64,000 bases of DNA from Lineus longissimus. Lineage: Eukaryota > Nemertea > Pilidiophora > Heteronemertea > Lineidae. Below, piece after piece: positions 1 to 64,000 of this stretch. Under the pieces are notes generated by a model. It did not search any database and was not told where the DNA came from. It saw only the letters and a program-made list of their open reading frames with translations. How positions within the stretch are numbered: the stretch's first letter is position 1; every line of letters starts with the position of its first letter. The translations under genes and the position numbers were made by a program. The stretch lies in assembly GCF_910592395.1 (NCBI RefSeq), contig NC_088324.1:10132953-10196952 (forward strand), in the 5' to 3' direction.

Positions 1-180
1 TTCGAGTTTTGTGGACTAAGCGTATTTTTTAAAGAAAAAAAGAATGACTCAGCGATTTTGTACTTAGCGTATTTTTGAGAAAAAAGGATGACACAGCGAT
101 TTTGTACTTAGCGTATTTTTGAGAAAAAATCACAGAAAAAAGAATGACACAGCGATTTTGTACTTAGAGTATTTTTGAGG
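1..180. repeat. Short tandem repeat array at left edge
   Basis: Three imperfect copies of a roughly 50-base AT-rich unit, recognisable by the core GATTTTGTACTTAGCGTATT followed by TTTGAGAAAAAA and GACACAGC. The left edge of the window truncates the array. No gene is associated with it. Confidence 0.75.
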
Positions 181-983
181 ATTTCGCAGACAGAATGGAA
201 ACTATGCCAAGGAAACAAATTGATTTTGGACTTAGAAAACTTTCCAAGTAATGTCAGGTTTCTGTTTTCAAAACAATTGAGGATGCCACGGAAGAAGTTT
301 CATACTGAAACACTGGAGGAGGAAAACCTTTTCAATTCAATTAAAAAGATCAAGAAAAACATTTCAGAAAGCTGAGGACTGATTGTGCGCTCCCATCGTA
401 ACTTGGTGGACAATAAAAAGAAGCTTGTATAAGAATTAATAATTTTATTAATTAGTTCAAAAGATCATACAGATTAAATGAAGTTACAGATTTACTGAAG
501 AACTGAAATCGAGTCGCCATCGTATGGAGAAGATCTGCGGAGAATGGGCTGGATAGAGCACGTGAACAAGTTCTTTGGCGTCCTAGAAAGATACAAAGAG
601 AGACAATGTTTGATTATGAAAGACAATGTTATGAAAAATATCACAAGTAATATTCAGTACAGATTAGAGATGTGGCAAATTTATACGCTTACGCCACACA
701 CTACCAACAAAATCGAAGCGACAAGGGACGAAGGGAGAATTGTCTTCGATTTTAATTCTTAGGACTCATAACTATTCAATATATCATGAACATTAGAAGA
801 CAGGACAACAAGTAAATTGCTTGAATATGTGTGCCTGTCATGGTAAACTCCAATTTTCTGTGAAAAGGGCATTTTCAAAATGAACGATGTTTATTTTCAC
901 AAGCCATATATACTGCAAACTCGACTCGAACATGCCTCAACCATAACTTTCAGTGATCTAATCTTTCCACTCGTTGGTTAAAA

Positions 984-1102
984 TTTACAATCCCCGATCG
1001 GAAATGACGTAGTTTGATCGCATTCAACTTAAATCCATTGAACAGTGGTGCTTCGTTAGTCAACCGATGACCTTTTTTTGGGATGTGATCGGGGATTGTA
1101 AA
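984..1102. mobile_element. Fold-back (MITE-like) element, CCCCGATC termini
   Basis: A perfect 16-base inverted repeat, TTTACAATCCCCGATC at 984-999 and its reverse complement at 1087-1102, encloses about 87 bases with no ORF. The arm sequence and the TCGTTCC just outside the right end resemble the element at 57323-57466, so the two probably belong to one non-autonomous family. No target-site duplication was identified. Confidence 0.5.
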
Positions 1103-2087
1103 CTCGTTCCAATATAATATCGCGATTGGTTGAGGAAGTTCAACAGTCGCCATTTTCCTCAAGCAAGAATTGTGGGATAGGTAGAAGTCCGCTCAGGTAT
1201 ATGTTGGCCAATCAGAAGCCCTGCAACTCCATGGTCCATGCTGTATGAATCGAACGAGCATAAACGGGGTCTTCTGATTGGTCAATATCTGATCATGACA
1301 GGAAGTCCCAAAATCCTGTTTTAGACAGACGAGTTTACTGTAGTTTGAACAGAATTTCACAGTTTGTTTTCCTTGGCTGTTTTACTTACAATTATTTTCT
1401 TAGTTGAACTGAGAAGTGGCAGTCTCTGTACATGTATAGGGCATCAGGACGCAGCAGCTCTGCAAATAAAGAAAAGGATATGTAGATACGTATTAATGTT
1501 TGATTTGGGGGCAGTATCATGATAATTCATGTACTTCTTGCAAACTACACCAGACAGCATCTCGTGGAGGGGGGGGGGGGGGCGTAAAAGACACGTTCTG
1601 TCAAAGGAAATATCACAATATAGTGTAGTTGGTGGTCTTGCAAAGGTAGGGCCTGCGCCGGCCAAGGGATAGCAACCTCCATGGTGCTGTGTTCGCATCG
1701 CAGTTCAAATAATGAGACTGAAAGGGACTTCCATTTTTGGTCAAGTGGTTAATTGTACAACACCAACAAAAATCGCAAATATCTCGGCAATTACAACCAG
1801 TTTAGACGAACAACCTGCACATTGATATGGCCTGAAAACTTACCATCAATTCTATGATGTTGTTTCTGTTGAAGTAGGAATTTTCGTGAAGTAAATTGAG
1901 ATATTGGTGAACGATTTCACAGACACGTTTTCAAGATGGCCGAGACGGCCACGTGGATCTTCCCTGTTCTGCGGGTTTGCGAGACTTGTCATTCTTTGAC
2001 GTAGTAGTAATCATGTCATGTAATATAGGCGGTACCTCTGAAGCGAATGAAAAGGTTACGAGAAACTTAGGCCTGCAGTGACAAATG

Positions 2088-2253
2088 GTTCGCCAGACCT
2101 TCTGTGGACCCGCTTTATGAAACTATTTATCCCCATTCACTCCATCCTTGGTCTGTTTCTCTTTTCACGGGTTCGACAGACCTTCTGTGGACCCGCTTTA
2201 TGAAACTATTTATCCCCATTCACTCCATCCTTGGTCTGTTTCTCTTTTCACGG
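2088..2253. repeat. 83-base direct tandem duplication
   Basis: Two almost identical copies with a period of 83 bases. Each begins near GGTTCGCCAGACC or GGTTCGACAGACC and continues to CTCTTTTCACGG. The near identity indicates a recent local duplication. Confidence 0.85.
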
Positions 2254-3235
2254 TATTCAGACGAACGTAAAAGTGGTTTGCGAAACTGACACAAGTCGGT
2301 GTAATGACTTTCATGTTCCTATGCATCAGTGTTCCCATGCGATGAACAACGTCTATAACGCGTGACTTGAGGAAAAAAGTACTCAGACTGATATTGTCTT
2401 CCATGTCATCAAGAACATTTTAAAAAAATGTTTATATTTTGAGAACATGATCAAGATGTCATTTCGTGATATTAAGAAGAATAAATTGTTAATTAGCACT
2501 GATATCGATATTTCGCTTGAGCATCAATCAGATTATGTATCTATCATTATGTTCCAAAATTTTCAGCATCTTAGCGTCGCTCGTGTTTGCCCTGAAAATC
2601 CATCCAAATATGACACAAAATGATATATTGTTATAATTGATATCTAGACATGTCAGAACCAATAAAACACTGCCAATGTAGTTGTTGATGTCGTACAGAT
2701 GCTGCATGCAAAAATCAGCTCAAAATTCCAACCGCTTCATGGTATTTCAAACATTTGGTAAATTTTTGCAAAATTCTACCATCAAACTCAAAAATGGGCC
2801 TTGGATCCAGGGCCCATATGAACATCCATGAGCATGAATGTATAGGACTGAAAAGCTTGTAAGACCTGGGTACAAGGTATTTTTAAAGTGGTCTGCATCC
2901 GCAAACTGTGCGTGATATAACGCTGAAAATGCGGGATATTGATGATAGATACATAATCTGATAGATGCTAAAGCGAAATTTTTATATCAATGTTAGTTTG
3001 GCAGTAATTCTTCAAAATATCACGAAAACGATATTTGAGAGAATTGTAAAATGTGACATGGACAACGCAAGCATAAATTTTAGTTCATACATGAATGGTC
3101 TGATTAAAACAGCCGCATTGAATGATAGAAGCTTCGGGAATAATTATGTCATTGAGACTACAACCAGGGTTCGATATCAGATCATTCTGAAGATAAAAGA
3201 ATTGGAATTAATGAGATGGAGCTTCCATGTTATTT

Positions 3236-3805
3236 CAATGATATTTCAGAGCTTCCACCAAAGGGCAAGCTTGTGGATAATGATATTTCTGTCAGAGCTT
3301 CCACCAAACGGCAAGCTTGTGGATAATGATATTTCTGTCAGAGCTTCCACCAAACGGCAAGCTTGTGGGTAATGATATTTCTGTCAGAGCTTCCATCAAA
3401 CGGCAAGCTTGTGGGTAATGATATTTCTGTCAGAGCTTCCACCTAGGGGGAGCTTGTGGGTAATGATATTTCTGTCAGAGCTTCCACCAAACGGCGAGCT
3501 TGTGGGCATTGACATTTCATAGAGCTTCTACTTTGGGGGGAGCTTGTGGGTAATGACATTTCATAGAGCTTCTACGTTGGGGGAGCTTGTGGGCAATGAC
3601 ATTTCAAAGAGCTTCTACTTTGGGGGGAGCTTGTGGGTAATGACATATCATAGAGCTTCTACGTTGGGGGAGCTTGTGGGCAATGACATTTCATAGAGCT
3701 TCTACCTTGGGGGAGCTTGTAGGTAATGACATTTCATAGAGCTTCCACCTTGGGGGAACTTGTAGGTAATGACATTTCATAGAGCTTCCACCTTGGGGGA
3801 ACTCA
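3236..3805. repeat. Minisatellite, about 45-base unit, two variant types
   Basis: About a dozen units of roughly 45 bases, each containing AGAGCTTC...AGCTTGTGGGTAATGA. The left block (to about 3530) uses a variant with CCACCAAACGGCAAGCTTGTG and ends in ATATTTCTGTC. The right block uses CTACTTTGGGGGGAGC or a similar G-run variant and ends in CATTTCATAG. The array contains two unit families joined at one boundary. A short ORF across part of it is a by-product. Confidence 0.85.
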
Positions 3806-6069
3806 TAGAGCTAGATTTTCTTTCTCCAGCCACATCTTCCCATTTATCGGTAAGAACCAAAAATATGAAACTTAAATGGAAGCAAACCCTTCCAGGTATA
3901 CTCTACTCAAGCGAGTTCTGGAGGCAAAAGTGCCAGAAAATCAAAAAACAGATTCAAAACAAAACATTTTGCAAATGAAGTATAATTTATTGTGAAAAAA
4001 TGCTGAAACATTGACCATGTATGACTGACTGACAATAGTGGGATGAGGAACAATCCGACAGATAGAGGGAGCGTGCTGTACAAATAGGGATTACTCAGAG
4101 TCGAATCTCAGGATATCAGTGATACATTAGAGAGGTTTAGAAACGTCATGAGAATGAAAACAACTGAACTCCATATGGCATAAGAGTGGTTCAAGGAGTT
4201 TTTATTTTATTTTTTTATTCAAAGTTATTTTTAAGTTAATGATGTGAATATCAAGATTGAGAACATACAGTAGGAATTTGTCATTTGTCAAAGGACGACA
4301 TTGTTCCTTAGTCAAATAATTTCCATTAAACTGGGGACATCCCAGCCTGTTTTAAGGTCTAAAAGTGTCAAATGAACTTAGATGAATTGTGATATTTAGT
4401 TCTATTAGCACTTTCTGTGTGTAATTCACCAAAAAATCTGAGTGTGATTTTCTTGCGAAATAGACTAGATGACTTTCCAAGTGTCATAGGCAAATTTTAA
4501 TCCCACCATACAAAACACAAAAATATAAATCGATACAAGTGTATACAATGTGGATGAAACACAGTGGACCTTTCAAATCAAGGGAATAATGCATCCAAAA
4601 TATTAATAACATGTGAACTTCATCTAAAAGCACACAAAACATTTATCTTCAAAAGTGCTGAATGTGCATTTTTGATCTGCCCCATTTTGAATATCCACGA
4701 TGCAGTGTAATTTCAATGTTTTGCAGCTAGAGGCCTCAGATTCTTGTGCATATTTTTAATGTTTAAATGATCCACCAATAACAATAAAATACAACTTCAA
4801 CCATTCCATTAGACAAAATTCATCATGAAATTACATCAACATCATCTACCATTCTCACTCACTCTTCTGTTATCTAACACAACATTGAAATGTTCATACT
4901 TGAACTGGAATCAAACTTCAGAACAAAATGCCACAGCTGTTAGTCTTGAACATATAAACCTGTAAATCAAATATAACTTCCACAGATTTTTTTCAAGAAG
5001 GATGCAGTTGATGAAGTCAACCATTTGTATACAAGTTTATAATAGATTTATGGGATTCTGAGGTGGTAATTATAAGCATAATTATCTAAAGGACACTGCC
5101 CATTTAATTCAACTTCTTGCTGTTTCAACTGGTTTACCATGGCAACTGTACCCCCTAAGCATCATTCATCTGAAAGAAAACGACGCTTTTTATGCATTTA
5201 CTTCTTCATTCATTTACAAAACAACTTAGCGATTCCCCTTCGTTCTACAATGAAATTGATGGGGCATAAAGTGAAAGACAGATATAGAGTATTGTGAATA
5301 ACAGATACAGTCCAAATGTAGGCTACCATTACCATAAACAAAAGACACGAGAATCGTATTTAATGCATGCAAGTGCCACAATGAAATACTTTACTTCAAA
5401 TGAAAGCAACATAACATGAAAAAACTCAAATAAGTTTGTTACATTTTGGATAATTCTGGTGGACTGATATGTTTGTCCTGTGTAGAAGCATAAGGTACAC
5501 ACCAACAATGGATATATCTGTCGTAAACAACTAAGATAAGAATGTTCACAATTTGGACACAGCTAATTAGAATGACTAGAAGGTTCAAAACATTTAAACA
5601 TTTAAGATGCCAAGTGACTAGTTTTAAGTTTTAATAAACCTTCAAATAACTAACGAGCCAGGATGCTCCCATCTTGAGTCCCAAAGTGTTGATGTTTCTA
5701 CTCTCTTGGTATGCCCCTCCTTATCAAGCTGGATGGGGATTGATTTCTATACATAACATTTTCATGAGGTCATCCATAGTTGAATCATTTCCATGATAAT
5801 TCAATTTGGCAAATGCATTGTGTATTGCCATTCATATAAAAAAGTAGGTATGGCAATCCATCCCCTTTCAGACTGTTTGTGTTGATGAATGAGGGGGTAT
5901 AAAACCATGGAAGTCATAGATGGGATACCCTTACAATACCTTTCTCTCACGCCCACGAATTTAAATCATTCCAGTTTCTTAAGCTCAAAAATCAAAATAT
6001 AACATTTAAAAGGCAACATACACACCATTAACACTAGATTTGTCTGCCACGTAAACATGCACGAATTTG

Positions 6070-6690
6070 ATCTGGTATGTGACATAACATAGGTGTTTCA
6101 CCGTGTGACCTAACATAGTATTTCACCATCACTAGTTTCACCATTAGGTGCCATTACATAGGTGTTTCACCGTGTGACCTAACATAGTATTTCACCATCA
6201 CTAGTTTCACCATTAGGTGACATAACATAGGTGTTTCACCATGTGACCTAACATAGTATTTCACCATCACTAGTTTCACCATTAGGTGACATAACATAGG
6301 TGTTTCACCATGTGACCTAACATAGTATTTCACCATCACTAGTTTCACCATTAGGTGACATAACATAGGTGTTTCACCATGTGACCTAACATAGTATTTC
6401 ACCATCACTAGTTTCACCATTAGGTGACATAACATAGGTATTTCACCATGTGACCTAACATAGTATTTCACCATCACTAGTTTCACCATTAGGTGACATA
6501 ACATAGGTGTTTCACCGTGTGGCATAACACAGTATTTCTTCATCACCAGTTTCACCATTAGGTGACATAACATAGGTGTTTCACCATGTGACGTAACACA
6601 GTATTTTACCATCACCAGTTTCACCATTAGGTGACATAACATAGGTGTTTCACCATGTGACGTTACATAGTATTTCACCACAGAGACATT
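6070..6690. repeat. 69-base minisatellite (about nine copies)
   Basis: Head-to-tail copies of a 69-base unit built on CATAACATAGGTGTTTCACC, then a related sub-unit ATAGTATTTCACCATCACTA. The period is a multiple of three, so the minus strand stays open for 186 codons as a 23-residue repeat. This is a property of the repeat and I do not call a gene. Units at the right end (about 6500-6680) are more diverged than the central ones. Confidence 0.9.
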
Positions 6691-7530
6691 TTGCCATGAG
6701 ACGTACACAGGCACGACAGAGGATCAAATCACCATAGATTCTATGATAGCCTGTCATGAATTCTATGACACAGAATTTACCTTAATCAAAGTATCAATCA
6801 ACCTTAAATACACAACGCAACATATAACAAAATTTGTCCTAATAAAATCAATATTAATAGAGTCGAATGAAATATTTGTGATAATGTCAAAATACAATTC
6901 AATATAAAATGCATGTCATATTTAAAAACAATATATCGCACTGATGGTAGGCAACAAAAATATATGAGATATCATTTGGAATGGATATTTATATAATTAT
7001 TAATATAGATGGCAGCACCAGTTGGAAAGACGAGGACGATGTTTATAATTTGGCTCATCTATCTATCCATTTTAATTGTTAGAGCTAATGTTTCTCATTA
7101 CTACATTTTGTACATATGAATACTCCATTCACTCTCATAAGACTTTCTTATGTCATATTTTGTGCATTTGAATTAATCTGCTTCCTATCAGATGCGGCCA
7201 ACGCTTTTCAATGCAAACCTTGGAAAATCGGAAAAAACTTCCAACGCCCAGTCTGCTAATTCCCTTGGTTCTGGAAAGAGGGAGCCAAAGTCACCATATT
7301 CTGGAAATCTAAAGCGCCCATAAAAAAGCCATTTCTGTCATTTGGGCGCTGCTCAACATAAGCCAAGTTCGACAAGTATAGACAAATCCATACATGCCCA
7401 AACTCAAATTATTCCTTAAATCTTACACTCTCTGACTTCTTGACTTCTTCCCCATCATTTCCAAGTTATTTGCTGCAAATTACAAATTACAAGCATTTTC
7501 AAGATAATTTCGTTTTCAAGTTTCTTTATC

Positions 7531-10500
7531 TCAGTCAGCCTCTTCAACATCGTACATCTTATCCTTGACGGTAAAGCGATGAGGGCTGATAAGAAGCTCA
7601 TGGGACAGCAGTGCATCAAACGTCACCCGCTCTTTATCCCGCAGTAATTTCTCAGCCTCCTTCTCATAGTCCGTGTGGAATGGATGATTCTGAAATACAG
7701 ACAAGAGGAACTAGACATTTTACAAACAAGAACTTTCGCAAATCAGTAAAACCTCCCTTTGTGAACACCTCTCCCATGAGGACATCCTCTTTTTAGGATA
7801 CAGCATTTGATCTCAATTGGTTACTTCCATCACATTTGACCTCTGTATTCAGAACACCTCTCAATGAAGGACACCATCTTTCACAGTCACAGGTTGGTGC
7901 GATCACCGATTCTTGTTGTTCAAGCAATTGTTATTGCATGTGATCAATTTATGCTCACAGGTATGACGATTTAGATCATGCGTTTATGGGGCACTTAAGT
8001 ATGACATACCCCAATGACATCTTGTAACTTTTCATAGATTCTTTTAGCTGCCTGTTTACATGGGTCTGGACACCCCTCTGATTCCTTGAGATATGATTGG
8101 CCAGCGAGGTAGGCGTATGGTGCGATGTCACCGCTGTAGACCTCGGGATGGTTGGAGATTTCCTGCACCATACCAGCAAGCCTGTGCGGAAACTGAAAGG
8201 ACGATCATAATTTTGGTTTAACAAGAGACCATGACAATAAAACACATTCACTCAGGCAAGGTGAACTTAATTTTCTTACAAAACAGAAACAGGTTCGAAT
8301 TCATATGGCCCTGAACCCTGCCTATTACAAAATGTCTTTACAAGACCAAAATGTCGGTCAGGTTTGCTTGTATCTATTGGATTATCTTTTCCTGTCTCAT
8401 CCCAAGATGTCAACAAAGGGCTGCCTCAGTTTCAGCCCGAACAGGACTGGGCATGTTTTCATTTCACTGCAACAAAAAACTCAAATCACCTTCGGCTCAG
8501 CCATTATATCAAAACAGACATAGTCCTCCAAAGACATTGCCACCAGCTGCCTAATTGTGTATTTCACGCCCGAAGGACATTTCAGTATTGGTCTTTTTAT
8601 TTTTCGATCCTGGTCGCCTCTCAGTACCGATGTTTTGACGCATGGTGTTGTGCTGTAGATCAACATGAGGAGAAGCTGGAAAGGGAATAAATAAGTATCT
8701 TATCTATATTTGATGATCTGTAAAGAGCCTGAGAGCAACGGTGTTGTCATTCTAAAACCTAGCAGAACGTATTTTCTCAGCCTATCGTCACATACCTGTC
8801 CAACATTCGACCCCATAGGAATCTCAGGAGAAGACAGTGAGAACCCAGGATCATCCACGTGCAGCTTCAGCAGTGCTTTACTGTTTGTCATGAACAGCCC
8901 GACCCCCTGATCCAGAGGAAGCCGCCGAACTTGCAGCGTCCCATAGCTGTACTTCATTGAGGCAACTTTCTCGTACTGGACATCCTTCTCATAGACGATG
9001 TAGCCATGACTCGGATCATCTTTTTCTAGCTTCTTTAGGATCTCTTTTATACGGCTGAAAAAACAACACGTTAATATAGAGTGTGTCCCACGTATAGAAC
9101 TTGCTCAGATGAACCTTGGGATTATTACTATTATCCCGGTCTCAACAGAGGATCACTGGGGAGTGTTTGTCACATCCATTTATGTGCTGATTACCAAATC
9201 AAAAAGGAGAATGTCACAAATGGCGACTGAGGGTCTAATCCAGTCGTATATCGACATGATCAAAAGTGTACCCAGGTCAGAAAGGCCTCTCATTTCAGCC
9301 TGACAGGAATAGGCATTGTCCCTACTTACGTTTCAGCCACCTCGTCATCCTCTGGTTTAAACATGTGCGTCCCTGAAAATTTGTCTTCTAAATCTAACGA
9401 AGGTTCGTATTCTGTCAAATGATGATTGACAGCTGTCACCAGGCTCTGCTTGTCTGTATTATTTGAATCGTTCATGAGGAGTAGCATGCCTGAACACTGA
9501 TTCTCGCCATAGCTGTTGTAGAAGTGTGAGACTATGTCCGGCCCGTCTAAGACGTTCATGTTGAACTCTGGAAAGACGATCATTCGGCCGTGATAGTTGT
9601 CAATCCATGTGACCTGTAAATGGAGGGCAAATTCACTTAGAATATATACAAGGACGATTTAATAGTGTCATAGGTTCGTAAAGGAGGCGGAGAACCCGCT
9701 AACCACATTGTCCTGTTTGGTTGGCTGCTTCAATGATATTCCCGTCGAAGTCTGAACAAAATATTCAAAAGCTGTGTCATCGGAGGTTGGGTCACACCTT
9801 GTTCCCCCTTTCGTAAGATCACCACTTGACTGATTAAGACATAGAAGGTAGGCTAAAACGTGCATTTACTACATGTAGAATCTTTCATTTCATCTTTGTT
9901 TCAAGTCAAATGGACTGATATGAAGTGAGATATGAGCAAAATATGACACAGGGTCATACTTTGGAGCTGTGCAGCTCTGCGGGTCAACATCAGCAAAATG
10001 GTTAAGAGCAGCTACTACTGCAGGCATAGATTTAAAAGACAATAATCTTTTCATTTGATTTACACCAAACGACAAAGAATGCATACATCATGCTCTCTCC
10101 TTGTAGCCAGGTCCCGTGAAAAGCCGTTGTACCGCTCTACATCCCAGAAATCCAACGTGATGTTCAACCAGTCGAAGAATGTCCGCCAGATTTTGTAGAT
10201 AGGCCGCGTGATCCATGGTCCGGTGACAAACAGACAATCAGATGGCGGTCGCTTGCGGACGAAATTGGGACAGATTCGCATAAGAGAGTGGCGATATTCA
10301 ATCAGTTTTCCCCTCTGTAAATAAAATTTGATCAATTTCAGAATTAAATAGTTCTAGAGCAAAACGTTCTGGAGCAAGACTTTCTCATGGAACTTGTGCT
10401 GTTTGTGTACATTTGTCTGTGATAAAAGCAAATTGACATAAACATTGCTGCCACTGTACAGTAACCAGACAGGTATACATGGTGAAAATTGATCAAAAGA

Positions 10501-13500
10501 GTGTTCTAATGTCAGTGTACCCAATCAGCAACATGGAAATTAATATTTCGATGTGTTTTTAAATTATGAAAAAATCTCAAAATCTACTTCCAGCCAATGT
10601 GACTTACCAAAAAGACATCCACTTGAATGAGACATTTATCAAAAAACTCAGCTCGTTCCTTTGGTGTTATTGGTAAGATAAGGTTCACCTTACTGCTGGC
10701 ATCTATATGCACCAGATGTGCACACGTCGTGTCCTCTCCTGAATTGTTGAATTTGAATGGCTGACTCTCACGCGGCGACATAGCAGAGAGACGATGGTCG
10801 AGATGAAGCTAAAAGAAATAAACGGTTATCATTCATGTTTCATGCATGACAAACCCAAGGACCAGGATCTACTTGCAGAGCAATTTTGTTGCTCGGAAAC
10901 TGGAAAGCTCTGCTGTAGAATAGTTTGCTAGGAAACTGTCCAGTGGCAAGGAAAGCTCTGCTGTAGAATAGCTTGCTAGGAAACTGTTGGCAAGGAATGC
11001 TCTGCTGTAGAATGGCTTGCTAGGAAACTGTTGGCAAGGAATGCTCTGCTGTAGAATGGCTTGCTAGGAAACTGTTGGCAAGGAATGCTCTGCTGTAGAA
11101 TAGCTTGCTAGGAAACTGTTGGCAAGGAATGCTCTGCTGTAGAATAGCTTGCTAGGAAACTGTTGGCAAGGAATAAGCTCTGCTGTTGAATGGTAGAGCA
11201 AGTTGTTGCTCGGAAACTGTTGGCAAGGAAAGCTCTGCTGTAGAATAGCTTGCTAGGAAACTGATAGGAAAGCTCTGCTGTATAGCTTGCTAGGAAACTG
11301 TTGGCAAGGAATAAGCTCTGCTGTTGAATGGTAGAGCAAATTGTTGCTTGGACACTGTTGGCAAGTAAAGCTCTGCTGTAGAATAGCAAAGCAAGCTGTT
11401 GGCAAGGAAAGCTCTGCTGTAGAATGGCGGAGCATACTGTTCTTGGAAACTAGGTGTCAGCCAGGACAGCTCCTCTGTAGAATGTAAACCCTCCTAGCAT
11501 AAAATAATACTTACTTTAACTTGGACAGGTCCCCCACTTAATTCACTCTCTTTAACTCCATATGGGACTGATGAAATATTATGCAACTGAAAATACAGGA
11601 TTTAGATACACTTTTCCATGGATATCAGACAACAATACGGATCTGACCTGACTTAACATACCTCATGTCAGCTCTATCAATACAGTAGCAGTATCAAGAA
11701 ATCCAAGAAATCAGGATCATCTATTCAGCATACCGGGATAAACAATTGACTGACACATTCTATTGAGAAAGTCGGCTTATGATAAATCCATCCCAATGCA
11801 AACATCGTAATGACATCCCACCACATCACGCAGGACGAGCAAACAGAGGTTTTTCCTGTCTACAGTCCCCCTTCAAAGCAGTATGTTGGCATAGATACCT
11901 CCCTTTCCTCCTAACTTACTGTGATGATGATGGTGCCCTCCTCTCCTCGTCCCAACTGGCGAGGAACGTCAATTGCATCCACTTTGATAGGGTATTGGAC
12001 ATCGACCCTCCGTTCCATAAAACCCTAAAACAATGGACAACAGTATGAAATATGTTGTAAGGAAAAGGCCACCAGTCTCATGGGTACACATTACTAAAAC
12101 ACATTAGTTGCAATGTAGTTTTGTTTTCAATGTAAAAATCATTTGGCCTCACTCTGGTTTAAGGAATTCATACCAAACTGGAGGTATAGGTTGACTCACC
12201 AAACACTGCAAGGGTGATTAAATGGAGGCCGAATCTGAGGTGGCAGCCGAGGTTTTGGCGAAATGATAGCTCCACCTGAGCCATGGTTGGTGACAGACAA
12301 CCAATTCTGACAGTGAGGTTAACACCTCAAACTAAACCATAAAATGTGACACTCTAAACTGTCATTCATTGCAGCGAGGTGTTTTTAAAATTTTGCATTT
12401 AACATTAGTTTGGCCAGCCAAGGTACAAATGATCAAACAATCAAATGTACCACACTTCAATTCATTATGCCTGTACCTACCCGATCGAACGGTCTGTTGA
12501 GCATATGTACACGAGAATCCACTTCAGCGATGCCACGATATGGACCTGGACAATTAGGGGGTGCCACATCTTTGATACGACCAGTGAACTCTCTTCTGAT
12601 GCGATGGACTTCTCCTGGTGCCATCTATTGAATGAATGAATGAAAGATAAATGGTTTAGGGGCAGTTATATAAGTCCTCCCCCCCCCCCCCCGAACATTT
12701 GTTATCTCCTAAGATGTATAATTTGGATGTACATTTGCAAACTTTAGGGTCAAGAGGTTTACACTATAGATGATCTGTTTGTGTTAGCAGGCCGTGTTCA
12801 ACTGAGCATGGTTGTGCTTTAGATTAATCTGACATACCCTAGGTAATGCATAAGGTTCCTCGATGAAGTTAACAGTTTTTGTAGCTTTGAATAAGACCTC
12901 TGCCCCATCAGGACATGTCAGACCTCCGATATTTTTCACCGCCACGTGACTGATGAAGATCCGCTCGTTCGGTTCGAATATGCCGTCGTCTGTTTCTGAC
13001 CTGACCTGAAAAAATGAAGTAAAATTTCAAATAAACTGGATGTCCAGTAGCTGAAGGGAATAACGACACTGTTGGGGCCATCCTTACCAAGTATAGTCAG
13101 TCATATTTCACAATGTGGTAGTAGTTTTCATCACCAATAGCACAGAAAGTGGAAAATGAACCCTTTCGCTACCCAGTAGGCTACATAAACTTGAGTGTGG
13201 ATGGAAAGCTATGTGACGGGTTGCAGGGGTTCAACTCACTCACCTGATAATCTAACATTTCTATTTCATATCTCATGCCGCTCTTTTCGACCGTGTCTTT
13301 CCCGTTTGGTGACAAAACGTGCCAGATGAGATTGCCACAGATTGCCGGACGACCGTCACGACCCGGGCAACCGTTGTGGGCATTGGCACCCGGGTAACCA
13401 GCACGACCTGAAGAAAGTAAAGACATGTTAATGGATATTCATGAACAGAAAGTGAACTCCAAGGAGATTGCAGCTGACCTCAAGGCAATGGATAGGCTTG

Positions 13501-16500
13501 GTTTTCAGTAGTTAACAACACTTAGTTCGCTTAAGTTAAAATCTTTATTTTGCATGATTAACAAATTAGAAACACACAAAGAAAAAGCCACTCACCATCA
13601 TGACCAGGGCGGCCTCTGGCACCACCAGATCCACCTTTCCCACCCTTGCCACCCTTCCCTCCCTGTCCCCCAGGGCCGCCAAGACCACCAAGACCCATGG
13701 GACCACCAAGACCAAACTTGCCAGGGGTGCAGTCGATCTAAAAAATATAAAAGCATTCACTCAATAAGATCTATTTAAGCTATGTTCTTCTGTCTTCTGC
13801 AAGGCGGATCAAATTTCAGGTCTTGCGCCCTGCCCAGTCTTCAATATCGTCCAACCAGATCTTCTATGGTCAAAGTTTTCGGTAGCCCTCCACTTTCACC
13901 TGCACTTGCTAGGGTTCCCTAACTGCTGGTAGCACAACCTGCTGCAGTAAGCGTTACAAAAACTACCCCTTACCCTTTAGCGGGGCTGATATTCAATTGT
14001 ATTTTTCATTTTCTATTTCGGAAAATCACAACTTACCTCAACGAGCATCAGCAGTCTTGGGTCACTCGAAGCTATCTCTACTTGTCCGCCAACCCCTGCA
14101 TCGCCACCGTCCCCTCCGTCACCACCTGGACCACCCTCTCCACCTTTCCCACCGGGTCCGCCTTCACCACCGATGCTACCGCTCGCGAACCTCATGTAGG
14201 CTCGCTTGCCCTTGGCACCATCACCGCCCGGGCCCCCTTGGCCTCCATTTCCAGCTGAAAAGATTCACATCTTTAAGGGACAACTTGAGCATGAGATATG
14301 TTGGTTTTTCTTACAACAATGACTTCCAGTAGGACTGTCATTTCTCCAAAGAGGAAAATGATTGTATGAGTCATATAAACGCCCTAAAGTTGTTTTAAAG
14401 CTGCCAATAGCTCAATCTTAGTTTGTCACCAAAAGTGCCTGTACTTTTGCCAGGGCGGTTCATACTTCTCCCCCAGTCCTTCCTTACCTTGCCCCCCTCG
14501 ACCACCATTCCCACCATCACCACCCCTGGCATTTATACACAGTATCATCTCGCCATCCCTGCCTCCGAGGTCAGTGTTAAGGTCAAGGTCGTGACTCCTG
14601 ACGTGAAGGTCACTCGTGGTGCCATCGAGGACGAATCTTAGACAGCTTGCATCCGTGCCCTGAGTTCCGTTGCCACCTTTCAGGCCAGGTTCTCCGTTCT
14701 CTCCCTTAATGCCTGTCAGACCATACGACCCTTTAACTGTAGCTGCAAACAAAGGCAAAATGACTTATTAAAAAAAAAGAAAGAAAAGGTTTTATCAACA
14801 CTTTTGCTTCCAGGCTTCCAATTAGCAGGCTTCCAATTGTGTCAAGCATCCACTCACAAATGTTGAAGATCAGTGGGGGATGGAGCTCAGTATTATCAAT
14901 ATTTATGATACTATTGGTGATGGTTTTAGCATTTTTAGGCTGGCACACACTCACCATCCTTGCCCCTTCCTCCTGGAGCGCCATGAGCCCCTGGCGGCTG
15001 GTCACGCCCAACCGCTCCCATCTGACCTTGAGCTTCAATGACCAGGGCCTTGGGCTGAAATAGAATTGTAGAACGTAGTAACACAGGGGCAGATGCAGTA
15101 ACCAGAAAGGGGTGTGCACTGTATTTCTCATCGAAATTCCTGGTCTGTTCCAAAATTACACGGCCAAATTTGAAGATACTTTTAAGACTTCATGGTCAAT
15201 TTCAAAGCTTATTCTTAAATTGTGACCTCACCTACCTTGTCCTTGATATTGTAAGCCATCCTTGCCATGTACTCAATTTCTTTCTCCGTAGGCTCCGGCA
15301 ACGATTGGGGATGACTGCGGCCATCAAATTGAATGAACTGTTGACAAAATAAAGCAAAAATCATCACAAAATACAATAGGACGGGCAGTGTGGTCTTCTA
15401 CTTGAAAGATACCAGCCCAATCTGAATGTTGCAAGTTCCATACTCAACACTAGCGAATTATTGCGTGTGACCTAAGGCAAAACAACTGACTTGGATTGCA
15501 ACATCATTTGAATCTGGCTGCTAACTGTGATTGAGTCCACTTCCCTGGCTTTAGGCGAAGTCCTTGCATGGCCAAATAACTCATAATTCTGAATTCCGTC
15601 GGACAAAACCATACACTTTTCTAACTTGAAGAGCTGTGTGTGGTAAGCTGCATGGGTGAGCCGTTTTCAATGGGCTGAGTGAATCTGTCCACCATCAGTT
15701 CACTCCAGGGTCATTAATGTGTACTGGGGAGGAGCATGCAACAGACCCTGATATTCGAGGATGTTATTTTCGTGAAGCACGTTAATGGGGCCCTTTATTC
15801 GAAGGTACAATACACTAAATCAAAATACTTTGGCGCATTTATACAAATCACTGGACAAAAACATATATTTTTTAAGCCAATTTTATGTGGTCTGGACTTG
15901 GACAACAGATGCGAGTGACAGTCATGTGACAGGCAAAATACAACTCGTGATCAGCATGCACAACTTGTCTAAACAGATATGTGGCAGACATCAATAATTT
16001 CATTGAGCTTTTAAGCTAGATATACATTCCCAAGTAAGGTTGAAGAGGCAGGAAAATTGTCAGCTAACAGTATAATTAAGAAATTTCCCTTTGCACACAA
16101 TATATTGTATTTTGTCATTGCGACAAAAAAGTCCAAGGGTAATATCAAAAATATATAAGCTCGCCTTATATATTTTTGGTAATATATAGGCTAAACAGTG
16201 TGACAATATCTTTACGTTTCTGCTTGTGCTAAGAACGCCACCTATACCATACACATGACATACTAGACTACTCCCTGACCATCTGACTGGTGGCTAATGG
16301 CCTATCTCCACATAAGCGTTTAATGTTGCACAAGGGGTTTTTATCTTACATCACATCCCCACGAAATTTGTCTTTGACAAGCATCGTGAAATGCTTATGT
16401 GGAGTTGGGCTTTGACAGCAGTATTTGACATCAGACGAACAACTGGGAACCAGTCTAACGACATACCTTATGAGCGATGCAAGGCTAAAAATTGTACACT

Positions 16501-19500
16501 AATTAGTAAGACTTACTTATTCAAAATTGGAGCAACTACCAGTATCAGACAGGTATAACATCATTTTCATATCAAATGTTAAACCTTGATATTGACCAGC
16601 ACAATCAGCGGGGGCTACATGCAGTTATGCGCTTCACAGACAATAGATTAACACAGCAGAAACCTGTAATAATTATTGCATGCAAGAAGTCTCTTCTTGA
16701 CTCAGGTCATCGCAAGCGCCCGTGACAAGAATTGACCATCGCAACGACCTGCGATAATATTTTTTCTATTGACGATCGGTTTTACCCACAGACAACCGAT
16801 CGCTGCAGGGACAACTATTACAGGTTGCTGCAATAAAAATGTCTTGTTTGTGGGGCGCTTAAGGTAACATTAGTGTTTACAACTGGGTTAATAACGTTAA
16901 TGATAGACTTCAAGGACAAAAGACAACTCACAATACTTGACAAATTCACTTCCGCATGCTAACAGAAACTTTATTTTGAGACCGTCGTATTCTGATTTTT
17001 TTTATTCTTAGCTTTGTGAAGTTTGGGTTAGGGAAGTAATTCATGGCTGGGGATAACTGGGTCTTATCTGGTTTGATACAGTGATAAAAATATTTCTTTT
17101 CCAAACACAGTGGTGAATAGTGGGAAAATCCCCCAAACGTTTTATACGTACTCCATTGAAGGGGGAGCAACTTAACTGGAAAAGGCTGAAACATCTCTTG
17201 TAACTCACTCTCTTCCCTCAAAATTGAATTGATGTGAAGTTAACACCAACCTTTGTGGTAAGCTTGTGCGGTTTCTTACGCGGCGATCGTGGGTCATTAT
17301 AAAACACGGTCCTGTTGTTGTGGTCCAAGAAAACAAAACGTGATATATTCGGGTCCCAGATTTGCTGACACTGCGGTGCAAGATTTACTTCTTCTCCGTA
17401 TCCAACACTGATCGGTCTCAGTTCGGGGGAGCCGTACGGAGGTAAGAATGGGCCGTTCTGTTCATGGCAATCCTGGAAATAGAAGACGACTAAACAGTTT
17501 TTCTTAGTGGGACTCACCAGTTGGGATCCCAAATTGGCGAGGTGTATCTGAAATTTCTGAAAAAATCTTACAATTTGAACCTGTGACATCTTTAAAACTG
17601 ACCGTGGAAAACCCTTATCTTTTGGAAAATGCCCCCTTGATCAAAATGGCCTCCCCTCTAGAAATCCTAGCTGCAATTATGTGACTGCATCCCCAAATAA
17701 CAGGGGTTTTCAATACACTCTGCAACTTGATATTTCAATCCCCCTGGTAAAAAGGGCACTTTTTAGACACATTGCAGCAGTCTGGATTGAACCACCCAAT
17801 CAGAGCATTGCCAGAATCTGATTCTAAGAATATAATCAACGTTGCAGCAACAACATCTAAACACACAATGCCATTGGTTGTTTCCTTGCCAACAGATGAG
17901 AAACACATGTTTTCGCCAAATGGTAAACACTGTGAAAGGATGCGTGTGAAGTAATCATAACATCAACTAAACTGGATTTTACACGTTTTACAAAATAAAT
18001 TCATTGCATCGGCAAACCAGGGTGGGCAATAATTACCAATTCTAGGCTAACAGATGAACTATCGCCTTCACTGAGGGGTTAACATTTGCCATCTTGCCCC
18101 TTAAACCCCCTCGGAAGCCACTATTGATTATGGAGAGTGTTGCTTTCAAGGACAACCACCCGCAATACTCAGCACGCATGTCGATTTCTTCTCCTAATGT
18201 GCATGTATCTTGAGGTTGTCAAGGCGATGTACAGCCTTAGCAACAGGTGTTTGAAGAAGGCTTGTCGCTAGGGAGCCATTTATGTAGTGCCATCATCTTC
18301 CAAGAAACACACAGGATCATTGCAAATCAGCACGTACAGATGGTGTGGAATTTCTTGAGTAGATTTCTTGAACAAAGACAAATGTTTTTGGTATTTTAGT
18401 TGCTTATAGCATGAACAAATCTGATTTCAAACTGGCATGATGCAGAATTTTTCCACAATACATGATGTAATAGCAGCTAGCTTAGGCATGGAAAGACAAA
18501 GCTGGAGCAACAGTAAACAATGTAGGCAATAATGACGATATAAAATCCCAATTACTCTTCCCATTCTACAACCATGAAAACAAACATTAAGACTTGGATA
18601 ATTGGCATGCCAATTAATTGATCATGTGACTAATTACTAATTAGCGAAGAATACCGCAGCCCAATCAATCAACCCCCACTATTCCTCATTAGGTTCTTAT
18701 CTCAGTGCTGAATCTTAACATGCTACAGAGAAGCGGTAGTCGATGGCTGAGCTGCACGAATGAGGCACAGACAGCAAGCCAGGGTTTTATTTCTGAACTA
18801 CACAGTTGGTGTCGAATCAACAAACCTTCAGGTATAACAATCTACCATTAGATTGATGCCCCCCCCCCTCGATTTAATGATAACCCTAGAGCGTGCAAAG
18901 CTTGCCTCAGGATGCTATTATACTGAATCAGATTGTGTTGAGCGACAGAGCTTAAGGTCTCTCTATTCACCTGCAATTGACAAACACAGCCTTTCTTCTC
19001 GTGCACTCAAAGCACGACACAATTTAATCTACTAATATAAAAGTGCGCTTCCATGAAACAGAAATCAATTTCAGATTAGCATGTTCCATGCAATATGCAT
19101 ATCATGATTTCACCAATCGTATTCGTTTAATATCAAATGTATTAACCCCTTGTGGGATAATCTCGTTCATTCTTTCTTCTCTACACCTGTGAGGATAAGG
19201 GCAAGTGGCAGAGATAAATGGCATGTGATAATATCAAACTTTAATAATCGCCCCTCGCTAGTGACAGTATCACCTGTTGCCCTGAGAATATCGCACATGC
19301 TGCGACAAGCGATAATAATTACACACAGACTAAACAATCATCACTCATCGCAGCAGTAAATACTGCACGTCTCTGCAATCAATATCACCAGTCTGTGACA
19401 CGCTTTAGTTATTGACTTGTACCAAAGGCCAAGATATTAATCATTGAACATGCACGAGTTGCGCTGAGTTGAAAAGCTTCTGGTGACGTTCCTATAATTA

Positions 19501-22500
19501 GTGACATTTGCTAGATTATTGTATGGTTTCCTAACGAGTCAGTTTGATACATACCTAAAAGACAAGTCAATACATAGTACAAGGAATTACTGACAGGTGA
19601 TGGTTGGCGTGCACTACTGACAGCAAAATGACACGGAAATTGCCTCGTTCGCACTCTGACACACAACCATGGACATCCGGTGTACGATTAAAATCTGAAT
19701 GGCGACATGAGCCAAGTTCTTTATGTCAGTGGTTAGATCCTGATTGTGCGTCAGATGGCGTGTCCCAAGTCCGAGTATGAATCCACACTATGGGTATTAC
19801 ACAAAATTGCTCACAGATGGATAGGAGAAATCTGGGGCAAGAATCCTTCCAGGAGAATTGCTGGTGGGGATCCTTTTATGACCCGAGTGCGCACAATACA
19901 AGTAGAAACAATTCAGTGCCCTTCTTGTTGTGTTGAAAATATTTTCAGCAGCTAAGCTTTTTAAACAAGCCTTTGTTATTCGATAACTATGAATAGTACA
20001 TTTGTCGATTAACAATCGGCTATCGATATTTCTCGCATGACGAAATGATACTCTTGCCTCCAAGCACATATCATATCATGGTTGGAAATAAGAAGAAAAG
20101 ATTTCATTCATAGATAGAGAGCAATTCATGTTGCAATATGACATAAAAGCTTAAATGCCATTTTTTTAAAGAACCTCCATCATATCCCTTTTCAATTACC
20201 ATCCAGGACAGCTGGGTTGGAAGTATATTGAATGGATTGAAGCTACACAACTTTATGTCAATGTTCATTAGAAGTATAGGTATAAAAGAAATCGCGTGCC
20301 AATAATTAATGAAATGAGAGCATAATGAAAAACATTCTCCACATCTCAAAAACTGTAATACAGTAAAAGGCTTGATTTATAAAGCCATGGAATAAAAAAG
20401 GAAAAAGTGTATTTTTCTGATGTAACTAATGGGAAAACATAACCTGATGTTCACGCCATTCATTAATCAGTATAAAGAAATAAGAAAAGACCAACTGCTT
20501 AGTAAAAGCATCAAATCCCTTGGATATATTTTTTGTCTTTTACGCAGAACTTTGGCACCATGTGTGGTTTATTATGTGATCACACAGTTGATTACTGCAA
20601 CTAATCATTCATTCTTTCCCTGCACATAATAACCACAATTTTAAAAATCTGTCTCATGTCTCACGAACGAGCAATCTTTTTAGAAAAACTTTAGTAGATT
20701 GGAAATGCACTGCGTCGCTTTGTGCATTCAAAACAGCCCAAAACATCTGAGCGGATATAAGGTTGCATATTGCCACTATGGGCCCATTCACGTTTTTGGC
20801 TGGCCCTTCACACCAAAAAGGACACACCGGGTTCACGGAGGCCATCATTTACATTGTGAGATGTCACAAGATCGCATAGTATGTCAATACCGCCATCTGC
20901 TGCGATGGGGGACTTCCTTTTTGGCAAGTGCCTTGGTGACTGTCGACTGCATCTTTCTTGGATTTCACATGGTTTAGACATCATTTTGCCGACATGGTCG
21001 ATGCAATGTTTGACGCCAAGACATTTCCCATTGAATGGCCGGTTCAATGTCGAGGTTCTTTTTTTCGCCCAAAAAAAAAAAAAAATTTTTTTTTTCTTTC
21101 ATGTTGGTGTTTTATGGACATCATTTTGTGTTCAACAAGATTTTGATGTCAAACTTGGTTGGCCAGAATATAATGAATGATGACTGCAAGCTATCATAAC
21201 CCACAGCCACTAATACAAATCACATCAGCGGACTCAGAGCTCAAAACAAACCGTTTACGCCTTGCCTAACGAGGCACCTAGTATTGCGTGGACAGATCAA
21301 TGAGAATAAGCAGGGTGTAGTCCTCAATAGAACGCAATGATATCAAATCTACTCTATGTGATATGATTTTTAATGAACTGAGTGAAACACGGGCATTAGG
21401 AAGATATTTTCACCTGAGGATAAGACATGAAGGGATTTGTTGAGCGAGATGCATCGAGAAAACAGTATATCCAGACAAAAGATGAGAATGTGCTAATATT
21501 CAATAGTGAAAAAATATCACTCGGAATTTTGGAGATGTCATAGATTTCATGCAATCATTGCACCCAATGTTATATTCATTCATCAGAAACTTCAGAGTCT
21601 GAAGTACTGAAAAATACTCACTTCCCCAGAATCAGACCATACATCACTGAGAACAAGCCATTTATAGTGATAAACTGACAAATTTTCTCAGCCATTTTAG
21701 ACTTTTTCCGTGCAGCGCCATTTTCTCATAAAATGGACAATAGACCTCAATTTTGGAATGTCATTTGCTGTAGTCCACGCACAACTTGATTTCGAGTGGC
21801 CGCCTCCAGCAGCTACGATGCAGAGAATATGATCCTCAAAGAAAACTACCCCAGCTCAGACAGAATATTCACCATCATGAAAATGTGAAAAAATACGTCG
21901 CTTCTCGTAATCCTCTGACTGAGAACACCCGCAATCCAGAGTCATAAAAACATGCCATCAAGATAATTGAGTCCAGAGCTTTTTATGGGAAATTGGAGAT
22001 TTGATGTTGTAAGTGATTTGAGAGGATTTCCATCCCATTTTGCCGTGGGCAGAACTGTGAGAATGGTTCTGTCGTCTCTAGCCTCGGAACGACTCCACAT
22101 GGCCACGACATTTCGCAAGGAAGTACAATTGGTACATAAAACCACATGAGTGGGATTTCTAAGGCATTAGACTACACCTGACTGATAGTCTTTGGCTAAT
22201 GGAAACCCCTTAAGACAGCATCGATGGGGTGACTCGGAGTGGTGAGAGATACTAGGAGCGGTCGCTGCGAGTTCCAAAAGATGGATCAGCAACAACCACG
22301 AGTATATATTACTGGTGACAACCTGCAGTGACAATCAAACTTGGTTAACATAATGGTGAAGAAAGTATATATCACCAATCTGATCAATTCTCCCTCGAGG
22401 CGACAACAGCCAGCCAATTATTCAGCCAATAATTTAGCCATTCCCTGGAGACCAATTGCTCTGTGTTAACCAATGTCATTCTCATGTTCTGAGTCAGCTG

Positions 22501-25500
22501 CATCAGAATGGCATTGTTATCGGCGATCGGCAACGCCATGTTCAAGAAGCATAGCTTTCTTATATTCTGAAATACAATCTTTTCACATTGTTTACACAGA
22601 GTTGTCATAGTAACTACCATATTGAATGTTTGTTGGTAATGAGAACTATCACCCGGAAATATAACAGATAAAATAAATGCCACACATCTTTTGCTTGAAA
22701 TGAGAATCTTAAAAGGATCAGTAGCCATATTAGGTGAAAGATCTCCACAGATTGGATAGCGTATCACCATGGTTACCAAGGGAAACAGTACACTTGGCAT
22801 CCGAGAAAATTGAGATATGTGTGTAAAGGAAACAGTGAGGGGGACACAAAAAATGTTTCTCAAGTGTGCAATATTTGTGATTGGAGAGGAATTTCAAGAG
22901 CAGAACAACTGAGTCAGTTGTCTTCTCCAACGGTCAATTAGGTTAAGGTTGTTTTGAAAGGTTAAGGTCATGAACCTTTAAGCTTAAAGTTCAAGGTCAT
23001 TTAAAAGAATGTTTCATCGTGGTCGCAGTCAAATTGTTTTGTTCTTATTGATGAATGGTTAAGGTTGAGTTGTTTTAACATTAATTGTAAGTAAGGTCAA
23101 CTAATCTATTACGACTTGAGCAAACAATGATGGAGTGGACGGAAATCGAGGGACTTATGATGACCTTTAACTGACTGAAGCCGTGCGTGACATTCTAACA
23201 CATCTCAATGTAGCATTGGTTTGTAGACAAAATGTATAGTGCCATTGAAAGTTATCTCAATGATCTGGACCTCAGATTCTACCTATTGATTTCCAGGGCG
23301 CGCAAGGTCTTATTACCCTGATTTAATCCCCACAGCGCATCATGTTACAAATAATGGGATACAATTATCCTGTTGTGCCTTTAAAGTAGATTTTGTGGTA
23401 AACAGCGTTCGTTTTAAGAGGATGAGCCATAAATTGTATCAGCTTTACGAGGATTAGGGTAAGTTTACATTACATTTTGGAGGTCAGTGCTTTTAGAATA
23501 ATCAGAATTTATGATCATAAATTCACATACAGATGAGACCATTGTATAGCAGCTGTTACAAGACCCCTAGGTCCTGCCTACAGTCACCCTTTATCAAATC
23601 CTGAAATGAAATGGTCCAAGGACCATATGCTCACCTCGGGTAATGTAATGCATGTCATTTGCAGTGGATATGGGGAGAACAGTTTCTGGCTAGTTTCACC
23701 AGTTTTGATTCCATTAATAATATTAGAAAGAAAATTACCAGTACCATCTAAGTATAGCATTTTGGTTATAAAGTTGACTGAATTTCAGGGTTATTGCAGA
23801 AGTACATGTCACATGAAAATTGGTTGATATCTGTTCAACAGTTTAGGAGTAATAGGACTTTGTTGGCCATATTTGTCATGGGATTTGACTGAAAATTAGG
23901 GATATTGATATGAGTACATAGATACAATACCACACTAGTTTGGTTACAATCCGATCATAAGTGTCGGAGTACATAGATATACAATCACATGAAATTTGGT
24001 TGCAATCCGACTTTGTTTAATTTTCAAGATGGCCGCACAGATATACAATCACATGAAATTATTTTCCTTTGGACAATAGAATTCTATTGTGTGTCCATTG
24101 TGTGAGGGAAAATAATTCTGGGCCACCCTGTACATCGCTATTCACTCAAGGTGTTAACATTCAGTGTCGATTCAGCTTTTGAACCTAGATATCCTTGCTC
24201 CTTTACGAAGATGCCGGGCCCTTACTATTCCACACATGACACACTTGTAGAAACTATCTCGACTGTCCTAAATACATTCTACTCTTTAGTAAGCATGTAA
24301 TTAAGTCAAGAATCAAATCGGACCAAAATTCATTGTCAAAGGTCACCTGACCTGAGGTGTCCTGTGGACAAAGTTTCAAGTTCATAGCTCCAGCGGTTAA
24401 GAAACATGCCACTGTTTTTGAAACAGGATATAGACAATGACGACGATGACAACGGACACAGCGGTGTTGTATAGACAGTGAGCCAATGAGTACAAAATGA
24501 CATAATAAGGATTTTCTAGTGGCCAAGTTTTAATTAATTCATCATAAGATTGTGACAATCACAAGAAAGTCAGATGGAAATATCACTCAAGAAACCTTTA
24601 TGACAATGAGACCACAATTTGGCCTCTGAGTAGCGATCACCCAGGGGTACATGTGTACCCGAAGTTAGAGTTCAAAAGCTTGAGCGGTTACAAAACGTGC
24701 CACCCATGTCTAACGACGACGACGACGGACACTGCGTGATGGTCAAGGCTCACAGGTGAGCCAAAAAGAAGGTGTTCAAAGTGGTTTCACCAGAGATTTG
24801 ACAAAGTTGTCATTTTAAAGCAAAACTTTTTACGATAATCTATAGTTCTAGAAGTTTCTTTTCCTCATCCATGTCCCCTGCCAACAACTAATGTTTTTCA
24901 TCAGTTATGATCATCTGATTGTCTGCCATAACGCTTCCAATTAATCACCACGTTAGCATCACCTTGCCATTGTTCCAGACATTGTGCATTTTCCCCGCAT
25001 TTTCTCTCCGCATTATGCCATGAGTCACCTCTCCACCAAAGGCTAAAGGTGTACATTGTATTCCTTTACGAATGTTATATCGCTAATACAGATGCTTTAT
25101 GAGCGTGTTATATTTCAGGCTTTGATGTTCAGATCAATGCCCTGGACCAGCTTAACACTTTCACAGCAAAACCACGTAGAACAACGTTGACCATGTGAAT
25201 GACCAGTATGCATCCCAAAGGAAGTGTACCTGAGGCTTTACACCCAAAGAGAAGTTCATTATTCTTCATTAAACAGGGTATTTCAATACCACTTTGACAT
25301 GTCTTCATATCAGCTACACAACAGTGGCATCAAAATGTGCAATAGTCCAACAGCATCAACTTGTGCACCAGTTCACCCTTAATACCAAAGGGCGTAACCA
25401 CTGGACTATTTTTCCTGTCTGTATAGCAGGGTATGCTTGTGTCTGTATAGTATGCTTGTGTCTGTATAGCAGGGATTGTTTGTGTCTGTAAAGCAGGGTA

Positions 25501-28500
25501 TGCTTGTGTCTGTATAGCAGGGATTGTTTGTGTCTGTAAAGCAGGTTATGCTTGTGTCTGTATAGCAGGGTATGCTTGTGTCTGTAAAGCAGGGTATGCT
25601 TGTGTCTGTATAGTATGCTTGTGTCTGTATAGCAGGGTATGCTTGTGACGCACGCTGTGTTTGTCTACAGTAATTTCAACTCCGAATCCAGCTGAAACCG
25701 ATTTTGAATGACTTCAACAACGGTCACCATGGCAACCTCAAGCTACAATATGAACACCAACCGAGTGAACTTATTTCTGAAACATTTATAGATCCATATT
25801 CTAGTATTTTAGTATCACACAGTCAGGATGAGGTGTCAATTTCTGTGTATCAAATACTCATGCAACAACTCGATATTTCAATTCCTTAACGGGACAACAG
25901 TATCACCATCCATGAGTATGAATGTGTAGGACTGAAAAGCAGAGGAATAAATGGTTAATTAGCATTGATATCGATATTTCGCTTTAGCATCACCCAGATT
26001 ATGTATCTAAAAATCTCATATACAATTAAAAATTTCAAATATTTGAAGAAAAAAAATTTCTACATCAATAGAAATGTATTACTGTTTTCCTCAACAAAAG
26101 TTTATGAATCAAACTACAAGATACAGCTAATCAATAAAATGTCACACGGTCAATAAACTTTTCGAAAGATTATCTCCTGCCAAGAGTGCAAGTTATAATG
26201 TATCTATTATTGGTTGACGATATATCACTGGAGGCAAAAGGCAATTGTTATGACATGATGAAGCTATTTGCAGCATCTTTGAAAATTACGCTAGTATCAC
26301 GGCAGTTAGGAGATAGCAGTTTCGCCGTGGGGCATATGAAAGATAATTGCTGTGAAACGGCAATGATTGTAGGAAGTTGTGTTCTCGATGGGAATGGCGA
26401 TAAAACATGGTCTGGAAGAACAGCATGATTCATGTGTCATATACGCTTGCGAAACTTATTCTGTAATATGATATCTCGTAAAATTCACCCTTTGATCAAC
26501 AAGACCTGAATTTGCATGCATAATAACTGCTTTGTGGCATTGTGTCTGACTGTATTTCTGTGTTCCTGAGCCACCAGTTAAAACGAACGGCGTACCCCTT
26601 TAAAGGGCACAAACCATGCTGTATTCTCGACAGAGATTCAACTTTCGAAATCCGCCTACCTCCCCAATATCGTCATATGCCATCGCCTCAACATAATACT
26701 GGTAAGAGCACTTCTTTGGGCTGCCACGCGAGTCTCTCCGTCCGATGCAAGCGCCCCCTCGTGGGTCTTCCTCAAACCACATAGTCGGGGGTATCGTATC
26801 ATACTTCTTGGTCCAGGTCTCAGTGGGCTGAAAGAACAAAAAATTTACCCATTAGCTTAATACAGAAAGTTAAGTGACCGTACTAATCTGTCAGTAGTAC
26901 ACTAGAAGATTTTATTGGTAAAATTACCCAAAAATATGACCATATGGATTGGTGTCTTTCCTATAGGACATTACCTCCTCCTGGCTACTAAGGCTCTTTC
27001 AATGCGTAATTGATGTATTACCCACTAGAAGCAAAAGCGACTTGCTCTCAGAGTGATAGTCTATTAAGTTGACAGCCACTATGTGTCAATGATAATGGAC
27101 GAGGAAGCAATACGTTTACATTCCCTCTTGTTGGGAATCTCTTGAGATAATGTGACTTTATCGTACATATCATGCTGTCAATACCACTGCTACAAATCGT
27201 CTAGTTGCCTCGTTATTGAAATGAGGCAAATCTACACCACTCTTTTTTTAGAATGCTATCCCAGTATCACTAAATCACGCTTTAGGATCAAATGTAAACA
27301 CATTAAGAGCAGAGCCAATATTACCATGTAGGAGCCACTTGTCAGTCATATCATGAGGGGAATAAATCAGTCGCCAATTGGAGCTACTAGAAAATTGGTT
27401 GAACAGATGGTCGATAAAACAGATCGCATGGTATCAAGATAGCTCACAAATCTACCAATATGAGAGGAATCTGGATTCCCCTGCACCATAAGAAAACACC
27501 ACGCCTATTTTCAGGGCTTGGAGGATTTCCTGAACCTTTGGACATTCAAACTGACACAAGTTTCAAAAGAGGTGTTTGTGTGTTTGAGAGGCCAGTCTTT
27601 CTGAAGGACCACTTTACTTTCAGCCTGCTATCTCAATATTACAGTAATTTTTGTTGAGACTAAATCATGCTAAGATCAAACGTAAACACGTTCAGAGCTG
27701 AGCCAATAAACCGTGTAGGAGCTATTTGACAGTTATATCGTGAGGGGAATAAATTAGTGGTCGACTGGAGCAATCGGATAATTGGTTAACCAGATGGTCG
27801 ATAAAATAGATCTATTATATATAGCGCTTGATTGTTGATGCATCCAATATCCCAGTCCATTCCCCTAACCTTAAAGTTATGGTGCAACCACCAGCAAGCA
27901 ATAACTGACAAGCTAATAATTCTGATGGGCATTAAAAACCTGTGGAGCGGCTGATGTTGCGGGTAGAAATTGAAGGTCAACAAGTAGAGTTGTTGATGGC
28001 TGGATTGTTTGGTTAAAAAAAAACCATTCTGGAAAAGTGCCACCCCTTTTACAAGTGCCTGGTGTGTAGTAACTATTGGATAGTTTTTCTGATGTTTGTA
28101 TGGAAAAACTTCTCAGAGATTCTAGTTTTTCATGATGCTCATTTAGTAGGTCAAAGTGATTTAAAAGACAGTCATTTCAACTTCTATGACATCGATATCA
28201 GTAGCCAGCAGTTGTGACTATATGTATATGCAGCTTAAACTGCACATCAAAATGTGGTCGTAGGCCTTGACCCCAAACCCCTTTTTTAACTGTCCTGATC
28301 TGATGTCCTAGCTAATCCGCAATCCTACATCTTGACGTAAGAGCGTTGTACCCGTGCGGAGGGTGCATGCAAGACATACAGTCGCATGGGTAGACGTATT
28401 TCTGCCAAGGCGTTTATTGTACCTGGCCCTGTATAAAGTTGTAGTGCTTTATATGTAAGCAGGTCAATAAAATCACGATTTAATTCCACAAATCAATGAA

Positions 28501-30883
28501 ACAGCTGTCGCAAACAGTGAATTGACAAGGCATTCCATCAGCTGTGACATACAGTGGAACCTCCCTTAGTCAACACCTCTCTACTAAGGACAACCTCTCT
28601 ATTAAGGACACTAGTTTTGGTCCCAAATTGGTTGTTTCCATTCACTTTGACCTCTCTTATCAGGACACCTCTCTATTAAGGACAGCACTCGTCAGTCCCG
28701 ACGGTGTCCTTAATAGAGAGGTTCTACCGTATTTTGATTGCAAAGGAATACATTTTATAGAGTGTAAAAACATCAAACAACTATACCAAACAAACAAATA
28801 AATGAAATAAAATGATTTAGAACCTACATGTAGGTCACCGGTATGGTATCCTGAGGGGATGCGTGTGTTTTTTGTGACAGAGAACTATCAGGGGCAACAC
28901 TAATGTACTGTTTAGTTGATGTAATGCCAGGGAACACACAATGACAATTGCCATCTTTCAGAGCGTCAAAGCAATCATGTCGAACCAGCATTTTTTGCCT
29001 TTATGTCATATCTCTGCGATGAAACGTATATCGCAAAAGACCAGCAGGACAACTAGAACACTTAAAGCAGAGACACGCAATTGGTGTTTTTAGAAACCTA
29101 TTCCATATATGTGCTGGCTGCCCGTTAACGATAAGCCTTGGATACCAGCAGATTTGCTCAATCTCGGCATAACTTATCGTACGAAATATTAACATGCCCA
29201 GAGGACAGAAAATGGAAATTGCAAATTGAACGTGATCTCGTTAGGGCAATTTGGCTCATAATAATTTCACCGGATTATGTTTTTATCGCCATTAGCCACA
29301 TCTTGTAGTTTTTCCATAAATGTGACTATAAGAGGTTCTAAACTAAAAATAAATGCTAAATTTATTGAAAAGACCAGAATTGCTTTTATGATGCGGTGGC
29401 ATATTAAGCAATGATAAGTCTAGGTACCTTTTGCAACTATCTTCAGAGAATAATGGATGCCAATAAACACAAGTTTCACAGACCTCAGACCACACGGTCA
29501 TTTGATACCATTCCACATATTCAACTGAATAAACAATCAAGATGTCTGATCGTCATGACGTTATGTCGTCATGACGTCATGTTCCAGCTGGCCTTTGACT
29601 TTGTGTCGATTTCCTAGTAATTATTTAGGCAGCCATGCTACATTTGGCTGCAACATTATCAAAGGTCTCATTAATTTTTATAAGTGTCCTCATTTTCATA
29701 GCATGAGGTGGAACTAACTGACACAACAGGTCCTTGTTTACTTATTGATCACATGACTAATATCAGTCAATGTCCATCAATAATTGATTGATACCCGCTA
29801 ACTATCAATTAGTCAACGGGTATTACCATGAAAATTTGATGAGAATGTTAGGACCCTTTATTGATCAACGATCTGCAACACAGTCTTTGTCGGCATGTTT
29901 ATTGATCCCAAAACCCATAAGTGCCAATATGTAGCTGTTTTTGCCATGTGTTGTTGTTTTTGAAGTTGTTTGAATGATCTAAAGATAAAAAGATCAAACA
30001 AGGTTGTCCTTTATAGAGAGTTATCTTCTAAGGGAGGTTCCACAGTACTTCCCTTATTATGGTCTCGTAGTAAAAACCAATTCCCAGACACTCACCTCAT
30101 CTGGCATAGCATCTCCTACTGTGTATAATCCGTGTCCCGTGCATCCCAAACACAACAACCATTCTCGTTGCTCGTGAATATTCGACGTACGAAAACACGT
30201 GAACTCATCCTCTTCGTCAAATTTCACATAGATACTCAGGAAATCCTTGATGCTGCTGGCCTTGCGCGAGTCACAGGTCTGGACGTGGACATTCTGGAAC
30301 TGATGAAGCGAGAATAGGCTTGGCAAAAGTTTTCAAATAACCATTGAAAGCTGATTAGTGAGTGGTCAAATCGGCAAGCCTGTTAGCCAAGGTGAAGAGA
30401 AGTAGCAGCCACATTCACTCCGGCAAGCGACAAGAGGATATGACCATAGTCAAATTGGAAGGTGTTAGTGCAGTGCATCAGAGAACTTGCTCCAGAATTG
30501 CCCCCTCCAGCAGGGTTTTTACTAATAGCTGGGCACCGGGTAAAAGACGAAGCTGAGAAAGGTCTGTCCTAATATCCCAACATGGCCTTTCTTACCTATT
30601 TTATAAATATCATACTTAAAAAATATGCTTCAAGAACCATCAGAGAGTGATATGAAAAATTTCTCAACATTGGTCACCAAACTATAATAAACTTTTAAAA
30701 AGTTTGAAAACTTACTACTGAGGCATTTTCCGGGTCATCCTTCTCATACAGCATATGACGCCCGCCCTGCACATGCGTCTTCAACACAAATTCAATCTTC
30801 TGCCATTTTTTGAACACTCGTTTCTTCCTCCACAGGTAACCACGGTGATCTTGGACCGCGCCCTTATGCTTTACCGTTGTCAT
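7531..30883 (-). CDS. PH / WW-like / Gly-Gly-X protein, uncharacterised, 20 exons
   Basis: I do not recognise an orthologue with a known function. Exons, in coding order: 30883-30716, 30299-30096, 26827-26660, 17472-17251, 15337-15236, 15054-14955, 14742-14488, 14254-14037, 13737-13596, 13407-13244, 13005-12838, 12624-12481, 12024-11920, 11586-11515, 10808-10608, 10314-10087, 9613-9330, 9054-8796, 8192-8010, 7689-7531 (TGA). All junctions are GT/AG and the frame is continuous, giving about 1181 residues. The ATG at 30883 follows an in-frame TGA 21 bases upstream, which supports this start. Layout: PH domain (about 10-115), degenerate WW domain (about 205-240), Gly-Gly-X segments (about 300-560), then a predicted folded half with aromatic-rich segments. 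No signal peptide or membrane segment is evident, so it is probably intracellular, with PH-mediated lipid or protein binding as a family-level inference. Whether exons 1-3 and 4-20 are one transcript rests on phase compatibility across a 9.2-kb intron. Confidence 0.82.
7735..7895. mobile_element. Diverged copy of the AAGGACA-type MITE-like repeat
   Basis: The stretch retains the order seen in intact copies at 28551 and 31010: AACCTCCCTT..., GGACATCC, TCTCAATTGGTTACTTCCAT, TTTGACCTCTGTATTCAG, ACACCTCTCAATGAAGGACA. It lies in the last intron of the minus-strand PH/WW gene and is clearly older than the 31-kb copies. Confidence 0.5.
10867..11480. repeat. Minisatellite filling an intron of the PH/WW gene
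   Basis: About a dozen copies of a roughly 45-base unit with core GCTCTGCTGTAGAATAGCTT then GCTAGGAAACTGTTGGCAAG. They occupy nearly all of the intron between exons 11586-11515 and 10808-10608. Several units carry a variant with TGTTGAATGGTAGAGCA. Long minus-strand frames here are repeat artefacts. Confidence 0.88.
13244..15054 (-). other. Gly-Gly-X low-complexity exons (exons 6-10)
   Basis: Exons 15054-14955, 14742-14488, 14254-14037, 13737-13596 and 13407-13244 encode runs in which every third position varies and two positions are Gly (for example GGEGGPGGKGGEGGPGGDGG). The runs are interrupted by short non-repetitive segments containing strand-like motifs such as ILCINARGG. This is neither classical collagen nor elastin. 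GGX triplets are the pattern of polyglycine-II helices. The plus-strand open frames across these exons are antisense shadows. Confidence 0.8.
17251..17472 (-). other. WW-like domain exon (exon 4)
   Basis: The exon encodes WDPNISRFVFLDHNNRTVFY followed by NDPR, matching the WW-domain core (a D-x2-x-R-x-[YF]-F-x-D-H-N-x-R-T-x-x-[W]-x-D-P-R pattern). The first signature Trp is replaced by Cys and the second by Tyr. Such a domain may still fold but would not bind Pro ligands in the canonical way. The donor used is AAG|GTTGGT, which is weaker than its neighbours. Confidence 0.75.
23925..24118. repeat. Imperfect direct repeats and a palindrome
   Basis: Several copies of ACATAGATATACAATCACAT followed by GAAATTTGGTTGCAATCCGA occur between about 23925 and 24060. 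They run into a palindrome with arms ATTATTTTCC at about 24059 and GGAAAATAAT at about 24106, centred on TAGAATTCTA. No gene is seen. Confidence 0.55.
24300..24770 (-). mobile_element. Two diverged copies of the GCTCACC / GTCCGTCGTC repeat
   Basis: Read on the minus strand, 24770-24590 gives GGCTCACCTGTGAGCC, a TGTCCGTCGTCGTCGTCG run, then GGCACGTTTTGTAACCGCTC, AGCTTTTGAACTC and GGTACACATGTACCC. A second copy at about 24485-24300 follows the same order (GCTCACTG, TGTCCGTTGTCATCG, GGCATGTTTCTTAACCGC). The element at 59393-60517 shares this structure. No ORF is present, so the copies are non-autonomous or relics. Confidence 0.65.
25415..25650. repeat. Tandem array of a roughly 24-base unit
   Basis: About nine copies of GTGTCTGTATAGCAGGGTAT followed by GCTT, with interspersed variants containing GATTGTTT or missing the AGCAGGG block. 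It lies within the 9.2-kb intron. Confidence 0.85.
28551..28731 (+). mobile_element. MITE-like inverted-repeat element, copy 1
   Basis: It starts ACAGTGGAACCTCCCTTAG and ends GAGGTTCTACCGTA, so the ends are imperfect inverted repeats. The interior carries CTCTATTAAGGACA motifs in both orientations around a GGTCCCAAATTGG core. Short open frames across it are found in each copy and reflect the shared sequence, not genes. It lies in intron 2 of the PH/WW gene. Confidence 0.7.
30096..30883 (-). other. PH-domain exons (exons 1-2) of the minus-strand gene
   Basis: Exon 1 (30883-30716) and exon 2 (30299-30096) join in phase 0. Their product has the PH-domain order: GYLWRKK, then a basic FKKWQKIEFVLK strand, HMLYEKDDPENA before the mid-domain turn, a central strand ending FTCFRTSN, and a final helix EQREWLLCLG carrying the conserved Trp. 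The Lys/Arg-rich first loop would suit phosphoinositide binding, but specificity cannot be read from sequence alone. Confidence 0.85.
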
Positions 30884-31009
30884 TCTATCTGTCTCCAACG
30901 GTCACCAGTGTTACCAAGAAAACACCAAACTCCCTAAACCTGAAGAGGAAAATCAACTTTTTGAGTAATGGTATTTGAAGGTGGTTTATACCAGACAAAT
31001 AAGAATTAC

Positions 31010-31190
31010 ACAGTAGAACCTCTCTATTAAGGACACCCTCGGGACTGACAAGTGCTGTCCTTAATAGAGAGGTGTCCTGATTAGAGATGTCAAATTGAAT
31101 GGAAACACCCAATTTGGGACCAAAACCAGTGTCCTTTATAGAGAGGATGTCCTTAATAGAGAGGTTTCCACTAAGGGAGGTTCTACTGTA
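31010..31190 (-). mobile_element. MITE-like inverted-repeat element, copy 2
   Basis: Same family as 28551-28731, in the opposite orientation: it starts ACAGTAGAACCTCTCTATTA and ends GGGAGGTTCTACTGTA. It begins only about 127 bases upstream of the start codon of the minus-strand PH/WW gene, so it may lie in that gene's 5' UTR or promoter. Confidence 0.75.
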
Positions 31191-31269
31191 CATCCTTTTC
31201 AAGATGGCAGGCTTTGATATTTCATCTCGCTTGCCTAAACCCCACAGAAATTAAGGGTTGACCATACAT

Positions 31270-31435
31270 ACAGTAGAACCTCTCTATTAAGGACACCCTC
31301 GGGACTGACAAGTGCTGTCCTTAATCGAGAGGTGTCCTGATTAGAGACGTCAAATTGAATGGAAACAAAACCAGTGACCTTTATAGAGAGGGTGTCCTTA
31401 ATAGAGAGGTGTCCGCTAAGGGAGGTTCTACTGTA
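31270..31435 (-). mobile_element. MITE-like inverted-repeat element, copy 3
   Basis: Near-identical to copy 2 but missing about 15 bases around the CCCAATTTGGGACC core. The roughly 80 bases after it (CATCCTTTTCAAGATG to GGTTGACCATACATA) also follow copy 2. The pair therefore arose by tandem duplication of a unit of about 250 bases, not by two insertions. Confidence 0.75.
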
Positions 31436-31518
31436 CATCCTTTTCAAGATGTTAGGCTTTGATATTTCATCTCACTTGCCTAAACCCCACAGAAATTAAG
31501 GGTTGACCATACATATAT

Positions 31519-31681
31519 ACAGTGGAACCTCCCTTAGCTGACACCTCTCTATTAAGGACACTCATTTTGGTCCCAAATTGCTTGTATCCATTCAATTTGA
31601 CCTCTCTAATCAGGACACCTCTCTATTAAGGACAGCACTTGTCAGTCCCAAGGGTGCCCTTAATAGAGAGGTTCTACTGTA
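31519..31681 (+). mobile_element. MITE-like inverted-repeat element, copy 4
   Basis: Same family, in the orientation of copy 1: it starts ACAGTGGAACCTCCCTTAGC and ends GAGGTTCTACTGTA. It follows the duplicated flank of copies 2-3, giving three elements within 700 bases of the intergenic region. Confidence 0.75.
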
Positions 31682-32435
31682 CCACCATTTTGGCTAGAGC
31701 AATTAGAACTCTTTTGAAACTAAGTTAATGTCAATTTCAAGGGTGGGAGTCTGTTCTTTCTTTTCCAGAGACCAGACTCCTACCCGTGAAGTTGGCATTA
31801 ACTTCATTTTGAAGGAGTTCTAATTAAGGATTTCAGGTTCTGGCCAAAATGGTGATGCCTAATGGTTAACCTACAAGTCACTTAATATACTCTTGATGCA
31901 GCATCAATTCCACACACTTATGTATAGAAAGTCCCATATTGTACCCTCATCTGTTCATCAATATTACCAGGCACAGCCAGTAGCACATATAGTTGATCAC
32001 TAATGGCAACTCCTGATCAAATACAGCATGACAGCAAATGATGCTAAGGGGAGGGGGAATTCCATATATTCCACCTTAGAAACACTTTACAACAACTAAA
32101 ACAACAATACCACTCACCATAGTCCTAAAAAGAATGATTAGTGATCCAAATAACGGCTAAATCCGTATATTTGTCAGGAGTCCTGCTTTTCCTATCTAAG
32201 CTTCAACCTTCTCTTTCGAATATCGATCCTTATTGTAATGTCACTCCCAGCAGAGATTGTGGTAAGCGTAGGGGCGCCTAACTGCATGTAGCAGCGACAG
32301 CAGCGTCACAACGTGGTCCAGCTTTGGAATTAGCAGACATCATTTAAAACAGTTCGTTTACTAGTATATGATGCGAACAGCCTTTCCCTTCTAAGTCAAT
32401 TGCAAAGCTGTGGTCTGATGTGATGCTATACGAGC

Positions 32436-32690
32436 GAGCCAAGACACTTTATCATGAGTGGTTGCATGCGGACCCTTGAGCAAGACACTTTACCATGTGC
32501 TGTCTTTGTGATCAGATTTGAAAACTAAGCAAGACACCTTACCATGAGTTGTCCAGCGGGATTTCAAGTGGACTCTTGAGCAAGACACTACCACGTGCAG
32601 TTGGCCCGTTTGATCACATCTGAGAACTAGACAAGACACTTAACTGTTTCTTCAGTTGTGGGACCTTGGGCAAGACGTATAGCGCCGTAT
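32436..32690. repeat. Degenerate tandem repeat with AGCAAGACACTTTACCATG core
   Basis: About five diverged copies of AGCAAGACACTTTACCATG and relatives, spaced by unlike sequence of 40-60 bases. It adjoins the next minisatellite. Confidence 0.6.
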
Positions 32691-32739
32691 GTTGTGGATA
32701 TACGAGTCGTGGGACACACTTATAGTCCAGTAAATCTAT

Positions 32740-33400
32740 CTTGAATAGTGTTGACAACATGATGAGAGAGATGAGACAGTCACAGACAGGCCAAATCAGT
32801 ATTGGCTGCTCTCCCAAGTTGTCAACATGGTGAGAGAGATGAGGCAGTCACAGCCAGGCCTAATCAGTTCTGGCAGCTCTACCGTGTTGACAATGATTAT
32901 GGTGAGAGAGATGAGACAGTCACAGCCAGGCCGAATCAATCCTAGCTGCTCTGCCAAGTTGTCTACATGGTGAGAGAGATGAGGCAGTCACAGCCAGGAA
33001 TCAATCCTGGCTGCTCCACCGTGTTGACAACATGATGAGCGTGATGAGACAGTCACAGCCAGGCTGCATCAGTCTTCGCTGCACTGCCTAGTTGTTAATA
33101 TGGTGAGAGAGATAAGGAGGTCACAGCCAGGCCGAATCAGTCCTGGATGCTCCACCGTGTTGACGACATGATGAGAGAGGTGAGGAACTCACAGCCAGGC
33201 CAAATCAATCCTAGCTGCTCTGCCAAGTTGTCTACATGGTGAGAGAGATGAGGCAGTCACAGTCAGGAATCAATCCTGGCTGCTCCACCGTGTTGACAAC
33301 ATGATGAGCGTGATGAGACAGCCACAGCCAGGCTGCATCAGTCTTCGAGATGAGACAAATCAGTCTTGGCTGCTCTGCCAAGTTGTCAACATGGTGTCCC
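32740..33400. repeat. Minisatellite upstream of ODAD3 (about 70-base unit)
   Basis: Eight or more copies of a unit read as GTTGACAACATGATGAGAGA, GATGAGACAGTCACAGCCAGG, CGAATCAGTCCTGGCTGCTC. Two alternating variants occur (GTGTTGACAACATGATGAG and AAGTTGTCTACATGGTGAG), so the real period may be a dimer of about 140 bases. The array ends roughly 250 bases before the ODAD3 start codon. Confidence 0.85.
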
Positions 33401-33648
33401 CTAGAATCTTAGGCAAGCCCCCTCCCATTGATTTCCCTTCATTTTGTCTTCGGGTTGAGGCACGGCCACAAAGGAAATTCATAAAAGAAAAAAACAGGTG
33501 CGCGCTTGACTGAGCATGCGCAGAGCCTTGGAGACGAACGTAAACAATCTCTTGATTCCAGTTGTGTTGTTTTGAGTTTCTCTTGCAATCTTAATCTGAC
33601 CGATTTCTTTCGAACTGAGGGGTCTTAGGGACTCAAAAGTCAACCACT

Positions 33649-39985
<6,337 letters not shown>

Positions 39986-41291
39986 ACCAAGGCAACTAGA
40001 GAAGGGGGGGGGGTATTCGACAAAATGTTCAATTAAGTTAACCCTGGTGGAGCGGAGTGAACGCGGTGGATAAAGGGACTGTAAATCCGGAGATGTCATT
40101 TCATTTTAAGGTTCTGTGAAATCGCAACTTTGGTATCAGTACCTTTATCCACTATGGGAAAGAGACTTATAAATTTTGCCGGGTAAGAACTGGAAGGCAT
40201 TGGCCAACATTAGGAAAACTCCATGCCTTCTTCAGAAGGCCTCGGCTTTGATCTTGTTGATTACAAAGATGAGCAGTGTCAGCTCTATGAAAGGGTCATT
40301 TCATTGAATTCTCTTTGTTTGTATTTTGGGATGATATAGATAAAGGAATCTGAATGCATTAGCCAACCCAAACTTTCTTTCATCTTGAGTCTAGACTTTA
40401 TACATGTAGAATAGGCATGGGGTTATCCTAATGAAGCAGGGCTTCCCTTAATCTTCGGAAAGGACCCTCCAAAATTATGTTGTACCCTTGAAAATTCAAT
40501 TTGATGAGGGTCTGGTGGAAGCCCTGTGATGTTATTCGATATCTCACGTGGAGGCGGAGTTTTTCGGTTTCGATGAAAGCTTGGTGGTTGTGGCTGGAGG
40601 GGGTTTGGATATTTTTGTAGGGGTTGTACATAAATACATGTACTACCAATACATGTAAGTTTTCTTTTGCTAAGAAACATTTCTGATTGCTGACCGTATC
40701 AGTAGGCCTCCAATTTTAAATATTTTTCGTGAAGACAGCATTGGGATTATTTCGTTGTGAAAGTTTTTATCACAGAGTGAGCCTTGTAATTATTATTTGA
40801 CATACAATATACAAGGGTTCCACTTCTTGACCAGCACGTTGTCAAAAAGGATCATTTCTAGATCTTGATCATCTATTATCGTTCCTCTCCTGCAGTGAAA
40901 TTGTCTCAGAAAATGTCAAAAATATTTGCAATGTTTTCGTCGGGAGGTGAAACCCTCAGCCACTCAAATAATTTATGAAAACAAGTTATCAAAACAATTT
41001 GATCTTTACAATTATTTTGCCGATAGATACTCCTAATATTATAATACGGCCTAATATTGCGTCCAAATTTTGTAATCCGTCCAGAATTTTGTAAAATGCT
41101 GATTTTTAGTTGTGATATCAAGGTATTGCACTATCCACTTGTTTATTCTGGTTAAGAGATTTAAATTAGGTGAATTTCTTCCTCTTAAGATGTTTTTATG
41201 AAATAATCATGTCGATGAAATCTCAACTGAATACACTGTTAGCCTGTTATGAAACTGACGTTAGGATTTCCTTTTATTGGATGTCACGGTG

Positions 41292-41475
41292 CCCAATCGT
41301 ACAACCGTACCATGGAGTATGTTTCCGGCAGCAAAAGACTAGCCCAAGCTTTTCACAAACACAAGTGTTATAGACACTACTTTCACCTCGGAATATCGCC
41401 GGTCACAAGATTGGGCTGGTTTGGTGTCAAGGTACAGAATATCAATTCCCCACGCAATACGGTTGTACGATTGGG
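41292..41475. mobile_element. Fold-back element with CCCAATCGTACAACCGTA ends
   Basis: A perfect 18-base inverted repeat: CCCAATCGTACAACCGTA at 41292-41309 and its reverse complement at 41458-41475, with about 148 bases between. No ORF supports autonomous movement, and no second copy was noticed in the window. Confidence 0.5.
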
Positions 41476-41903
41476 TATCATGGTATTGTACATGTACGTA
41501 AATAAACTAAATATCCCATGTAACATCTTTTTGTTAAGAAAAACCGAAATCAACACGATTGTTCTGTTTTTACTGAGACCTGAGCTGGCTGAATCAATCG
41601 AGAAAAGGTATGCAGAGGTGAGAACCGAATGAAGTCCACGGCTCGCATTCAAGAAACCAAATTGGCATACAACCTCAGTGGCATGCGACAACACCATGCA
41701 GAAGAAGAAAACATGTACTCATTATGTCTTGTGCTCACACGAGAGACTTTTTGATCAGTTTCCTGGATCATGAGTAACATTTTTGTCCAAAAACATCTTT
41801 CTGATCAGTTTCCAGCAAAAGAAGGACACTTTTTGTCAACTAAGTTGATGCCAGTCCATCACAATTCAAATTCTAACAACTAAAAGAGAATTTCTTTAAA
41901 CTT

Positions 41904-41909
41904 TTTATT
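41904..41909 (-). terminator. TDRD9: Candidate polyadenylation signal for TDRD9
   Basis: AATAAA on the minus strand about 0.9 kb beyond the TDRD9 stop codon, and the first one I found after it. The use of this site is inferred from the hexamer only. Confidence 0.35.
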
Positions 41910-42814
41910 AGACAAATAATATGCAGATACAATATACATATAATAATGTACAGAACATGGTGTTACACCTCGTTGATCACTTCTAGAACTTCTGGAAGTA
42001 TGCTGATCGGCATATCAGAATCATAAGCAAGAATAACAACTAATATACTATTATGATAACAAATACAGTACCCATTTCATCATCATCATCATCGAGGCAT
42101 CATTGCCCAGAATTAGGCTTTTGCTCGAAGTCCAAAAAAAAAAAATCAAACTAATCAATGCCATTTGGCTGATGCCCTACACTAGCATTATATTTTTGCA
42201 CATCCCCCTCCAAAATCTGAGCTCTGATGACGCGACAACACCTAATCTTCTCTTAGATTGGCAGACTCAAAACACTGACTTCCTGTACACTTACACACCA
42301 ATTGACCCAACGAATTACTTCAAAATAACAACTGATATAGCCATTCCTGGCTTTTCATAATGCTCCTCGTGGAAGGATGGGAACCAGTCAAACAAGCCCA
42401 ATGTCTCCATCGGGAACGTTTAATCGTGAACTCTCAATTATATGAGGGATACACCACGTTTGAGTTACTGAACAACACAGGGAGGATCGAGTAAACGGAG
42501 CAGAGAGGCCGTCATTTAAACCATTCCCTTGGAATGATTTTAATTCTCATAATATCAAAATGAGATCCCTTTTTGATGCAACAAGTTTTACCAAGATAGG
42601 AAATCCTGTGATGAATTTGGCAGTGAAACAACAATATTGCAGATTCAGATTTTCCTTTTTTTCTTGGCGTGGAAACATTGCTTGAGACATTCCTCACTCG
42701 AGCAGTGCACTTTGGTGATATTTCTCTGTGTTTGGTAACACACTTTTGTGATATTTCTCGCTAAAGTAGCACTCTTCTGTGATCTTTCTCACTTTTGACT
42801 GGCGTGCTACTTTT

Positions 42815-42938
42815 CTATTTTAATAGAGCACTCTCGTTCATTGTATGTAAGTTGGTGTGGACGTGGATCATCAGCTCTCTTGGATTATTGCACGGCACCT
42901 GGCACAGCTCGCAACGGAGGTCTTCCTGGATGACAGAC
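42815..42938 (-). other. TDRD9: C2H2 zinc-finger-like terminal exon of TDRD9
   Basis: The last coding exon reads DLRCELCQVPCNNPRELMIH followed by VHTNLH. Its Cys and His spacing is C-x2-C-x12-H-x5-H, a valid C2H2 pattern. The exon joins the previous one in phase (AG|G) and ends at a TAG. I do not recall this motif at the vertebrate TDRD9 C-terminus, so it may be lineage-specific or lost in vertebrates. Confidence 0.75.
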
Positions 42939-45900
42939 CTGAAATGCGAAACAGATTGTAAAATTAACGCTAATATGCCAAGTGCAAGCTCAATTTTCAC
43001 CATGGGGGAGGGGAGACCAGAGAACCAGCAAGCATAACATAGAACCTTTTGATATCGGGGAACATAAATATTCCGATGCAAATGAACCAGAAAATCTGTT
43101 AGGCCCATGATCCCACACTTGCACATCGCCTCTACTCCTCTTTGGAGACCATTGTCTGTCTCCGGAGCAGCCATGGCCGGAAAGGATCAAGGTGGTACTT
43201 AGTTAAGTAATGCAATGTCCCAGCTCAGTTTTGAGATTCAAGCATTACAGACAACTTTTGATTACATTTCTATGTTTGTTTGTACACCTAACCATTGAAA
43301 TCGCACCTGTCGCGTGAGTTAATATCACTCGCCAACACACTGCAGTCGGGTTTGAACCATGGCACAGACAGACACTCTATCATGGAGCTCAAATTTCAGA
43401 AAGGTCACAAACACATCATTGTTTCAAGGAACTCTGAATTGCGTACCTTCCAACTTTTTGTCTTAACCACTTGACATGATCGATAAGTCTCATCCTCTCT
43501 TTTCGTGGGTCGACGTATTCTCGTTGCTCATCTGGTGCTTTGAGCAAGACTCCATTGTGTAGCTGTAGCAGTGTCTCGAAGTCGGCCAAGTCTTCATCAA
43601 CCTGGTGGTAGTTAATCTCATCTGGGGGTACCTGAGATAGGGGGGAAAAAAGATAAACATTGGGTTAAGTTGAAAACTAACCGGGGACCTTCCTCAATAT
43701 TATCCACTTTCATTATTTTTGATTTTGGCCGAAGAGCTGTTTTTTTATAATGTAGACTTGTACTCGCACTCACCTGATTCCAACGATACATTCTTGGGAA
43801 ATACTGTGGTGTGATGGACTCACGCCTCTTCTCTATCAGCCTGAAATTGTAAAGCATAACATACATCATTACGAGGGAGAAATGTCTTTCATAGGAAAAA
43901 CAAACTTTTAAAGTTCAGAAAACTTGAACTCTTTAATGCCATAGAGGAAGCATCATAGAATCAGACTTCTATCAAAACTGCACCTTATCAGGTCTGGCCG
44001 TAGCTGATAAACCGAGTATACCTGATACTTCTAGTGCACACAAATCATGCACAATTACAGATGTATGAGTCATGACCGACAATACTGACCTCATGCAGTT
44101 ACAACTAAACAACTTTTTGCTTTTTTCCAATCGTTTTACTTCAACATGTTCAAAAATTCAGTGAAAAACTTCATCACGGCTGTACGTTTACTCACGTTAT
44201 AAGCTTTTCCCTGGTGTTTATCTGTATCCTCTTGATCTGTTCTGGAGTCCAGTCAACAGGTGACACTGTGCCGGTGCTGCCCAGGGCCATGTTGATGGCA
44301 GTTCGCACACCATTCACCTAAAGAACAAGAAAATGCATAATTTTTGTCACTGACATTTGCTGTTATATAAAGCAGAGAAATTCCTGTCATCTGAAGTTTT
44401 ACTGAACACACAAAACATCACAGATAACAAATGACCTTGACCTGTTCCACCTCCCAATCAATAGCTGACTGACGCAGAGGCAACCAGAGGTCTGCCTGGG
44501 AATATATGACAATAACACAAAAGATTAGCTCTACTTTAGAATAAGAGCATTATTCAAACATTGCGCCCCGCACTGTGACAAAAGAATCACTAACGCAAAG
44601 CATTATGGTGAAGTCTTTAAATAGAATGAGGACTCCCCAAGGGGAATTCCTCAATACATTCCAGCAAAAGCCATTCAGACGACAGAAAACCTAACCACTT
44701 AAAAGCATTTTTTGATTGAGTGGGGATTCAAATTCACAGGAATTGTTTTATGAGCTTGACCAGTCTATTTTTTCCTGACCTCGCCAAGAAAACAGTTGTT
44801 ACAGATGTCTGAGATGAGTGCTGTGCAGGAAAACACAAGTCCTCTGTTCAGGAAGTCAACATGACTCTCCTCTATACACGAAGTTCTATTTTAAAGCACG
44901 GTGACATTGGCATCAACTAAAGCTTTCGGTGACCATGAAACACCACAATGAACAGCTATTGTGTCACTGTGAAACATCACTTTTGGCTAGGGAATACTTC
45001 TGGATGCAGAAAATCTGCTCTGTGGATAGGAAAATACAGATGTGAATTGACAATTTCCACAACTCTTACCTCTGTCATCAAGAGCAAGACATCGCTCTAT
45101 CAAGGACTGATTTGTCAGAATGCAAGGGTGTCGTTAAAAGTGGTTCTATGGTGACATTATGACTGATATTATTTTGAGTGAAGTTCAAGTCAGATGAGGA
45201 AACAATTATAAATCACATCCATGGTCAATTGTGCGAAATTTAAGATTTAGCCCTGTTGCAAGAAATCTTCCGCTAAGGTTGACAAAATGTTTCCTCTGCA
45301 CGAAGCGGTTCAAAATGGCGACTTGGATGAAGTCAAGCGTCTCGTTCTGCAGGGGGAAGACATCAATGCAAAGAACGATACGGGCTGGATGGTGCTACAC
45401 TGTGTAGCTAGGTCAACAGACGTCAAAGTTGCAGAGTATTTAGTGAGCCGGGGTGCTGACGTAAACGGTAACACTGACGGTGGAAATAACGCTTTGTTGT
45501 TTTGCTCCACTCAGGGCAACATCGACATGGTGAAATGTTTGGTGAATCTTGGAGCGGATATTAACTCTAGAAATAAGTTCGGTTTTAATGCGTTGCACAA
45601 GGCATCGCAGTCAACAAACTTAAACCTCATAGATTACCTAGTCACTCACGGTTTGGATGTGAATTCGAGAACTTTTAAAGGCAGTACCGCGTTACTTCTA
45701 TCTTCAACTAAAGGTTATCTGGACATGGTAAAATGTTTACTCAGACTGGGCGCTGACATCAGCTCAATGGACAAGGCTGGGTTTAATGTTTTACACAGGG
45801 CCAGTCAATCGACTAATACTGATCTCGTAGCATATCTGGTCAGTCAGGGGCTGGACGTTAATTGCCAAACCACTCAGGGTGACAACCCAATACTTCTTTC

Positions 45901-48900
45901 CACAGCAAAAGGTGATACAGGCATGGTCAAGTGTCTGATAAGTCTAGGTGCCGATATAAACTCGGAGGATACTATGGGATGCAACGTAATGCACCAGGCA
46001 TCCTTATCAAACAATCCTGCCCTTGTAGAATATCTGGTCAGTCGGGGTTTTGATGTGAATTGCAAAAGTACTCTCGAGGATGACCCATTGCTACTTTCAT
46101 CAGGTCAAGGTCAATTAGAAATGGTGAAATGTTTGATGCGATTGGGAGAAGATATCAAGACGTTGGACATGTTGGGATACAGTGTCTTGCACAAGGCTTC
46201 GAAATCAAACAATCCTGACCTCGTGGAATACCTTGTCGGTCAGGGTTTGGATGTGAATAGTAAAACACTTGACGAGGTCACGCCGCTGCCCTTGTCAGCT
46301 GAGACGGGTCACTTAGGCGTGGTCAAGTGTCTCATCAGACTTGGGGCTGATATAAACTCCGAGGATATCCTTGGCTACAATGCATTGCACAGAGCTTCTG
46401 AATCGAACAATCCTGAGATTGTGGAATATCTGGTCAGTCAGGGTTTGGATGTAGAATGTAAGGTATTCAATGACGCCACTCCATTAATTCTGTCGTCGGG
46501 GAGAGGTGATATAGATATGGTGAAATGCCTGATTGGCCTGGGTGCAAACATAAACAGCAGGGATACAAACGGGCAGACTGCGTTGCACAGGGCGTCTAAA
46601 TCTATCAACCCTCAGCTCGTAGAGTACCTAGTCAGTCAGGGTTTGGATGTGGACTGTAAAACTCCCGATGGAGTCTCTCCATTAGTGGCCTGCTCCTCAA
46701 ATGGAAACATGACCATGGTGAAGTGCCTGATCGATCTGGGGGCAGATATAAACTCCACAGACCAGAATGGGTTCAACGCCATCCTCTCCGCATCGATCTC
46801 TAATAATCCTGACCTCGTGCAATATCTCGTAGCTCAGGGTCTGAGTGTCAATTCAAAATCATTTGAGGAAGGTACCCCGTTAACTCTATCATGTTGGAAA
46901 GGTAATTTGGACATGGTGAAACGTCTGATTGGTCTCGGGGCTGACACCATCTCAACAGACAGGAACGGGTACAATGCGATGCACTGGGCTTCTCTTTCAG
47001 GTAATCATGCACTGGCAGCTTATCTTGTCCGTCAGGGTTGCAATGTGAACTGTAAAACGCCCGGAAATGACACTCCAATATCTTTATCATCGAACAAAGG
47101 TGACCTTGAAATGGTGAAATTTCTAATCAGCCTTGGGGCTGACATAAACTCCGAGGACAGAAGTGGGTTAAATTTGCTTCATCAGGCATCACAATCAACA
47201 AATCAAAACCTTGTTGAATTCCTGGTCAGTCAGGGCTTAGATGCAAACAGTAAAACAGCTGTAGGAAAGACCCCACTGCTTTTATCAACAGAGAAAGGCA
47301 ACATGGGCATGGTGAAATGTCTGATCAGGCTTGGGGCTGATATCAGCTCCAGGGATCAGTATGGGCAGAATGTAATGCACCTGGCAACTTTATCAACCAA
47401 TACTGACCTTGTGGAATATCTGGTCAGTCAGGGTTTAGACGTGAATAGCGAAACTCTTGAGGCAGTTACTCCGTTATTACTGTCATCATGGAAAAGTGAC
47501 CTGGACATGGTGAAATGTCTGATCAGGCTGGGGGCTGATATCAACTCAATGAATACAAGAAGCTGGGGGGCAATGCACTACGCAGCCAAATCATCCAATC
47601 CAGCACTCTTGGAACAGCTGGCTGATCTGGGGCTGGATGTGAATGGGAAATCTATAGATGACACAACTCCATTACAAATATCTTCAGATATAGGCAACAT
47701 GGACATGGTGAAATGTCTGATCAGACTCGGGGCTGATATATATGCCATGGATAAGCTTGGATGCAACGTTCTTCACCGGGCATCCATATCTAAGAATCCC
47801 GACCTCGTGAATTATCTGGTAAGTCTCGGTCTTGATGTGAATGGTACAACTACATATGGCCTTACTCCGTTATCGATGACTTCAGATAAAGGAGACATGG
47901 ACATGGTGAAATGCTTGATTGGATTGGGTGCTGATGTCAACACCAAGGATACACAAGGATATACTGTGATGCACATGGCATCTCTCTCGACCAATCTGGA
48001 ACTAATAGAGCACCTAGTCAATGAGGGACTGGATGTGAACTGTAAAACATTTGACTATTTCACTCCACTGTTGCTTTCATCAGAAAGAGGCAACATGGAG
48101 ATGGTGAAATGTCTGATCAGATTCGGGGCTGATATCAACGCAGTGGACAAGATCGGCTACAACGTCTTGCACAAGGCATCAATCTCAAGCAATCCTGATC
48201 TTGTGGAGTATCTCATCAGTCAGGGTTTGGATGTGAACAGTAAAACCTTTGGTTTCTTTACCCCTCTTTTGTTGTCGTCTGAACGAGGTAACCTGGATAT
48301 TGTGAAATGTCTGATCAGGCTGGGCGCTGACATCAACACAGTGGATATAAAAGGTGCAAATGTAATATACTGGGCATCCAAGTCCTGCAATCCTGGCCTG
48401 GTGAAATACCTGGTCAGTCAGGGATTGGATGTGAATTGTAGAAACCTCGACAGCATCTCTCCGCTGTGTCTGGCATCGCATGAAGGCAACAGGGACATGG
48501 TGAAATGTCTAATTGAACTTGGGGCCGATATCAACTACAAGGACAGAATAGGGGCTAATGCCCTGCACAGGGCATCTCTTTCACACAATCCTGACGTCAC
48601 AGAATATCTCGTCAGTCAAGGTTTGGATGTGAACTGTAAGACACTTGAGGAGTTTACTCCGCTAGGTCTAGCATCAAATCTCGGCAACATGGAGATGGTG
48701 AAATGTCTGATCAAACTCGGGGCTGATATCAACATCAAGGATAAGAAAGGATTCAATCTGCTGCACAGGGCATCTCAAGCAACGAACACAGACCTTGTTG
48801 AATATCTGGTCGGTCAGGGTGTTGATATAAATTGTAAAGCCGAAGGCGAGAATATCTCTGTATCACCACTGTCATTGGCATCAAGCGAAGGCAACCTTGA

Positions 48901-51900
48901 CATGGTCAAATGTCTGATTAGCCTGGGTGCTGACATGATGACCAAGGATAAGGAAGGGTACAGTGTGCTACACAGGGCGGCAACATCAACCAATCCTGAC
49001 CTAGTAGAATATCTAGTAAGTCAGGGTGCTGATGTGAACTGTAAAGATGAGGGTGGTTCGACTCCATTCCACTTGTCGTTCTTGCTCAAAGATGATGATA
49101 CAACATCCTACCTAATCAATATTACGGATGCGGTGCACTCATTTCACCCATGGCACCCACTCCCTACTGGTGCGGAGCTTGGGTTTACCTCTGGTACCCG
49201 GCTGCTCCTTGACGTGGCCAATACACAAATCTCACAGTCTGAACTCGACCGTGCTCTGCAACTGAGTTGCTGCTACGGCCAAACCGATGTCGCAAGATTA
49301 CTGCTACTGAAAGGGGCTGACACTAACACAGGTGACCATCTTGGACGAAAGCCACTGAAGTTCTCACCTTTTTCTACATTTATCGATTACGAGAAAGTAT
49401 TCTCTACCAGTATGTCGCAAATGCTCAAAACCCCAATGGAACTCATCACTAGGTTACCAGGCATCGGTAGTGTCAGGGTGATCCCACACAATTATGCACA
49501 AGTGGTCCACATCGACATTTTGAATTTCTACGACAATCTACCATTCGCAGGTGAAATGTTCACCAATGCCATAAAGAGGCAATGTGGGAGTGCTGCTGAG
49601 GGCTGCCGAGTAGGCCTCCCCAACGAAATGGATATTCTGTTCATCATTCACTCCACCGGAATAGTCTGCACAACACCGATATGCTCTGGATACTTGCAGT
49701 ATTCACGGCAAGGAGACAAGCTATTAGAAAGGGGAAGTAAAAGTTTCCATGAAACTTTTTTCAAGGAACTGCAGTCAGTCGTGCAAACTGGTTATAGAAC
49801 GGAGAGAGTAAGCATATATGAAGCTGGGAAATTACATAGCTACACAAAAATGATGAATCGCAAGGCATGTACTCCTATGTTACCGATGTGGTGTGATGGG
49901 TTGAATGTTCTTTTTGTTTCTGTTGACACAGTGCCGTGTGTTCACATCAATGACTGGCGTGACGAATTTATCGCCCGGACGTGGCTGATGGATCGCTCTG
50001 AACTGCAGTTGCGAGGATACCTCCTGGTGCCAAAACCACCTCACAGGAAAAGTAAGCTTGCCAAACAATTCACTCAGAAAGAACTGAATGAAATGTGGAG
50101 GATTTCATTCGCACATCTTGAAGTTGAACACATCAGCAGATTGGAAGACAGAATCAAAGATGTTTACATCACAGCCAAATGTTTGAGGAACCCAGATGTG
50201 TGTCGCATCATGATTACTGAAGGTGAAGGTTTACCAAAGAATGTTGATGACTATATCAGTAGTTATGTACTGAAGTCAATATTTTTGAAAAATGTGGAGG
50301 GTTTTATCGAGTTGGACCTGAGTCTTGGTGAGATGGTGTGTAAGGTGTATGATGACGTAGACGACGCCTTCCACAAGGGCTTCATTCCCATGTTCTTCGC
50401 ACCAAAGTTCAATGTCATCGATGGATTCAAACTTGACTTGGCCAAGAGTGCCAAAGTAGCCAGTGTAATGAAAGCATTTGTGAGGAGGTTGCATAACGGG
50501 GGAAAGGATGCTGCAGACCTCTGTGCTGTTCCCATAGAAACAGAGGAGTGGACATACACTGCATTTGACATAATCAGCAACCAAACTACCACATGGAAGA
50601 TTAAAAACATTCCAAAGGCAGATGCCCCTTGGCAACGGTGGTTTCGGTGGGCTAGAGATCAGGTGAGGTTGGCGCTGCCTCGTCTTATTTCATTGGGTGT
50701 CGGGACATGCAGACTATTCCGGCACCACTCAGACCTGACAGGGTACCCAAGTATTTTTGGTCAGGGTCATTTGATTGGCAGTATCCTTGTAGCCTTATTG
50801 GCTGGGCTAGTCACATATTTATCCTGGTAGCTTTGCTGACTCTAACAAACTTCAAAATTAACCCATGGACTTACCATTGTGAGATCATCATTGTCTATCG
50901 TCACATCAAATGTGATTTCCATTTCATGATCCGGGAAGGCTGGATGGCCGCTGTCAGGATCCACCCCGAGGCCACACAGCACACCAATATATTTAGTCCT
51001 TGCTGAATCGGTCCTAAATGAAGAGAGAGAATAATATAATCTATATTGCCTTGAATCTGGGATATCAGAACTTTGTCACTTTTCTATTATCTTGTATAAA
51101 GTCTAAAGTCAAAATTTTGGGTTTATAGTCTTGTTGGACTTAATATTTGGCTCAAGTGCTACAGCCCTGAGTCTACAGCCCTGAGTCTACAGCCCTGAGT
51201 CTACAGCCCTGAGTCTGTAGCACTTGTTTCAGTTTTAGCTTGGTATCTGTTAACCATTTCTCTGGTTTCAAAGAGCTAATACAGTATCAACACAAAGGCT
51301 CATGACGGATGTTTTGGCTCATGACCATTTCGACCATTGGGGCAAAATGACTTCAGGTCATGCGTCATAAGCCGAAAGTTACATGGGCCGAAAAGACCAT
51401 ACATCCTCAAAAGAACCTTTTGTGGCAAATATTTCCAAGCTGGGGTAAATGCAAAGAGAATATGAGTACAGAACCTACCTAATCTCCGCACATGGAGCAA
51501 ACAGCAAAGCAAGGATTGCCGGAAGTCCATGGATATGAGGCATGATAGTAGTATTCCTGGCGATGATTGAATTCCCAGATGGATTGAGCCCAACATGAGC
51601 AGCCACCATGAGTCGGTCATGAGAGTCCTGGGGTTCATCGTCGATTGTAATGCAGTTGATGCTGTCTCTCTCGATCTTCACTGACCTAAGTGAAAAGCAG
51701 AATGACGAGCTAATCAAGACACTAGATATCTACCAAAGGACTTTACTCACCCCAAAAATACAAACAAGCAATTTTTGTTGCTGCCACCTATGATTATAAT
51801 TGCTGGTATGCGGGACAAAAATATCAGTTAGTAAAACCAGCAAATGCTGGGTTTGATATCGGAGCGATCCCGAGATTCTCGTTCGGTTCACTCACCTTAG

Positions 51901-54900
51901 TCTAGAGACCTTCGTGATACCATTGAAAGAAACTTCATATGCCGAGTTGGGTCCTTGTACGGTGATCTGAAAAGATCCGACTTCAATCAGACTTGATGGT
52001 ATAAATGCAGGAAAGTAATGACAGAATATAAGACACAGAGACTTAAGGGTTAGGACAGTCATGGCAGCATACATTACACAGTCACATCAATGACAAATGA
52101 CATACACTAGTGTGTTACATGATGTCAGGACAGCACAATTCATGAAAATGCCAATGCCAGGCCAGGAGGGCCAAGGCTGTACACTGCTGCCTATAATGCT
52201 TTTTAATAGCTTGCAAAGTTTCTTCTTTACTGTATTGTAGGCCTATTCTGAACTTTGATACTGCTGTAGGCTTCTTAGCCTGCAACATCTTTTTTCATTG
52301 TAGGCCTATTCTGAACTTTGATACTGCTGTAGGCTTCTTAGCCTGCAATGTCTTTTTTCATTGTAGGCCTATTCTGAACCTTGATACTGCTGTAGGCTTC
52401 TTAGCCTGCAATGTCTTTTTTCATTGTAGGCCTATTCTGAAGATGTAGGCAAGCATGGTAGCACTGACAACTTAAGAGATATACCAGCATATATCATTGC
52501 CAGGATAGTCACGACACTAACAACATGCATCCTCATGGCCTACATATGGTCAGTACAGAATGATGATGTGTAGATAGTCAATGCATTAGCAATGTCAATA
52601 CACGCGACAGAGCAAGATCAATGTTTGGACAATCGTGACAAAATGCACTGCAAAGAGACATGTCCATCGCTGGGCAGCCATGACAGCATGCATGACACGA
52701 CGACGAAACCCTCAATTCAGAACTGAAAGTATAAATACTATTGGCATGCTCAATTACGCAAAACAACGATATGATCACAAGAATAATCACCTTGTGTCCC
52801 CTCTTGGAGGAGCCCATGGCCTTGCCTGCGTCTGCTACTGCCAATTCCAACCAACTATCATCTGTATGCTGGGACCCGCCTAATCCAGGGTTGACGTCAT
52901 AGTCTCGAGACTGGTGATTTTGCTGGAAGGAAGAATAGAAACTAAAAGAAGTTAAGTGGACCACATTGAGTTAGACCCTTCTGGCGTAAGATGTCGATAA
53001 TGAAGCTAAAGAGGCCAGTCTCCCCCTTATCACTATGGCCAGCAATAGCCCAGACCCTATGGGTTGGAGACCGCTTAATTTCGACACCACAGTTTTCAAC
53101 AGCATTTCCTTACCCTCGATGCATAACCTTCCTCCACTGGTTCAGCTAGACCCTTCCTGCACAATTCGTCATTGAGATTCACAGTGGCATTGCGACGATA
53201 CTGGATAATCAACTCTGCTCTGATCTTGCCACTGACTATGGAGTAGATCTGAAGAAGATTAAGCAGGAAATATTAGTTTATTACATCCACCTTGGGTCCA
53301 AAATATTCCGGTTTAAGCTAAATGTAAAGAAGCTCACCAGGCTGGAGGCTCTCACAGTTTAACTACCAGTCTTACTCCCCCTGTCGAAGAAACTGGTCTA
53401 ATGCAAGTTCACTTCCCAGTTGAGATTGGAAACCATCAAGATATACTCCTGGCTCACTGACCAATAAACCCAATTGGTGCCTAATCGTAGTGGCACACAG
53501 ACGCTCATGTATCAGTGGAGGATGAATAACTCCCTGGTGAATCCCTCTTCCAAGTGCAGAGCAAACGTTGAAGAAGAAAAACGACTCCTGGGTGAAGAGA
53601 ATACCTTAATGAGGCATGGATTCTTTGTTTGTCGCTCAATCAAGTCTTTTGCCTCCCGGCTCCACTGGCCATCCATACCTCTTGTGTTGGACGGCCGCAC
53701 GCCGGACAGGAAACATTCCATGGCCTGAAATAACAAAAATGCGAAAAATGCAACAGTTGACATTGACAAACAATACTGTGTGGTTTGTAAAGTAAAGGCA
53801 ACATTTAAATGTATATCCCTGAAATTGAACAATACAAAAGGCTCATTATCATATCCTCCCATAAGACCTAACCTGGAATTCTTCCTTGAGTAATGATGGC
53901 GGTATCTGCCTGATCTTCTGATGAAGCTGAGCTCGGTTGATCGTCTCCTTGTTCCCATAGTCGACAAAGAACACCTGGAATCGACAGAAATAAACATGAA
54001 AATATGCAAATATATGGTGATATTATGCACTCAATTGTCAATATTCTTCAGGTTATACAATAAAAAATACTAATTAAACAGATGTGTCTGCTTTAGGGAG
54101 GTATCACTGCTATTCTATGCTCACCTTTATAGTATCCATTGTTACAGACTCCACCCTAGCACGGTAGAATGTGCCCTGGAACTCTGCCAGGCAAAGCTGA
54201 CCAACTGCAGGGTTTTTTATCGGGTCCACAGGAGACGACTGGAGGTGTTCTGCTATGGTCAGGTCAAGGGAACTGACCACTGAGTGATGGTCCGTGTAGA
54301 ATGCCCAGAAATGGCCTGCATCTTCTATCTGTAAGAGATCTTTGATTATGCTAGAGCCAGGTCAAGCGAATTGACCTGAGTGATGGTTAATGTAGAACAG
54401 CCGGAAATGGCCCATATCTTGCATCTGCGAGTAAATATATACCATATGACTACCTCTAGTTACACCACACGAAGGTCTTCTGCTACAGGTTGAAAAGGAA
54501 CTGACAAAGTGATATTTGTGCTGAAAGTGTAGAAATCTTCAATATCTTCTATCTGCCTGGGGAGGTATAATTTCAATATAATATGAATCATTTGTGAGTA
54601 TTGGAAGAAGCCTTTTTACAACAGGCCATGCTTTACCGTATCTTAAATTACGTTCACTGATTGCGTGTAGAGATCAGTTACTTTTGCTAGACAGCACTAT
54701 TTATTTTTGGTAATGACATAACATGGGCAGAAGTACTTACATGGGAGATTACAACAGGTACTGTGGACTGGAGTGGTCCTGGTAACTCCACCTGCTTAGC
54801 CTGCTGGCTCTGGGCTTGCTCTCGGTCACCAAGCAACTTGATCCTAATCAACAAGGAGATGAAATTATGCAATTTACATATTAGCAAAAATATATAAGCA

Positions 54901-57900
54901 AGTTTATTCAGAATTTTGCCAAGATTTGTCAGGATTATACTTATACTCTCAGAGTGGGACATCTTCCCCGCCCTTGCATAGACTCACCTGTTTGATCGTA
55001 ACCGTGACAACTGCTTGGCCTGGTTGTCTCGGGCAATGTCGAGTTGTTCCATTTGTTTTTGCACAATCTGTGGGTCGATCGGGTCCAAGTGGAGACTCTT
55101 AGTTTGCCTGGAGAAATTCACAACATTTTACTAATTAGCAATAGAGTATGCATAAAAAAAGATTTATGAGAAGTGTTCTGTTGGAGCATCAAATCATGGC
55201 ACAATGCCAGAAGTACCACATCATTTCAGGCTTTTCCTATCATGTCGGCACACATTACCTAACTAGTATTTTTCTTCAACAAATACCTTTACTACACCTT
55301 GTTTTCGCCAGAAGAAATGTTCACATTCGTAAAAGTTTGCTTACTTGAGTTTAAGTGCCAGGTAGACGGCTTTAGTGACCTTAGTCATATCATCTTCATC
55401 AGGTTGGAACTCAATGAAAGCTCTCGAGCCTTCGAAGTGGATTTGTATTGGCTTGATGGTGCAAGCATCTCGGCCAATAAACATCATCTCCAGGGATGAC
55501 TTGTAGAGGGCGCTTTCTTTGGCTGGAAGACCTTTCACCTGCAGAGTAAAACGACTTGCAATATTGACGGAGCATTCACAATTATTTTGAAACAAGGTTT
55601 GTAACATACGTCCCTCTAATGTCATTCGACGTCGTCATATTGAAACATCAGGCCAAGTCCCCACCACTGGCACCAGTCAATGACTGTGATTAGGTCAAGG
55701 TGAATTGGCTAGAATTGTTCTCAAAAGAGTTGTACAGTACAATACATGACGTGAGGTAAGTCATAAATTTGCAGTTACCATGACCACCGTCTTTGGGTCA
55801 AATCCAGACATGGCCTTTACTGCATCCTCCTCCTCGGGTTTGCTGCACAGGAAGAAATTCGGGTAGAAAGCACCGGCCATCAGCAGCTGAAAGAAGGACA
55901 ACCTAAATATAACAATAACCTAATTATTTCTTTATCTACTTTTTAAAGGTGAAGTGACACATGATATTTGAGGAATAACCACAGCTTACAATTAAGCTTG
56001 CCCATATATTGAAGAGCTTACCAATTTTTGCTGAATAAGGAGTTGGAAGGAGAAGTGATGGCCACAACTCCTCTCAATCATTCCCCAGAAACTGCAGTGC
56101 TTTGAGAAAGGATTCCTCAGAAAAGCACTATATCAGTGTGGAATTATTTTACTTCACAGAACTCTTACCTACCTTCAAAATGAGACTGTTCTCGACCTCA
56201 ATCTCTGGTCTCCTGTCACGTCTGTTCTGCATTGGTCTCTGGATGTTGAATTTGGCCAACCTCTGGCTGATCTCGCGCACGAGCTCAGTAACCTAGCAAC
56301 GAAGAAAGACAGGCATATGTGATGTTACCATGGCAACTAGTCATATGTTGAACAAAATGATGAATTATTGTACCATCTGCCAACCTAATACATATCTTAC
56401 AGCAAGTTTTGTTTAATAAGAATAATATAAAAATTTCATACCTCTCGCAATCGTTTCAACTCCAGCAGATTTTGTTTGCACCACTGTATCTCGGATGCTC
56501 CCGGTCTCTTGAACTGGCCAAATTTTTTCTCCTGGTCCCAAAGCTGGAAGAAAATTTTTCAACTGTTAGAAAATCTATGCACTGGCACAAAATAAGCAGC
56601 AAGCAGAGATGACAGAAGCCAAGGGCATTGCCCGTCCTCAACCACACACTTAACAGCCTTTTAAAGGGGCCAAGTGCTCTGACCCATATTTCAAATCTCT
56701 GGAGACGACTGCCAACTAAATTTTGACCTCCCCTCTCCCCTATCTCAGGAGACCCACACTCTCAACATACCTCTTTCCCATGTAATCCTGAGTGCGCATG
56801 TGGTCACTGTCAATCCCAAAGACAAAAGTATGGGGGCTGAGTACCCCCCCCCCCGTCAAATGATTGAAAGGAGGATATTCGCCAAATCAACCCATTGTTT
56901 ATAAAATTATACCTGATTTCATTCAGTCAATGATATGATTATGAGCTGAACACGCTGAACTGAACATATTGAGAAAAACATAAATTTGAATTTCCCGCCG
57001 GGTAACTCGGAAACTATCATTTGTCATGGTACTTTAGTCTTTAACCTGTCACGAAATAGCTTTTTCATCCTCTTGTGAACCTTGCTTGTGAACAGAAATG
57101 AACATTGACAAAGGAAAGCCATACAGAATAGCTGTAGGCCTATACATGGCTTGGTGCGCATGGTAACCTGATAAGGAATATTGACAGTGAGGACTCGGCA
57201 GAGCAAGGGCAGGGTGCTTCATGGTGTCACTCCTTTTTAGGACCTCACTTGCAGTGGTCTGCTTTAGTAACCTAAATACTCTTCATCCGCTAGTTCGGGC
57301 TGCAGGAAGTGCGTGTGCTAAACTTTAGAATTACCGATCGGATGTTCCTCCGCACTATATAAGTTGTGAATCGGTTTAAAGGGTTAGGGTTAGGGTTAGG
57401 CTACTTGTTCATTATTCGGTATTCATTCGCCCCTTAGACCTATACTTCCGATCGGGAATTCTAAAGTCGTTCCAGTGCGTGTACAACCACTGCAAAATTT
57501 CATAGCTATATTCCCGCTATACATGCAATAAAAACACTATGGCAGCTAGGATTGTACCAACCCATTTCATAGCGATTCAAGTCAAAGATCAGAAGACTGT
57601 GGATGCTCTTGAGAATGTTCAGAACAGTGTCGTAAAGAAAAGGCGTGCAATGCGGCGTGTCATGATATCACCAAGAACCTTCCACATTACACTTATGGTG
57701 TTTAGAATAGAAAATGAAGACGACAGTCTGAGAGCTAAAGAAGCGCTTGATGCCGTCTATGCTCGCCTAAAGGAAGAATACAAGGCTAACCCGATTAAGG
57801 TCGTGTTCGAAGGCATTGGCAACTTCAGGAATCAAAATAAAGTAGTCTATGCAGATGTCATAGATGAGCTTACCATTGACAGGCTGAGGGCTCTGTCTGA

Positions 57901-59443
57901 TGTTATTAGGGAAATCTACGAAGCTGCATCGCTAAAAGCTACTGATGACCGCTTCACTGTCCATATGACCTTGATGAAGATGTCCAAAGTCACGTGGAAA
58001 TGGCAAAACCAAATGGGTATTAAGACGATTGATCCATCACTCTATGCAGAGTTTGCTGAGCAGGTGTTCGGCACTACAACAGTTAGCAGTCTTCAGGTAT
58101 TTGATAGTGTAAAATAAAAATTGGTTAAAATTGGTCGTCAGGGAAAATATTTTTTCATTTCTCTCTATTTAATGGTCGGGGGAGAAGAAAAAAGTGTGTC
58201 AAAAACAGTCATTAAAAAATTACCCCCGGTTGATTCGTAATCAAACAAATAAAATAATTGTAGCCTTAAAGTCAAGAATTCTAAAACAATTTTGATGGTA
58301 AAAAGATTCAAAGGCTCAAAATATATCCACTTTTTTGTTGAAGGGTATTATTGTTCTTACCCTTAGTTCATTCCACTTTTGTTTTTTGCATTATCATCAT
58401 CATAATTATCTGTTTCAGGTATGCTCAATGGCAGGGGATGAGGAAACTGGGTATTATAAAATCCTACACGAAGTCCATTTTCAGGAAACCGAACCTACTG
58501 ACCCCAAAAGTCTTCCTCAAAGCAGTGGAGGTTCACCTGCGAAAGAAATTGTGCAACACGAAATTGGACTGGATGAAGCAGAAAATACCGCCATGGATGG
58601 TGATCCTAAGTGTCTTCCTGAAGCAAGTGGAGGTTTGCCTGAAGAAGAAATTGTGCAAGACGCAAGTGTACACGATGCAGCAGAAGATCTTGCCATGGAC
58701 GTCAACCCCACATATAGCCAAAGAAGGCAGATGAGTTCTCGTGAAAAAACTACCGCAGCACGGAGAACACCCACCCACTTCATCGCGATTCAAGTCAAAG
58801 ATCAGAAGACTGTGGATGCTCTTGAGAATGTTCAGAACAGTGTCGTAAAGAAAAGGCGTGCAATGCGGCGTGTAATGACATCGCCAAAAAAGTTCCATAT
58901 TACGCTCATGGTGTTTAGAATAGATAACGAGGATGATGTTCTGAGAGCTAAAGAAGCCCTTGATGCAGCCCACGCTCTCCTGAAGGACGAATATGAGGCT
59001 GACCCAATCAAGGTGGCATTCCAAGGCACGAACAACTTCAAGAATCAAAATAAAATAGTCTATGCAGACATCAAAGATGCTCTAATTCATGAGAGGCTGA
59101 AGAAGCTGTCCGATGTTCTGAGGGAATGCTACGAAGCTGCATCGCTTAAAGCTACTGATGACCGCTTCACTCCTCATCTGACTCTGATGAAGATGTTGAA
59201 AACCACATCGAAATGGAGGCAACAAACGGGCATCAAGATCATTGTTCCGTCCCTCTACGCCGAGTTTGCAGAGGAAGAGTTTGGTGCTACCACTGTTGAC
59301 AGCCTTCAGGTATTATCAAAAATTTATATTTCAATTTTCACAATAAACGCAGTAACATGGATTAACTTTAATACCACTTACACATGCTTTTTAGCTCACC
59401 TCTTAGCAGAGGTGAGCTTATCCCATACCGTGGCGTCCGTCGT

Positions 59444-59493
<50 letters not shown>

Positions 59494-62400
59494 CGTCGTC
59501 CGTTAGCAGGGCACGTTTCGTAACTGTTAGAGCTATTGAGTTGAAACTTGGTACACATGTACCCTTATGTAATGACACCTTGGAGACCAAGTTTCGGTCC
59601 GATTCGTTTCATGGTTTGGCCACCAGGGGGCCAAACGTTAAAAGTGAAAATATGCAATATCTCCCTTAATAGTAGTCGGGAAATTTTGAAAAAAATATGG
59701 TAGGTACTTCTAGCAAAGGTGCATCATATATCCTCCGGGTTTTTGATTTGACCTCCTTTTCAAGGTCACAGAGGTCAAATGGTGTAAATTGGCCATTAGG
59801 ATGTAACGATGGCACGTTTCTAAACTGCAATGACTATTGATACCAAATTTGGTACACATTTACCCCTTAGTCAGGTGATCTCAGGGACCGAAGTTTGGTC
59901 CAATATGATTCACCACTTGACCACCAGGTGGCAAAATCCAAAAACCTTAAAAATGTGATTATTCCTTAACTTCTTGCCCGATTGCCACTAATTTGATATC
60001 ATGGGTACATCTAACCACCATACAGTATATGTCACACAGGTTTTTAATTTAACCTTCTTGTCAAGGTCACAGAGGTCAAATGGCGTAAATTCGCCGTCAG
60101 GCCGTAACTATGGCGCGTTTCTTAACTGCAATGACTATTGATCACAAATTAAGTACACATGTACCCCTTGGTCAGGTGATCTCAGGTACCGAAGTTTGGT
60201 GCGATCTGATTTGCCGTTTGGCCTCCAGGGAGGGGGCCAAATCCTAAATTCTTCAAAATGCCATTATTCCTAGTAATGACTTGCCCGATTGGCACCAATT
60301 TTATATCATAGGTACATCTAATTCTAACAACCATTCAATGTGTCACCCAGGTCTTCTTTGATTTGACCTACTTTTCAAGGTCACAGAGGTCGAATGTACT
60401 GTAAATTGGCCATTTTGGGGAAATTGTAATTGCTTGGACCTACATCAAACCTAACACTACATGACACAATACCATGCTCTTTATCCATCTTTCCTCCACA
60501 TGAGGTGAGCACAATGGCCCTGGCCATTTCATTTAAACCTCTACCTGATATAAACTAAGTCACAGTGCAGCCATTTTATGACGGGTTGTATAGACAAAGG
60601 GTGGGAGCCCTAATCTTTGTTAAAAACAATTCAAAATGTCTCGGTGCTTTTTCTGGAACCTGTTGAAGTATTGTCTTTAAAATTTTTTTATACTGGATAT
60701 TTAATCTTTTTGCTATTGGTTTTAAGGTGTGCTCCATGGATGATGATAATGAGGAGACTGGTTATTATGAAATCCTACATGAAGTCCATTTTCATGGAAC
60801 CGAACATACCAACCCTACATGTCTTCCTAAAACTTCACCTCCAAAAGAAATCGTGCAAGACGAAAGTGGTGACAATTAACTAGAAAATACTGCCATGGAC
60901 GTTGGTGCAACAAGTCCTGACCCTGAAACTGTTCTTTACCAGGTGACGATTCGCCTAAGAAAGAAATCGTGCAAGACGAAAGTGTTGTGAAAAATACAGA
61001 AAATACTGCCATGAACATTGACCGTACAAGTCCTCCTGAAACGGGATGAAACTGAACCCAACTCAGACATTGAAGAACAAAAGAAAATTGAATCCTCAAT
61101 GAGATTCATCTGTTCAGTCAAGTAGTCAGAATAGACAAAGTTCTATCTTTTTTCAAAGAAGAATGAAAACAACAATTATAATATTGAGATTCCATGACTA
61201 CTCAAGTCAGTTTTGTTAGAAGAACATTCACTATAAAATACTTGCAACGATTTCACAATGAACATTAGCAGAATCATCTCCACCATGTCCAGTGTTCCAT
61301 GTAAATATTGCTTTGAGTGTGTTTTTCCTGTTTTTTCAATTTGAGCATGTTAAGACAAAGATCGTTTTCACACCCTTGGTGTTCCTGGCTAGCCTGTCAT
61401 TTGCTGCTGCTTTAGGCATATGCCAATTTACAATTTATAAATTGAGTGTAAGAAGTGAATAAAATACTTTTGCTTGAGAGCCTCAATACATGTATTCATA
61501 CTGCAAAAAACTTGTGGAGAATGACACGAGAAAGGGTTAGTCCTTACCTTATATGCATTCAACATGGCGATGCAATCACTGAACGAGCCCATGGACCATG
61601 TCAACTTTTTTCTGGAAAAAATATAATTCAGTGAGAGAGAACATCCGACAGCAACAAATAATAGAATATTATTTTCAATTTTCTTCCCATCAAGTATTGA
61701 GTCAAGAGCATGCAAGCTGACAATATTTGGGCAATTTGTACTGTAGGAGGACACCCAAAGGAAACCTATGCTGTTGAATGGAGTCACCCACTCTATCAGA
61801 TGAGTACAGGAATGGACGGGGAATCAAACCCGGGACCTCAGAGGTGACAGGGGCTGATGTTTCCATCACACCTGCCAACAGGCTCCAAGTATCCATTGCA
61901 GCAGGAAACGGGCCAAAGCGGGAAAGGCTTTCACAGGCATCAGATTGCCGGTAATCTCAATGCAAGTTATTTCCCCGGGAATTGTACACAAAGCCTGTGG
62001 AACGGTCTTCCTTGTTTTCCTATGGAGGAGATCAGATCACACACCACATCCTCCAAGACCGCTTTCGCTTCTGTATCCATTGCAAAGCGACTCTGGATGA
62101 CCAGACCAATCTCAAGGTTGAAAGAAGAAGAAGTCGTCAAATGTTAAGAAGGAAAATACGTAGTTCGGAGACAAAGTGATGAGCTGCGTTGGTCAAAAAG
62201 GTTACAGACTTACTTGTACGCTTTGAACTTCTCCCCGTATGGCGTTCTGAAGATGGACTTGATAGACAAACCAGCACCTAGAAGATCAAGGAGAACTATT
62301 CAAATCAATGGATCAGTCCCAGGAGTCCATTTTAAAGTCATTTTGAATTCAGCAGACAAACGCTTCATTAAAAAAAGCAGATCTTGCATTGTTCAGGATA

Positions 62401-63951
62401 GCTGTATTTGGTGTACGCCTCATTTTGCAAGTTCACTCTTCGTATCCAATTCACCTAATTACTCACCAATAATGAGACATTCTTCCAACAGACCAAAGAT
62501 ATGGCCAAGAATGATCATCTTGCCAATTCGGATGTCAACGGGTAATGAGGCGAGGACGCGGCCGATGAACGTCAGGTCTCCATCGTGTGGGTTGATCTTA
62601 CCAGACTTCAGAGTGGTTAGGGCGGCAACCTGGGGGAGAATTATGGTCGTTATCGATCTGAGCTTAAAATGTTTGTCCAGGTTCCCTTATTTTAGTTTAG
62701 AGTCACGAGACTTAAATGATAATGTCACTATAAGTTGACTCATGAGACTCAAATGATAAAATAACTTTGAGTCGACACCCGAAACTCAAATGATACGGTG
62801 ATGTAACGTTGAGTCAATCCAAAATCCTTCTTGCCACTTTTCATAGGACATGTGTGATTAACAAATGAACACGCTTGATCCTAGAACTGTACAAAGGCAT
62901 CTTCTGTCATCAAAACATATACTACATTTACCTCTTTTAGCACCAGAACGGCTCTTTCCAAATCGTCCAGGTTTGGTGGAGACAACGCCAGTGCTAGCAG
63001 TGCCTTTGGTTCGCCCATATTCAGCAGTTTTGCCTGCAGAACGACTTGTTCCATCGGGCACCGTTGCATCTCAGGTATACTGTACTCCATTATGCTGTCA
63101 CGGTAGAATTCACGAGTCACCATACGGTAGACCCGACCATTGGAAACACGTCCAGCTCGACCTGTAAAAATGCAAGAAAATATACGAGTATAGCGCTTTC
63201 AAAACGAGTAGAGTTTGTGTCGAAGTGTTTTACAACAACTGTTATTCTGATCTAGACGGAGATTCTCCAGTGCTTCAAAAAGCTGCTGCACCCGGCGCTA
63301 CACTTGAGCTCAAGCTCAGAAGGACCTTAGAACCCACTAACCTTGAACCCCAAGTCTGGGCACCTCAACCTGTAGGTCATTGCTCTCAACTAATGCATGT
63401 TCCCCAAAAGATAAAGGTTATAACACGTTTTTCACCCATAGATATTGTATGAAGTATCTTCTTTCACTGTAATTCCATCTCAAGAATATCAATCAGATTA
63501 TCGACCCTCCAAGAGTTAGGAATACCACCCATACCTTTCCTTTGTGTACAGTTGGCCTTGGAGGCCCATTCCAACTGGAGACTAGTATAGTTGGTATCAT
63601 TGTCCGACACCAGGTTCTTGGTAAGGCACATATCTATCACATATTTGATGTCAGGCACCGTGATGGAACTCTCGGCGAGGTTCGTGGACATTATAATCTG
63701 AAAAAAAACCCAACCAATTAATCATTTAGGATCTAAACAAATTTTGACGTTTATTGTGCAAGACCTCAGATTTGTCATCGTCATCAACCAAAATCTGGCC
63801 TTCGCCAAGAAGAGAACTGTTATCAAGGTTTTTAGAGCCATAAAACTAAGGGTATTTTCTACCTACTTTTCTATATCCTTTGGCTGGGGGTTCAAAAACC
63901 CGGATCTGCTCCTCTAGGGTACAGGTCGAATGAAGAGGCAGGAGAACGAAC
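42815..63951 (-). CDS. TDRD9: TDRD9 / spindle-E-type DExH helicase with Tudor domain (3' part)
   Basis: Partial: the N-terminal helicase half lies beyond the right edge. Exons: 63951-63867, 63697-63535, 63161-62932, 62629-62467, 62277-62214, 61611-61548, 56543-56442, 56292-56173, 55886-55779, 55538-55345, 55107-54988, 54843-54741, 54328-54125, 53974-53873, 53724-53605, 53248-53114, 52922-52791, 51966-51896, 51685-51479, 51013-50875, 44317-44196, 43840-43774, 43631-43447, 42938-42815 (TAG). Phases agree throughout, giving 1040 codons. Helicase motif V (STNLAESSITVPD), motif VI split over exons 2-3 (QRKG|RAGRVS), the HA2 region (CPMEQVVLQAKLLNMGEPKA), a Tudor domain (EFQGTFYRARV...VFFVDYGNKE) and the late block MPHIHGLPAILALLFAPCAE all match TDRD9. 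In animals TDRD9 works with MIWI2/PIWI-class proteins to silence transposons in the germline. Two introns host opposite-strand genes. The last exon adds a C2H2 motif. Confidence 0.96.
44442..44495 (-). other. TDRD9: Candidate 54-base cassette exon of TDRD9
   Basis: Read on the minus strand, 44495-44442 is flanked by TATTCCCAG upstream and GTCAAGG downstream. It would add 18 codons (ADLWLPLRQSAIDWEVEQ) in phase 0 between exons 51013-50875 and 44317-44196. The flanking exons already align without a gap to the vertebrate protein, and the donor is weak, so if real it is probably optional. Confidence 0.3.
45287..50830 (+). CDS. Ankyrin array - Mab-21/cGAS-like nucleotidyltransferase - membrane-tail protein
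   Basis: One uninterrupted ORF of 1847 codons; the ATG at 45287 has A at -3. Residues 1 to about 1275 are ankyrin repeats in 18 full 66-residue double units, each containing a form of MVKCLIRLGADINS and a form of LVEYLVSQGLDVN. One further repeat lies at about 1318-1352. Residues about 1365-1790 form a Mab-21/cGAS-like domain: G1434-S1435 with E1438, the metal-binding pair E1447 and D1449 in PNEMDILFII, a third acid D1547 in VSVDTVPCVH, and the helical C-terminal signature from W1604 (WRISFAHLE). The last 22 residues are hydrophobic (HLIGSILVALLAGLVTYLSW) and end at the stop, like a tail anchor. The cGAS zinc-ribbon insertion is absent. Family members make cyclic or linear nucleotide messengers after sensing ligands; activity and ligand are unknown here. 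The gene is intronless and lies inside a TDRD9 intron on the opposite strand. Confidence 0.93.
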   Translation: MFPLHEAVQNGDLDEVKRLVLQGEDINAKNDTGWMVLHCVARSTDVKVAEYLVSRGADVNGNTDGGNNALLFCSTQGNIDMVKCLVNLGADINSRNKFGFNALHKASQSTNLNLIDYLVTHGLDVNSRTFKGSTALLLSSTKGYLDMVKCLLRLGADISSMDKAGFNVLHRASQSTNTDLVAYLVSQGLDVNCQTTQGDNPILLSTAKGDTGMVKCLISLGADINSEDTMGCNVMHQASLSNNPALVEYLVSRGFDVNCKSTLEDDPLLLSSGQGQLEMVKCLMRLGEDIKTLDMLGYSVLHKASKSNNPDLVEYLVGQGLDVNSKTLDEVTPLPLSAETGHLGVVKCLIRLGADINSEDILGYNALHRASESNNPEIVEYLVSQGLDVECKVFNDATPLILSSGRGDIDMVKCLIGLGANINSRDTNGQTALHRASKSINPQLVEYLVSQGLDVDCKTPDGVSPLVACSSNGNMTMVKCLIDLGADINSTDQNGFNAILSASISNNPDLVQYLVAQGLSVNSKSFEEGTPLTLSCWKGNLDMVKRLIGLGADTISTDRNGYNAMHWASLSGNHALAAYLVRQGCNVNCKTPGNDTPISLSSNKGDLEMVKFLISLGADINSEDRSGLNLLHQASQSTNQNLVEFLVSQGLDANSKTAVGKTPLLLSTEKGNMGMVKCLIRLGADISSRDQYGQNVMHLATLSTNTDLVEYLVSQGLDVNSETLEAVTPLLLSSWKSDLDMVKCLIRLGADINSMNTRSWGAMHYAAKSSNPALLEQLADLGLDVNGKSIDDTTPLQISSDIGNMDMVKCLIRLGADIYAMDKLGCNVLHRASISKNPDLVNYLVSLGLDVNGTTTYGLTPLSMTSDKGDMDMVKCLIGLGADVNTKDTQGYTVMHMASLSTNLELIEHLVNEGLDVNCKTFDYFTPLLLSSERGNMEMVKCLIRFGADINAVDKIGYNVLHKASISSNPDLVEYLISQGLDVNSKTFGFFTPLLLSSERGNLDIVKCLIRLGADINTVDIKGANVIYWASKSCNPGLVKYLVSQGLDVNCRNLDSISPLCLASHEGNRDMVKCLIELGADINYKDRIGANALHRASLSHNPDVTEYLVSQGLDVNCKTLEEFTPLGLASNLGNMEMVKCLIKLGADINIKDKKGFNLLHRASQATNTDLVEYLVGQGVDINCKAEGENISVSPLSLASSEGNLDMVKCLISLGADMMTKDKEGYSVLHRAATSTNPDLVEYLVSQGADVNCKDEGGSTPFHLSFLLKDDDTTSYLINITDAVHSFHPWHPLPTGAELGFTSGTRLLLDVANTQISQSELDRALQLSCCYGQTDVARLLLLKGADTNTGDHLGRKPLKFSPFSTFIDYEKVFSTSMSQMLKTPMELITRLPGIGSVRVIPHNYAQVVHIDILNFYDNLPFAGEMFTNAIKRQCGSAAEGCRVGLPNEMDILFIIHSTGIVCTTPICSGYLQYSRQGDKLLERGSKSFHETFFKELQSVVQTGYRTERVSIYEAGKLHSYTKMMNRKACTPMLPMWCDGLNVLFVSVDTVPCVHINDWRDEFIARTWLMDRSELQLRGYLLVPKPPHRKSKLAKQFTQKELNEMWRISFAHLEVEHISRLEDRIKDVYITAKCLRNPDVCRIMITEGEGLPKNVDDYISSYVLKSIFLKNVEGFIELDLSLGEMVCKVYDDVDDAFHKGFIPMFFAPKFNVIDGFKLDLAKSAKVASVMKAFVRRLHNGGKDAADLCAVPIETEEWTYTAFDIISNQTTTWKIKNIPKADAPWQRWFRWARDQVRLALPRLISLGVGTCRLFRHHSDLTGYPSIFGQGHLIGSILVALLAGLVTYLSW
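45290..49120 (+). repeat. Coding tandem array: 66-residue double ankyrin units
   Basis: The DNA repeats with a period of about 198 bases, marked by variants of GACATGGTGAAATGTCTGAT in 18 consecutive positions from about 45525 to 48900. Each double unit has two distinct ankyrin types: type A ends LGADINSxD and type B ends QGLDVNSKT. Type identity is conserved along the whole array, so it grew by duplication of the dimer, not of single repeats. Confidence 0.92.
49380..50655 (+). other. Mab-21/cGAS-like nucleotidyltransferase domain
   Basis: This is the coding span for residues about 1365-1790. The glycine-serine motif (GSAAEG), ExD pair (NEMDIL), third acidic residue (VDTVP) and the WRISF helix are in the expected order and spacing. 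All three predicted metal ligands are present, so the domain looks catalytically competent, unlike several Mab-21 family members that have lost them. The region between D1547 and W1604 contains INDWRDEFIARTW, as in other Mab-21 proteins. Domain limits are approximate. Confidence 0.85.
50762..50827 (+). other. C-terminal hydrophobic segment (tail-anchor-like)
   Basis: The final 22 codons encode an uncharged stretch (HLIGSILVALLAGLVTYLSW at the end) immediately before the TAG. It is preceded by basic and aromatic residues (WFRWARDQVR, LFRHH). No signal peptide is present at the N-terminus, so the likely topology is a cytosolic protein held in a membrane by its tail. Confidence 0.7.
51156..51226. 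repeat. 16-base tandem repeat inside a perfect hairpin
   Basis: Four copies of CTACAGCCCTGAGT sit between AGTGCTACAG on the left and CTGTAGCACT on the right, which are exact reverse complements. It lies in a TDRD9 intron between exons 51685-51479 and 51013-50875. Confidence 0.85.
52230..52443. repeat. Tandem array of a roughly 64-base unit
   Basis: Three and a half copies of CATTGTAGGCCTATTCTGAA, CTTTGATACTGCTGTAGGCT, TCTTAGCCTGCAATGTC, followed by a T-run. It is within a TDRD9 intron (51967-52790). Confidence 0.9.
53873..54328 (-). other. TDRD9: Tudor-domain exons of TDRD9
   Basis: Exons 54328-54125 and 53974-53873 encode the Tudor core: VGQLCLAEFQGTFYRARVES, then VFFVDYGNKETI. The aromatic residues FYRA and FVDYGN are those that form the methyl-arginine cage in Tudor proteins. 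An upstream HFWAFY strand in the same exon starts the extended Tudor fold. Confidence 0.9.
57323..57466. mobile_element. MITE-like element with internal telomere-type repeats
   Basis: Terminal inverted repeats of 20 bases with one mismatch: CTTTAGAATTACCGATCGGA at 57323-57342 and TCCGATCGGGAATTCTAAAG at 57447-57466. The interior has GGGTTAGGGTTAGGGTTAGG at 57381-57400, i.e. interstitial TTAGGG units. It ends 72 bases before the start codon of the AKAP7-like gene, so it probably lies in that gene's promoter or 5' UTR. The termini resemble those of the element at 984-1102. Confidence 0.6.
57539..60879 (+). CDS. AKAP7-like protein with two tandem 2H phosphoesterase domains
   Basis: Three exons, 57539-58096, 58419-59309 and 60727-60879 (TAA), all in phase 0, give 533 residues. 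Domain 1 is in exon 1 with H49-x-T51 (FHITLMVF) and H142-x-T144 (VHMTLMKM). Domain 2 is in exon 2 with H346-x-T348 and H439-x-T441 (PHLTLMKM). The two domains are about 75-80% alike. Each is followed by the family's VCSM...ETGYY continuation, which falls at the start of the next exon just as LCSM...GYY follows the 2H domain in vertebrate AKAP7. Exon 2 also contains a repeated KEIVQ...ENTAMD linker. AKAP7 proteins bind PKA through a C-terminal amphipathic helix; none is visible here before the stop. The AKAP7 2H domain is known to cleave 2'-5' oligoadenylate, and with both HxT pairs intact a phosphodiesterase role is plausible. The gene lies antisense within TDRD9 intron 61547-56544. Confidence 0.88.
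59393..60517 (+). mobile_element. GCTCACC-hairpin / GTCCGTCGTC repeat element, long copy
   Basis: It begins with the hairpin AGCTCACCTCTTAGCAGAGG TGAGCT, then a GTCCGTCGTC run, then GGGCACGTTTCGTAACTG. Three tandem internal blocks follow, each containing GGCxCGTTTCTxAACTGCAA, GGTACACATxTACCC and TCAAGGTCACAGAGGTCAAA. It ends near TGAGGTGAGCACAATGGCC. It fills most of intron 2 of the AKAP7-like gene and matches the shorter copies at 24300-24770. No ORF is present. Confidence 0.7.
59440..59495. repeat. GTC/CGT trinucleotide microsatellite
   Basis: A run of about 17 GTC units inside the start of the repeat element. It creates the poly-Arg open frames on both strands, which are not genes. Confidence 0.9.
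60880..61125 (+). pseudogene. Eroded continuation of the AKAP7-like C-terminal linker repeats
   Basis: Directly after the TAA at 60877-60879 the same frame continues as LENTAMDVGATSPDPETVL. After a frame change near 60950 a further copy reads SPKKEIVQDESVVKNTENTA before another stop. These match the KEIVQ...ENTAMD linker of exon 2, so former coding repeats now lie beyond a nonsense codon and a frameshift. They could be 3' UTR of the present gene. Confidence 0.55.
61458..61463 (+). terminator. Candidate polyadenylation signal for the AKAP7-like gene
   Basis: AATAAA on the plus strand about 580 bases after the stop codon and 85 bases before the next TDRD9 exon (61548-61611). The transcript could therefore end without crossing that exon. 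Confidence 0.4.
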
Positions 63952-64000
63952 CTGAAAAACAATCATGAATATATTCATTGAAAGAAGCAGTGGGGGAGGG

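Follow-up and report, generated by a model that had tools for sequence, protein, structure and literature searches.

An ankyrin-repeat gene with a predicted cGAS/Mab-21 domain belongs to a family of dozens of loci in the nemertean Lineus longissimus

Results

The locus and its surroundings

We analyzed a 64,000-nucleotide stretch of the L. longissimus genome (contig NC_088324.1, positions 10,132,953 to 10,196,952 of the forward strand), referred to here as the window. It contains one open reading frame (ORF) of 1847 aa, uninterrupted from ATG to stop, that comprises an ankyrin array, a junction, a predicted nucleotidyltransferase (NTase) domain and a doubtful hydrophobic tail (Table 1). Exons of a TDRD9/Spindle-E-like helicase occupy the opposite strand, matching 9nhs at 3e-87, with the C-terminal exons at 4.8e-32. 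An exon and a probable second exon of this gene flank the ORF, which therefore probably lies inside a single TDRD9/Spindle-E-like intron; the more distant exon was assigned by its splice sites and reading frame, and the alignment reaches its first residues only. Two AKAP7-like 2H phosphoesterase frames would lie inside another intron of the same gene. Both match AKAP7_NLS (1.3e-35 and 1.6e-34) and retain the first and second His motifs when aligned to AKAP7/AKAP18. A protein-database search with these frames, which detects only relatives with shared short words, scored 115 candidates and found none at E ≤ 0.001.

Table 1. Features of the window, with coordinates counted from its first nucleotide.
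Feature	Position	Strand	Basis or remark
Ankyrin-cGLR ORF	45287..50830	+	ATG-to-stop frame; purifying selection
Ankyrin array, 38 in-register repeats (residues 1 to ~1263)	45287..49075	+	66-aa two-repeat unit
Last ankyrin repeat, isolated, with junction to enzyme domain, residues ~1310-1432	49214..49582	+	
cGAS/Mab-21 NTase domain (predicted), residues ~1433-1740	49583..50506	+	
G1434-S1435	49586..49591	+	
E1447-M-D1449	49625..49633	+	predicted metal ligands
D1547	49925..49927	+	predicted third metal ligand
GT of strongest splice-donor-like site in ORF, CAG/GTGAGG	50663..50664	+	after residue 1792
Doubtful hydrophobic tail, residues 1793-1847	50663..50827	+	coding or intron read-through
TDRD9/Spindle-E-like exon just beyond ORF	50875..51013	-	antisense
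Probable next exon of same TDRD9/Spindle-E-like gene	44196..44317	-	splice sites and reading frame
AKAP7-like 2H phosphoesterase frame 1	57539..58117	+	
AKAP7-like 2H phosphoesterase frame 2	58428..59669	+	N-terminal extension; domain end near 59316

An old and conserved ankyrin array

The ankyrin repeats dominate the protein. Pfam Ank_2 matches it at E = 6.4e-229, and a motif scan shows that the 33-aa spacing holds along the entire array. With a profile trained on the window repeats we counted 38 and, after one iteration, 39, which bears out the sequence-only reading of one ORF with about 38 ankyrin repeats (38 in register, 39 with the isolated repeat). The building block of the array is a two-repeat unit, as self-identity reaches 0.52 at a lag of 66 aa versus 0.24 at a lag of 33. 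Across 17 such units, the 136 pairs have a pS of 0.69 and a pN of 0.28; the ORF is therefore not a chance frame, and the array is old with its protein sequence kept. Variation between units is greatest at positions other than the structural ankyrin ones. At a dN/dS of 0.12-0.16, the window ORF is under selection against amino-acid change.

The C-terminal domain is predicted to adopt a cGAS/Mab-21 fold

As a single sequence, the C-terminal domain matches Pfam Mab-21 at 6.3e-5 (23.5 bits, just below the curated cut-off of 24.1 bits), and the whole 1847-aa protein at E = 0.00064; the window locus is not amongst the 25 matches listed by a genome-wide Mab-21 search. The family alignment is more informative. 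All seven sequences in the C-terminal alignment hit Mab-21 as well as Mab-21_C (E ≤ 0.1), and its profile retrieves porcine cGAS (4jlx, 7e-9) and a cGLR (8gjw, 2.1e-8) from the PDB. We base the assignment on this alignment. In the fold search, cGAS and cGLR entries occur throughout the top 50; the large fold lists are a second look at Foldseek's own matches and cover the families listed there. Identity to cGAS in the structural alignments is 14-18%, and to Cv-cGLR1 of Crassostrea virginica (8gjw), whose solved chain is the enzyme domain alone, 17%. The domain is therefore predicted to have a cGAS/Mab-21 NTase fold. The sequence-only reading had proposed one protein combining such a domain with a very large ankyrin array, and this proposal is supported; the sequence and fold searches returned none of the contrary results that it had named. 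In the weighing of the functional reading set out below, the Pfam match below cut-off, the absence from the 25 Mab-21 matches and the low identity to cGAS were counted against it.

The residues highlighted by the sequence-only reading (G1434, S1435, E1447, D1449, D1547 and W1604) each occur exactly where it placed them. Its claim of intact metal ligands likewise holds, as the GS pair, the two acids and the third acid are complete in the sequence. From the alignment and the fold match, the three acids would be expected to meet in one pocket. In cGAS the zinc-binding insertion follows the WRLSF motif; the window protein has no Cys-Cys pair or zinc-ribbon-like insertion at the corresponding place, between its WRISF and SSY motifs. 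The protein thus differs from vertebrate cGAS both in lacking the ribbon and in carrying an ankyrin array in front. The further step from a missing ribbon to a non-DNA ligand is weak, because non-human homologs are also reported to lack the ribbon, and an oyster cGLR to sense dsDNA (PMC12928593, available text).

Dozens of related loci in one genome

We searched the genome with the C-terminal 503 aa of the window protein and obtained 79 matches (85 scored of 99 candidates). These correspond to 73 loci including the window, six matches having been merged into neighbors by a 4-kb rule. At 63 of the 73 loci the match contains no stop and the frame stays open for 800 aa or more; at 28 it extends to at least 1400 aa, and at 13 it is longer than the window ORF. 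At five of the 73 a stop interrupts the match, and at four the frame falls short of 500 aa. Thirty-seven loci are grouped in clusters of at least three. The window gene is therefore one of dozens of related L. longissimus loci.

We read a sample of this family in 24 stretches of 10 kb fetched around Mab-21 or family matches. A readable family ORF was found in 21; the other three (L024, L025, L027) lacked a C-terminal match at 1e-3. Eight further loci from the genome-wide Mab-21 search (L001-L008) served solely as BLAST targets. All 21 paralogs read, out of the 73 loci, carry ankyrin repeats, from 6 to 70 each, and single uninterrupted frames reach 2822 aa in the part read (the L032 frame runs off its stretch at the 5' end). 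The E, D and D metal ligands are kept in all 20 paralogs with a readable domain; in L026 a stop interrupts the frame at this motif. L017 has G in place of the aligned Ser of the GS pair, which may be an alignment effect since the motif is one residue shorter. L032 has a dN/dS of 0.28-0.31, and copies of the C17 cluster have values of 0.32-1.31 over small distances, compared with 0.12-0.16 for the window ORF. The NTases of this cluster are 90.5-98.1% identical, and their repeat numbers are 7, 16, 34, 38 and 42. Within one young C17 array the units differ at pS 0.060 and pN 0.063, and that array was therefore recently made or evened out.

Fifteen relatives were found in protein databases: six from L. 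longissimus, eight from JGI metagenomes and one from another source. Ankyrin domains occur in 14, the exception being a 344-aa piece (P0013), and sequence related to the junction (residues ~1310-1432) is found in most relatives. The database set overlaps the genomic loci (L020, L022, L023 and L014 correspond to P0012, P0014, P0010 and P0007), and for the first three the ORFs have identical lengths and ends. A viral origin was also considered and rejected, as an IMG/VR scan gave 47 pattern matches and no relatives.

Both gene radiations and ankyrin fusions are already known amongst metazoan cGLRs. The available text of PMC9980059 describes ankyrin-fused cGLRs and radiations of 42 genes in a coral and over 200 in some bivalves. 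Given these published fusions and the dozens of loci found here, the earlier description of the window gene as an unusual architecture was overstated. The window family resembles these cGLRs in its cGAS-type NTase with GS, E/D and D residues, its ankyrin fusion, its radiation and the presence of STING-like sequence in the genome; it differs in that 87% of the reported cGLRs stand alone (PMC9980059, available text), whereas all 21 L. longissimus paralogs read carry ankyrin repeats. The words Nemertea and Lineus do not occur in the available main text of that article, tables apart, and our literature searches found no nemertean cGLRs, no arrays this large, no closely matching cGLRs that differ greatly in their ankyrin arrays and, among the papers listed, nothing relevant on tailed or membrane-bound cGLRs. 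The dozens of related loci point to a large unexplored immune-receptor repertoire.

Proposed function and alternatives

The same genome encodes a candidate STING receptor. One STING-like sequence has a domain match just above cut-off and contains a typical STING stretch. Candidate exons of a second set, joined by script, match STING structures at 1.4e-8. We consider it fairly probable that the window protein belongs to a large nemertean ankyrin-cGLR family with a catalytically competent NTase that works as follows. The ankyrin array would bind a protein, either pathogen-derived or a host guard or scaffold protein, and this binding would change or cluster the NTase through the junction. The NTase would then synthesize a nucleotide second messenger; a cyclic dinucleotide, detected by STING, is the probable product. 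Throughout this scheme we infer expression, enzyme activity, product, ligand and the array as the sensing part.

Other readings of the enzyme domain were weighed against this one. Three shrimp Mab-21 proteins are reported to bind IKK-epsilon and signal without catalysis, and protein binding is the usual role of ankyrin repeats, so the domain may instead belong to an adaptor that acts by protein binding with the array as its scaffold. The shrimp proteins are, however, reported to lack essential NTase residues (PMC12928593, available text), which are kept in the window protein and in all 20 readable paralogs under purifying selection, and we regard such an adaptor as improbable. The duplicated ankyrin-NTase genes might instead serve development or housekeeping, in accord with the discovery of Mab-21 in development (same source), but the copy number, the tandem clusters and the dN/dS of the young copies resemble immune-gene turnover, and cGAS and cGLR entries occur throughout the top 50 of the fold search; a non-immune role therefore appears quite improbable. 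The neighboring AKAP7-like frames suggest a third possibility, in which the NTase would make a 2'-5'-linked nucleotide and two phosphoesterases 7 kb downstream would destroy it. Both frames lie on the strand of the cGLR with aligned His motifs and represent two of about four AKAP7-like genes in the genome (six matches), and cleavage of 2',5'-linked oligonucleotides is reported for mouse AKAP7 and for an oyster relative (PMC8406329, available text). Mouse AKAP7 does not degrade 2'3'-cGAMP, according to the same text, which weakens the idea that these frames erase a cGAMP-like signal. Moreover, the arrangement was seen at the window locus only: the AKAP7 matches on C7 and C11 are far from the listed cGLR loci, and the 24 stretches around paralogs, each of just 10 kb and all from one genome, contain no AKAP7 match. 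The single weak OAS1_C match in the genome, located elsewhere, provides another reason for an enzyme that cleaves 2-5A. Such a pairing of synthesis and degradation is thus very unlikely.

Membrane anchoring, proposed by the sequence-only reading, finds no support as a trait of the family and is doubtful for the window protein. The frame does end in a single strongly hydrophobic segment, which lies within about 30 residues of its C-terminus and has a Kyte-Doolittle value of 2.03 for the 19 residues starting at 1829; it is the translation of this segment that is doubtful. The tail begins at the first base of the best donor in the ORF, which ranks second of 3469 plus-strand GT sites when scored with a donor matrix that is not fitted to L. 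longissimus. Similarity to paralogs stops near residue 1788, and no tail homolog was found in 32 loci (27 loci, L001-L027, searched at E ≤ 10 and five, L028-L032, at E ≤ 1e-3). C-terminal hydrophobicity never exceeds 1.39 in the 21 paralog ORFs, none of which carries such a tail, and we rejected it as a family-defining feature; a tail of this strength is also missing from all 15 database relatives (highest 1.66). Model confidence in the tail is 35-61, and P0007 departs from the genomic frame of L014 at a donor near the tail-start position and gains a further domain. On the other side, just 10 of the window's 5990 non-coding stops have a comparable tail, and L012 and L026, the closest paralogs sharing this end, have no strong donor at the tail-start position, which speaks against intron read-through. 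Codon usage places the tail in the coding range by a whole-ORF table but makes it non-coding-like by a stricter table from the NTase and AKAP7 frames. Only one plus-strand acceptor-like site up to 57600 scores at least 7; since plausible acceptors in the antisense gene have scores of 2.3-9.6, this scarcity says little about a downstream exon. Overall, a real anchor is doubtful, and a tail-anchored cGLR in which residues 1826-1847 would insert in the membrane and place the enzyme there, perhaps in an intron-retaining isoform, appears unlikely. The p46 and p42 isoforms of OAS1, an innate-immune NTase whose membrane targeting is set by C-terminal splicing, would be a precedent, although OAS1 uses prenylation and the window tail would be a putative transmembrane helix.

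Implications of array variation

These data revise the earlier picture of the window protein as an isolated oddity bearing a membrane tail. Most known cGLRs detect nucleic acids directly via the enzyme domain, and many are orphans. We tentatively propose, as a possibility rather than the expected outcome, that variation in a germ-line receptor repertoire of L. longissimus resides in the length and surface of the ankyrin array. In this repertoire, near-identical cyclic-nucleotide synthases would be coupled to 6-70 repeats that grow or contract by tandem duplication; the repeats would recognize and one type of enzyme would signal to STING. If so, keeping the enzyme while the length of a protein-binding solenoid varies tenfold would have turned cGLR signaling into protein recognition, with a logic comparable to that of NLRs. 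The C17 cluster, with near-identical enzymes on 7 to 42 repeats, would be a natural set in which to test the role of the array.

Genomic surroundings of the ankyrin-cGLR and its paralogs

The ankyrin-cGLR frame of the window and two AKAP7-like frames appear to be housed within introns of an antisense TDRD9/Spindle-E-like gene. Each AKAP7-like 2H phosphoesterase domain is contained in a single open frame, and the pair represents two of approximately four such genes genome-wide.

The database protein (P0007) corresponding to L014, a paralog of the ankyrin-cGLR, departs from the genomic frame at a donor and then features a terminal stretch, identified by eye, that resembles a ZZ-type zinc finger; the frame of another paralog, L017, possesses a strong hydrophobic segment close to its N-terminus (Kyte-Doolittle 2.69 at residue 9). 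Elsewhere, an ankyrin-cGLR locus at C11:2123764 lies ~80 kb away from an apparent pair of STING-like genes on the same contig.

Features of the window (bare coordinates) and of contigs C11, C14 and C16 of the Lineus longissimus genome (G000)
Feature	Position	Strand	Remark
TDRD9/Spindle-E-like piRNA-pathway helicase gene	43447-63951	-	
AKAP7-like 2H phosphoesterase frame 1	57539-58117	+	tandem with frame 2
AKAP7-like 2H phosphoesterase frame 2	58428-59669	+	tandem with frame 1
Tandemly repetitive stretch	6154-6723	-	short peptide repeated along one open frame
Tandemly repetitive stretch	52234-52441		63-base repeat at 97%
Paralog L014	G000:C14:16121289-16131288		10-kb stretch
Paralog L017	G000:C16:15012191-15022190		10-kb stretch
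STING-like genes	G000:C11:2035123-2044271		apparently two, adjoining
Weak OAS1_C match	G000:C14:15918795-15919217		7.3e-5, within a 363-aa frame
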